Source: Ustulina deusta
Taxonomy: Eukaryota; Ascomycota; Sordariomycetes; Xylariales; Xylariaceae
Direction of reading: 5' to 3'
Length of the DNA stretch: 64,000 bases
Assembly (NCBI GenBank): GCA_023159155.1
Contig: JAJNNX010000048.1
Location: 248,001-312,000, forward strand
In this document: in pieces, positions 1-64,000 of the stretch
Layout: each line of letters begins with the position of its first letter
Position numbering within the stretch: position 1 is the first letter of the stretch
Made by a program: the position numbers and the translations under genes
Notes under the pieces: generated by a model
Seen by the model: only the letters and a program-made list of their open reading frames with translations
What the model was told of the DNA's origin: nothing
Databases searched by the model: none

Positions 1-993
1 AGTTCCAGGGACAAATGCCTTTTTTTCGCAATACCGCACGTGCTTCCACCATGGAACGGCCTCTCTCGAGTACTTGAAGCAGCAGGGACAGATATATAAT
101 CGGTCGAGCATGGGCGGATCGCGCTTCCCGCCTCCCATCTTCGCGTTGCCCCCTCCCACATTGGCCGAGACATCGCCCAAAACCTCCTTCCCATAGTACG
201 ACGGATACCATGCCTTGAACGAGGTGTTGCCGAACACGATCTTATCAATGTTGCGGTCAGAGCGGGGGGTTCCCGGGGGTTTAACGATGTTGGCCTTGTT
301 GGATGGGGTGCGTTTTGGTGTCGAGGCCACAGCACTGGCCGCAGACGCTCGACCTGCGCTCGCAGGGCCTGGCATAGACCGCGCTGGTCGCTGCGAAGGT
401 CTCGGGACAAACGTGCGCGATTGCGAGGTAGAGGATGGCCGTCGCAGCTTTGGTTGTGGTGGGGAGCGGGAGCGAGAGCGAGAGCGATAGCGGGACTGCT
501 TGGACTGCTTGGGCTGGGCCTGGGCATGGGCCTGGGCATGGGCTTGGGCTTCGGCTACGCGTCTCTCCCCTTTGTCTGGGGGGGTCGGTGGTCGGACATT
601 CTTCTTGGATACAGGCGACACGGGTGTTGCTTCCACTCCAGTTCCATCTCCAGCTCCAGCGCTGACTCCAGCCCCAACCCCAAGTTCCGGCCCGGCCGTG
701 GCTTTCTCGTGCCTGGTTGCTCTGGTCGAGACCGTGGTCGCCACGGCGGGGTCGGTAGGTGCGGCAGCCTTCTGCTTCGGCGCGTCGGCTTTTCTGCCCC
801 GCGAGGCTGGCCGCGCCACTTCTCCCCCAGACGGCTTTTCGATGGTACTAGCGCGTGCCCGGCCACTCCTTGATTGGTGTTCTGGCTCTGCACTGGCATC
901 CGGATGTTGGCGAGTCGAGCGGCGCGCAGGTGCATCTGGCACAGATCGGTCGGTGCCGGCATCGTGCGGATGTTTCCGCTTCTGAGGCGCCAT
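1..993 (-). CDS. MYST-family histone acetyltransferase, N-terminal part (gene runs off the left window edge)
   Basis: The reverse strand is open for 331 codons from an ATG at 993-991 to base 1, with an in-frame TAG just upstream of the ATG, so the start is well placed. Residues 1-250 are low complexity, rich in Ala, Pro, Ser and Arg, with an RSRSRSRS run and a HAQAHAQAQ run, and look disordered. From about residue 252 the sequence becomes globular (IVFGNTSFKAWYPSYYGKEV) and is followed by a C2HC finger, YICPCCFKYSRE then WWKHVRYCEKK, the zinc finger that opens the MYST acetyltransferase domain. The catalytic acetyl-CoA part lies outside the window. MYST enzymes acetylate histone tails in the nucleus. 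The finger resembles the Sas2-like branch more than Esa1, but that assignment is uncertain. No intron is needed in this part. Confidence 0.85.
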   Translation of the reverse strand, partial: MAPQKRKHPHDAGTDRSVPDAPARRSTRQHPDASAEPEHQSRSGRARASTIEKPSGGEVARPASRGRKADAPKQKAAAPTDPAVATTVSTRATRHEKATAGPELGVGAGVSAGAGDGTGVEATPVSPVSKKNVRPPTPPDKGERRVAEAQAHAQAHAQAQPKQSKQSRYRSRSRSRSPPQPKLRRPSSTSQSRTFVPRPSQRPARSMPGPASAGRASAASAVASTPKRTPSNKANIVKPPGTPRSDRNIDKIVFGNTSFKAWYPSYYGKEVLGDVSANVGGGNAKMGGGKRDPPMLDRLYICPCCFKYSREAVPWWKHVRYCEKKAFVPGT

Positions 994-1940
994 ATTATCA
1001 AATAGATTCTACCGGACCAAGCGCATGTTGGGATACGTTCGGCGTTGTGCGGGACGGGGTATGGTCTCGTAAAAACACGAGAGTTTTCAATAATATTATT
1101 AGCTAGTCTGAGTACCTCCTTGTTCAACTTCGCAACTTGGTTCACCTTGCTTACGTAATTAACCAACTAGCTATACGAAGGCGCAGGTGCCTATGCGAAC
1201 ACCTAGATCAGGAGGTACTTAGGGAGGTCGGTTCCCACTTAGGCCGCTTCGGTTGGGCACCTGAAGCTTGGCTTCGCTGTGCACGTGACACCCCCTAAAG
1301 TTCCCTTTTAAGGAACAGTCCCTACTAGGTACCTACCTTAGGTACCGCTTAGAGGATCTATGTGTACCTCGAGTGAACAAATGCGTTAGAAGCCAATTAG
1401 CACCACAAACCAGCACTACCAGTTTAGATATGCGGTAACATGTCGTATTTCTAACTATAAATTAAGCGCCCCTTGCTTAGGAACTCGTACTAACGTTAGA
1501 CACCAAGGAGGCGGGAGGTGAGCTGGAAGCAGGCCAATGTGTCGACGACAGGTCTGGCGCGGCTTCTAAGACACTACCCTAAATGTATGAGAAGAAATTT
1601 AAGCCATAGAAGCCACGAAAGGACCATTGTGCACGATATGGCTACCCTGCAAGGATTTGAATGTTGAAGGTTGCCAAACTTTCCCCAATTGCACCACACC
1701 CTCTCTGCTGGAAACGAGAGGATTCGTATGTTCTAGTACAAGGGTGCCCCATGATATTTGTGCTTGCTTGGCTGGTTGCATTGCGTACAGCCTGACCTTG
1801 AATTTCACTCGTCAACTATGACAGTCCCTCTTGTGGCCCCAAAGCCCATCGTACATCCCAAGCAGTACGGTCCTGGAGCACGCGAGAGGCAGCGCCACGT
1901 AAAAACCACACCAATTCCATAATACACGGGTTTCGATACT
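994..1940. other. Intergenic: upstream region of the MYST gene and 3' flank of RPN3
   Basis: No coding feature is supported. The stretch holds the promoter side of the MYST gene and the trailer of RPN3. A cluster of TAGGTAC-type motifs lies near 1321-1352, the same motif found in other intergenic regions of the window. Confidence 0.6.
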
Positions 1941-3831
1941 TTACATGCCCTCGAAATCGCCTCCAAGATCGTCCTCGTCCAAGTCGCCCTCTTGTATCTC
2001 CTTAGCCATCTCTCGTTCGCGTTCACGAGCCTCTTGGGCGTTCTTAAGTTCTAGTCGGTGTTGATTCATCGGAAAACGCATGGCCTATGTAATGAAAAAT
2101 CATGTCAGGAAATATTCCTCAAGGTATAGAAAACGAGGACCAAAGCATACCTTAACACTCTCATCGTGAAGACCGAGGCAGGCTCTAATACGATCGTGGA
2201 ATGCCTCCCCGGGCTCCCGTGTAGCGTAGACATCACCGACCTCTTTACTCTTCATGAAACCGTGCTCTCGATCTAGCGTGGCCTCGATCACACCGTCACG
2301 GATCGCCTTGGCCACTATATATTCAGCGCTCTCTTCACTGCCTAGATGTAGCCGGATGCATATGTCTCGTAGCGAAATTCGGCTATAGCTCAAGCTCATC
2401 ATCCGGATACCTGTCTTGATGACGTTCTGGCGTAGGCGGAGGATAAGAGAGTAGGTGCCGTCGCGGCGGAATGTGTCGGCATGATCGGCGATGGTTGTTT
2501 CAAAATCCTCTAGATTGCCTACCCGCACGGCTTGGACGAGCAGGAAGTATGGCCGCAGGGCCTGCTCCATGTTGGAAGCACGGAAGGTAGCACGCTCGGG
2601 AATGTCGCCCATGAGAAGCTCGACCACGAGCAAGAGCTTCGTCGCCGTTTGTGCGAAACCAAGAGCGCAGTTGCTGGCTGGCGATTTACGAGTCGCCGCG
2701 GTTAAATGCTCGTGGGCTTCGGTGTATCGGAGCTGGATCGCTCGGATACGGCCAAGGTAGTATAAGTAGCGCGCAACCTGGGTATTGGCCGCATTCTCGG
2801 GAAACTGAGTGTGAGACACGAGGAGATCAGCTTGCGAAATGTGGGAAGTCAGGAGATGGTTCCGGAGCAGCAGAACAATAACAGAAGCCTGCGTGTCGAT
2901 ATCCTTGCGCAAGACGGCAGTTCGGAGTGCGGTCAACAAAGTTGGTCGAATCGCAACGATGGGAGACCGAGGTGACGGGGGAAGCGGAGCAAGTTGCTCA
3001 CAGAATAGCGAGTAGTAGAAATAAGCCTTAGCAGACAGCGAATCTAGGGTTCGCCGATTGAGAGAATGTATACGGTCCGCTAGACACTTGGAAAACTCGG
3101 CACCCGATTGAAATTGCTTGGAATCAAACAGATAGACCTGGATGAGGATGGCTAGGAAGATGTCGATTTCGGGGATGATATCCTTGTTTTCTTTCTTGCT
3201 ACCATTCTTTGGGCTTTTTGAATCGTTATCGATCTCCATATCTGCACTAGGTTGTCGCCCTAAGGGCACGTCAGCCTTACCAATGGCGGCGAGAAGCTGC
3301 TTAGCCACAGCAGCGGATGCGCTCGTGGGAGGGAAGGTGTCGGCGATGACCTGAGAAAGAATGTCGGGAGTGAGGCGTTTGCGAAGGGACGAGATGGACC
3401 GCAAAGCGCGCAATGTAAATCTAGAATCAAACAAGGCTACGGCACGGTCGAGGAGGGCGAAATTGCTCTTGATATCTATGAAATGACAAGCATGGGTCAG
3501 CAAGGTTTCCAGCGTCCAGACAAGTCGATATAGAGAGCGACCTACCCGTAATAGCCTGTGTGACGGGGTCGACTTTGACCTCCAGTTCCTGGGCCTTATC
3601 TGGTTCATCCATGGCAATGTCTCCCTCAGCATCAGCGGGTGGTGGTTGCGATGATTGCTTTGTGGTCTTGGAGAGTGGAACAACAACGGTCATATCCTCG
3701 CCTTCCTTGACGTTCTTCTTGCCCTTGCCCTTCATCGAAGACTTCTCGTCGGTCATGTCAACATCTTTATTGTTCCGGATGCCGTTCTCGACAGGCTCGT
3801 TGCCGTTTGAATGGGGCGTCTTGCCTGGCAT
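1941..3831 (-). CDS. RPN3: 26S proteasome regulatory subunit RPN3 (three exons)
   Basis: Exons complement(3546..3831), (2151..3475) and (1941..2084) join to 584 residues. Introns are 3476..3545 (donor GTAGGT) and 2085..2150 (donor GTATGC), and both keep the frame. RPN3 (PSMD3) is a PCI-domain subunit of the proteasome lid. Residues 1-95 are a charged, disordered tail. The helical repeat core starts at about residue 96 (KSNFALLDRAVALFDSRF). The PCI region lies at roughly residues 415-520 and includes YSRISLRDICIRLHLGS. The last exon gives AMRFPMNQHRLEL, an ERERE run and an acidic end (LDEDDLGGDFEGM), the characteristic RPN3 C-terminus. Without the second splice the frame would end in unrelated sequence after DESVK. 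Length is close to that of other fungal RPN3 proteins. No anomaly is seen. Confidence 0.93.
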
Positions 3832-5828
3832 ATCGGCTGTGGAGAGGGAAGAATGGGGGAGGGAGAGGAACAGGAAAATACAACAGAGTCAGCGTCCGGC
3901 TCGCTCGATAGCTTCGGCGATAGCAGTGGTGGCCGGATGAATAGCTGCCAATGAGCAGATTGATTCGAAACGCGGGCTGCGTTCGGGGTGAGGAGGACGG
4001 TACGGTGTGGTGGCCGTTCACTGGTGATTGTGGAAAAGCAAATCAGATGACGAATCTAAAATACAACGAAGGCGAGAAGGTGGTGGAAGGGGTGGGTAGT
4101 ACCTCGATGCACAGGGCAGTCGAGCGAAAAGAGCGATCGCTTGTGTTTGACAGCGGTCGGCGAGGGGGACTGGGGGAGATGGGTATTGATAAGGAAGAGA
4201 GGGAGGAAAGGAAGAAGTGAGAAGAGGTGCTAGGATGATGATGATGATGATGACGGTGGTTGTGGTGCTGTGCTGGTGGTGCTAAGATAGTGGATGGAGG
4301 TTTTGATGGACGGGTCAGCGAACGGACAGATGACAACGGATGTCGATTGTCCAGGTGATGCAAACGCGCCGCCAGAGACCCGGCGAGAGCAGTCAGTCGA
4401 AGGCTTCTGAAGGTGTTCTGAAGGGGGGAGAGGTACCTTGCCTAGTAAGGGGACATAGAATGTACTTGGATCACGCCAAATGCCGGCACCTCTGGGTTTA
4501 GGCACCGTACCTGCCTACCTCCAGCTTTCCATGGGCATCTAGACTAGTTGTGTCTTTTTTTGCGAGGAAACACGCGCTAGCTCCGATGGGCTGCACCCAG
4601 CCCACTCACTATCGGTAGATACATTCTTAGGTACAAAGGCAAGCGCATGTAGTGTTCAGTATGCTGTACCTCTGAGATACTTACTGGTATAGCATGCTGT
4701 GTTGTACGGGCATAGGTACTTGGGACTAACTGGAGACAGAAACATCCGGACTTCGTGGATGAGCCCAACAGGTACATACGGTAGGCTGTTACACCTGGAC
4801 AGTCGGAGAGCATTCTTAAGAAATGATAATTACACTACTATAGATGTATAAAAGAATGATTTATTTTGGTCAAGATGTACTCAAGACCAATTAATATATC
4901 GCATGTACTGTAGGGTTCAAACAGGGGTCTCACATGTACACATCTACTTGCAGGGAGGAAAAGGTTCTGGTGACGTTGTCGAGTTGGTGCCTGTCTTACC
5001 TATTCGTCTCCACTAATTGGGGGAACTATACTCGGTCGGGTATGCCACCTAGCCGGTACCTATGTAGAGCTGTAGATAACTGCTGTACATTGATGCGCAG
5101 TACCTAGGTACATGTGTACATGGGTAGCTCTCTGATATCAGATCTGGTCGTGTCTTAGAATTTGTTTTCTCTTGCTCATAATTGGAGAGCTGCACATCAT
5201 CTGTGTTATTGCCCTGTATCCGTACGATATACTGCTGATTGTCTTACTATTCTTGTAATACGGACATATAGCTTAGGCATTGTCAATTTGTGTACATAGT
5301 GACGTGGGCAAGATGGTTGATAAACAGTGCAAATGAAAACGTGCAAGTAGATTGGTTCCATCACTGCTTGTCTGGTATGGATTGGTATCATCAATTCAGC
5401 ATTACCCACCCCAACGCCGAGACAGATCCCTTGATGTGCGAGTTCCTTTCCGACCAGACCATGAGAACATCTATACTGTAGCCACCAAACGCCATTCTCC
5501 CCCAAGCCCACTCCCAATTGTGCTGGGTGAAGACAGGGGAAGAAAAAAAACATGCCTCATTATAAGATTCTTATCCGAATTGAGCTTGCTGGCATAATCA
5601 ACCCACCATAGTCAAGGGGTTCCGAGCTTAAGCTTCTGACTCTTCGCAACCGCTATGCCTGCAGTTTCCCACCACATATCTACTCTAGTGTGTGCCACCA
5701 CTTGCAGCAGGGGCAGGGGCAGAGGCAGATGCGGCATTACCCGTACCAAGTCGTGCAGCGCTTTTAGGAGCTGATGATCGACGTCGCTTTCCCTTGCCAT
5801 TGTTCGCATTGGTAGGACAATCCAGTTC
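3832..5828. other. Intergenic: RPN3 upstream region and TAF12 3' flank
   Basis: About 2 kb with no supported gene. The RPN3-proximal part (3840-4250) is purine-rich on the plus strand and includes a GAT trinucleotide tract. TAGGTAC/GGTACC-type motifs occur around 5048-5115. The short open frames here are His/Ser/Pro-rich products of simple repeats and are not credible proteins. Confidence 0.55.
4233..4252. repeat. GAT trinucleotide microsatellite
   Basis: About six to seven GAT/TGA repeats directly visible in the RPN3 upstream region. It creates a spurious polyserine/polyhistidine reading on the opposite strand. Confidence 0.85.
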
Positions 5829-8043
5829 CTACTTGTCATCCTTTCCAGATGTGACTTTGGCGGCTTGAATAGCGCTCATCTTGGCGATCCAGTTAGGAGA
5901 TGGCTGCACCTTCCGAACGGTACGGAGTTCCTCAGATGTGTAACCCGGGATTCGGATGTTGTAGATGCGCTCAAGAACCAGCTGAATGTCACGAATCTCC
6001 AAGACCTTGCTGCCGCGCTCTTTGGCCAGCCGGCAGGCCGTGTGTAAGACATCATCCACGAAGTTGTCGGCTACGCTAAGGACGGCCTGTAGGTGATATC
6101 GTTAGTGGGCATGGACATTCCACCGACATGGGGATAAACATGACATGGGAGAAAAACACGAATCTTACCTCTTCAACGTCTGGTGTGAGGTAGTTGCCAT
6201 CAGCCCCTGGGGAACCGCCACCGCAGACCTGGCGGACGAGTTCGTCGAGCTTCTTCTTGGATAAGACGTGATCGCCTTCGGTGTCGAATTGAGGGATAGG
6301 CATCTTTGCGATAACAGGCTGGTTCATAACACCTCCTGCGCCGTTTCCTCCGCCGTACGTAGGTCGACCTGGGGTATTTCCGCCACCTACGATGACAGGT
6401 TGTGGCGGTGTAATTGCCTTCTCATGCAATGTTTTGGGGATAGGCATCTTGGATGCCAAGGTTTGCGCCGGCTGCTGCGGATGCGCATGGCTGTGCCCAG
6501 ACTGCGACGTCATCCCAGTCAAGTTGGGATTGTTCGCCATACTACCAGACGAATTGCTTGGTTGCCCAGTAACGTTGGATGATGAGTTGGCTCGATTTAC
6601 TGCGGCTGCGTGAGTCAGTGGCCGCACATTTGCACCAGTAGCTTGCTGGGCAGATTGGGGGGTTTGAACTCGAGTCGGTGCTTGTGTTGGTGTGCCTGCA
6701 GATTGAATATGCGCTGCTGAAGCGGCAGCAAGAGCTGTATTGACGGGTGGCGGGTGTTGTGTGTTGGCGCCAGGCTCGACTTTTACCTGTGGTGGGGGTG
6801 GTGCAGGCGCAACCTGCGATGGTTGTCCAGGTGCACCTGTGGACGGAGTTACTGGCGTTTGAACCTGGGGTTGGTTGGATGATGGTGCTTGGGCCTGTGG
6901 ATGTTGTTGTTGTTGTTGTTGTGGTTGTGGTTGCTGGGGTTGCTGTGCTCCTCCCGCAGCACCGACTCGGTTTGCTGCGGCCATCTGGGTGGTTTTAGCT
7001 GCATCCATGGCCGCATTTATCGAAGCTGTCGGAACCTGCATCGGATGCGTCGACGCCACTCCACCAGAGTTACCCGGCTGCATGGGTTGAGACCGTCCCG
7101 GTTGAACAGAGCTTTGCACCTGTGTGCCATTAGCCTGCCCAGGTACTTGGGCTCCCGAGAACTGAGCTCTAATAGTCTTCACGTATGCGTCGGCATCCGC
7201 GTGAAGCTTTTTATCCTGGGCAATTTGTTCTTGGAATCGCTTCAATTCCTCTGGAGCACTAGGTATCCCTTTCTCATGACGATCCTTGAGAACTGCCTCG
7301 ACCTTGGAAACCCTATTTCTGGTGGCTTCCATCTGCATAAGGGCTCGCACGTACTTGGCCTTAGTATCAGTAAGCCATTTCTGGCTTTGTTCCGGAGTAA
7401 GCTGGGCTGGTATGGACAGATGTGCCCATGGCACCTTGTTGAGATGTTCCATGATGTGCCTGGGGACAGCCTGTCCCGGGCCTGTCATTGGGAGGCCGGT
7501 ACCAGGCGTATTTGAAGACAGAGCTCCAGGGTTCGTAGAGCTGTTGCCGACCGAGGGCGCCTGAGGACGATTTGGGGGAATCGCCGGCTTTTGTGTTGCC
7601 CCTGTGGGGACTTGAACTTGAGTTTGCGCTTGAGCCTGGGCCTGAGCTTGAGCCTGAGCCTGAGCTTGAGCCTGAGCCTGAGCTTGAGCCTGGGCCTGAG
7701 CTTGAGCCTGGACTTGAGCCTGAACCTGAGCCTGCTGACTAGGTTGCTGTTGGCTCCCCCCCAAATTGGCCTGGCCTTGTGCATTGGCCTGGTTGCGAGT
7801 ATGGAGGGCCTTGATTTTATTCATGACCATACGCGAGAACTCCGAGACCTTTTGCTTGGCTGCCTGGTGCTCCTGAGAGTCTGGAGGATTCTGCTCGATC
7901 TTGGCCCAGAGGGTCTGGAGGCCCTCTTCGTATCTTTGTCTCTCTTGGGGACTGAGATATTGGATTGTTCTCATGTTTTCGGGGCGGAGCAGCCGTATGG
8001 GTGGCTGCCCCTGAAGGGGCTGGTTTGGTGGTTGTGGGTTCAT
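5829..8043 (-). CDS. TAF12: TFIID/SAGA subunit TAF12 with a long glutamine-rich N-terminus (two exons)
   Basis: Exons complement(6169..8043) and (5829..6086) are joined across an 82-bp intron (donor GTAAGA, acceptor CTACAG) to give 710 residues. TAF12 carries an H2B-like histone fold, pairs with TAF4 in TFIID and with Ada1 in SAGA, and acts in RNA polymerase II initiation. The histone fold occupies about residues 593-670: [15 protein letters not shown], then [19 protein letters not shown], then [20 protein letters not shown]. The intron splits this fold. The first 590 residues are low complexity, with an (Ala-Gln)n run at about residues 105-142 and a polyglutamine patch. Residues 20-80 ([20 protein letters not shown]) are better ordered. 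Yeast Taf12 also has a Q-rich N-terminus. The start ATG at 8043 opens MNPQPPNQP. Confidence 0.93.
7621..7732. repeat. Coding 6/12-bp tandem repeat giving an Ala-Gln run in TAF12
   Basis: On the plus strand units such as GCTTGAGCCTGA repeat about nine times with small variations. On the coding (minus) strand they read alternating Ala and Gln. Such tracts vary in length by slippage. Confidence 0.85.
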
Positions 8044-9286
8044 TTCGGCGCGAACGACAATTGAGCGTGCAGGGCAGTCGATATGTCGGGCCCGCGGCCG
8101 TTAGGTTCAAGTGGGAACAGACAAGAATACGGTTTAAGCTACACAATATTTACTTTGAACAAGCTGCAAACACCGAGGTGGAAGAGAGACGGCCGGCCTT
8201 CGCCGAAATATGACACCTTATGGGGTGTTGATGGAAGTGTAGGCGCGCGACATCGTTGGGGCGTGGGGAAATACTGTCGGACTAGTAGTCACTTATGAAG
8301 GCTGTGGCTTGCCCTGCAGCACCTTTCTAACCGTAGGAGCTTACTATCAAATGTGGCGCAGTCATTGTCTAACCATAACCGGACAGGTGTGTATTACACT
8401 CCTAGCACGGAATAGCGCTGTGTCACACTATCTAATGTAAACGGTGTTTACATTCGGTTCCATTGTTAACATTTGCCTCCCATAATGCCACATTCACCGA
8501 AAACTTTATGTGCGTCGGCTTTCACTTTAGTATGCAGGGCATATCTACTTACATATAGTTAGATAATCCCGTGATCAAGGCACTACTCGGTAGTATTGCT
8601 GGGGTAGATGTGTCATGATGCTACTAGGTAGAATACTCGGCTATCCCCGTATCACTTTCGTCTTGAGATCATGACAATTGAACCGAGAAGTAGGAGATGC
8701 ATAATACATTGAGATTCCAGTATACCTTTGTTGCCAGATATATCCAAATCTATTGTATCCAAGGCAAAAGGGGAGCAGAAAAACAATCCCCCAGGCCGTG
8801 CCACTATTCATAGGCCATCATAAACATTATGATCATCATCGTCATCATCATGAGTGAAGTCCAACCGCGTATTGGCTGAACACTAGTCTATGAGGTATAT
8901 CGAACAACGTCGGAAACAAGAGTGACTGCGTGATATGCAGAGTTCAGCTCGCTCTTGGACAAGCTGGGTATCCCATCGTCTGTACAACAATCCTCTGGCC
9001 CGTGAGGCCATCACTCTATGCAAGCCATTTCATTTATATCTGGCAGTTCCAATTCCAACTCTTTCCCTACTTATTATCCATAAACTCGAAGCAGCACAAT
9101 TTTAGGATCATATAATTCGTATGAGAAAACCGGGGCAAGGTAAAAGCAATCGAGAGACGAATGGGGATGCAAACGTCCAAGTCCCAGGTCCAATAGTGAA
9201 AGAGGTGGCGTCGTCACAACATGTACAGTCTAACAGCAGCAAGTCCTAAGTCGCTAGTTGCCCCCGTTATTTCTCTGTTCTGCGGT
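8044..9286. other. Intergenic: TAF12 upstream region
   Basis: No gene is supported. A short ATC-rich tract (GATCATCATCGTCATCATCA) lies at about 8831-8852. Nothing else stands out. Confidence 0.55.
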
Positions 9287-10243
9287 TCACGCATAATCGA
9301 CTTCCATAAAGGAGAAGTATGGCAGCTCTCGAGCAAAGAGCTCGGCATCATCGATGATGACCTCGTCATCGCTATTAGGCTCCTTGAGCTCTTCAATACG
9401 CTCTGGTAGAGGCCCGGGGAAATGGATGCTAGTGCGGTCGCCTTTTCGTCGTACTCGCCGATAAACAGGACCCGGATCATTAGCGTCAATGAAAGGCATC
9501 ACATCTTCACGGTCAGAATCGCTGTCTCGCTCGCTAATTGTACGCTTGCTGATACTACCGGACTTCATTCGGCGTATACGCCGGGCCTGACGATCTAGCT
9601 TCAGTTGCAATTGGAAGTCGTCGTCCGGGTCTAGCTCCTCGCTGTCGGAGTCGAAGGTACTCAGGTGCTTAACCCCGGCTGTGAGAGCAGGGTCCAATTC
9701 ATGTGCCGCACGGGATCCCGATCGACTGCGTTCAGATTCTCCACTGTATTCGATGGCGTATGGCCGAATAACATCCAACTGTATATCCTCATCGCTATCG
9801 AGAGAGTAGTCGCTCAGTTCCTCGACTGCGAAACCAGCCTCGTCAATGCGGATAGTCGCTCCGCCGCTGATAGCAGCAATAGCGGCAGCAGCGGTAGTGA
9901 ATTGAAAGCCAAGACGCCTATGGAAACCCTGCCTGTCTGACAGGGGTGACTGCGGAGGACTTGCTGACGACTCAGATTCATCGTCACTAGAATGCGAAGA
10001 TCGCGGCGAGATCTCCTCAGCACGCGGGTCTCGAGTGTAGCTGAATTTATTCCCACCCAGAGGCCGTATGTTGGGTCCTGGACCCTTGTACTGGCGCGTC
10101 TTCGGCTGAGGTGACGGTTTGGCGCCAGAAGCCAAGGGTCGACCTTGCATGGGCGATGTTTTCGTTGGTGTCTCGGGCGGTGAAGTCGGCTTCCCGCTGG
10201 CCACGGTGTGACCGACGTTTAAAGCAGGAGTTATGGGCCGCAT
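9287..10243 (-). CDS. Acidic, serine-rich protein of unknown function
   Basis: A single open frame of 318 residues, MRPITPALN to FMEVDYA. I do not recognise a family. Residues 1-100 are Pro/Ser/Lys-rich and disordered. A patch with the look of conservation, KGPGPNIRPLGGNKFSYTRD, lies near residues 53-72. After it come Ser/Asp/Glu-rich blocks (SSHSSDDESESSAS; SLDSDEDIQLD; FDSDSEELDPDDDF), then a basic stretch (QARRIRRMKSGSISKR), then an acidic C-terminus. The acidic serine clusters would suit casein-kinase-2 phosphorylation. The amino-acid bias and frame integrity support a real gene, most likely a fungal-specific nuclear or regulatory protein, but that is inference. Confidence 0.7.
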   Translation of the reverse strand: MRPITPALNVGHTVASGKPTSPPETPTKTSPMQGRPLASGAKPSPQPKTRQYKGPGPNIRPLGGNKFSYTRDPRAEEISPRSSHSSDDESESSASPPQSPLSDRQGFHRRLGFQFTTAAAAIAAISGGATIRIDEAGFAVEELSDYSLDSDEDIQLDVIRPYAIEYSGESERSRSGSRAAHELDPALTAGVKHLSTFDSDSEELDPDDDFQLQLKLDRQARRIRRMKSGSISKRTISERDSDSDREDVMPFIDANDPGPVYRRVRRKGDRTSIHFPGPLPERIEELKEPNSDDEVIIDDAELFARELPYFSFMEVDYA

Positions 10244-12830
10244 CTTTTGTGAGCGGACTTTTGATTTTTCGTAGGATGGCTCCCGCTGGAGCGAGTCAAG
10301 TCGCTTGCAATCTTATCTACCAATTCAACCGGGTCTGACGCGGTGGGGTAGAGATGGCGGGGAGATAAAAAGTCGGGTGCGTGGGACGGAGAGATGGATA
10401 TGCGAACGATTAAGGTGTGAAACCCCAGAGCAAGAACCTCCAACGTGGAGAAGTTAAAAGAGTCCGATAGCTTGTCATGATAATCTTTTAGAGTTGTGAG
10501 GTTGGTGCAGGCCGGGCGCGGCTGCACGGTTTCTTCGCTGAAGAAAATAGAGCCGAAACGGATAGGTGGGTGGCGTGGAGGGCAGAAGGCCGACCACTTG
10601 CGAGCCGAATTGGTCTTGAGCCAATGAAAAAACGTATGAATGGATAAGCTCAGCGAGGTATCTCGACCTGGAGCGAATACCGTTTGGCTATGGTCATGTA
10701 AAGCACAGTTCAGCACGCGAGAGAGACGAGAGAATCTCAATGGGACCGATGGGCCGAGCCTCGACGAATTATGCCAGGTCGTTGGAATTTATAGCCCTTC
10801 CGACGGTGTGGCACGAGCGAGACGGAGCGGGAGGGGCAGGAGGAGCGCGGGCGCAATCCACTGGCGCAATCCACTGGCGCAATCCACTGGCGCAGTACGC
10901 TGGCGCAATGCGCTGGCTGCACGTTTCAAGAATCGAGAAGAAGAAGAAAAAATTGCAATGGGGACGGAAACGAGCCCGGGCTAGACCAGTATTTCTGCCG
11001 GGCGAGCTCACAGGAACGAATCTCATGCGTGCAAAATGCCAGGGGCGTGGATGGGTTGGGGGCGGGTCCAGCAGCAGAATGGACTGATAGACGCCAGTTC
11101 TCAGACTGATGGTGAGCGATAAAAGGGACTCGTGCACTGCGGAGCCGGGACGGACGCGGCGTTAATGGGATGCATAGGTCGCAGCCGCTGGAGGGAGCAG
11201 GAAGCGGGTTTGGTCAACTTCATCTACAGACAGAGTATAGTACGAGCCTATGTCGGAGGACTTCGCCGTGCGATGCGGGCTTGGGCAGCAATGCTCCCTG
11301 GATTCCCAGGTTCTCCCCGGTTCCGCTACCGCCAGGCCATGTTCTTCTTCACTGTAGCATGGGGCGTGGCAGGCAGGGGCGCTGGATAGCATAGGGCATG
11401 TTGAGGACTGGTCAATGAGGCGATGACTCTTTCGCGGTATGGGGATACCAAGCTGAGGCGGTGGGCAGCCGACAGATTTGGAGGCATGAGTTGTCAGTCT
11501 CCAGACCCCTGGTTTTGCTTAGGGAAAATCGTGAGACGGCTCGAACGAGGATTCGTTGCCGTGAGGCGAGCTACTTCAGGCGCTACAGTAGGCACACTCA
11601 GCGCTGCTGTCCATGCGAGCGTATGAGAGCGAGACAGGATTCCTATGGCTGACGGGTGTCAAGGCCGACCGAAGAAACCAGGGATGGCTGAGGAGCGAGG
11701 GCAATCTTCGTGCCCAATGATCGAGGGACCCGTCCTGCAGGATAGAGAGAAAGGAAAGGTCGTGGGTGCGGTGGAGGACGGGTTGCTTGGCTAAGAGCAG
11801 CTAAGAGGCCGTGATTGGGTCCGAGTCAAGGGTCCCGCATCGAAAGTTTTCGAGAACGCAGGAGGAGCCAGTAGAGAGACCAGAAAAAAAAGGTGAATGC
11901 TATAGGGCAATTGGGTTGGGTTCGTTAGACGCATTGCATTATTCGTTCTCGTAATTCTGGTTGGTTCATATGGTGAATTTGCTAAAGGGTGCGGCTGTTC
12001 GCATAGAGGGAGCAGGTATACCACGACACCACCATGAGATGGTCTTAGTATACGTTGTATATGACCAGCATTGACATCTATCTATCTTAGTATACAGTAG
12101 TTAGATGGCGTGTACTTCGACCTGCCTAAGTTGGCAAGCCAAAGCCAGCAGGACATTACTGGCGGGATACCGAAAGATCTCCCACCGACTGATCTGTTGT
12201 CCATACCAGTCCCGAGTCCAGCGTTGTTACATCATGGGTTAGATACTTGCCGAGGGATAATATGAACAACCATATGACACTCTATAGAATAGGTATGGGC
12301 TGGATTGATCGATAAAGAAGATGCGATTGCTGTGCAAGCGTAATTAAAATCAATATCAATATCAATAAACAGGTGGATACAGTAAAGGAAAGCGTAAAGA
12401 AAGAAAGAATAACGACAAGCGTAAACAGCTCGACTAGATAGCAGCATCACCTGCTGCGTACCCAAGTAAGTATGTACCTATGAAGTGTTACCTGTTACTC
12501 ACAGAGGGCTGTGTTGTGAAAATACTGGATTAGAAGCCGTTACGGCTTCGCGGGGTGTTGTGGCTGCTGTGCCAGGGACCTGGGTACCTACTTCACAACG
12601 GGAACCCGGCCCCACCGAGGGGTTCTGTCGGCTTCGTGTTTTGGTGGGCGGTAGCCAACGGCTGCGCAGATGGTGACCATTGTCAATAGGTACTTTTGTA
12701 GAGAGCTCAACCCGACCGGTACATTTATTCTCGAAGCCTACCACGTCGTTACAAAACATTCATCCCTCCACAGGTGAATCCTCAGTTACCAAATCCACGG
12801 GTCTTGGCCTTGGACCCCGTTAAGTTCATC
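10244..12830. other. Long intergenic region
   Basis: 2.6 kb between two divergently transcribed genes. It includes a 13-bp tandem repeat at 10851-10915. Many short overlapping frames exist on both strands, but none has protein-like composition or a plausible splice structure. I see no gene; an unrecognised non-coding RNA or a multi-intron gene cannot be excluded. Confidence 0.5.
10851..10915. repeat. 13-bp tandem repeat, five copies
   Basis: The unit GCGCAATCCACTG is present three times exactly and twice with substitutions (GCGCAGTACGCTG, GCGCAATGCGCTG), with no spacers. It lies about 600 bp upstream of the start of the acidic protein gene (10243, minus strand). Confidence 0.9.
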
Positions 12831-13642
12831 ATGTCTCTTCTTTCAGCACACTTCGAGCAGATTGCGATATCATGCCAAGGCATCGACAGTCTCCCGTATG
12901 GCCTACCTTAGAGGAACGACTGGCATGTGAATATATCTAATGAAGTACTACTAGGTTTCCGCCGCCCAAGATCTTCACCAATGCTCTTCTCTCCAACTAC
13001 GACATCACGTCGTTGATTCGCGACACTGAAGCCCACGAACGCGCTCTGTTCTCCGTCCCGCCACCACCACCCCCAGCGACCGCCCAACCGCATGATAATC
13101 CGAAGAAATCCTCGCGTAGACAAACAGTATTCAATGTCGCTTCCGGCGAAATTACCACATCAGCAAGCACGGCCCGAGGAGGTGCGGCGCCGAGACGAAA
13201 CACGGCCGTCGCAGCAGTCTTAGGAGGCGACCTCCACGAACAAATCCGGAGGACCGAGCGGCGTGGCGGCAAAGACGACGTAGACGTCGAGATACTGCTC
13301 AAGGGTGCCGAGAAGCTTTGCGGAGTATACCCGTTGCCGGGGGCGCTGGAGCGGATAGCGGCACAGCGCATCAAATACGCACACAGCCGGAGCACCTTGG
13401 CTTACTATGAGTCCAAAGTCGAGGAGCAGGCGGAGGCGCTGAAGCAGATGAACAAAGATCACTGGATGGACGACGTGGATGATGATGAAGAGATAGAAGG
13501 TGGCGGCGGCGAAGAGATAACCACCGAGGAAGAGTTGAGGAGGACGGAGGCAGAAGTCCGCGAATTCGAGAGGAAGAAGAAAGAACTCCAGGAGAGGCTG
13601 CGTGGCATGGATAAGGATCTGGGAGCCTTGTTGCATATGTGA
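12831..13642 (+). CDS. SPC34: DASH/Dam1 complex subunit SPC34 (two exons)
   Basis: Exons 12831..12895 and 12955..13642 join across a 59-bp intron (donor GTATGG, acceptor TACTAG) to 250 residues. SPC34 is a subunit of the DASH/Dam1 ring that couples kinetochores to spindle microtubules in fungi. The N-terminus MSLLSAHFEQIAISCQGIDS followed by LPFPPPKIFTNALLSNYD is the typical SPC34 opening and exists only after splicing. The middle (RRQTVFNVASGEI) is basic. ILLKGAEKLCGVYPLPGALE leads into a helical region, and the C-terminus (EEELRRTEAEVREFERKKKE) is a predicted coiled coil ending LGALLHM. Without the intron, exon 1 would stop after five further codons. Length is normal for filamentous fungi. 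Confidence 0.92.
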
Positions 13643-14207
13643 CATGATTGAGTTTATGATACCCCTGTAGAGAATGGCGTTTACTACCACAAGTTGTTTA
13701 CAGTCCCCGTCTTTTCATGCACCTGGGATGTCTCGGTACCTGGTCAAATTCGGGACAACGAGCCCCCCTTTCAAAAAGGATGCAAATCCCCAGCGCCATG
13801 CCTTCAACTTACAGCGGGCCCAAAACTGGGCGTGAAGTTGTAATAATTATATAATCAGAGATATGGAAAGTATTCGTTCCAAGACGCTGCAAGCCTTATT
13901 TCTGTGCCGCCAGAATTTATCTATAGTTGATATCGTGATAACATGATGGGGATGGTGTCACACTAAACAAAGACCGACTGCCATGAGACGAACGACCATT
14001 TATCTTCAGAGGTACCTATATCATACGATTGTCTACTAATATTGTAGGTAATGTGCATTCCTAGGGTCTACTGGGGTATATACGGCTATTGCATGTATAA
14101 AATAACGTTCGAGCGCAAAATGGCATCCTGCCGTCTCCGCGACAGCCCCCTGTCATGCCGTCCAACCTCACAGGTTACCAGGAATATCAACCACAAGTGC
14201 ACCATTT
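13643..14207. other. Intergenic, SPC34 3' flank
   Basis: Convergent 3' region of SPC34 and the small gene at 14208-14628. No feature is seen. Confidence 0.5.
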
Positions 14208-14628
14208 TCATTCCCCATCCTTCTTGGGAGCTAGGAAGCAGTTAGTAAAATGCACACTTTATTCTCTCCCTGTTAGAGAACCATCTCGGTCGTTTCAATC
14301 GGGCAAAAGAGGCGAACTACTTACGCTGGTTCTTCTCCCACTGGCTCGGCATGCCGCGGAAATGGGAGCGGAGCACCTTCGGGCCCGGTCCGGTCTGCTG
14401 GCGTTGTTCTTGTGACGCCCCGGAATCCGTGCTATTTTCAGCCTTCGATGCATCGTTTGCGGATACAGTCTCGGTCGTTGACTGCTTTACCTCTTTCGTG
14501 GCGGCGGCACTTTGGCCTTGGTCCGTTGTAAGATTGCTCGTGTTGGGCATTGTGGTCATGTGTTTTAGGAATAGTCTCTGTCTCGTTGCCGTGGTATTAA
14601 GTAACGATAGCTTAATTGGATATCTCAT
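14208..14628 (-). CDS. Small protein of unknown function, about 108 residues, possibly two exons
   Basis: Exon complement(14325..14628) runs into a consensus donor (GTAAGT). A matching acceptor (TACTAACTGCTTCCTAG, with an ideal branch point) leads to a 23-bp last exon (14208..14230), so the product would end EKNQPPKKDGE. Unspliced, it ends two codons after NQ. The first 24 residues (MRYPIKLSLLNTTATRQRLF) are basic and hydrophobic without acidic residues, like a mitochondrial presequence. An alternative start is the Met at 14559. The middle is Ser/Thr/Gln-rich, and the C-terminal block PGPKVLRSHFRGMPSQWEKN looks conserved. No family is recognised. The exact start and the splice are inferred. 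Confidence 0.5.
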
Positions 14629-15240
14629 AGGGTCTTCGAATACCTAGGTAGTAAGGTAAGCTGAGGGGTGTAAGGCCACGATATAATGTGCCCTTTGGTG
14701 ACTGCCTGGAGCATTACGCGGGGTTTCATGACGTGACGTGACTAAGCTGACGTCATGTCCATTCTGACAATGAAGCTGATCGGCTAGCAGGCAAGCATTT
14801 CTTGAATGAGTTAGGTGGAGTATCCAGATCACCTACATAAAAACCATGACGATTTAGAGTATATTTTGGTGTCGCTAAAGGTAGTCCGCACCAGGCTAAT
14901 TATTAGGATAGTGGCATAAAAGATTGTTCAGGGAACATATTGTTGAAGAATCACACATTTCAAGCATTTTGTCAGGCAATATTATATATTAAAGGGAATA
15001 TTTGTATCGTTTCCCTGGGGAACAATCCGATCGCTCGGATCAACACAAAGTCCCAGCTGTTTGCAGGTCTAGCCTACGGCATCACTTCCCAATAAACTGA
15101 TACTGCGCGAGCCAAGTCTATCAGCCGTTCTTTGACCCATCCCTAGAGCCCTCTTCCGGCCTATAACCTTTCTTTCTCGTGACGACAACATTTTTATCTT
15201 CCTGCGTAATACGACAATCATGGTCTGGTTCATCGTTGGT
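14629..15240. other. Intergenic
   Basis: No gene is supported. A CCTAGGTA motif lies at 14643-14650. The minus-strand frame at 15069-15290 overlaps the end of the next gene and is not credible by itself. Confidence 0.45.
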
Positions 15241-16005
15241 TTAGAGAAATCCCATCGATTCTGCAGTTTGCCATTCGAGATAGACGACATTTATCCATCT
15301 CTTGCCGTCCCAATACAGGCTTTTCCACTTGCCATCCTGATCTAATAGCACCATCGCGCCTCGTACCCTAGGCGACGCTTCTAGGCTACTCGCAAACACC
15401 TCGACATCCGGAACAATGGCCACAGTGATGTCAGTGAGCCGATTGCCATTCTCAGCAAAATAAGTATCCCCCCCTGCGCCCCTCACCGCAGCGAGGCAGA
15501 GCACCAGTGTACCCCCTTCGACCTCAGGATCAGGTGTCGTGAAAAGCCTCGTCTCAAAACAACCAAGTCCGGCAGGGACACGAATTGCACCCTCGTGATA
15601 CTCAAGGTCGGCGCCACTATATGCCGCTAGTAGCGACACCCCAGTCTCATAGAACTTCCGCCACTTTTCTCTTAGGTCTTCCTCTCCCGTGATGTTTTGT
15701 ATTGTCTCGATGGCTAGGGAGCGCCGCTCCGCCCAATCTAGCTCTTCGTTGAGTATCAGAGCCGTTATAGATACGTAGATAGTGGTGTGCAGGCTGGCAT
15801 GCAGTTGCCGTTTGCGGTTTCCATTATGGCGATATTGATTAGTTCGCGGGCCATGGCGCGGTATCCCAGATCGCGAAAAGAAGTGCCGTTGCCATGATAA
15901 GCTCCGTTGCGACTGTGACGATCTCATGAGGCTGGATGTGAGGCTGTGAGGTGGGTTGCGACACCAGGCGAGAAGTTGGCGCAGCATCTTGTAGCGAGGG
16001 GGCAT
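15241..16005 (-). CDS. Protein of unknown function, 254 residues; 5' gene model uncertain
   Basis: The C-terminal 170 residues look like a folded protein: LDWAERRSLAIETIQNITGE, then GVSLLAAYSGADLEYHEGAI, then a WDGKRWINVVYLEWQ end. No family is recognised. I chose the Met at 16005 (MPPRYKMLRQLLAW). The frame stays open upstream to 16302, but that part reads like leader sequence. The N-terminal 75 residues are Arg/Ser/His-rich and may be a mitochondrial-type leader. Between 15840 and 16000 a second frame also looks protein-like (LIMATALLFAIWDTAPWPAN), so an undetected intron or a different first exon is possible. Confidence 0.5.
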   Translation of the reverse strand: MPPRYKMLRQLLAWCRNPPHSLTSSLMRSSQSQRSLSWQRHFFSRSGIPRHGPRTNQYRHNGNRKRQLHASLHTTIYVSITALILNEELDWAERRSLAIETIQNITGEEDLREKWRKFYETGVSLLAAYSGADLEYHEGAIRVPAGLGCFETRLFTTPDPEVEGGTLVLCLAAVRGAGGDTYFAENGNRLTDITVAIVPDVEVFASSLEASPRVRGAMVLLDQDGKWKSLYWDGKRWINVVYLEWQTAESMGFL

Positions 16006-17267
16006 GTCGGGTACTCGGGGGGAAAGTGAAGACGTGAAATAATAACCGAGCCGGACAGAAGATGCGAGATGGGAATGGTGTTTGTGAGAATCCGCCCTCA
16101 CTGACCGACACTCAACAATTCCAAGGCGAATTTTGTCGAGGGCGCAGCGGGAAGAAATGAATGCGACGACAGGAATCAGCGAATGTAGCTTAGTGACTTG
16201 CTTAAAGAGCATTAGCGCTGAACACGCCGCAGACCCAAGACAGAAATAGATCGATGGGCATACCTTATGGATGTTGTACTGGTATTGTAGACCGGGGGTC
16301 AACAGCTGTACAATTGCCAGCTAAATACTGTATGGACCTTATTGCCTTCCTCCCAAGCCTTACACACACTGTACCTTTCCCCTAAGACCTCATCTCTTGA
16401 TCCGTGCACTGAAAAGAAACTACTGTTTTAGGTAGGAGCGGTAGGGCTGATGATCCAACGGGCTGGCGTAGGTACACTAGGTACTTGCAGCAGCACTAAG
16501 ATGTACTAGGTAGGTACCGTACATGGTATTATAGTGTATTTACTGAGTAGATAAGCGCTAGGTACTTACATGTAGTGACAAGCTACCATCACGAATTCCG
16601 GGATTCTATGCAATGAGATAACAAGGCAACTTGCAGTGATTTTGGTTGAGCTTCCTATCTACCTGTTAGGTACGTGTATACCTACAATGACGTGACTGGT
16701 AGGTAGGTCTTCTTGATGTTCACTGGAGGTACGGTGGACCGTGCACCAGCCGCTAGACATGACGTCGTTTTTCTTTGTCTTGTTTGACACGTCCTCTCTC
16801 CCTTAACCAAAGAAAAGAAAGAAAGAAAGAAAAGAGAGGGGAGGGGGGTGGGGAGGTAAGACCCCCAGCACCAACAAGGGGACAATGGAAGGAAGTGGTA
16901 GGCAGTATACAAAAACCTTTTATTGTAATACTGATCACATTAGGACACAGCCGGCAAGACTATATGGGGGAGATGAGAATGCATAGGATAGGTAGACCTC
17001 TTAACAACTCTTCGATGAGAGAGAGAGAGAGGAGATATTGTAGACATAAACAACCTAATATACTTTTGTGTGCACTCCAGATCCCAACCAACAGCTTTCT
17101 CGCCTTTGCATAGCACTGTGTTGTTGAAATAAAATAATAAGGGTGGGGACGAAGATATCGGGTATATTTGTATCTATAAGATCGGAAGAAAAGAAACTAG
17201 TAATTAAATCTAACCCAACGCCACGGACAGACTTTCGCTAGCTGCCATCGTAACGGATAAACCCTCA
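16006..17267. other. Intergenic
   Basis: No gene is supported. A dense cluster of GGTAC/TAGGTAC motifs lies at 16430-16680 and a purine tract at 16809-16853. A short GA repeat lies near 17018-17034. Confidence 0.5.
16809..16853. repeat. AAAG/GGGA purine simple-sequence tract
   Basis: Imperfect AAAG repeats grade into G-rich GAGGGG sequence, all purine on the plus strand. Confidence 0.75.
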
Positions 17268-17738
17268 CTACATAAAACCACACACGTTGCAAGACGTTCC
17301 CTTTGCAAGTACCTCAAAAGTCAAGGGTTCGCCGCAGACAGAGCAAGTAGGACCTGTCGCCATTTGAGCAAGGCCGTCTCTTTTCTGTTGGTATTCTTCG
17401 CGCTCTTCGGCCGTAGGGGTCACTTCACTCAGATCTACTCCTGGTTCTTCCCACAGTTTAGCTAGGCTTACGCCGCCGGGGCGTGAGACGGTGGAAGCTA
17501 GGCTCGAATTAGTATTCCTCTGTGTAGGTTTATTTACAACTTTTGTTCCCTGGCCTACACTGTTAGTATTGGCCGCCGTCGAGGTGAACTGCGGTATAGC
17601 AAAGGAACAACTGGTGAAGATGGGCTGCTTGGCAGAAGGGATGAACTCTAGATCGCGGAGAGAGACATACTCTTGTATCTGTTCGAGCCCAGTCTGGGCT
17701 TGGGAACCGCTCCTTTGTGTTTGCTGCTGTGAATCCAT
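17268..17738 (-). CDS. Small CxxC...CxxC zinc-finger protein of unknown function
   Basis: An intact frame of 156 residues. Residues 1-90 are Gln/Thr/Ser-rich, with a short ordered patch (LEQIQEYVSLRDLEFIPSAK) near residue 18. The C-terminal half has an acidic helix (TAEEREEYQQKRDGL) followed by two metal-binding knuckles, C132-SV-C135 and C150-NV-C153, with 14 residues between them, ending NVCGFM. That arrangement is a zinc-ribbon-like module. I do not recognise the family. It could be an RNA- or protein-binding adaptor, but nothing in the context shows this. Confidence 0.65.
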   Translation of the reverse strand: MDSQQQTQRSGSQAQTGLEQIQEYVSLRDLEFIPSAKQPIFTSCSFAIPQFTSTAANTNSVGQGTKVVNKPTQRNTNSSLASTVSRPGGVSLAKLWEEPGVDLSEVTPTAEEREEYQQKRDGLAQMATGPTCSVCGEPLTFEVLAKGTSCNVCGFM

Positions 17739-19167
17739 CTTCAGTCTGTTGTAACCTTGGGGAAATTGCTTGATACCGCGAATGTTGCTGCTTCAAAATG
17801 GGCGTGATGAAGATCGACCCCGAATGTCTATAGATGCATGTATAAATATTTATTTTGCCCGAAGACGACAATGTTATTGTTTACACTATCGTATTGCCAT
17901 CACTTTATTCATAAAGTCGATTGTTTTCTTTATCGTCCTTTATTGTAAATGAGCTACTAAAGCTTCCTTTATAACCTTGGCAGAAAGAGGTTTACAATAA
18001 CAACCAAAAGGCAGTTAATGACAGCAGCATTTGTGATGATTCGACAAGTTGCGTAACCGTGATAAAACTCAGGAGGCTAAAATTTCTTACACCACATGTC
18101 AACCTATAGATACGTTATATATGCTTAATGACATAGACTTTGTGTTCCGGGTAGAGTTAGCTCACTAGCGTTATGAGCTATCTAGGTATGTTTACAGAGC
18201 TGGAAGTGACACACCTTAGGAAACAACCCGTCACCACACCAAGGAAAAATAGTAGGAATGTAAACTGAATGGGTATAAGTACGGCAAATAAGATTGCCGC
18301 AAGAACTGAAGTTGTAAACGAAAGTGTATCCTCGTATTACATTTTATTTTAACTATTTCCTTTGTTCTCTGTAATAAACCGCACTGCGTAGAAATGCCAC
18401 ATGTATTTTACAAAGATAAATAAAATGCCGCTTTCGGTTGATTAGGTAAATACATATGCACGCCAATATTAGACATGACAGCCAAGGGCGTGCACTTCGG
18501 GACTGGGATTCGGAAACCGAACTACTACTGCTCTGGCAGGAAAAAGTTGATAAGACTCACTGGAGGTGATATCAATGTTACTGAGGAATACTACCCCGAA
18601 CCGGATTCTGCACCCTCAGCCACCCTACGGACTTCCGCCCTGCTTGTGTTTAGCAAGCAATGTGCAGCAGATAAAAGATACAATTGGCTGTAAGCCTTGA
18701 TATGAGCGATAGGTTGTGAGCTATCTCTACACATTATGTAGGTTGGGAAACTTGATCTCTCCCTCCCAAGTTAGCCATTATCAACGTTCGAAGGGGGAGA
18801 GCTGGCCAATCGGTGTCAAGTGTTTGGCTGACATGCGGGAGACGGCAGTCCCGAGACAAGGTGCTGCGATAACTGGAAGCACACGAGAAACCATGTCGTC
18901 TCCTAGGCTGGTTTGGACTCCCGATAGTCCTAAGCGAGCCATTCCTATGGAAGAAACAAACTGACCGGTCCGCATTGTGCTTGTTCATGGAAGCTGAAAA
19001 ACACAGCCACTGATAGTGCGAATCCACAACCATACACTGTAAGTATGTACTGTACGGGGGTTTGCTCACGCGACTTGGTTTTAGAATCCAATTCCCCGAA
19101 CCCAGTTTGAGCCTGGGACTCTGCTGTCACCACACAGAGTTTTTTATCGTGAAGGGCGAAAGCGAAA
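17739..19167. other. Intergenic
   Basis: 1.4 kb with moderately A+T-rich sequence at 17860-18450. No gene, RNA or repeat is recognised. Confidence 0.45.
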
Positions 19168-21161
19168 ATGAAAGCGTTTCTCGCAAGGTTTCATCGATCA
19201 TCGGGGCCTCGGATCTTGACGCGGGAAAGCAATGCTCACGACGTTTTCGCCGGCCTCCCCTTTGAGCTGCACGTGCTCATCATCGCCCACCTGGAGCCGA
19301 GAGACATAGATGCCGCCCTGGACGCTAGTCGCGTGCTGCGACTGATCTGGCTGAGCGATGAGATCTGGCCCGCCCTGGCTGACCGCTGGTTTCCGGGACT
19401 TGCCCAGCACATCCGTCTGACCGACGTGGATGAGTCGGCGAGGAGCGAGCTGTTCCGCCGGAGCCTTCATCGCATGTGTAGGCGAACCGCCGGCAAGTTC
19501 ACCGCGGCCATGCACTATGGTTTCGGCCTTGCGTCGGACGAGTTCTTTCAGCTGAGCAAAAATGTTTCCGTCTCCGAGGGAGGCGTCCATGCCTACGACA
19601 GCGTGGAAAACCTGGATATAGATGACGCACAGCGGTTCTCTCGCTTTATGATGTACTCCAACGGCCGCGTGGCGTGGTTTCCGGAAGGATACAGCATGCC
19701 TGTACGTCGTCTTCGGAATTTTATGCACCGCTGGAATATGTAACGATGACTCGCACTGTTGTGATTGCTGACCTCAAAGGATGCAGTACCTGGCAGTTGT
19801 CGACGATTTACGGACGAGGGCAAGAAGGGTGTATCTGTTCCCGAGCCATGGTGAGTCGATACGTGGATACAAGACAGCCATGGGCAAAAAGCTTTTTGTC
19901 ATGGGCCATGACACTAAGCTGCATGTCTGGCATTTGGAGTTTAATCGACTGGAATCTTTTGAAGTACCCGAGAACTTCAAACGTTGTATTACAGAGGGCG
20001 AAACATTATTGGTGGTTTCGCAAAGTTCTGATATATACATCTGGAAATTTGGGGGGAAACTCCATCATATCGATAGTAAGTAGTTTTGCGTCTTTCATTT
20101 ACCCAACGGCACTGCTGGTTGTTCGGAGACCCGAGCTTTCTCAGCACCTATTGTCTCCTTCATTACAGCAACTGCTAACCTGCATTTTAGTGCATAAGCT
20201 TTCTTGCTATCCGCGGGAGTATGTCGTCTCAGGTGGTCCCCCAGTTTGGACACCAAGGATCTGGCTTTCCTCTCAACAAGGTTTGCATCTTAGAAACAGC
20301 CAACTGCTCATTGACTTTATCCTCTCCCCTACTATTAGCGGCGTCTTTTTCGTGATCACCCTGGCCTTGGATGAGTCCGGGAAACTAACGGTGTACGAGA
20401 TATGTGATGGGGAGATCGCAGCAACGTACATTATGGAGGATCGTATCTACTCCGATCCCAGGACAAGTGAGAGGGGGCTTCTAAGGTGGGAGAAATTGAA
20501 CTCTTTTGGAGGTTACTGTCTAGTCCAGGTTATCCAGGAGCCCTCAACTACCACTGACGATGCGCGCGGGGAAGCTTGTCCATGTGGTCGGAGGTCCCGA
20601 CAACTTGTCTCACTATGCTTCAATATCTACACGAAGTCGTTCACCACTCTTCGTCACCATCTTAGTGAGCTAAGCCCTTGGATATCTCATGTCTGGAATA
20701 ACAGATTATTCATAATGGATGATCAATTCCACCGACGACAGACTGCGTCCAATCGAAGACCTGTCATGTCGCTTGGCCCTTGCACTGAGGTCGATACGCC
20801 TCGGGAGAAAGCCGCGTCAGTCCCGATGTACACGACGATGCATGAGAACATGCCACTCATCTACCGTCGACGTCGAATGCCCTTTGATACCGGGGATATG
20901 GGTGAAAGACTAAATATTGAGCTCGGGCTCGATGTCCTACAGGAATTTTCGCCACACCCAACCTGGAAGGATTCTTTCATTCCCTCTCCCTCCGAGATCA
21001 ATCCAGGCAAGCTCGTCGGCGATGACGATTTCTTCATTTTCGTCAATTCGCCTAGTTATACCGTTCTTAGCTTCGGGGAGGGGTTTCCTACAAAGCACCC
21101 TACTATGAACGAGAGCAAGCATTGGTGGAGGAGGTCTAGAGGGAAGGACAGCTTGAGGTGA
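19168..21161 (+). CDS. F-box protein with propeller-like C-terminal region (three exons)
   Basis: Exons 19168..19701, 19787..20075 and 20191..21161 join to 597 residues. The introns have donors GTACGT and GTAAGT, CTGAC/CTAAC branch points, and both keep the frame. An F-box lies at about residues 25-76 (FAGLPFELHVLIIAHLEPRD, then RVLRLIWLSDEIWPALADRW). F-box proteins bind Skp1 and recruit substrates to SCF ubiquitin ligases. Exon 2 has two WD-like blades (MGHDTKLHVWHLE; VVSQSSDIYIWKF), and exon 3 continues with beta-rich repeats (FFVITLALDESGKLTVYEIC; PWISHVWNNRLFIMDD), so the C-terminus is probably a divergent beta-propeller for substrate binding. The substrate is unknown. The chosen start (MKAFLARFH) is the first Met of the F-box frame. 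Confidence 0.8.
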
Positions 21162-21445
21162 AGCTGTTGTGCATGATATGGCTACTTTTTGTGCACATGA
21201 TATCCCATACCTACTTTATCATGATGTATTTATTCATTTAAGCGATATAGCCAAGAAATTTTCCGGTGAGACAAAATTGGTTTAGTGGTCAGCATTAGTA
21301 GTGCTCCGGTATGATTCGACGCCGTTTTACGTGTTGGACAGGATGTATAAATCTGGGCAATTCCAATGTGATCGATATCCAATCCGATGAGCCGGGCATT
21401 CTTTCATACCCCTTGCTGGACCTTGCCTTTAGTTACGAAGCTACC

Positions 21446-22063
21446 ATGTCGACAATAAAACCCTTCAACCCCTTTCGGTCCGAGAGGCTGGTGTATCGCG
21501 CCGTGAACGACACCCCTGCAGATGAGGCATTCGTCCACGCAATTCAGCGTGACGCCGAAGCACAATCTGGCGCTAGCTATGGTTTGCTCAGACCGGAGAG
21601 CATGAACGATAGCAAGGGGTTTAAAGAGCATATAGCAAAGTGCTTGCTTGGCGCCATTGTCTGCCTGCCGCCAGCAAATGAGGCAGAAATTGCCGGCGAG
21701 CCCGTCGGCATTCTGTGTTTGAAGGCGAATCCTCCGTCGTGGGCTGTGCATAGGTGGACCGACGTCAGCATCGATATTCTGAGACAGCATCAAGGGAAGG
21801 GATATGGCGGTGAGGCCATCAGGTGGTCGCTTTGGTGGGCCTTCCAGATGGCCGGGTTGCACCGTGTTCAGATCCAGGCATTTTCGTTCAATACTGGCGC
21901 TATGAGGCTCTACGAGAGGCTCGGATTCAAGGAGGAAGGCCGTATACGTGACCACTTGTGGTTTTGCGGGGCCTGGCATGATGGCCTTATATATGGCATG
22001 CTCGAAGACGAATGGCGGGATGAGCAGAGGAAAGCTGGGAGAGACCTCACATCCTGCGCTTGA
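21446..22063 (+). CDS. GNAT-family N-acetyltransferase
   Basis: 205 residues from the Met at 21446 (MSTIKPFNPFRSERLVYRAV). The frame is open further upstream, but that part is not protein-like for the family. The acetyl-CoA pyrophosphate-binding motif A is QHQGKGYG at residues 114-121, and the motif B helix is NTGAMRLYERLGFKEEG at 149-165. Both are intact, as is the preceding strand (VSIDILR). The layout matches RimJ/RimL-type GNATs, which transfer acetyl from acetyl-CoA to an amine; the acceptor cannot be predicted. It lies 284 bp downstream of the F-box gene on the same strand as an independent unit. Confidence 0.85.
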   Translation: MSTIKPFNPFRSERLVYRAVNDTPADEAFVHAIQRDAEAQSGASYGLLRPESMNDSKGFKEHIAKCLLGAIVCLPPANEAEIAGEPVGILCLKANPPSWAVHRWTDVSIDILRQHQGKGYGGEAIRWSLWWAFQMAGLHRVQIQAFSFNTGAMRLYERLGFKEEGRIRDHLWFCGAWHDGLIYGMLEDEWRDEQRKAGRDLTSCA

Positions 22064-22273
22064 GAGAGGACACACGCAGGATGATCGGATTTTTCATGCT
22101 GCGGATAACGAACCGTTTCCGCTTGCGGTGATTTGTCTTGAAACGATAGAACCAGGGAAATCGATCTTAGTGTGAAGGTACGCTTAGGTGAGCTGACCTG
22201 CTTCGAGAAAGGGTAGTGCATGACGCATATTGTTTTCTAACGCTTCAATTGGCGCCAGTGGGTATGGCAGTTC

Positions 22274-23716
22274 TTATCCCACTGTTGGGGACTGGTTGGA
22301 TCTGTCACCCCCATAGCCCAATAAAGTTGCTAACGTCTGCAACATCCATATCCTCATTAAAAACATAACAGTACCAATATCTACCTGGTCTGTAGATAAT
22401 CGCCTCTCACCGCCATTGGGGTGGATTACCACGGGGATAGTCCTTGCTTCCTCGTGATCAATCTCCGTTTGTGGGCTCGCTAGGTTTGAGCCCTGTCCTA
22501 TGTTCTGTCCCATTGTGGGTACATCCTCACCTTGGTGTTGAGGTGACGGTGGATATGATTGTACTGTCCCAGGGCGTCTCCTTGATTCGTCGTTATATGA
22601 GTCGGAGGCAGGAACCAAAGGGGCGACAGGTGGTGCCATCAGCCATCTGGACGAAAGAGAGGCGATATTCTCAATTGTCGGTGCGGTAGGGTCTTCATGC
22701 TCTTCGAGTAAACCCTGGGAGTCCGTGCGCTGCTCAATCGAAGACTGCGGGGCTGGCGATTGCAGCTGATCTTCAAAGAATCTTGGCTGCTGGGCTCTTC
22801 TCACTTCGACTGGGGCTGTCATGTTGTCATGCTCCATGGCGAGCTCAAGGCCATGGACCAGCCCATCCAGTGGGGTAGTGAACCTGTGTCGCCCGTTGAA
22901 GTTGACGAGCGTTGTAGCATACGTTGCGCTATGTGGATTAGCTGGAAATTTCAGCTTCCTCATCTTATGTCTTATCTGGTGCCCGAGGTCTGACGTCCGG
23001 CTCTCGAGTTTCCCACTAACTTCAACGCGCATGAAAAAGGGCTGACCACCGTGAACGAAAGAGAACGCGGTGTGGACGGTATTGCTATGCGATGACTGAG
23101 TTTCCAACTCGTTCTCGGTGATTTGCCATTGTAGAACTTTGTATGCCCAATTGCTCTGTCCTCTCTTGCGCCCTCCTGTCATTAAGTGGCTCTCAAACCT
23201 CCACCGGCACTCTCTCACTGTGACCTTGGACGACTCTCTACCTACTCCCCCAGCACCGCCGAATGGCCCTACCTCAACCGAGGGAATGAACCTATTGTGA
23301 GTGGCAACCCGCTCATACTGGGGTTCTCCGGTCATGTGTCGTGGACCGTACTTGACGATCTGAACAGGCGTCTTTGGCCCGTGGGACGGGAACTCTCGAA
23401 CTAGCTGCTCGTCATCATCGTCCAATGTAACTTGTACGGTTGCGCTCTTCAAGCGACAGTCACTTGGTTGGCTAAAGGCCAGATCTAGGTAGATGATGCC
23501 TGCCGAGTCGCGGCCCTCCAAAGTTCCCCATTTCGACTTTTTGAATAGGAACTTGCAATCCACGTGAATTTTGCCCAGGGACGCAGCGCCGAGCGAAGCA
23601 TGTTGTGAGACGAGGTGATCAAACCGCTTGAAGTCGTATCGTCCAAACTTCCTATTGTAACCGTCGACAGTACTCAATTCTGGTCGGGGTCGATCCGAGG
23701 ACATGGTTTCCATCAA
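22274..23716 (-). CDS. Fungal protein of unknown function with a C-terminal hydrophobic segment
   Basis: An intact 480-residue frame. Residues 45-280 look beta-rich and ordered: LGKIHVDCKFLFKKSKWGTL, SAGIIYLDLAFSQPSDCRLK, ATVQVTLDDDDEQL, then RECRWRFESHL and AFSFVHGGQPFFMRVEVSGK. Residues 300-440 are Pro/Ser/Gln-rich and disordered. Near the C-terminus a hydrophobic run of about 20 residues (IGTVMFLMRIWMLQTLATLL) could be a tail anchor. I know of similar uncharacterised proteins in filamentous fungi but no assigned function. The start could equally be the second Met (residue 5). Confidence 0.7.
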   Translation of the reverse strand: MMETMSSDRPRPELSTVDGYNRKFGRYDFKRFDHLVSQHASLGAASLGKIHVDCKFLFKKSKWGTLEGRDSAGIIYLDLAFSQPSDCRLKSATVQVTLDDDDEQLVREFPSHGPKTPVQIVKYGPRHMTGEPQYERVATHNRFIPSVEVGPFGGAGGVGRESSKVTVRECRWRFESHLMTGGRKRGQSNWAYKVLQWQITENELETQSSHSNTVHTAFSFVHGGQPFFMRVEVSGKLESRTSDLGHQIRHKMRKLKFPANPHSATYATTLVNFNGRHRFTTPLDGLVHGLELAMEHDNMTAPVEVRRAQQPRFFEDQLQSPAPQSSIEQRTDSQGLLEEHEDPTAPTIENIASLSSRWLMAPPVAPLVPASDSYNDESRRRPGTVQSYPPSPQHQGEDVPTMGQNIGQGSNLASPQTEIDHEEARTIPVVIHPNGGERRLSTDQVDIGTVMFLMRIWMLQTLATLLGYGGDRSNQSPTVG

Positions 23717-25901
23717 GCCTATGATTGCTGCACGTTTTATCTTCGAGAGAACTAGATACCTAACCAGGTAACTTCAGAGATGAAATGTACAACCTTTGAT
23801 TGAAAAATGCACTGCCTCCTAGTAGCGGGCTGGCTAGAGCAAAACTAGGATAGTATAGAGCAGGGGTTGTTCAGCTGACATGCATATGTAAATACCCCAT
23901 GCAGAACTCATGAGATAGGTTCTACCGTTCTGAATCGAAAAATGGGAGCTCTGCCTGGGCAGTGCCGCTTTTAGCCCGAGCTTGGCCTGAGTAAGGCCCG
24001 CTTTTGCACAAGCCCAGGTACATAAAATCATGATCTTATAACTTTCAATACATATTATTACCGTAAATGTACTGCAAAAAGAAAAGATGACCGTTTTATT
24101 CAAAACGGACTCCTGCTGTGTTAATTGCAAGGCTTAACTTACTAACTACTTCATTATTTCCCCAAGTTGCAGGCAGGCGTGGCTTTGGTTAGTGGTCCAT
24201 ACATGAACTCGTAGAAACTGTGGCAGGTAGGGTGGACAGTGCTTAAATACTACCCCTCACAGTAGTTTTCCTGTACTAGACTCTATTTATTCTACAATAT
24301 CAATATACTACTTCGCTACGGAACAGAAACCAGAACGTTAACACGAAGAAGCAGAAAATAATTATATAGCAGCTAATACGTTATGTCCGATAAAGTATTG
24401 TAGCAATAAGACCTCCGGCTATACCTCGAGGTCTGCTACCTGCTAAGCTTTGCTATTTAGATTATGAATAACTTTTTTGACTATGATAGACGAAGTAACT
24501 TATTTGACGGCTAGTTGTTCTTTAAAGTCTGGCGATATAAGGGTTTGAAATGATTATCGACCTGAGCGCGCTTCAGATACTAATCGCTATAATGTAGGTT
24601 CGGTCCCGAGAGCGATAGTGACGAAGACGACAAGAGCTGCTTACCCGCCTGGTCAAGTGGATTTAGCTTTTATATGATACAACCTGATCTAAAGCTGTAA
24701 TAGCTGTAAACAATATATTTGACAAAATGCTGGAAGCTGTCTAATCTCTACTGAGAATTACATTATGATTTAATTACTACGCGGATTCCCCTACGGCAAT
24801 TGGCCGATATGGCTGCCTATTTCTTACCTATAGGTGTGACTGGTTTTGGATCCAGACTGTTGGGCCAAGCATAGCTTGTATATAGTATTTCTTTTTGGAA
24901 TACAGCTAACATTATCGGGAAGTGATATACGATGCTATTTGGTAAATATGGAGTGTTCGCCTGCTTTTAAGCCGGCCGGAGAAAGATACTTATAATATAT
25001 TTAAGAATTCTTTTTAAGTTACTGAGTTTAGCCTTGTATTTCTTCGAGTAAACTATTTAAGCTTAAAGCTAGTGGGAATAGGGCAGATTTGCCCAGATAC
25101 TGGCGCGAATAAGATTAATTTTAAATTACTGCTTGTGCTATTTAATGCGGACTTGGGTGTTACAGTTGTATATCCGAGTTTATAACATCTTTTCGCTAAT
25201 CGAATGATGATATATCGTTAGCTTTCAACGCGGCCCCTTATAATGGCATATTCCTAGGACTTATTAAATCACCGTTGACTGCAAGGCTTTACTGTTTTTA
25301 TGATTCCTTCACTCTTTATTACTGTCCTAGTGCCGACGAACTTTCATGCCACGTTGACAAACGTACTCGCATTCCCTGGCCGGTATTCTCGAGTTCTTCC
25401 GCCTCTGTTTCGGTAGTAAATATCTATGCGTCTTAAATGACCGAGCGAGCTCGCTTGGAAGAGACAGAGAGAAAGGGGGTGAGGAGACAGGACCTGATGA
25501 GATTTATTAACACGGAGTACCGTAGAGTACACTTACATAAACCCCCGACCGCGGCATTTATGCCCAATCATCATCGATTTAATTCTGTTAGATTTTACAC
25601 TTGTCTACGACTAGACTTGAGCAAGCAGAAAGGATTCTGCTCCGACAGCCATGACACAACGTTATGGATGTACGACACCTAGTCCACAAGGCCGAAAACC
25701 CCGAGAATGAAAAATGCATGGCCGGGATATCCGAGGAAAGACGAGCCTGCGCCGGATTCAGCGCAATATCAAGTAAGCCAGCTAGCAGACAGGCAAGGCG
25801 AGCGATATTTCGCCTATCTATGTGCTACGTAGATCTTGTTGACAACTGATGTTGGTTACTCGATTCGTATATGCAATACTGTGCCCCTTCATGTCTGATT
25901 C
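23717..25901. other. Intergenic with a degraded repeat-like stretch
   Basis: 24280-25330 is more A+T-rich than the flanks. Its plus strand has protein-like blocks broken by many TAA/TAG/TGA codons, as expected of an old mutated mobile-element gene, but no family is identifiable. The rest (23717-24270 and 25340-25901) shows no feature. Confidence 0.4.
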
Positions 25902-27065
25902 TCATAGGCCTCCATCGCCATACATGTCAAGTGCCTTTTTGTACCACGTATCCCAATCGAATGTTTCCACCCCATTAGTGACTTTCCACCACGCACTGAA
26001 AAGGCTCACAAATTTTTGCCGTTCCCAAGGATCAGCCTCAATGACTTGATCAACTCTAAAATGCAGCTTTTTCTCAGCCAATGCAGAAAGTTCAACTGCC
26101 CCTTTCTCCTCCCGCAAGATCTTAGAAAGGCGCTTTTCATCTTCGCTTGGCGTTGAGAGACCTTTATGGTAGAGTTCGCCTAAATTGTACAGCAAGAGAG
26201 GCGATTGGAATGCCGAGCCTTTTGAAGTAGAAATGGCCAGCTCCCAGTCGATGATGCCAGTGATGTTGTAGTCATCATCGACTAAGAAATTCGCGTCTCT
26301 AGAATCCACATGACGGAGGAAAAAAGGACCTGACTCATTTGGTGGGAGAGAGTCAAGGAGACTCATGCAGACGAGGTATTGATCTAGAGGTGCAGAAGTT
26401 GCGACCTCCCCGGTTTTGACGAGCTGGATTTTCTGCTGGATCAAGGCTGTGTAGTAGTCGTTTGAATGACTGAATGGGCCGAATGGGATCAAGTTTCCAT
26501 TCGAGTCGTAGTCGAAAAAGGCTGGTCCGGCTTCTGGTATCCCCATAGGCGAGAGCTGTAGACGTCCTAGCCCATTGAGAGGATGCTGTCCCAGGTTGGC
26601 ATAGATCTCTGCTAACTGACGAGATAACTTTTCTTTCTGCATCTCGCTTGCTTCATGCCAGGCCAATGGCTTCCCCGCTAGCTTTTCAAGCAGAATGTAC
26701 CCAGCGCCAACAGGATTCATAGGGTCGTCGTCATCAGCACAGTCGTACACCTCAGGGACTGGAACAGCAGTTCTAGCAAGGAAACAATATGTCGCAAACT
26801 CGCTGCGCCTATCGAAGTTCCTCTCCTGCAATGGAGGTTCATTGTGATTTGGGAGTCGGAACCTTGCCAACCAAGTCTTGCCGTCGTCAAACACGATCGA
26901 GCCATGGTAGTTACACCCACCAACGACGTCAAAGTTGAAGTAGGCTTGATCGGCTGATGGGAGATTGACAGTACATTTGATCCCATCGCGTAAAGTCTCT
27001 GCACGCACGCAAAGGGCATCGCAATTGATAGTTGATAACAATCTGGAGATCACCTCTTCGCCCAC
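25902..27065 (-). CDS. Aminoglycoside-phosphotransferase-fold (APH) kinase-like protein
   Basis: An intact 387-residue frame, MGEEVISRLLSTIN to MYGDGGL. The N-lobe has a nucleotide-loop region (GGCNYHGSIVFDDGKTWLAR, residues 49-68) and the VPVPEVYDC strand at 101-109. The hinge is GYILLEKLAG. The catalytic loop HVDSRDAN (H252, D254, N259) corresponds to the HxDxxxxN of APH enzymes, and IIDWE (D273) is the metal-binding DFG equivalent. All key residues are present, so it is probably an active small-molecule kinase. Large families of this type occur in filamentous fungi, mostly with unknown substrates; antibiotic resistance should not be inferred. No intron is needed. Confidence 0.85.
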   Translation of the reverse strand: MGEEVISRLLSTINCDALCVRAETLRDGIKCTVNLPSADQAYFNFDVVGGCNYHGSIVFDDGKTWLARFRLPNHNEPPLQERNFDRRSEFATYCFLARTAVPVPEVYDCADDDDPMNPVGAGYILLEKLAGKPLAWHEASEMQKEKLSRQLAEIYANLGQHPLNGLGRLQLSPMGIPEAGPAFFDYDSNGNLIPFGPFSHSNDYYTALIQQKIQLVKTGEVATSAPLDQYLVCMSLLDSLPPNESGPFFLRHVDSRDANFLVDDDYNITGIIDWELAISTSKGSAFQSPLLLYNLGELYHKGLSTPSEDEKRLSKILREEKGAVELSALAEKKLHFRVDQVIEADPWERQKFVSLFSAWWKVTNGVETFDWDTWYKKALDMYGDGGL

Positions 27066-28366
27066 CGTTCGTCGGACTGAATTTAGGCCTTCGAGCTTAG
27101 CTGGGTCCCCAGATATGTATATCGCGTGGATATCCTGTAACCATGTCAGACGTTCTGGCCTTGCTCAAGTATTGTTTCGCCCATTCGAACCTCGTTTGTA
27201 GGACAAGTATGCAGCGCTGACACCACATGTTTTGTGCAGAAATGTCGGTGGCAAAGTTCGCACTGTCTTTGGAGCGACCTCAAAGCCGGCTGATCACACG
27301 ACTGAAGCGCACAAGACCACTTCATATTGGAGTTGGTTGATTGAGGACCGTTGTGTTCTTAGAAAGAAAAGAAAGGGGAGTTGGCTTGACCATGTAAACG
27401 CTACTTATCCGTATGTGATGTGTGTTGTCTCAGGTCGCAGGCAGCTAGCACCTCGCTAGCTAACTTGCCCTGTAAGCTACTCACTTCAGCCCACTAGTTT
27501 CGCATTGACAAGGTTTCCTAAACGAGCTAATCGGAAACTTATTTATCTACTAACTACCAGTTACATCACAGCATTCCTAACTTCTTACATGCAGGTAGAT
27601 CACCAACACTACCAACAGCACACCAACTGCGGTCAAATCCCAACATTCCTAACTTGTTAGATGCAAGTACATCACCAACAATTCTAACGTTACACCAACA
27701 CGCTGACAAATCCTCGTACGCGTTTCTATGGTAGTTGAGTTAACGTTATGCGGGATAGTTGGGATAAATTCCGCCTTTATTTCACTGGGAGCCTTGGTGT
27801 CGGCAACAAGCTTGGCCGAATTGGCTTAATTCTGATCCGTTCTCCCGAGTGGTTGGACGTGAATGGTCAGGAGAACCAACAAAAACGAACTATTGGTTTG
27901 GAAAAGTCGAAACGGATTGAACAAGATAGGAGTTTTCCAGCCGGGAAGCTCCACACCATACACTCATCCTTATCACCTGTTGAAGAAATAGGTATAGCGA
28001 GCCTTCTAGTATCTTATTGTTAGGCGTAGATCAACGCTGGAGTGCAACCGAGTATGCATAACGACAAAACATAGCCACCGAGCAGGTGTAGCTGTTGGTC
28101 ACGTTCACGTTTGATTCAACTCTCACTATGAGCGACAGGAAACGGGCCAATTACTTGCCAATGCATTGTAACATGCGGAACCTCCTAGGAAATGTATGTA
28201 GAGTCTCTTTGAATATATAATGGAAATAGAGTTCCGCTGTTTCTTCAAATTTATTTTCATCTTCAACCACCTTCAAGTTCAATCCTCACCAAAGCAAGCC
28301 TTGAATACGAATTTATACACAATTTCCCCTCGAGACTCTCAGCAACCGACTCTTACGAGCTCAAAC
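27066..28366. other. Intergenic with a short tandem duplication
   Basis: 1.3 kb between APH and the small Cys-rich gene. Apart from the two-copy repeat at 27572-27715 no feature is seen. The plus-strand frame at 27748-28023 has no supporting evidence. Confidence 0.5.
27572..27715. repeat. 72-bp tandem repeat, two diverged copies
   Basis: Copies start CATTCCTAACTT at 27572 and 27644 and share GATCACCAACA-like and ACACCAAC blocks. They are about three-quarters identical. Confidence 0.75.
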
Positions 28367-28721
28367 ATGGCAAATGAATGCTATAGTCATGGGTGCACCA
28401 ACTGGGCTATCAGTGGCTCTGCATACTGTTCTCAACGTATGTCACATTCTTCTATTCTCTCAATTCCATGCTAAGTCAAAAATTCAGATGGTGGGACTAA
28501 GAGCAGAAATAAGCGCTCTGGTGTTTACTCCAGTGCATATGTGCCTCAGGTAAGATGGATCATACCCTCAATTGCATCAGTTGGTTCTAATTCAGTGAAT
28601 AATATAGTTGAGCTTCAATGGGATGAGAACTATCTCCAATCCAGCTATTAGTTCTGGGGTTTCTGCAGAGGATTTCACGAGCACTTCTGTGGATGACTTT
28701 GCAACTGGATATATCATCTAA
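28367..28721 (+). CDS. Small Cys/His-motif protein, 81 residues, three exons
   Basis: Exons 28367..28436, 28488..28549 and 28608..28721 join to an 81-residue frame. Introns of 51 bp (donor GTATGT, acceptor TTCAG) and 58 bp (donor GTAAGA, acceptor ATATAG) both preserve phase. The product starts MANECYSHGCTNWAISGSAY, then CSQH once spliced. This C-x4-C-x11-C-x2-H spacing resembles the short zinc-binding repeat 'C..(E/H)GC...A..G..YC..H' seen in some fungal, oomycete and plant proteins, and the His comes from the exon 1-2 junction. The rest is Ser/Thr-rich and ends DDFATGYII. No single exon is long enough to show as an open frame. The start context CAAACATGGC is good. It sits in an accessory region; function unknown. 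Confidence 0.65.
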
Positions 28722-29817
28722 CCAGACTGTCCATTCGACACAAGGCCAGCAAAGTTGTCCATGAGAGCTTTTTGGAACTTTGAGTAGCGCTCAGGAGGGC
28801 GGGAAGGCGGGGGAGACAATCTAGGGAGGTGTTTCTGTATGTGTTTATAACCGCCGGCGGCTTCTTTGTTTTTTTCATCACTATAGCGTCATAAATGAGA
28901 ACTGATCACCTCGAAATGTGTTCTATAACATAGACCGTAGGTGTAATATTGTTATGAACACGGCCACCTAAAACTATAACACGTTGCCTTAGTAGTCGGG
29001 CCATTGTGCTTGTACTTAACTCTAGTTTATTGTTTATCCTTTGAGTTGGCGCAATGCTAGATCCCTTTAAAAAGAAATCGGTATTATTACGTTTAATTAT
29101 AGCAAGGGTATTGCAAAACTTAGCTAGGTAATAGCCAGTATATTTATAAAATCGAATGAAAGTGTTGGATATACTATGCTAATTCTTAGCTTATACGTAG
29201 GGTTTGTCCGTATGTCGCGTATGAAGTAAATAATCTCAGGCTCCCTGCTTAATCATTTCCGCTATATGAACCTAAACGCGAAGCTCACGCGCTACTCACA
29301 TCCCATGTAGCGCGCCTAGGATATAATGTATAGCAATCTACCTTTGTGATAAAACAGCAAAGGTATTCTATAAAGAGCAGTTAACCTAGACTAACGAGAG
29401 CAGGAGTCAGGGCCTGCTTCCTTTATGTAGCTATAGAGTTCAGTCATCTGACGTCTCGATCGCGCCCGGGTATCTCGTAGGCACGCGAAACTAGTTCTTT
29501 TTAAACGTATTCAGCCTATAGAATACAAGCTCAGTCTCATCCAAATTCCACATATCCGACCACAGAATAATCACAGCTCTAGGACTTGGACACATAACAC
29601 ATATTTCCCTGCTGCTCGCTATCCCCAATTGCATTGGCCGTTATCCGATCAACAAATCAGATGGTACCATTCCAATGGGGCAGACTAGAAGAGCAACGAC
29701 CAATAGAGCTGTCGTTCTTAGCGCTTAGCGGGAATTATAGCTCCCTAAGCGCTATCTGGAACTATTACAGACCAGCCCAATGTGAAAAAGTTTTTTGGCA
29801 GCATATTTTCAAACATT
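28722..29817. other. Intergenic, moderately A+T-rich
   Basis: No gene is supported. A hairpin with 9-bp perfect outer arms (AGCGCTTAG/CTAAGCGCT) lies at 29720-29753. The region looks like old repeat debris. Confidence 0.4.
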
Positions 29818-30520
29818 CTTAGCTGTTTCTAGCGGGGTAGAGATAGCCGTATATATTCCGCTCAGAATACGGAGCGGTAAATTTGCCGTTTAATTGAATG
29901 AGCCGCTTATATATGGAACGGTATAGGAAGCGCTCCAAAAATCTAAAGCGTTCCAATTCAGTGCTGCTACTTACTTTACAGACCTAGCCAGCTATACTAC
30001 TGACTTACCCATACTGACTGACCTACCCATATTAGCTGACTTACAAGGGAGAGGGAGGGGGCGCGGGGGTCCATGTCCCCGCAGAATGCCTTGCGACTGC
30101 CTTTCAGCCTGGAATAGCCCTTATATATTCTAATTGAAGGGCAACAACTAGTATCTGTAATTTTAAGCCCTGTAGTCTAATGGTAAAAACCGTGGCATTG
30201 AATTGAAGCCGTATTTCAAAGCTATAGTTCGAAGCCGTAGTTTAAAACTAATATAAAGCTGTCGCATATAAAAATACAACAATATAAAGTATTGTTTTTT
30301 ATTTTACGCGGAGCCTTTGCTCTATTTTTTAAGGCGTTCCAGTTAAATGAACGACAAATTTGCGGCTTAAACGGTTCGGAACGTTCTATTATTTAGAACG
30401 GAACAAATTTAGGAGCCCATACTTTTCCCCTAACTTTTACGGAACATTCCATACTATGCGTAGGAGCCGTACATTTGCCGTACATTTGTGGCTATCCCTA
30501 CCTCTATAGAAACCGCTAAG
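29818..30520. mobile_element. Candidate 703-bp non-autonomous element with imperfect terminal inverted repeats
   Basis: The left end (29818-29848) and the reverse complement of the right end (30490-30520) match at about 25 of 31 positions: both begin CTTAGC, share GTTTCTA, and end GATAGCC. No open frame lies between them, so it could be a MITE. No clear target-site duplication is visible. It contains a tRNA-like stretch at about 30166-30235 (TAGTCTAATGGT, later AGTTCGAAGCC). Confidence 0.45.
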
Positions 30521-30805
30521 TGCCTGATCGTAGGCTGAGCCGAGCCTGAGCAAAAGCGGCGACTGCGCTAGGCCGAATTTGTCGTGCACCTCCAAAGTGG
30601 TAGAACCTAGAACCCCATGCATGGCTGTGTCGTCCACAGTCTAGACTACTCAGCTGGTGGGAGGTCGCATTGTGCACATGATTTTGGACTGAAGTGATCC
30701 CACTGCTCACTGTGAAGCTTGAACACTTTGCGAACGCACCTGGTAAACATATCCGCTACGATGGCAATATCACCTCTAAGCCTATGATGGATACTGCTCC
30801 TCATC

Positions 30806-33800
30806 ATGTCAGGCTGGGCATCTCCTCGGTCTAGCATGGCTAGCCACGACCAATTCGCTCCGGAGACAGAGCAATTTGACTCGTACAGGCGGGTTAGACC
30901 GCCGACACAGCCTGGTCCTCAACAACCGTGGTATCCTCCAAACTATTACCATCAATACCCAGGACCGGCTCTGTATTCCGCCAACAACCTGGCTCCGCAC
31001 CCACAACTTGCGACACAAAACGCGCCCGCTAGGACTAGGTGGGGTGCGTTTGATCCCTTTGATGAGGAGGAGCAAGAGCGAAGGAAGAAGGGAAAAGAAC
31101 TCGTACCGATTAGGTCTATGATGAACAGACCTCCACCACCTTGGGCCCCTTATTCAGGGGGATATGGGCCGGCAGCCTATGCGCCGTTGGAAAACACCAT
31201 GTGGCCTGCTTTACCGCCATCTCAACCTGTTCCATTACCCTTGCTTCCATTTCCGGGCGACTTGGAATACACGTCGAGGAGACCCGTCAAACATGTCCGC
31301 CATCACAGCCAATTGCCAGGGGCTAGCCAAAGGCAGAGCTCCCGAAGCCGACAGTCAGAGAACAAGGTCATTCGGGATGTTAATGGGGTCCTAACGCCAA
31401 GCTCTGGGGATCTGACCCTGCATCTCACGATGGACCTTGAGGAGGACCTGGAGGACCGTCTTGACGAAATGAGTCGTCTATCTAGACTTGGTCATTTTTC
31501 AGCAGCGAAAAAGTTCTTCCAAGAGCACCTGCATCATCATATTGATAACCCCTACGTCCTCGTTCAGTACGCCGATCTGCTACTCCATCAGGGTGACTTT
31601 AAAGGTGTGACACTCCTCAAGGATGACGCCATGTATAGGCACGAGGGAGAACAGTTAAACTCGGAAGAGTTGAGAATCTTGCGGGTCAATTGGGAACTCC
31701 TTACGATACTGGCTAAGAGCAAGACATTGGACACCTTGAGCGGTGCTCCCGCTGTATTTGAGGAGGCAGTTAATGTCTTGGCTGCCATGGCTGAGGACTC
31801 TCCTCCGGATGGACCTATGAGCTCAACTGAAGTGGGTAGTCATTCCTCCTTATAATGAGGTACGAGTCACTAATTGTTAGATCGAAATCCTCGCCCTTAC
31901 CCTCCAACTCACCGGCCATCCTGTGCTCAATTCTAAGTGGATAAGGTATGGAGCCAGGGCCCTAGCTGCGTCTTCTACCACTCTCTTGCGTCTTTACCAG
32001 ACCCTACTCCGTCAAGGACGCATTTGGGATTTCCACGACCTCGTCGTCCTTTTGCCTACAATTGAGGATATAAAAGCACTTACATACGATGTCTTTGGTA
32101 AAGATTTGATTCCTAGCCTAGAGACCATGGTTTCGGACTGGTCAGATTCTATACACGGATACGATGCTTCGACTACGTTGGGCCTATTGAGCATAATGAC
32201 TCACATTCTCTTGGAACCTGTCGAAGCTTTAGAGAAGGAATGTCTTGATATTCTCAAGTTGTGCCTACCTCTCGCCATATTGGTCGCGGAAAATGACCCC
32301 AGCGGTCTAAAATCGCGACCGTACTTACGAGTCCTGCTTGGGAAGTCTCGTTTTGCCGAGACAGCAAGTCGACAAGCGATAGATACGCTCACAACCCACC
32401 TTCAATCTTCTCTGGGGATTGTTCATCATTCAGATATTGCATCATTGCCAATATACGTGCCTTTGGGAAATGAAACTCCTCAATGGACAGCAATGGACCA
32501 ACCCCCCGAGCTGAAAGACCCAATCAGGCTCGTCTTGAGAAGCGCAATTGAGCTAGGGGATTTGAGGACTGAAGTTCTTGCTCGACAGGAACTGATCAGG
32601 CTTTCCAATAACCCACGGGATGAGTTTGACCTGCTTTGCGATTTACAATTGACCCGTCAAGGAAACCTGCATGACTATGGTTTGAGCCTCGCCTCCAAGT
32701 ATCTAGTCTCGAATACAATGGCGGCAAAGGAAGAGCTGGCCATTCTGATCTCACGGCTCTTGTCAAAGGTCGCATCTACCGACTATTGGGACCCTTCCCA
32801 CGAGTGGATTCTCAATATGTTACTCTATAAACTAGAAGGAAGATCGCCCTCGACGATCAAACATATGTTGGAGAGAAGTCATACCGACTATCAGAACATG
32901 GAGGAATCGCTCCTGCAGGAGATATCAAGAAAGATGCCTCTACTGAAAGATTGGGTAGACCAGCAGGCTGGAAATTCCACGCAAACTAAGTTTAAAGACA
33001 CTGTGTTGCGGGCTGGATCCGGCTCTCGTCGGAATAGTAAACCCGGCACAAGGCGAACGAGGAGCCCTGGGGTTCCACGGACAGTAGAACAACCATCTAT
33101 TCATATACAGAAAGGTCCTGCAAATGAGAGGAAAAGGGAGCGAGACATTCCCTTGACGACCGGTTCGAAGCCCGAGGGCAGCCGACAAGATCACAGCCCC
33201 CTACCAGAACGTAAGCATACATATATACATGGACGTTCGGTTCATAACGGACAGCAGAGTCCTGTAGACCAGCCGAGAAGAAATCAAGAAACACCCGTAA
33301 TCACAGTTCCGAGACCTAACGACAATCCACAGGGTCCCCGCGTCACGCTACATAGAGATGACCTTGTGGCTATGGATCTTCCCGGAAACACAAGACGCCA
33401 AGACGACGATAATCTCGTGGCTCAGATAAGAAAGAAGCTGGAGGCTGAGTATGATAAAAAACTTGAGGTCGAGATGAACTCGAGGGAGGAGCGGCGAAAG
33501 GAAAGGATGACAATACTTGAGGGACTTAAGAGAGGTATGGTTCTGAGGCTCTCTGTAGAGTTTTCTTTGCTGGTGAGGTTTGCATATTAATATCGTGTGC
33601 AGAAGTCGAGGCAATTAGGAGAGAGGCTGTGGAGCAAGCCGAGAAGAAAGCTCGAGTGGAAGCTCAAGAACGAACCGAGCAACTAAAATCGGAGAGACTC
33701 CTTGAAGAGAGCAGATTGGAGAAAGAAAAGGCAATGGCGAAAGCTGAGGCGGCTGCAGCTGAGTTAGATGCAAAGTTCAAGGCTGCAAGGGAGATGGCTA

Positions 33801-35019
33801 TCAAGGAAGTTGAGAAAAGGATGAAAGAAGAATCTGAAATACGAAAGATGGTAAGCCTCTTTGAACTTGGCCGAGGAGTTTCATGCGTCTACAGAGAGGC
33901 AGATGCAGCTGCTCTTAGTCCCTTGTTTCCCCTCCATGCCTTTCGCTGACTATTCCAGAAGAAAGAGGATGAAGCACGAAAGCAGGCCGAACACGAGATT
34001 AAGAAGAGAATAGAGGCCGAAAAACGGGCTTATGAAGAAGCCAAGGCGGCTGAAAAGTTGAGAGAGGAAATACGGCAGAAAGCCGAGGCCGAGATGCGCG
34101 AGAAGCAGCAAGCTGAGGAGAGAGCTCTTGAGGCCGCCATGAAACAAGTCGAAGAAGAGAGAACACGACGATGGGCAGCTGAGAGAGCCGAGAGAGACGT
34201 TGAAAATCAGAACCAGATCCATTTCAAGGACGCCATAGGGCGTAAATTCACGATTCCATTCAGTCAAGGACACACCTGGCAGGTAAGGCGGCATCGAATC
34301 ACAAGTTGGTTATAGGTATAAGATGACTGATGCTAGCACAGGGTTTCCGGGAACTTCTTGAAACAGCATTTGCTCATATCGACGTCGTCGGGCCGTAAGT
34401 AATTTTCGGAGTCATACCCCTGTGTTCGCCGTTATAAGAGTAAAAAGCTTCTTTTCAGGCTGGAACCGTATCCTATAACGTTTCCATACTTTCGAAATAC
34501 TCATAGACAACACTTGAAATAACGACAACTAACTCCTATTGCAGCGAGGTGCAAGAGGGCCACTATGATTTGATCGGTCCTGATGGGAGCATCATCCTAC
34601 CACAGGCCTGGGAGCAGATCATCCAGCCCGGTTGGAACATCACGATGCAGATGTGGCCAATTCTACCGCCTAACCCACCGCAACCCCCGGGACTGGTCCA
34701 ACCTTCGCTTTTGGGACCAAATGTACTAGCAAGTGGCTCTCCCCCTCCCCCACCTCCTGCGCCTCCAGACCAGAGTGTGAATGCCGAGGCGGTGATTGAT
34801 GAGTCCGACGAACAAGTGCGGAACTCGACGGAGCAGTCAGGCGACGACATATCATCGGGTTATGGTTCAAGTACCGGCTCTTGGAAAAAATCATCCCGCA
34901 CAAGGAGGATAGCGAATGCGTTCTCAGCATTGAAAACGTCGATATTTCGCAGGCGCCGGCGCGTCGCGTCCGCTACCGCTTCGTCAACGGCATCGTCGCT
35001 TGGAGACGCCTACGTTTAG
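30806..35019 (+). CDS. Large coiled-coil protein with C-terminal fungal ubiquitin-like domain (six exons)
   Basis: Exons 30806..31831, 31881..33534, 33603..33850, 33959..34282, 34342..34394 and 34545..35019 join to 1259 residues with all five introns in phase. Residues 1-190 are Pro/Tyr-rich and disordered. Residues 205-740 are helical (LDEMSRLSRLGHFSAAKKFF; HIDNPYVLVQYADLLLHQGD), possibly TPR-like. About 860-1080 is a long Glu/Lys/Arg coiled coil (AEKKARVEAQERTEQLKSER). A ubiquitin-like domain of the type common in filamentous-fungal proteins follows: FKDAIGRKFTIPFSQGHTWQ, FRELLETAFAHIDVVG, then EGHYDLIGPDGSIILPQAWE and a WNITMQMWPI end. It is intact only after joining exons 4-6. The tail has a polyproline run and a basic RRRRR patch. 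The first donor (GTGGGT) is unusual. Such proteins are uncharacterised; a structural or signalling role is inference. Confidence 0.82.
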
Positions 35020-36158
35020 TATTCTTACATGCCCGAGCTGCGCGTGATAATGCGCGAAGAGCTGCTGAGGCTTATGCCACCACAGCTGAACCGATATCAA
35101 ATACACGAAGCATAAGTAGCTCGGAAAGTTATGTATCGTACATAGGGAGTTGTTCGAACAGTGCGTTCTCTACGGCGTCAGATATGCTTGATTGTGCAGG
35201 ACTGCTCTCTAGGTACACTGATTCAATGTGTTGTATATACGCCTTCATGTTCCTGAGGCTACGGCAAGCAACCGGATGGACTAGGATGATAGTACCCTGC
35301 TCGATAAAATCGCGGCCCGTTCCCAAGCTCGGACTGCCTATGACTGGGTTTCGCGCCAGTTTATTCGCTAAGGGGCACGAAAGGGCACACGACACTATCC
35401 AGTCAGCAGATGGACTCCCCAAAAGACACGGCCCACGGCAGCGTTAACGATCGACGACGTGCGAGAAACAGCAGTCGCCCGCCGACCCTTGCGATGCTCG
35501 AGCCCAGCCTAGAGGCCTCCGTTCCGTAGAGCTTGTTCAGTAATGCTCAGCAAACGGCAGACTCTATGCTGTCGCAGAATGAATGGAGGTAGGTAGGACT
35601 GACTGCTCTTCTGACTATTCAGAGCTTGCGGTTTCATTATGGGAAAACTATGCATGCGTCAAGCCGGGTTAGATAAAAGCTTGCGACGAATGTGATGAGA
35701 GGTAATGCCTGTCACGCTTTATTGAGGATGTCGAATGTGGTCAGGGGAAAGAGTGAGGAGGACCTAATGTTTGCGACTATTGCCGGCGTAAAGTTTACCA
35801 CGTCTGTGGGGTCTTCGAGACAGCAGCATGCGAGATACGACGCGCAGGACACGGAAAGTGAGGGGCTAGTACCATGCGAACGTGGGGCCTTAACGATTCT
35901 TGACGATTCTATATTTAATGATGATGAAGGTTGCTCAGGGAATGGGACTGTTGGTGGCTGGGAAGGGGGGGCATTATTCGAAGACGTCGCTGTGTGATAC
36001 ATATTCAAAAGGTTGCGGCTACGTATATGGGGCAGGTGTTTGTATACAGAGATATTATTGCTATGATTTCTAGTCTGTACATCGCCACAACCTCGAGTCT
36101 AAGGTGGACGCCTCTATCTAGCGAGAAAATCTTTGCGGAATCTATCTCCCCAGTATCT
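35020..36158. other. Convergent intergenic region
   Basis: 3' ends of the ubiquitin-like-domain gene and the MFS gene face each other across 1.1 kb. Short frames occur on both strands but none is supported. Confidence 0.5.
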
Positions 36159-37851
36159 TCATTCCGGGTCTGGTCTCTCGTCCGACGCCTCCTCAACTCT
36201 AGAATATGAGGGTAATTTTAAAAAGAGGGACGCGCAAAACATCAAAACGCATAGACCGGATATGCCAAAGTAAGGTAATCCGATCCAGACACCACCAAGT
36301 CGCATCCCAAGTGAGAATAATGCTGCAAGTGACGGTGAAAGCCACAAATCACTTGCGATGGCCGAGAGGCCTAAGATGGTGAATAGTCGGGTCCGCTGTT
36401 CAGCAGTGACGTAGAGTGTAGCTATCCTTTTGAGGTAACCTTCGCTTGATACGCCGAACGCGAGGATGATAAGACCAAATATGAATCCAGACAGGGATCC
36501 AGACAGGCCGAGGATGAACGTCCCGGTCATTGATGCTATATATGACGCCCGGGCCAGGAACAAGTCGCGTCGTTTGTCATCATCAAAGCGAAGAAAAGCC
36601 GGTGCGCCAGGCTTTACAATTGCCGATGTAACCCACGGCATTATGACGAAGGAAATAGCGATGAAAGCAATGCCGTAGGTAGATTGGATGTAGCCTGTTT
36701 CCGAGATGGGGATGTGATAGCGTTTGGAGGTGAACTGGCTGAGGAACTGGTAAGTACTGAGCACGAGCGAGAGCTGAAGCATTGTGATGAGTAGGATTAT
36801 GATCATCGACGGGGAGGCAAAGACTCTGGCCGATTTCTTCAGTTCGCCAAAGCTCTGCGCAAGGGCTGCCTTGAACTTGCTACTGCCCATCGTATCATCA
36901 TCGTGGGGGTCGTGTTTTAGGCTCTCCGGGACGAGGAAGACAACGAGTGCCGGAAGCACGGTCAATAGGAAGGATATAAAGAAGGGCGGCCAAGGGCCTG
37001 TCGAAGCCATGAGAGTCGAGGCCAGGGCTGGTGCAATCAGATTGCCGACCATGCTGGAGCCGTGGATTTGCATGAAGCTGACGGATCTAATTCCCCAGTC
37101 ATCAATAATAGCCCTTGGATTGTGGCAAAAGACTCACCTCTGGGACTCCGGCACTACATCTGTTGCCATGCTAGTGATGGTGGCGGAGAGAACGGGATTG
37201 CCACCACCGAGCAGATAAAATATTGGCGATAGCCAGATCAGCCGCGGAGAGAGGGTTTGAGGGAACCATCCAACGACCATAATCCAGAGTATCGCAAGGG
37301 ACATGCCGATCAAACCCATGGCAAACACCGGACGTCGGCCAATCCTGGACGGGGTTAGGACAGACGACAATTCCCCGAAGAGAATGCACGCAGACTTACT
37401 TGTCGGCGGCGATACCCCACGGCAATGCAGCGAGAACGCTCACGGCGGCGTTGAGCGACGACATGATGGCGAAGAGGTACGCGAGCTTGGACTGAATGGC
37501 GGCATCCTTGCACATGTCTTCGTCGATGGGCTCGCCGTGGCTATGTATCTGGTCGTAGTACTGGCGACACAAGATATCTTCGAAAATCCTCGTCATGGGC
37601 ATATTCTGGAACCCGCCCGCCGCGGAGCCGACGAAGATGACAACACAGAGGATGAAGACGACAGCGCCGGGCTTCTGGGCCGTCGGCACCGCACGAGCGA
37701 GCCACGCAACGGGAGACGTCTTTCCTCGAAGCCTCGGCCCGTTGGCATGGGCATGGGGAAACCCACTCGTGGCTGGCGGTGCGGCGATGAGGGGCGTTTG
37801 CTCGGTCATATCGGCGGTTTCATGCTCGTCAGAGCCCGACGGCGCGGCCAT
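36159..37851 (-). CDS. Major facilitator superfamily transporter (three exons)
   Basis: Exons complement(37400..37851), (37138..37344) and (36159..37086) join to 528 residues. Introns of 55 bp (donor GTAAGT) and 51 bp (donor GTGAGT) keep phase. The cytosolic N-terminus (MAAPSGSDEHETADMTEQTP) has an acidic/LI-type sorting look. About 12 hydrophobic segments follow, e.g. PGAVVFILCVVIFVGSAAGG, GLIGMSLAILWIMVVGW, PPFFISFLLTVLPALVVFLV, MIIILLITMLQLSLVLSTY, and SGFIFGLIILAFGV. The MFS loop 2-3 motif ADKIGRRPVF is formed exactly at the first splice junction. VPESQR and VPESLK resemble MFS PESP/PETR signatures. A long central loop (about residues 280-305) and another at about 378-395 are charged. The substrate is not predictable. 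MAAPSG is preferred as start over an upstream Met. Confidence 0.88.
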
Positions 37852-38318
37852 CGTCGCGGGGGTCGTCTGGCAATTGAGGGGGAAAAAATAAAAAAATGAA
37901 TAAATAGGTAAAAGATGAAGAATGAAAAACAAGTATCTACGGATTCATTCCCTAACTGGGCGTCTATCTACAATGAGTGGACATCCTTGAGGACATGCTA
38001 TCTTTCAGTGGCTGGCTTTTTGTATGTATTGAGATCTAGATAGATCGTAAGCAGGTCAGGGCGGCGCTGTGGGCTGAGAGGGACCTGGGAAGCGTCCCCA
38101 CGCATAAGCACTAACGCCAAGACGTGGCGGGCTGAGATAGGTAAAGTACGTACCATTCTACCGGTATACCTACTGCAACTCGGAGTTCTGCCTATTAGGT
38201 ACGTAGCACCACTGTTGGAGCCACATCCAAAAATGGCGATTTAGCAAAACAAAGGAAAAATAGGATTGGACAAGATTTTTATGTTATTTTATTACTATTA
38301 TCATTTCTTTCAAGAAAG
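37852..38318. other. Intergenic, MFS upstream region
   Basis: Promoter side of the MFS gene and 3' side of the tRNA. A GTACGTACC-type motif lies at 38145-38155; nothing else is seen. Confidence 0.45.
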
Positions 38319-38333
38319 AAAAAAGATTCAAAA
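38319..38333 (-). terminator. RNA polymerase III-type T-run terminators after tRNA-Lys
   Basis: Reading on the minus strand, a T4 run (38330-38333) and a T6 run (38319-38324) follow about 40-55 bases after the tRNA 3' end. T runs of four or more on the coding strand terminate Pol III. Confidence 0.5.
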
Positions 38334-38373
38334 GTTTGGCTGCTACTCCAGTGACTGGAGGCATCAGGAATTG

Positions 38374-38501
38374 AGCCCGATGCGGGGGTCGAACCTATGT
38401 TCGGATTAGTATTGTCATGTAGATTTTGTCTTCTGATCGAGATGCTCACCCGCAACCTTGAGATTAAGAGTCTCACGCTCTACCGATTGAGCTAACCGGG
38501 C
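38374..38501 (-). tRNA. tRNA-Lys(CTT) with a 55-bp insertion in the T arm
   Basis: On the minus strand the acceptor stem GCCCGGT (from 38501) pairs with ATCGGGC before the discriminator T at 38374. The D arm has GCTC/GAGC and an A box (TAGCTCAATCGG). The anticodon arm is TGAGA-CTCTTAA-TCTCA, giving anticodon CTT with no intron at the usual 37/38 site. The variable loop AGGTT is followed by GCGG, then 55 bp of foreign sequence (38395-38449), then GTTCGACCCCCGC. Removing exactly these 55 bases restores a perfect T arm (GCGGG/CCCGC with a TTCGACC loop). The A and B boxes (GGTTCGACCCC) are both intact, so Pol III transcription is possible. It is either a functional gene with an ectopic intron or an insertion-inactivated copy. 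Confidence 0.85.
38395..38449 (-). other. GT-AG intron-like insertion inside tRNA-Lys
   Basis: The 55-bp insertion begins GTGAGC and ends CATAG, with a TACTAAT branch-point-like element 13-14 bases before the end. These are the marks of a filamentous-fungal spliceosomal intron, which is not expected in a Pol III tRNA gene. Removal as an unusual tRNA-endonuclease intron is an alternative. Confidence 0.7.
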
Positions 38502-39594
38502 AATCAAGCCGTTGAGAGCAGAGAGTATTTGAAAACACTTATACATTGCGTTGTGGTTTTTGGTAATACTTTCTGTGGTCTGTGAATCGTACCAAAGTAT
38601 TGGGTCGTCAACACTATACCCATCTAGGTTAGAGTAGGTACCTAAGTACCACCACACAGGGCATGAATTAGTGGGGTTAGGGGAGTGCCTAGGTACCTAT
38701 TCCGAACTCCGAACACCGTCTAGCTAGTGCAGACCAGTATTGACGCGAGTGTGTTCCAGGGTGTCACGTCGCATTGTTACCTACAAATTGAATGAGACCT
38801 ACCTAGGTTGATGAATTATCAAATCCCCACCCGTCTCTGATTCAAAGATGGGTGGTTTTCTTTCGCCTCACCCGGCATCGAGCTAGGATTGACTTTAGAC
38901 ACCATGCGTGCTTGGTAAGAAAATCAGGGCTCAAGTCATTAGGATGGACCGACAGACCGACCCTCTCATCGTTGTCAATGTCCAGCGCCGCGCACTCTTC
39001 TATACTATTATATCTCGTTTGCTGGCCATTCCTCGTGTGAAGGTTATGCATCTGTGGTTGCTGACTTATTAGCCCTCGATCTATCTGTATCACCCGCGGC
39101 GATACGTCGGAGCTGACTAGGTACTTACACAGTTGGATTCTAGGCTACTCACGAGAATCCCGACTGATGACTTAATCGCGCTGCATACCGCACTACCTCA
39201 TAAGAAGAGGGTTTATGATCGAGAATTTTCTCCATTGCTCCATTGATGCTTCCAACTCGAGCCGAATATAAACAACGAATATGAACAACGAGGACCCAAT
39301 ACTGTATATTTGGGGTCAATCCCTTGCCAGCCTTTGGCACCCAAACCTCTTCTCGCACAAGAGAGGAGGATATCGAGCTTGAACAGGGGGTTATACAGCT
39401 GTCCTAACTCCCGAATATGGAGGATTTGGGATATTCCGCAACATTCCCGATGCACAACCTCCAGTCGGAAAGTAACGATGGAGGCCGCCAGCAGCGCGTT
39501 GGCCGTCAAGTCAGCATCACTCTTCTTACAGACTCCGACCTCCATCAATGCGACATCTGAAACGCGGTTCCGGTGGTAGTTCTGCGGCCGGGGG
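38502..39594. other. Intergenic between tRNA-Lys and the A+T block border
   Basis: No gene is supported. TAGGTAC-type motifs cluster at 38632-38700. Opposing frames at 39150-39580 might be debris of a broken gene but are unrecognised. Confidence 0.4.
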
Positions 39595-39810
39595 CTAGGT
39601 ACTCCGTCCTAGAATCCAGCCGGTTGGATAAATTGGTCTTAGCATGATATCGTAGTGACAATCAACTACGAGGTCAACATATTCCTGTTTCCGAATGTCC
39701 CCGGCCTTGAAACCCAAAATGTCGGCATCCCCGATCAAAATTCGCCCTAAATGAATGCATAGAGTTGGTTTTAGAGGAGACCTGAACCACTTCACATTAT
39801 GGGGTGTCAC
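39595..39810 (-). pseudogene. Possible truncated gene remnant at the left border of the A+T block
   Basis: A 71-codon minus-strand frame with protein-like composition (CIHLGRILIGDADILGFKAG, then EYVDLVVDCHYDIML) stops at 39595 and is cut on its 5' side by the A+T block, which starts about 20-30 bp further on. I recognise no family. It may be the 3' end of a gene destroyed when the repeat block formed, or a chance frame. Confidence 0.25.
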
Positions 39811-39830
39811 TCCGCAGCTGTTATGTTCTG

Positions 39831-42800
39831 AATAATAAATTTGAATTGTAAAAGTAATAGTCCTTATCTATTAATCTACGGACTAAAACTAGCTATATAG
39901 ATAAGATTACGTATATAGATCTACACATAGCGAAACTCCTTTTAACTAAGCATTATAAATAAAAGAAAATTGATTTAATTTAGCTATAGCAATAAAAACT
40001 AATTTAGCATAGCTTTTTTTAGTAGTAAAAATATATAAATATATTAAAAATAATTAGAAATTATTAATAAATAATTCTAATATAAATAAAATAATTTAAT
40101 AATATTAAAAAAAATTAAACTTAACTTATAATAAATAAATAAAAAGTATTAAGTAGTTTAGCTAATTATATAAATATTAGTTCTTTTTTTAAGAATATTT
40201 TAAAGTTAGATTATTTTTTTTAAACTAATTAAGTTTAGCTTTAATATAATTAAAATATTTATTATAGCTTTTATTATATTTGTTATAATATTTAACTATT
40301 TTTTTTTAATTATAATTTAGGTTTAATTAACTAGTTATATTTTTATTTTAATAATCTAAAACTAAAAATATTAAATATTTTTTTAAAATATTATAGTTTA
40401 TAATTTAAACTAATAATTTTAAGTTTATATTTTGTTTTAATTGTTTAATTATAGTTTTAGTTTTTTTTAATTTAGCTTAAGCTATTTTATAGTTATTTTT
40501 AATTTTAATACTTTTTTAATTTTGCTATATATTACTTTGCTTTAATTAATTAATTTTTTGTTAATTTTTAAATATTAATTTTTTTAGGTTAATAATTTTA
40601 GTTTTTAAGTTAGTTATTTTAGCTAAATAAAAATTTTTTGTTAGGTTAAGTACTAAACGTTTAGTATAGGCTTTTTTTTTTAGTTTTTTAAAAAAAAATT
40701 TAGATAATTTATTAATAAATTTTTTATTTATAATAAAAAAAGCTAATATAACTAATTTAGTTTGGTTAATATATATACTAGTTTAGAAATAAAAATCTAA
40801 TTATTTTATTTAAACTTAAAAAAAAAAAAAAATTAAAATAAAATTAATTAAGTATTGCTTTTTATTTAATAAAAAAATAAAAAAATTAATATTTATATTT
40901 TATATATTTAGTAGTTTGTTTAAATATTAGATTAGATTATATTAAACTAAATAGTTTTTAAAGCTTTTTTATAGTTTATTTTTATTTTTTAAAATAAAAC
41001 ATTAATAAACTTTAATATTTTCTAATTTTATAAAATTATTTTTTTATAAAACTTTTTATAAATTAAAATATTTATTTATTTTATTAATTAATTTATATAG
41101 GTTATATATAAAAATATATATTATAATTTTTTTTTAAATAAATCAAATAGTTAACTTATAAAATTAGCTAATCTAGTTTCTAGCTTATAAATACTATTTT
41201 TAATTTATAATAGCTATAAAAAAATTAATAATAATAAAATATTTTATTTATATAAAAAGCTTAATTTTTATAAAGAACTTTTAAGCATTATTTTTTTTTT
41301 TAGTATTAAAAATATTAAAAGTTAGTTTTTAAAATATATTAAAATTTTTAACTAAATATTAAAAAAAAAAAAAAGTTAATTTTTTTTATTTTTATATTAT
41401 ATTAAATAATATAAAACAAACTAAAATATTTAAAAATAAAAAACTTTTAAGTTAAAAATAATATTTATTATTTTTGCTAAAAAATAAAAATAACTAATTA
41501 TTGTTTATTTTTAAATAAAAGCTAAAATTAGTTTTTTTATATAAAAGTATTATTACTAAGATTTATTAATTAATTATATTTAATTTATAAAAAACTAAAT
41601 ATTTTATAAGTCTAAAACATTTTTAAAAGTTCTTTTAATAATAAAAAAATATATTAAATTATAAAAATTATTAAATATAATAACTAGTATTAGAGCTATT
41701 ATTTAAGCTTAGAAATCCTTTATTATTTATTTAATTTTTATTACTTTAAGAACTAGGGTTTTTTTTATATAGCTTTTTTTTTAAACTTATTAGTACTAAT
41801 TTTTAAATAGTTCTATTTTTATTTATTTATTATTTTTAATCTTTTTTTTAGTGCTATTTTTTTATTTTTATTAGCTCTAATATCTATTTTTTAACTATTT
41901 CTAATTTTTTTATTTATTTAAATATCTAATCTAGTTTTTATTTTATAGTAGCTATATTATTATTTTAAATAACTAATGCTATACTTATATTTTTTAAAAG
42001 ATTATTATAAAATAAAATATTTAAAGCAATAAATTTTTTTTTAATATTTATAAAACTTTATTGTTTAGTTTATTTTTATTTTTTAGTTTATAAAAACTAA
42101 TCTTTTAGTTTATAAAAACTAATCTTTTAGTTTTTAATAAATATCTAAACTTTTTAGACCTAATAATATATTTTTATTATAATATTTATTAAAATTATAA
42201 GTATATTTATTAACAAAATGCTTATTATTGCTTTTTGTTTTAGACTTTTTTTATTTTAAGTTTTAAAGATTTTTTTTTAATCTATAGTATTAGTTAGATT
42301 TTTGTTTAGATCTACTAGAATTATTTCTAGTTTTTTTTTTTGTACTTTTTTATATAAATCGGAAGTTTTTTTAATATTTTCTAGTTTTTTTAAATTAATA
42401 ATATTAGTAAAATCGCTCTTATTATTTAAGTTATTTAAGCTAAACTTTTTATAAGTATTATTAGAGCTGCTTTTTTTTTTTACTAAAGGTTATTTTTTAA
42501 TCTAATAATTATTTTAATAATATAAATTCTTTAATAATTAGTTAGCTAGAATAATTAATCTAATTTTTTTAAGTTTTTTTTAAAATATATTTTAATTAAA
42601 TATTTTAAGCTAAAACAAATATAAAATAGTTTAGTTTAAGCAAATTAAAAAAAAACTTAACTTAAAAAGTTTATTAATTATACTAGCTATACTAAGTTTT
42701 TTATTAAAAAGTTCTTATTATTTTAAAGCTATAAAATATTTTTATTTTATTTTTTTAAAAATAATAATAAATAATAAAAAATCTTTTTTGTTTAATTTAG

Positions 42801-44240
42801 TTTATTAAAATATTATACTAATATATAAATATAAATATATTTTTTTAAGATATTATGATATTTTGCTAGTATTAGTTTTAAATAAGTAAATAGGTTTGGT
42901 TTTTTTAGTTTTTATTAAAAAAAATTAAATAGTTTTAGATTTAGTAATAAATTAATCGTACGCAATTATGGACCCCTTCGTACGAAGGGGTCTAGCCAAG
43001 GGGGGTCTAGGCCAAGGGGTCCGGCTAGGACCTACCTATAGACCCTTCCGTACGGAAGGGTATATAGGGGGCTCCTACCTACCCATTTCCTTCCTTTCTT
43101 TCCTTTCCTTTGAGTGTGGCATATAGTGAATAGACTGTATTCCACCAACCTTGCAGGCATGTACTGCTGCCTTGGAAATATGCAGTACACTCCATTCAAA
43201 CATTTTTAATATTTTTATAGCTAGTAAGCTTATTATTATTATTTTTTTAGTTTAAAAATAAATGTTTAGTAAGCTAGTTTTTTATTAGTAATAAGCTAAA
43301 TTAAAAATTATTATTAGGTTTGTTTTATTTTTTATATTATATTTTAATATAAATAAAGTTTTTATTTTTCTAAATTAGGTAGTAAATATTAGAAAAAAAA
43401 GTTAGTTTATTTTATATTAATTTAATTAATGCTTTATTTTTTATAAATATTTTTAAATTAAAAACTTGTTTAATAACTACTAAAAAACTTTATTAGATAA
43501 ATTTAAAATAAATATTTAAAAATTAGTATTTAAAAAAAAAATCTAAATAAAATAGAAATATTTTTTATTTTTATTGGTTTGTTTAATTTAATTTTTTATA
43601 ATTTGTTTTAATTTTAGAAATAGCTATATAAGTTTTTTTTTAATATTAAGTAATAACTAGGTTTTATTTATTAATACTTTATTTAAGCTAGAACTAATAT
43701 TTTTTATTAAAAAAATATTTAATTTTATAAAATATTAATTTATAGCAATTTTTTTTAGTAATACAAACTAGCAAATATATATAATAACTAAAAAGAACTT
43801 TTTTTTAGTTTTTTTTTTATAATTTTATAAAAAAACTATTTAGTAATAGCTAAATTAGATTTATTAGCTATTTTTTATAGGCTAGTTTTAAACTTAAATA
43901 TATTTTTTTATAAGTTAGCTTTAAATATTTTATATTATATATAAAATTAAAATTTTTAATTATTAGTAGTTTTATTTAATATTAAAGTTAATTTTTATAA
44001 AAATAGTTTTAAATATAGTATATTAAAGATTTTTTTTTATTTTTTATTAGATCTTTTTATAAGTTTTTAGAAGTTTTTTTTAAATAAATAAAACTTAAGC
44101 TAGTTTAAATAATATATTTTTTTAAATTCTTTTTTAAGTTTAAAGTAATTTTTTTAAGTTTTTTTAAATATAAAAATTTTTTTATTTTAGAAATTTTATT
44201 ATTATTTTTTATACTAATTTTTTTTAAAGCTTAAAAATAT
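39831..44240. repeat. A+T-rich, RIP-like repeat block, left part
   Basis: Almost entirely A and T. The remaining C and G sit mostly in AGCT, GCT and AAG contexts, while CpA and TpG are rare. No gene is readable in any frame. This is the pattern left by RIP (C-to-T at CpA, both strands). A GC island interrupts it at 42957-43215. The original elements cannot be identified. Confidence 0.8.
42957..43215. other. GC-balanced island with two perfect palindromes inside the A+T block
   Basis: About 260 bp of normal composition. It has a 22-bp perfect palindrome at 42971-42992 (arms GACCCCTT, centre CGTACG) and a 20-bp one at 43042-43061 (arms ACCCTTC, centre CGTACG). Between them AAGGGG/CCAAGGGG motifs repeat in TAGGCC-type surroundings. 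The right half (TCCTTTCTTTCC, then a unique segment to ACTCCATTC) is unrelated. No coding sequence. Confidence 0.75.
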
Positions 44241-44510
44241 TGCAGCAGGGCTGGTGCTAGCGGCCCGCTGGCAGCTGCGAATGTGGCTGTACGTCAATTG
44301 TTAGCCGTATTCGGGCCGCCCGCGGCCCGAACCGGCTGATCTTCGGCTGTATTCAGGGGGTTCGAATAGCTATAAAAGCCTTCGAACTTCTTAGAGCAAT
44401 ACTTACTTCAGACCCATAGCAATTTATACTAGTTTTCTAGTAGCAGGCGCTCTAGTTTGTTTTTGTTGTTTTTAGTTGTTTTTGGTGTCGAGTTGCCCCG
44501 TTCTTTTTTA
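44241..44510. repeat. Left LTR
   Basis: 270 bp starting TGCAGCAGGGCTGG. It differs from the right LTR at 13 positions by my count, all transitions. Its last bases read TTA where the right copy has TCA. Confidence 0.88.
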
Positions 44511-44536
44511 ATGGTGTTCTCGGTAAGGCTACGATA

Positions 44537-47453
44537 GAGCAGTCCGCCATACAAATTTGTATGTGACGATGCTCGCAAACGCTTATTGCTCCTCGGAGCG
44601 CGACCTGTGATCGGAGACCAATGCTTGACGCCCTCCTATACAAATTTATATACGAATATGTCCACAACACGTCAATAGACTCAATGCCAGCTTTGCGCGA
44701 AGACCAACCCAGTCAATTAGTCAGCCAGTCGATCAGCCAACCTACGAACAGCCAATTCCCCGTATAAATACATCCACGAGCAGCCCTCCATACAAATCCA
44801 CATACAAGTCTGCTCATGGCTGTACACCTTCCGGGAAGCCTAGTTTGTTGGCTATACGTGTTGAACAGCCGATTAAGCCTACCTCCAGGGAAGCCTTCAG
44901 TTTTGTGTTGATCAGTCAGTTCGTACGTTCATGTACGCGTTCGAGCAGTCCGCCATACAAATTACTATGCGAACATGCTCCCACTTGTACCCTATACGCC
45001 ATACATACGATGCACCGATCAGTCAATCGCCCTCGTTTTCTAGGCCTCGTTAGCCAGGCTAGTCATATACGCGTTGATCAGCCCAATCGGCCCATTGCCT
45101 TGTTGGCCAGCCATACGTATTGCCGGGTCAGTCAGTTAGTTGGTCAGTCCCTTCGTTGAGAAATTGTTAGAGCAGACCTACATATATTTTGTATGCAAAT
45201 ATGCTCGTACGCCTTCTAGTCCAAGGGAAGTCTTTGTTCCAAGCTGCCGATCAGTCAATCAGACAGTTAGTCGATTAGCCAATTGCTCGCGCAAACACAA
45301 GTTCCCTATCCGAATACACCTACGAGCCGAGTCCCATACAAGTTACTATACAAACCAGCTCGCAGATGTACAGCCTCCGGGGAAGCCTTTGTTCTAGCCC
45401 GCAATTGCCGATCGCCAACCTTGCCGCGTTGATCAGCCAAGTTGCCTCGTTGGCTAGCCTCCATATTCGAATACCCGTACGAACAAGTTGCCATACAAGT
45501 TTATATGCAAACCCGCTCGTACGCACATTACCCATGGGAAGCCGTCGCTTCAAGTCCTTCGTTCAGTCCTTTGTTTAGTCAGCGTTTTGTTAGCGATCAG
45601 CCGGATCCCCTGTCACATACAATCCTACGAACAGATTCCTATACATATTTGTATGTGAATACGCTCGCAGCATTGTAGCCTATAGGAAGGTCCGCTCTAA
45701 GCCACGCATTTGTTCGAAGCTTCCGTTAGCTATACGTACACCTCTGTTTTCGTTAATTTTGTTGTTTAGCATTTTCGGCATTTTCGGCGTTTTTAGCATT
45801 TGGCGTTTTTAGCATATTCGGCATTTTTGTTGTTTTTTGTTATTTTTAGGCCTTTATACCGTTAATCAGCTAGTTCTTTTATACGAGTCGCTATACGAAC
45901 AAGTGCTTATATAGTTTATATGGGAGTTAGCTCGAATACGTACGGTCCAAGGGAAGCGTTGATCAGACCTTGTTTTTAAAGCTTTGTTTTAGAAATATTG
46001 TTTTTGTTGCGGTGTTTAGCGCTATATATTGCTTTTTGAGTTGTTGTATTGTTGAATAGCTAGGCTTACTATGTTTGGTAGCTTATAAACATATTTATGT
46101 ACTAATTTATATATAAATATATTTGTGGCTTATAGAGGAGCGTTTATTTTTAGTTTTAATTAACGAATTGCTATGCTATTGGTTAGCTAGTTTTTTGTTT
46201 TAGTGGCTATACTGTTTAATTCTTTATGTTTAATGGCTGTACAAGCAGATCCTTATATAAATTATATGTAAATATGTTTTTATACCTATGATCTAAGGGA
46301 AGCTACTGTTCTAATTGACGGATTGCCACGCTGTCGATTAGCTAATTTAGCTATTATCTAATATATGTACGTATAAGTAATCTCCTATACTAATTTGTAT
46401 TTGTGTATGTTTGTATTAATATGTTACACCCTGTTTGCTGTTGATTGGCAATTTTGTTATATATGCGTTGATTAGCAAGTTTACTACGTTTTTATGTGAT
46501 TTTTAGCTATATTTACTGTTGATTAGCGATTTTTTTGTTATATATGCTATTAATTAGTAAGTTTACTACGTTTTTATTTGTATACAAGCAGGCGTATATA
46601 TAGTTTTCTATGCAAACCTGCTTATATATATATTATTTACCTATGTGAAGGCTTTTCGATTAGCCCTATACTATTCTATGCTATATATAAGGTAATACTG
46701 ATCAGTTTATTTGTTTGTTTTGCTGATTAGTTAGTCTATATAAAGGATATAGGCATATAAACAATTGTTTATATAAATTATATAGCAATCTGCTTATACT
46801 TATACAACCTATACGTCCTACGCTTTATATACATAGCAATACATATATAGCGCTACAAATACAGCATAGTACTGCTGATTAGTTAATTTGTTATTACTGC
46901 GCTGATCAGTCAAATCGCTATTGCTACACTAACCAGTCAATCTGTTGTATACAAGCAAACTCCCATACTATTTTATATATGAACTTGCTTGTAGCATACC
47001 AATTATATGGTTAGCCGCACTGCCGATTGGTTTGTAGTTGCTACAGATACAGCACAGCACTGACAAATCGTCATTGCTACACTGATCAGTCATTTGGTTG
47101 CATACGAACAGCTCCCCATACTATTTTATATATGAACCTGTTCGTACTATATATATTACATAGCTATTGCAGCACTGCCGATCAGTCAATTCGTCATTGC
47201 TGCGCTAATCAGTTATTTGGTTGCATACGAACAATTCCCCATACTATTTTGTATGTAGACCTGTTTGTACTATATATATTATATGGTTATCGCAGCACTG
47301 CTGATTAGTTAATGTATCATTGCTGCGCTGATCAGCCATTTTGTATACGTATGCATAGCACTGCTGATGTGTTATTGCTGCGCTACCGATCTACAATTCT
47401 CCTTCTGTGTACGAGCGGCTACCTATACTGATTTGTATAGGGACGCGCTTATA
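44537..47453. repeat. Array of about 18 diverged hairpin-containing units
   Basis: Each unit has an imperfect inverted repeat: outer arms like CGAGCAG...CTGCTCG and an inner palindrome like CATACAAATTTGTATG. Most are followed by a GGGAAGCC-type motif and a GATCAGTCA-type motif. Hairpin starts are near 44537, 44626, 44777, 44942, 45169, 45323, 45476, 45628, 45896, 46085, 46241, 46369, 46584, 46755, 46950, 47101, 47224 and 47409. Several successive spacings are about 152 bp. Units to the right are more A+T-rich and more diverged. Confidence 0.75.
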
Positions 47454-48035
47454 CTTGCAATATTCAGAGTTATTCATAAAGTCCACAAGGCCGATCAGTG
47501 CCTATTCTATGAATTCCGACCTATATATACACTACCAAAAAATGTTACTGCAGTTATATAGAGATTTGTATGTAATAAAAAGTAGTGAGAGCTATGGCGT
47601 GACTTTTTGTACAGAGATTTAGTTTGGGTTCGAAGTAGTGGCTAACTGTAGCACCCACCTAGGTTCTAACACGAAAGTACTAGTAGATACCGCTACATAT
47701 GTTAGGTTTGGACAGAATTGCACACGTTTTATATAGGAATATATTGAAGGAATATAAAAGAATGGGCATTTGAAGGGCTAAAAGGTTATGCCAGTGGGCA
47801 TACGGACCAAAGGAAGAAGCTATAGACCAAGGGAAGTCTATTGTAATATGCGACCGGTTTAGCAATCGGCTGATCAAGGGCTTGGTGGCCTAGTGGGTTA
47901 GGGCTGGTTCTTTTTTTTTAGGCTGTTGAGGCCTAGGGGTTCGAGTGGGTGTTGTGTTGTTGTTTTTGGTGTTTTCAGCCCTGCATTTTTGGATTCAAAG
48001 CCATCTGGAGAATAAGGCTTCGAATAAGGGAAGTT

Positions 48036-48305
48036 TGCAGCAGGGCTGGTGCTAGCGGCCCGCTGGCAGCTGCGAATGTGGCTGTACGTCAATTGTTAGC
48101 TGTATTTGGGCCGCCCGCGGCCCGAACTGGCTGATCTTCGGCTATATTCAGGGGGTTCGAATAGCTATAAAAGCCTTCGAACTTCTCAAAGCAATACTTA
48201 CTTCAGACCTATAGCAATTTATACCAGTTTTTTAGTAGCAGGCGCTCTAGTTTGTTTTTGTTGTTTTTAGTTGTTTTTGGTGTCGAGTTGCCCCGTCTTT
48301 CTTCA
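48036..48305. repeat. Right LTR
   Basis: 270 bp, same orientation and length as the left LTR, about 95% identical. It ends TCTTCA just before ATATAAAG. Confidence 0.88.
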
Positions 48306-51300
48306 ATATAAAGCTTTAGTATTATTTTATATATATTGTTTTAAATAAATATTAATATTTTTAAAATTAAATATAACTAAATAAGTTTTATTAAAATAAA
48401 ATAGCTTAAGTTTTTATATATATATTTAAAAATATTTTAAATTTTTAAAAATAATTAAATTATTAATAAACTTTATTTTAAAATTAATATTAAAAAACTA
48501 ATATTATTTATAAAAAATAGCTTCTAGCTTTAGTTTTTTTTTTTATATATGGACTAATATAATTACTTTTTTTAGTATAACTATATATCCAAAAAATAAA
48601 AAGATTAAGCTAATTTTTTTTTAAAGCTTTAGTTTGAATTGTTTTTGTTTGCTTTATATAAATATTTTTTAATTGTTTTTTTAATTAAAGTGATTATTTT
48701 TAAAGTTAGAAATTTTAGATTTTTTGTTTATACTAATTTTTTGGTTGCTTAGCCGGAAAAAATAACATTTTTTAATTTTCTTTTAGTATTGTATTACTTT
48801 TTAATAAATAAAACTTTTTTAATTAATAAATATTTATTAGTCCTAAGCTATTTTTAATTAGGTTAAATCGAATTTATTAATTAATATATTATATATTTTA
48901 GTACAAATAAAATAAACTTTGTTTATTTTTATTTAAAAAAATTTAGAAAATTTTTAATAATAATAAGTTTTTATTTTAATAATTCCTAAGCTATTTTTTA
49001 GCTATTTGGACTATATATTATAAAATTATTTATAAGCTTTTTTATATTTAAAAACGCTAATTATTTTTAGTTTAAATAATTTATAATTTATAGGGTTAAT
49101 AATATTAGATTTTTTTACTTTAATAATTTTTATTATTTTTTATTATTTTTAGTATTTAAAAAAGAATTATTTTTTATAAAAAATAATAAATATTTTTATT
49201 TTTTTTTCTAGTTCTAATTAGCTTTATTGCTTTAAAAACTAATTATTATTCTAGTTATTTTAGCTTATAAACTATAGATTTTTTTTATTATATTTAAAAA
49301 TAAATATATATTTTGTTTTTATATTATTTTTTTTTAAAAATTTTTTTTTATTATAATATATTTATATTGTTTATATTTTATAAAATATTTAATTTTTTTA
49401 GTTTTAGTTATGCTTAGTTAAACTTTTGCTTTAGTTTAATAAGTTTTTTTTTATGTTTAGTTAGATTATATTTTTTTTATTTTTATTTAATTAGAAATAA
49501 AAAAAGTTATAAAAAAATATATATATTTAATTAATAATTTTAAAAAATAATTTAATTAAAATAAAAAATTTAATTTATAAAATAATATAAAGCTTTAAAT
49601 AAACTAAAGCTAGCTTTTTTTAAAATATAAATAATAAAATTAAAAATAAGCATAAACTAGATTAGTAAATATAAAGCTTAAACTTATAATTAATAAGTAT
49701 TAGTATATAAATAAAAAATATTTTATAAATAAAAGTTAGAAAAGTTTTTTTTTTTTTAATTTATTATTTAGATCTTTTTTTAATTTAGGCCAAATAGTAT
49801 AAAGTTTTAAATAAAATAATTATAAAATAAAAATATTATATAAAATTAAGTAGATTATTAGTAGTTTAAATAAGAAAGATTTAATTAGTTAGTAATTATT
49901 TGTTTAGTTATAAATAATATACTTTTTTTTTTTTTTTTTTAAAAATCTTTGTTATTTTTATTTATTAAAACTACTAAAATAGCTCTAATATTTTAGGATA
50001 TAAGTTAAAAAAAAAATTTTTTTTTATTAAAAAAATTTTATAACTTAAAATGTTTTTTTTTTATTAATTCTTTAATTTGCTAGCTAACTTTTATATATAT
50101 AGTTTTAATTTAGCTAAGCATATTAATATTTAAATATAAATAAAGCTTAATATTATTAATATATATTTTTTAGATTTTTTTTTTATAATATATTTATAAT
50201 TTGTACTAAAACTTCTAATATGATATTAGTAATTTTATATAATTTTTTTTATACTAAATAAAGTTTTGCTATTTTTATAATATTATATTAAAGATTATTT
50301 TTTTATTTTTAATATAATTATATTAGTTAGTTTTAATTCTAGATATATTTTTATATTTATTAGTTTTTTTAGTACTTATAAGCTGTTTTTTTTAATAAGT
50401 TTTCTTTTTTATACGTAATTAAAAACTATTATATTTTTTTTAATTTTTTTTTGTTTAATTACTAAATGTTTTGTTATACTTAGTTTAAAAGCTTTATTTA
50501 TAATAATTTTTATATTAGCTTTTTTTAGTACTAAAGCAGTTAAATATATATTTTATTTAAATAAAATCTAAGCTAGTAATAAATTAATACTAGTTATTTT
50601 TTATAAATTAATAATTTTACTAGTTTTTTATATATATATTAGCTATTTTTCTAAATTAATATATTTAATTTTTAATGCTTATTTTTTTAGCTATATAAAA
50701 ATAAATTAAATATTTTTTTTTATTAAGCTATAAGTTTATAAAAAATTAAAAAAACTATATTTGATTTTAGTTCTTTTTTTTTTTTAAATATTTCTTTAAT
50801 AAGTTTTTTTTTTAAAACATATTATTTATAAACAACTATTAAAAATAACTAAATACCAAAATTAAGATTTTTTAAGCTTAAATAATAAAGAACTATTTTA
50901 TTTTTTTAATTATAAAAACAAAAATAAATCAGCTAAAATAATTAATTATAATCAAAATATAAAATGCTTTATTAAAAACTTTTAAATATATTAGTTTTAT
51001 ATAATTTATATTTATTATATTTTATAGTTTTATAATAACTATTTTTTTTTTAATAATTAGAAATAGTTTAAGTTTAACTTTAATATAAATATAATATTAT
51101 TTATAATATTTAATTATATTTAAAAATTAAAAAAACTATTAAAAATAAGCTTATAAGTTATAGAAAATTATTAGAATACTAAAATATTTATAGCTATTAT
51201 AAGCTTATTTTAAAATAGTATTAATTTTGTAAAGTAATAAATATTTAGAAAAATAGCTATTTTATTTTTTTTAGTAAAAATATTTATTAATAATCTAGTA

Positions 51301-54300
51301 ATAAAATAAGTTTTAAACTATATAATAATATTTGTTTAAAAAAAAATCTTTTTATATTTTATAACTTAGAATTATAACTTTTATAATATCTTTATATTAT
51401 AAATAAGCTAAATAATTTTTGGAAAAGTTTTTTAAGTTTTTATTAATTAAATTAATAGAAATAAATAAAAAAATATTTAGATTACTTTTTTTTTTTTTTA
51501 AAATATAAAAAAGAAAAGCTAAATATTAGTAAAGTTAACTATAAAAAAAAGCAATTTTTAGAATCAAATTGCTTAATAAGTATATAAATTAATTTATTAA
51601 TTTAAAATAATCTATTTATAATTTTAATAATTTTAGAAGTATTTAAATAGTAATAAATAACGAACTAATATTTTTGTAATTATTTAATCTATATAGCGAT
51701 TTTTTTTTAGGCTTTTAATTTAATTTTTAAAATATTTATTAAGTTATAATAATCTATATATAATATAATTAAAAACTAAAATTTAATAATTAATTAATAA
51801 TATTTTATTAAGTAGCAGACCACTTTTAAAGTTTTTTTTTTTTAGTATTATATTTTGTTTTTAAATTAGAAAGTCTAAATAATATAAATATAAAAACTTT
51901 TATAAAGATTATATTTTTATTAGTAATTTTAGTTTTAATAAATTAACTAGCTATTTAGAATAATATTTTATTTAGCTTTATTAATAAAGCATTAATAGTT
52001 AAATAATATTAAATAAAAAGATTTAAATATTTAATAATATAATTTTAGATTTTTTTATATATTATATAGAAAGTTTTTTGTTATTTTTTTATTTATTTAA
52101 AAAGCTTTTTTATTTTTTTTTTTTAAATAAAAGGTTTTTTTTTTAAAGTTACTTTTAAAACTAATTTCTAATAAGCACTTTTTAATATATTAATTAAGTT
52201 TATTTTTTCTAAAAAATATATTTTAAAGTATAGACCTAAATATAAAAAGTTTTTTAGTTTTAATATATTAGTTAGATAATTTTTATTTAATACTTATTTT
52301 TTAAATTGATTTTAATGCTTTAAAAATAAATATATTTGTTTTTAGGATAATTTAAAGCTTAATATATTAATGCTATTTATAAATAAGATTATTTTAAAAA
52401 AAAAAAGCCAATTGGAATAAATATAATTTATAAAAAATAATAAATATATAAAAAATTAAAAAGATTATTAAATATATAGCTAAACGTATTATAGTTATTA
52501 ATAAAAATATTAAAAAATAGTTCTTATTTTAAGTAATATTTAAAAAAAAAAAAAAAAAAAAGCTTAAAAAATTCTTTATAAATAGCTATTTTTTAAAACT
52601 AATATTTTCTAAAGTATAATAAATATAAAAAAAACTTATTATGTTTTAAAATATTTTTTAATTTATATATTAATTATTAGAAGTAATAAATCTAGTTTTT
52701 AGTTAATTTTTATATTTTGTTAGCATAGCTTAAAACTTATAAGTAGTATTTTTTTTAAAAAAAAACATTATAATTTTTTTAAATTAAAGTATAAAAAACT
52801 CTATTTTATTAATATATTAGCTATTAAAGCTTAATAATAGTTTGATTTATTAAAATATAATAATATATAAATTTTTTTTTTTTAGCTTATTTTTAAATAA
52901 ATAATAAGTTTATGCCCCTTAAATAGATATCTTTAAATAAATAAAGCTAATAAATTCTAGTTAAAAAAAAATTCTAGTAATAAATTTTTTTTTTTATAAT
53001 ATATTTAAATTAATAAAACTAAAAAAAAATAATTATAAAATTAGTTATAATAGTATGTTTAACTAAGTTAGTTTTTTTTATATTTTTAAAACTTATAATA
53101 AAATAATTTTTTTAAGTATAGTATAGTTTTTAAGCTAATGTTTGCTATTTTAAAGTTTTAGTTTTATTTTTAATAATAAATAAAAATTAAACAAACTATA
53201 TATTAACTATAGTTTAAAAGTTTTTAAACAAAAAATATTATTTAGGTTTATATTATATTTAGGGTTTTTTTTATATTTTCTAGTTTAAAAAAATATATTT
53301 AAATAATAATAAAAATATAAAATTATAAAAAATAAAAATAATTAATTTTTGTTTTTTAAAAAAACTGATTAGTTTTATATTAATTACTAAATTTATATTA
53401 AATTTTTTTTTTAAATTTTTTTTAATATTATTACAAAAAGATTTATTTTGTTTTATAGCTATTAAAGCTAAATCTATATCTAAACAATTATTTAGAACTA
53501 ATATTGTTTATTTTTAGTTATTATATATATTAAGCAATAAAAATAATTAATTTGTTTTATTTTTAATAATATAATAAAACTTAATAAAATAAGTTTTATT
53601 ATTGTTTTAATTTAATAATTTATACTAATATAATATTTTATTATAATTAGTATTAAAAATAAAAATTATTTTTTTAATAAATAAAAAATAAATTAGCTTT
53701 TTTAAAAATTTTATATATTTATTAATATAATTAAAAATAATTAATAAAAATAATCTTATATATTTAAAAAATGCTTTATTAAAAATAATAAGTAGCGGAG
53801 CTTATAATAAATATTTATTTTAAACTTTAGTTATAATAAGTTTTTTTATTAGTAATTTATTTATAATTTATAAATTAATAAAAAATAGATTTTTTATTAT
53901 AAATATTAAAATAGTATTATTAATATTAATAAATAAGATTTTTTTAGCTAGTATATTTAAATTTATTAGTAGTTTAAAAATAATTTCTAGTTTAATAATA
54001 AAATTTTTTTTTTTTTAGTTTTTCTAAAGTTTAAACAATAATAAATTAATACTTTAAGTTATATAAATATTCTTTTTAAGCTTGGCTTAAAATTAAGCTT
54101 TTGTTTAGTTTTTTAAAAAAGTAATTAAAGCTAATACTAATTTAGCAATATTTAATATTTTTTTAACTAGATTTTTATTAGTTAAGTTTTAATCTAAAAC
54201 ATTATTAATATTTTATTTTTTTTTAGAACTAAAAAATCTTTTAAAATCTTTTTTAAACTTAATAAACAAATCGTTATTAGTATAAAAAAATTAAAAAAAT

Positions 54301-57300
54301 TTATTTTTAGCTTTTTAAATATATATAAGTTTTATAGCTAAAATATTTTATATAATTAAAGTATTAAATATTCTTTTTAAGCTTTATAAAATAATTTAAT
54401 TAGTTTTATAATTAATAATTACTAAGTTTTATTTTAATTAAGCTTTATTAAAAAATATTTTATAAATCTAATTATTTTTCATAATATAAGCTTTTATAAT
54501 AAATAAAAATTTTTTTATAACTAAAAAAAAAACTATATAATATTTAATCGAAGTAATATTATTATTAGCTATTTTTAGTTCTAATAGCTTAAAAATAATA
54601 CAAAAAAATAAATTATGTTATATTATATATATAAAGCTTATTAAATTAGCTAAAACTTTTTTATTAACTAAAATATAATTAATAATAATTTTATTAAATA
54701 ATTTTATTATTTATTTAAGTTTTATTTTTATAGACTATAGTAATAACTAAGCTTTATAAGGTTTAAAGCTTTATTAATATAAAATAATGCTTTTTTTTTT
54801 TTTTTTTAAATTTTAGCTGCTCTAGTTTAGTAATTAGAAATAATTTTATTTTTTAAATAAGCTAAGCTCTAATAATAAAAAAATAATTAAAAAGTTAGCC
54901 TTATATAATTTAAAAAAAAAAAGTAGTATAAAAAAAGTATTTAATATTAATTTAGTTTTTTTAATTATTTTTATAAGCTTAGATTAAAATAATATTTTAT
55001 TTTTAGATAACTTTTTTAGTTTTGATTAGCTAACAGGTTAGTTAATCCTAAAGCTATTTATTAAAAAATGCAAGTTTTGCTGCTTTTTTTAAATAAAAAA
55101 ATTAGCCTAAAAAAAAGCTTATTTTTTAGCTTTTTTTAAATTAGCTAATAAACTTTTTAATCCTAAAAGCTTATTAAATATAGCTATATTTTTAAAAAAA
55201 AGCTAGTTATTTTTTTTTTTTTTTAGGTCTAATAAAAAAGTATATACTATATTTTTGTTTTTTAAAAAAGTAAAAATTAGGCTTATAAATAATAAAAACT
55301 ATTTAACTTTAATAAACTATTTTTTTTATTAAATAATCTAGGTTTATTAAAAGTTTTTTATTTTTTTTAATAATCTTTTCTATATTTATAAACTATATAC
55401 TAATAAAGTTTTTTATATTTAGATTAGTTTTTAATAAATTATATTAAAAATAAATTAGTAATAATTATTTTTATTAAATAATATTATAGATCTGATTTTT
55501 TTTTTAAATTTCTATTTTTTAGTATAATTATAAAAAAAATATTTTTTAATTTTATAGTTCTAATAGATTAAAGGTTTTTTATTATAACTAAAGTTATAAT
55601 TTTTTTTTTTGCTTGTTTTTATATTTTTTATAGCTTTTTTAATTTGTTTTATTACTAGTTTTTTTAAGGTTAAGCTTATTTTTATATTTATTAAAAAAAT
55701 TAATAAAAAAATTATTTTAAGCGTTCTAAAATTAATATAAAAAAGTTTATAAATTTAAGTTTTAATTAAATAGTTTTGTTTTTTTAATTATTTTAAAAAT
55801 AAAGTTCTATTTATATATTAAGTTTTTTTATAAATATTATAACTAAAAAAAAAATATAAAGTTTAAGTTTTTTAAAAAAAAACTATAATATATATTAATT
55901 AAATAAAAACTAAATTAAAAAGGTTAGCTATAGATTTAGCTAAAATTTTTTTAAAGTATTAGTAATAGTAATACTTAGTTTTTTTTAAAATTTGCTTTTA
56001 AATAGTTTTTTAAATAAGTAAACTATTCTAGTTTTAATTTAGTTAAAAAAAAAAAATTTTTTTAAGCTTTAAAGCATAAATAATAATAATTTTTTTTATG
56101 TTTTAATAAATATAATTTTTTTTAAACTTTTTAAAATTATTTAAAAATTTAGTATTAATTAAATAGTTTATAATTTTTTTTTAGATTTTTTTTTTATATA
56201 TATTTTTATAAAAACGTTTTTTTAGTTTATTTAATTAATTATTATTAGTTTAATTAATATAGTTAGCTAAAGATTTATTAGTTTTTTAGTTAAATTTATT
56301 AATTTAAGCTTTAAAACTAACGTTTTAATTCTAGATTTTTAAAAAAAAGCGTTTTTTTAGACTATTTTATAAAACTTAATAAAATTTTTTTTTTTATAAA
56401 AAAATACTAATATTATTTTCTAGTATTTTTTTATAAATTATAACAAAATACTAACTATTTTTTAGTTTTATTTAGCTATTTTGTTTTATTAGTAGTTTTT
56501 AGTTAAATATTAAAAAAACTAATACTAAAAAAGTTATAAAATAATTTTTTAATATAAATATTTATATTATTAATATATTTTTAAGGATTTTTTTTTATAA
56601 CCCTTTAAATATAAAAGCTTTAAAAATTAATTTTTTTTTTATTTAGAGCTAATCTAGTTTAAAAATAAAAATTAGGGTTAAAAACTATTTAAATAAAAAT
56701 TTTCTAATTTAAAATATATGCTTTAATTTAAAAAAAATAAAAAAATTAATTAGAAATTAAAAACTTTAATTAAAAATTAATATAAAAAATTTACTTTAAT
56801 AAAATAAAAAATCCAAAAAATTTAATAAATATTTTAATTTTTTTTAGATTTAGTTGTAAAAATAAAAATATTTTCTAATTATATATTAATATTTTTTTTT
56901 ATTAGAATATCTAATAAGATTAAATCAAAAAAATTAATTAATAATATATATAAATTAAAAGTTATAAAACAAAAAAAATCTAATAAACAATTAAATAATA
57001 ATTATATAAAAAATATCCGTATATAATTAGTTAATATTATTAATTAATAGTTTTAATTTTTATTAAAAAAACATACTAAATTTTAGTTAAATAATTAATA
57101 AAATAAAAAATAATAATAATTAAACTAAATAAAAAGCAATTTTTTACTTTTTAATAGATTTTTGTTTTTAGAAAATTTATTAGCTTTATAAATATAAAAA
57201 ATTAGTAAATAATTAGGCTAAAAAAAGCTAGTACTAATAGATTTTTTTTTATAATAATAGATTTACTACTATATTAATAGAACTACTTTAATTTTTTAAC

Positions 57301-57340
57301 TTTTTTTTTTTAAAAATAATCTTTTTTAATTTTTAATTAT
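48306..57340. repeat. A+T-rich, RIP-like repeat block, right part
   Basis: Nine kilobases of near-pure A+T, as to the left of the LTR element, with long poly-A and poly-T runs. No frame, RNA or terminal repeat is recognisable. It is probably several saturated, RIP-mutated transposons. A centromeric or heterochromatic role cannot be judged from sequence. Confidence 0.78.
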
Positions 57341-57342
57341 TA

Positions 57343-57392
57343 AATATAAGCTAACACCCCCCCTTGCGAACCACCCTATTGCAACCCAGCTA
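57343..57392 (+). repeat. Left terminal inverted repeat of the TA-flanked element
   Basis: Matches the right repeat in inverted orientation at 46 of 50 positions by my count. The subterminal CTAACCCTAACC at 57402-57413 is not a telomere. Confidence 0.8.
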
Positions 57393-59228
57393 AAAACGCA
57401 CTACTAACCCTAACCACCTCAATTAAAAATTATTAAATAATATAACTACGTTTAGTTCTTATGTTCTTTTTTTACTTTTATTTTCTTTAGAATTAACTCC
57501 TTTTTATTGCAATATTTTTATATAGCAACTAATAGCGTGCAGTAGCTATAGTTCATACTGCTTAACTTAATACTTTATAAAAACAAGCAGTTATTTAATA
57601 AAGTATTAACTGGTTATATATATACTGCTGCTTTAATAATATTCTAACTAAAAAACAGTTATACTAATACTTTTAGATCTTATTTTTATATTTTAAAACT
57701 AAACTAGCTAATTAAGCTATAAATTAAGCTAAGCTAAACTTTATATTTTTAATAGTCAAATTTAAATATATAGCTAAACATATATTATTAGTTTTTAAAA
57801 ACTTTAAAATACTTAGAAAATTATAGCATATATGTTTTTTTTTTTATAATCCTAAGCTAAAAATTGCTAAATTAACGTTTATTAGTTATTTGTGTATTAA
57901 TAGAGCAACTATAGCTAATATTAAGCTATTTTTTAAATGTTTTAAAGCTTTTAAACTAGCAAATATATTTTTAAAACAATTTTTTAATATTAATAAAATA
58001 AGTATTAGCTAAAGTATAAAAAAAGGTTATTAAGTTATTTATAAAATTTTAATATATATAGCTTTAAAAAAAAACTTTAAAAAAAACAAATAAATAATAT
58101 TTTTTAAATATATTAGTAATAAAAATATTGTTTTACTACTACTGCTTATTTTTAAAAAAATTAATATTTAAAATTAATAGTTTTTAAATATAAATTATAG
58201 TTTATTTAAAAATTAGCAGTTTAAAACTTTGCTTAATAAATAAACTTATAACTTTATTATTATTAATTAGCTTATTAATATTTTTATTTTATTTGTTTAA
58301 AGCTATTTTAGCAATATATAAGTTATACTAATATATAATAGCTATAATTTATATATAAATAATAACTTTTTATAGTTTTATTTTTTAAATAAAATATAAC
58401 TTATTTTTTATAAACTATACTATAGCTATATTATATAAGCGTTAAATATTAAAGTTTTTAGTTTATTAAAAAAAAAGCTTAAAAATAAAATTAAAAAAAT
58501 ACTTAAAAGCTGCTTTAGCGTTATATTTTTAAAAAAAAACATAATTATAATATATAAACAAGCTTGCAATATTATTTTATTACTAAAAACTATTAAAAAA
58601 TATAAATAATAATTAAAATATAACTAAAAAATATTTAATTATTATTATTTTTAAAATATATTATGTTTAAAAATAAAAATATTGCTTATAAAGTTTAACT
58701 AATATTTATACTAACTAATCGATCTAAAATATTTAAATATTAGCTTAAACTAAACCAAATAAAAATTATAATACTTATAAAAAATTAAAATTTATAATAT
58801 ATAACTCGGAAATTAGCTAAGTACTACTTTTTCTTTAATAACCTACCGCAAAAGCTATTTTTTATAAAAGCTAATAAAGCCTTTAACTAAAAAGCTAAAA
58901 AAATTGCAATTTTAAAAGCATATATTAAACTATTAAAAGCCAAACTAGCTAAAAAAACTATATTAAAGCGCAAGTTAGTCAAATTGCTACTTAGTTATTG
59001 TTTTATTTGTATAACCTATATATAGCAAGTCAAGCAAAAATTGCAATAGCAAACGCTATATACAAATAAAACTAGAAATAAGAACGTACTAGAAGCAAAA
59101 AAAACAAAAACTAAAAATATAATTAAGGTTAAAACGTTTTAATATTTAATAAAAATACTAAGGTTAGCTATAAATACTATGTTATGTTATAAATAATAGC
59201 TTCGAAAGTTAGTGGGTGGCTATTTTGG

Positions 59229-59278
59229 TAGCTGGGTCGCGATGGGGTGGTTCGCAAAGGGGGGTGTTAGCTTATATT
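59229..59278 (-). repeat. Right terminal inverted repeat of the TA-flanked element
   Basis: Inverted copy of 57343-57392; all differences are C/T or G/A. Confidence 0.8.
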
Positions 59279-59280
59279 TA

Positions 59281-59589
59281 ATTAGCTTTTTTTAGCTTAA
59301 ACAAATATTTTACTTAATAAATAACTGCTATAATTATAAAAACTTCCTTTTTGTTAAAAAAACTAAAAAAAAAAATTGTTTGTGTTCTAGTTTGACCGCA
59401 GTAGGAAAAACTATACAGAAAGAAAATCGAAGGCTGCGTGTTCTTACCAAATATTATGTTGCAATAATAGATAGCAAAGTTGTAGAAGAGATGGAGGTAA
59501 TTGACATGACACTACCGTGAGGGGTAATATATGGGCACTGTCCCTCGTACCTTCCCACACAGCCGCCTTGGAAGGTTGGCATTTAGAAT
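59281..59589. other. Transition from A+T block to normal sequence
   Basis: A+T-rich to about 59390, then balanced composition. No feature is seen. Confidence 0.4.
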
Positions 59590-60386
59590 TTCGCGTATCC
59601 AGATGAGCCTCTGGGCCAGCACTCTTTCTAATGTCTGGAACAGCGCTGGGCATGTTTTCTCAAGGAGATGATGCCCCACAAACAAACTTTCGTGTTGGGG
59701 CGAATAAGTTGGGATGTTACTTTCTAGGAAAAGCAGAAACAGAGCTGGAATATAATTACGCGAATGTCCTCGCCGCCCCTATCTTCAATTTCGCTGGCTA
59801 TTCTGGAGATAATCGTACATAGCCATCACTACACTGCCGACGCACCACTGACAATGTAATTGTATACGAGCTCTTAAAGGGCTGATCACCCGGGTCCCAG
59901 CCCATATAACAACACCTTGAACAAACTTGCAGGCTTGATAGAACGCCCTACGAGTAACTTCAGTGATGATTCTAACAAACTGGACGTTGGTAAGGAATGC
60001 CGAGTGTTTTTATCTGCCCCATCTACAAAAATATATGTGGGAATAACAATCCTGCCATGTGTCGATATCAGTATGTTGGCAACGACTCGAATAGAACCCC
60101 TTACTCTTGGATGGGCTCGTACCACAGCACCCATTTGCCAGAGGTAGTTGGTACCTACATATTAAGTGGGGCAACAGAATTACAGAAGCAAGTTGCTAGA
60201 AAAATGGAGGACTTTGCGTTTGCTTTCCTTGCAGATTCATGAGATCGCTTGGTTGAACATGGGTGGCATCCAAGTTGTCGCCCAAAGAACGCGAATGACA
60301 AGCTGGTGCGCCTCAGTGATGGAGAAAACACCATAGAGATAATAAGTTCCATTGAGGTGAATAGAACATGTATGGTATGGGGATAA
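59590..60386 (+). pseudogene. Type-B carboxylesterase-like pseudogene, 5'-truncated and broken
   Basis: Fragments of one alpha/beta-hydrolase gene in shifting frames. 59607-59822 reads ASGPALFLMSGTALGMF and later FLGKAETELEY, like the region after the nucleophile elbow in fungal carboxylesterases. 59997-60242 includes MCRYQYVGNDSNRTPYSWMG then SYHSTHLPEVVGTY, the segment carrying the catalytic His (YHS..LP...GTY). The frame then hits a TGA at 60240-60242, and protein-like sequence (DRLVEHGWHPSCRPK) continues in frame to a TAA at 60386. The TGA is one C-to-T step from CGA. The part with the catalytic Ser is missing, replaced on the left by the transposon and A+T block. Normal length would be about 500-550 residues. 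Some frame changes could be introns, but the missing 5' half and the stop indicate a dead gene. Confidence 0.6.
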
Positions 60387-60924
60387 GAGCCTATAATAGT
60401 GCTGCAGTAATGGAATAAAGAGGCTACATTAGTACCTATGGGTAGGGATTTGCTCATTGTTCTCACTCTGGATAAAGTTTGGGTCTAAGACAATGCAACA
60501 AGCAGATTGCCTTTGATAACGTTCTAGCTCATCCATTCTACAAGGCTAATAGGTGCCTATTGTGAGCATAATTCTATTTTCCAGAATCTAGGTACCCAGG
60601 CCTTCTGCAGGTAACGCTATGCCTGTTGCTATGGACTTGTTGATAATAAACAATAAGCTGCTGTTCTGGACGATAATCTTAAAACGATGTAAACACGGAT
60701 AAACATTATTCTTCGTGCACACACGCTCCCAACACTGAACGCCCATCCATTGTAACTTGCACTTAATCCCAAATCTACTGCGTTCCCTAAACCACCTCTC
60801 CCTTCACCTTTCATATTTTTGTCAAATATTCCCAGGCAGCACCGACATTCATCCCCGTGCAGTCGGCAACTTTCCAGCCCATTCGTTGCATTTCGATCAT
60901 CACCTAGACATAAGTCTTACTAAA
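60387..60924. other. Intergenic, upstream of the 513-residue gene
   Basis: No gene is supported. It probably holds the promoter and leader of the next gene. A CTAGGTACCC motif lies near 60589. Confidence 0.45.
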
Positions 60925-62466
60925 ATGAAGAGATCTCTACAGCCGTCCTCCCAGGGCTCTTTGCCCAAGAGACACTGCCAGGCACAGCAATTTGCAATGG
61001 AGACCCAAGGAAACCAGCCTCAAACCAGCCAGTGGCCATCCAACAATATGCACCCCCAGAGTTATATTCCTCAGCAACCCGCACAACGGTACTGCTACTA
61101 TAGCAACAACATTGTCAACAACGTGATCAGTGTGCCACCGAACAACGCATTCGACGGTTATGGTTCTCTGACGCAGTTCACCACGGCACAGCCCGCTCCC
61201 ATACAGCCCGCTCCCACACAACTGGTTCGAGCACAACTGGGTCGAGCACAACTGGGTCGAGCACAGGTTCCCTCGCCACAATTCACGGCCTTCAACATGA
61301 ACCTAGAGATGACACTTGGGGGTGGCTGTATTAACAGTAATACCTTCCTCCACCATGTCACACACGGATCGAGCTACCCGTTCCACATGAACATCGCAAC
61401 TCAGAGCCAACAGAGTGTGAATGTGTCCTCTCAAGTTCCCCAGCCACCTGCTCTGTTGGATCTCTACCAGCGGGCCTGGGAATCACAGCCAATCCCACCA
61501 GTTGTGGATTCAATAAGAACGCCCTTGGCCATCAACACAGCTCCTAGACCACCCCCCGGATGGAATATACCTAGAAAGGAACCCTTTCTAATCCCGGCAA
61601 CCTACGCACCACGGCCACGTGTGGCTAGAAAAAAACGGTCTGCCCTTGAAGATAAGGTGGGACTGGACCTGGTCAAGATAGCACAATCCAAATCCATGAA
61701 GTCCTCAAAACCCCACATCAAGACTGCGAATCCGCCAACCCCAATTCCCGAGATCGAGATGGCGTCGAACACCAGTCCTGGAAATCAGGAATCTCCCTCT
61801 CTTGCCAGTCCAGAGGTATGCAGTGAAGATCCAATACCAATATCTTCTTCATCCCAAGTTCAACATCCAATGGGGTCAGGGGGAAAACCACAGTACAAGA
61901 CTAACCAGCCTCAGATCGGAGCTAGCGACCCAGTACCTTATGAGAGTCTAGACTACGGACTCGACGCGATCAAAGAGTACCTTGCACTCGAGGAGAAGCG
62001 CGAAGCCGAAGAAGCACAGCAAAAGCAGCAGAGAGAAGAAGAAGAAAAAGCTCAGCAGCTCACCCAAGCTCCAGAGTGGGTTGGCGACCCGTCCCGATAT
62101 CCCGCAGAATGCTACGAAGACCTGCGGCTGCCGGGTTGTGAGTTCCGCGCCCAAGCGATCTGCGTCGGCTTGCCGGGTCCCGAATGGTTCCGAAAATACG
62201 GCGAAAACCGAGCGTACGGGCGGTTGGTGGTCTACGCGGTGCGCCAACCGGGTAGTGATGAAGTCGAGTTTAAACTCGTCGAGCCGGGTCCTTCCGTCCA
62301 GGAGGTCATGCAGGGCCCGGAAATTCAGTTCGGCGACATCCGGCTGAATGCGAACTTCTCGGACATGAACGAGATGCAGGTTACGCGATGGACACGCTAT
62401 CTTCTCGCCGCAGTCCCCGGGATCGACGACACAACAACCATGTGGGCAAGAGCTGGAGAGCTGTAG
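60925..62466 (+). CDS. Unrecognised 513-residue protein with low-complexity N-terminus and compact C-terminal domain
   Basis: The frame from Met 60925 (MKRSLQPSSQGSLPKRHCQA) to the TAG at 62466 is intact. It is open upstream, but that part lacks a Met in good context. Residues 1-230 are Gln/Pro/Asn-rich, with RAQLG repeated three times (61226-61268). Residues 270-390 are Pro/Ser/Lys-rich. A Glu/Gln coiled coil (EEKREAEEAQQKQQREEEEK) lies at about residues 357-376. The last 120 residues look folded: DPSRYPAECYEDLRLPGCEF, VGLPGPEWFRKYGENRAYGR, WTRYLLAAVPGIDDT. The domain is not one I can name. It looks like a lineage-specific fungal protein, possibly nuclear, by inference only. Confidence 0.6.
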   Translation: MKRSLQPSSQGSLPKRHCQAQQFAMETQGNQPQTSQWPSNNMHPQSYIPQQPAQRYCYYSNNIVNNVISVPPNNAFDGYGSLTQFTTAQPAPIQPAPTQLVRAQLGRAQLGRAQVPSPQFTAFNMNLEMTLGGGCINSNTFLHHVTHGSSYPFHMNIATQSQQSVNVSSQVPQPPALLDLYQRAWESQPIPPVVDSIRTPLAINTAPRPPPGWNIPRKEPFLIPATYAPRPRVARKKRSALEDKVGLDLVKIAQSKSMKSSKPHIKTANPPTPIPEIEMASNTSPGNQESPSLASPEVCSEDPIPISSSSQVQHPMGSGGKPQYKTNQPQIGASDPVPYESLDYGLDAIKEYLALEEKREAEEAQQKQQREEEEKAQQLTQAPEWVGDPSRYPAECYEDLRLPGCEFRAQAICVGLPGPEWFRKYGENRAYGRLVVYAVRQPGSDEVEFKLVEPGPSVQEVMQGPEIQFGDIRLNANFSDMNEMQVTRWTRYLLAAVPGIDDTTTMWARAGEL

Positions 62467-62493
62467 TTGGAGCCGGCGGGATGCCAGTGTCGA

Positions 62494-62636
62494 TAGTGGG
62501 CAGGTCCAGTGGCTGTAAGGTATGGGAAGGAAGGCGTAAGGCTAGTACTGTAATTAAGTAGCTGGCAGGATTACGCTACAGACCTCTCCTCTCCATTGAT
62601 AATACAGCCTCTTTTCGGCCTTGCAAGCCACTTTCT
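62494..62636 (+). repeat. Duplicated segment, copy 1
   Basis: Starts TAGTGGGCAGG and ends CCACTTTCT. Shares GTAAGGTATGGGAAGGAAGG and AAGGCTAGTACTGTA with copy 2 at 63267. Confidence 0.85.
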
Positions 62637-63266
62637 TCGATTTCTTTGTGCTATCGACTCAACATCCTGGAGATTCCTTTGAGCTCCCTCTTACTGTTCA
62701 AAGCTTAAAGCACCACCCCTTCGATATCGCCCACGATGTCAAAAATACGCAACGAGAGGGAGAAGGAGAGAGAGAGAGAGAATATATTAGGAAGAGCGGG
62801 GGTAATTGCATAATTTTGGACTTCAGAAAAAGGCACCTGTGTTGCCTGCCTAGGTACCTAGGTAGAGAGGGATGTGTTCATATAGTAGTGAATATTACAG
62901 CACAACTGATGAGCAATAAGTCTCTTTCATCTATTGAAGTGGGCAACCGTAATTCGCTGTCCGTGATTTGTAGAAACATGACAGCGCCCCTACACTAGGA
63001 GATAGGCCGCACCTACACTTCCTAGTATAGTAGTCACTCAGTTCTCGTAGGGAATCAATTAATCAAGGATAAGAAATACGAAATATTAGTGTTTTTATCC
63101 TACCGAGTGGCTCGTGGATGTGCGTGGATCCTGACGTATGGGCACTGGGAAACAGCCCTTGGCAGCTGGTACCAACCACACGCACACATATTACTGGGAT
63201 AAATACCTCGAACCCCGTGTTGGACCACTTCACTATTATCCTTATCGCGTGAAGATTTTGCTACTG

Positions 63267-63399
63267 TAGTGGGCAGGTTCGGTGGGCGTAAGGTATGGGA
63301 AGGAAGGTGTAAGGCTAGTACTGTATTTAGCTGGCAGGCTTACGCTACAGACCCCTCCATTGACAATACAACATCTTTTTGGCCCTGCAGCTACTTTCT
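63267..63399 (+). repeat. Duplicated segment, copy 2
   Basis: Direct repeat of 62494-62636 with small deletions and substitutions. It ends CTACTTTCT, about 70 bp from the stop codon of the GST-like gene. Confidence 0.85.
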
Positions 63400-63471
63400 A
63401 CTGTAAGGTAAAGCCCATCTCAAAATTTCTTTTAGCCATCTTCCGCATATGCATGATCCCTGCCAGCCAAA

Positions 63472-64000
63472 CTACACCTCAAACTTGTCAATTGCGAATT
63501 TGAATTCGGCCGGATGAACGTCCGGGCGCTCTTCAAGCGCATCCCACCACAGCAGCTTCCGAAACCTGTCGTACCATTCTGCGAGTGGCTTCAGCTCCTC
63601 TTTCTCGAAAATATTCCAGCCATACACGAGCTCAAAGTACCGGCGTGGCGCGGCCATGTTCACATCTACGAGGCCGGGTCCATCTGTCCCGGGAGTCAAC
63701 CAGCCCGTCGTCTCGAGTGAGTCTCCTGCCCAATCTAGCACATTCAAGAATCCCCTCACCATACTCTGGTGTCCAACCCTCGCCGCAACCTGACTTCGTT
63801 CCTCCTCCTTAATCCCCGAGAATGCAGCGAACTGCGGGCTTGCGTGTCGAATATACGTGAGGCCCTCGACGATGGACAGGTTTATCTGGCCGACGAGGTC
63901 GTTTGTAGCTGCTATGTTCAAGAGGTCTTTGGGTTGCAAAGCTGGCCCTCTGTCTGCGTAAACTTCCTCGAGGTACGCGAGAATCGACGAGCTCTCACGT
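63472..64000 (-). CDS. Glutathione S-transferase-like protein, C-terminal part (gene runs off the right window edge)
   Basis: The minus-strand frame is open from the window edge to a stop at 63472 (about 176 residues), so the 5' end is missing. The visible part starts RESSSILAYLEEVYADRGPA, the end of the thioredoxin-like domain; the E-S pair is the usual gamma-glutamyl-binding motif of GSTs, and AYLEEVY is the following helix. The rest is a helical C-terminal domain (INLSIVEGLTYIRHASPQF; MVRGFLNVLDWAGDSLE; LVDVNMAAPRRYFELVYGW), where the GLVDVNMAAP segment corresponds to the conserved SLADI-type N-capping box. GSTs conjugate glutathione to electrophiles or reduce peroxides. The catalytic N-terminal residue lies outside the window, so the class cannot be assigned. 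Confidence 0.8.
   Translation of the reverse strand, partial: RESSSILAYLEEVYADRGPALQPKDLLNIAATNDLVGQINLSIVEGLTYIRHASPQFAAFSGIKEEERSQVAARVGHQSMVRGFLNVLDWAGDSLETTGWLTPGTDGPGLVDVNMAAPRRYFELVYGWNIFEKEELKPLAEWYDRFRKLLWWDALEERPDVHPAEFKFAIDKFEV

Follow-up and report, generated by a model that had tools for sequence, protein, structure and literature searches.

A candidate spliceosomal intron in the T arm of nuclear tRNA-Lys(CTT) genes of the fungus Ustulina deusta

Introduction

By the textbook division, introns of tRNAs are removed by an endonuclease and a ligase, and introns of mRNAs by the spliceosome. Outside mRNAs, the accessible text of a 2017 survey (PMC5832005) names U3 and U6 as the sole small structured RNAs for which frequent interruption by an intron is known to date; for fungal U3 introns it gives a consensus of donor GTRWGT, branch site RCTRAY and acceptor YAG, with a spacing of 6-36 nt. 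The word spliceosome is absent from the accessible text of a review that covers tRNA introns at unusual places (PMC4090602).

Here we analyse a stretch of 64,000 nucleotides from Ustulina deusta (the window), in which a first, sequence-only reading had pointed to an interrupted tRNA-Lys(CTT) gene and had offered three options: a spliceosomal-type intron, perhaps an introner-like insertion; a new ectopic tRNA intron; or a dead copy. The spliceosomal option is now the best supported of the three, since three interrupted copies of the gene in this genome keep their exons and splice signals around diverged intron bodies, and the sole copy with broken exons also has a broken donor.

Results

An interrupted tRNA-Lys(CTT) gene in the window

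The gene lies on the minus strand (38501-38374), which corrects the orientation first assumed, and matches the Rfam tRNA model over model positions 1-71 of 71 with 52.4 bits (gathering cut-off 29). This match, in whose alignment the insert falls in the T arm, and intact sister genes elsewhere in the genome confirm that a tRNA-Lys(CTT) gene is interrupted there by a 55-bp GT-AG insert. Removal of bases 38395-38449 leaves a complete 73-nt cloverleaf, as had been read, in which all pairs of the two stems counted, 7 in the acceptor stem and 5 in the T stem, are standard, and the joined exons are identical at 73/73 positions to three uninterrupted genes. The anticodon loop was rightly described as free of an intron. 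Because of one G, the junction can be placed at either 52/53 or 53/54; GT-AG fits the former. The motif TACTAAT ends 10 nt before the end of the insert and not 13-14 bases as first given, which puts the likely branch A at a distance of 11 nt from the final intron base. An A box, a B box and a T-run terminator are all present in the sequence, the boxes being what we take them to be from the familiar motifs; of the promoter boxes, said earlier to be intact, both are indeed complete, the B box only by drawing its first G from the insert. The features are listed in Table 1. ARAGORN, run over the window in its bacterial setting, reported no tRNA.

Table 1. Positions of the features of the window tRNA-Lys(CTT) gene and of the two U6 genes over the cut-off
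Feature	Position	Strand	Basis
tRNA-Lys(CTT) exon 1, nt 1-52 (acceptor 5' strand, D arm, anticodon arm CTT, variable loop, T stem nt 1-4)	38450..38501	-	Rfam match; identical to three intact genes
A box TAGCTCAATCGG	38483..38494	-	sequence; familiar motif
55-nt GT...AG insert at nt 52/53, proposed spliceosomal intron	38395..38449	-	sequence; 17.1 bits
5' splice-site-like GTGAGC	38444..38449	-	sequence; matrix from 24 introns of same genome
Branch-site-like TACTAAT, likely branch A 38406	38405..38411	-	sequence; CTAAT = 6.7 bits
3' splice-site-like TAG	38395..38397	-	sequence; TAG ends all 4 interrupted copies
B box GGTTCGACCCC; last base of insert is its first G	38385..38395	-	sequence; familiar motif
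tRNA-Lys(CTT) exon 2, nt 53-73 (remaining T arm, acceptor 3' strand, discriminator T73)	38374..38394	-	Rfam match; identical to intact genes
Conserved 3' trailer: acceptor-3'-strand partner (hairpin A), covarying hairpin B, AGCAGC	38339..38373	-	common to seven copies; pair counts
T6 run, candidate Pol III terminator	38319..38324	-	sequence
U6 gene (L087 1501-1652)	G000:C91:574090-574241	plus	over cut-off
U6 gene (L088 1501-1650)	G000:C69 from 1560121	minus	over cut-off

About 440 bp downstream of the window tRNA copy lies an ORF on the same strand. Upstream, at ~1-1.5 kb, begins a block of ~19 kb (about 40000-59000 of the window) with a G+C content of mostly 8-22% per kb and a richer island at ~44-48 kb, as expected for repeats hit by repeat-induced mutation. 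A proteasome subunit is encoded at 2100-3686 of the window (99% identity over 85% of the query to a Ustulina deusta record).

Seven loci, four interrupted at one site

A search for other tRNA-Lys(CTT) genes, suggested in the sequence-only reading, was made over the whole 56-Mb assembly of this one genome with the joined exons as query, and it yielded seven loci. Three are uninterrupted and identical (contigs C1, C24 and C39), and four are interrupted at the same site (C67, which is the window copy, C102, C90 and C29), their matches stopping at nt 53-55. The interruption falls exactly at GCGG / GTTCG in 4/4 copies, which lie on four contigs and carry four different inserts, of 55 nt in C67, 63 in C102, 64 in C90 and 60 in C29. 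Compared with the intact genes, C67, C102 and C90 each show 0/73 exon changes. In C29, 5/73 positions are changed, acceptor pairs 3-70 and 5-68 are broken, U8 and A58, near-invariant in tRNAs, are altered, and the donor is GC instead of GT; judged by its sequence, C29 is a dead copy.

The insert cores, compared after trimming 6 nt from the start and 20 nt from the end of each insert, were no more alike than shuffles in any pair (0/6), and the inserts of C67, C102 and C90 have nothing detectable in common beyond splice signals. In the 45 bases upstream, too, the seven copies do not resemble one another consistently; farther upstream, C24 and C102 have a few short similar blocks by eye. Given that inserts and upstream flanks have diverged and the exons are unchanged, the exons would have stayed fixed over the time of that divergence. 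Gene conversion could have contributed to their identity, provided that its tracts ended at the insert; from the sequences, conversion alone does not easily explain fixed exons beside diverged inserts, which it would likewise have copied or removed.

The 55-nt insert of the window is its own single match in the 56 Mb at E<=10, in a search that may miss repeats; the sequence-only reading had proposed looking for the same insert elsewhere. An introner origin, one form of its first option, was accordingly discarded, near-identical copies elsewhere not having been found in that same search (56 Mb, E<=10; repeats may be missed). That reading had also named, as one part of what would count against it, intact tRNA-Lys(CTT) genes carrying the decoding load. 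Such genes do exist (3/7), which does not make the interrupted copies dead. They could supply the tRNA, so the interrupted genes need not be essential, and reads across the mature junction cannot decide the matter because the spliced product equals the RNA of the intact genes.

Splice signals of the inserts

Donor, branch site and acceptor were scored with a matrix built from 24 introns of chaperonin, Ras-family and proteasome genes of the same genome, a small set that was picked by eye in knowledge of these motifs; a GC-AG candidate (L081, second gap) and an intronless stretch (L103) were left out of it. The curated mRNA introns measure 49-165 nt, 22/24 of them 49-104 nt, and the inserts of 55, 63 and 64 nt fall within the length range typical of the mRNA introns of this genome. 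A GT donor and an AG acceptor with consensus neighbours are found in 3/3 healthy copies, in each with TAG at the end, and not in C29. The donors GTGAGC (C67), GTGAGT (C102) and GTTAGT (C90) score 5.7, 7.1 and 5.5 bits respectively, and the branch 5-mers CTAAT, TTAAC and CTAAC are followed by 10, 12 and 12 nt, a fungal-like spacing in all three, with that of C102 being a weak match to the branch site. Set against the U3-intron consensus in the accessible text of PMC5832005, the donors of C67 and C90 (GTTAGT) are each off by one base and their branch sites fit, whereas in C102 the donor fits and the branch site, TTTAAC, is off by two.

Total signal scores are 17.1 bits for C67, 17.1 for C102 and 18.7 for C90. 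Random windows of each insert length, drawn from the window and the flanks of six loci with both registers allowed, reached these values in 2, 0 and 0 of 100,000 cases, and GT..AG windows of equal length did so in 2/374, 0/351 and 0/390. The low score of C29 (8.1) stems from a weak donor with GC in place of GT, and it was reached by 58/403 GT..AG windows and by 313 of 100,000 random ones. On these sequence counts, the splice signals of the window insert can be taken as not due to chance. The inserts contain no T5 run, which means little since only 1/24 of the mRNA introns has one.

We consider it unlikely that the interrupted copies are defunct tRNA genes that took up an insertion, with exons that still look good because the copies are young or because gene conversion kept them so. 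In favour of this view, three intact genes exist in the genome; C29, one of the four, is indeed dead, and by the accessible text of PMC4090602 insertions in tRNA arms, which in eukaryotes mostly affect a single gene out of many synonymous ones, are presumed signs of a pseudogene. However, a recent origin fits ill with insert cores devoid of detectable similarity and with largely diverged flanks, and conversion from the intact genes would erase the insert, just as conversion among interrupted genes would homogenise it. Moreover, splice signals are kept in 3/3 healthy copies, and the eroded cloverleaf of a pseudogene is seen only in C29 and not in C67, C102 or C90. The dead copy considered in the first reading of the window is thus hard to recognise in a gene with 0/73 exon changes and good splice signals; erosion is confined to C29.

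Introns in U6 genes

Five matches to U6 were obtained, and the two that exceed the cut-off (Table 1) both have mRNA-type introns, at different sites. That of C91 is 53 nt long (GTACGT..ACTAAC..GCAG), lies between AGAAGAT and TAGCATGG and scores 21.4 bits; that of C69, read by eye as the Rfam alignment does not display it, is 50 nt long (GTAAGA..GCTAAT..GGCAG), lies between GGTCAATTTG and AAACGATACAG and scores 17.1 bits. The C91 intron contains a B-box-like CAGTTCGAATCCC. The three weaker U6-like matches (L089, L090 and L091) look degraded, with an intron-like remnant still in L090, and the one U3 match has no clear intron by eye.

Since the U6 genes of this fungus have mRNA-type introns and, by their sequences, also appear to depend on splicing in order to mature, it is plausible that small Pol III-type RNAs are spliced in it. 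The cap that helps splicing of the first intron is absent from Pol III transcripts; judging by U6, the analysis suggests that a missing cap is no bar to splicing.

Conserved 3' trailers

About 45 nt downstream of the tRNA are common to the seven tRNA-Lys(CTT) genes (L001, L002, L003, L059, L060, L062 and the window). A trailer query matched six of the seven loci, not C29, and T-rich runs follow the trailer in six copies, with C29 being C-rich there instead. The acceptor 3' strand GCATCGGG can form a helix with the trailer, whose variant is CCT (CCTGATGC) in 4/4 interrupted copies and CCC (CCCGATGC) in 3/3 intact ones, a distribution that fits one intron origin followed by duplication. A second trailer helix shows both-side changes in 3/7 pairs; its covariation score was reached by 1/500 shuffles, its both-side pairs by 19/500 and its number of further pair types by 463/500. 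Slid by +1, the same helix gave a covariation of 0.152 versus 0.146 with 38.8% versus 94.1% of cells paired, the C67 row being misaligned in it. The trailer GCAAC (GCAGC in the window copy) can also pair with tRNA nt 47-51. In minimum-energy folds of three interrupted precursors with trailer, the acceptor 3' strand pairs with the trailer, and in that of one intact precursor it does not; the precursor-fold z-scores, from -0.29 to -4.67, are too uneven to build on. Against Rfam, the seven loci gave no family over a cut-off except tRNA, and the trailer as a known Rfam family was set aside on that count. It was rejected also as the cause of the split, since the intact genes carry it too.

Trailers are not peculiar to these genes. 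Four tRNA-Ala(AGC) genes have a conserved one, GGAGG-TTCAATT-CCTCC or close variants, and directly after them (L025-L028) stands a conserved second T-arm-like hairpin with a B-box-like GGTTCAATTCC, in the variants GGTTCGATCCC in L028 and GGTTCAATCCC in L027. A trailer is common to 2/3 Ser(GCT) genes, side by side; L022/L023 (G000:C45:317343-317651) are an identical tRNA-Ser(GCT) pair, tail to tail and inverted, ~150 bp apart, with similar trailers. No clear conserved trailer was seen in the Val, Met, Gln, Thr and Lys(TTT) genes. At L059 554-728, weak matches to many microRNA families occur on both strands, all far below cut-off, and this is probably an inverted or low-complexity repeat. Trailer and split-gene patterns found 0 matches in viral_contigs and 0 in genome_contigs, which hold viral and prokaryotic sequence and say little here.

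The structured trailer in all seven copies raises the thought that the insert is a spliceosomal intron of a gene that is now for another RNA, either one made by Pol II or a small RNA of tRNA plus trailer with no part in translation. N. crassa milR-4, which in the accessible text of PMC3547838 is cut by RNase Z from a tRNA-Ala precursor, is a precedent for a small RNA from the tRNA-trailer position, and the window copy precedes a same-strand ORF by ~440 bp. But the trailer of the intact genes does not set the interrupted ones apart, and exons identical at 73/73 positions to ordinary-looking tRNA genes speak for a tRNA, so that we hold such a change of role to be quite improbable.

Bulge-helix-bulge and other tRNA introns

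A relaxed bulge-helix-bulge search, which the first reading had put forward as an in silico check, found no central helix in C67, C102 or C90 in either register. Among canonical 37/38 introns of this genome, the central 4-bp helix was present in 4/4 tried, with more cut sites searched, and the full relaxed motif occurred in 81/2000 random inserts. The insert sits at 52/53 and not at 37/38, where many other tRNA genes of the genome carry canonical introns. In loci covering all 58 Rfam tRNA matches (63/2280 candidates scored, hence at least 58 tRNA genes), every intron resolved by ARAGORN is at about 33-41; some extra intron-bearing predictions are probably spurious, and one 91-nt Tyr gene was left unresolved. 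None of the four interrupted tRNA-Lys(CTT) genes was reported by ARAGORN. Similar inserts in other tRNAs, which the first reading had thought worth seeking, did not appear with nine other tRNA sequences as queries: none of 36 matches from these nine tRNA types broke off in the T arm, and at two loci among them the match ended early or was divided, at about nt 37-47.

It is therefore very improbable that the insert is an ectopic tRNA intron of the sort found in archaea, Cyanidioschyzon or nucleomorphs, which the tRNA splicing endonuclease would remove. The accessible text of PMC4090602 does list archaeal introns at 53/54 and nucleomorph introns in the T arm. Nevertheless, with the relaxed motif in 0/3 copies in either register, this option of the first reading lacks the bulge-helix-bulge at its junctions, the yeast enzyme cuts strictly at 37/38 (accessible text of PMC4033280), and the GT-AG and branch signals would be left unexplained. 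An assembly error or slip, finally, has next to no chance of being the cause, with different inserts at the same site in three further loci, four contigs and four loci in all.

Discussion

Taken on the sequence evidence, the 55-bp insert is most probably a U2-type spliceosomal intron at 52/53 of a working nuclear tRNA-Lys(CTT) gene, with one gain followed by duplication and divergence. From it we infer the following course of transcription, splicing, processing and descent. The gene would be read through tRNA, intron and structured trailer to the T run, the most likely polymerase being Pol III acting from the internal A and B boxes; the spliceosome would cut at GTGAGC and TAG via the TACTAAT branch point and so restore the T arm; and RNase P and RNase Z, needing acceptor stem and T arm, would finish the tRNA only after splicing. 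The intron would have entered one ancestral tRNA-Lys(CTT) gene once, and this interrupted gene would then have been copied, its intron bodies drifting and selection holding exons and splice signals. In the wider sense, the spliceosome probably matures a nuclear tRNA here, in a family of tRNA-Lys(CTT) genes with T-arm introns that would be selectively held beside intronless sisters and gate part of the supply.

If this is true, a T-arm GT-AG intron held in three diverged tRNA copies would join both splicing worlds. It makes testable the splicing of an uncapped, tightly folded Pol III-type RNA, as well as whether the tRNA ends are processed only after splicing and by what route genes for small RNAs acquire introns. 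It is also a warning for annotation, as software that accepts introns near the anticodon alone may overlook such genes or label them pseudogenes. A spliceosomal intron in a nuclear tRNA gene was not found among the literature matches listed, with most subscription journals outside their coverage, nor in the accessible text of reviews of tRNA introns and splicing (PMC4090602, PMC4033280 and PMC13149111) and of tRNA ligase (PMC13247085). This suggests that, mRNA-type introns of small RNA genes being known, it is the tRNA as host that is new and not found in print.

The mRNA-type introns of fungal U6 genes, in fission yeast and others, resemble those described here in being short GT-AG introns with a branch site in a gene for a small Pol III-type RNA. 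They differ in that the host here is a tRNA, a class with its own separate splicing enzymes, and in that intron-bearing and intronless paralogues of it coexist. In fungal U3 snoRNA genes, by the accessible text of PMC5832005, introns are likewise GT-AG with a branch site ~15 nt from the end, and eight genomes have both intron-bearing and intronless paralogues, as here; the introns of U3 paralogues, however, are almost always very similar, whereas the tRNA-Lys(CTT) inserts are alike only in their signals. The ectopic introns of nucleomorphs, red algae and archaea also lie away from 37/38, the T arm included, but those of archaea and the red alga are linked to bulge-helix-bulge cutting, unlike here, and for the Guillardia nucleomorph introns the stated length is 3-24 nt, compared to 55-64 nt here (accessible text of PMC4090602). 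From the canonical 37/38 introns of eukaryotic tRNAs, the insert differs in position, in signals and in the enzyme expected to remove it.
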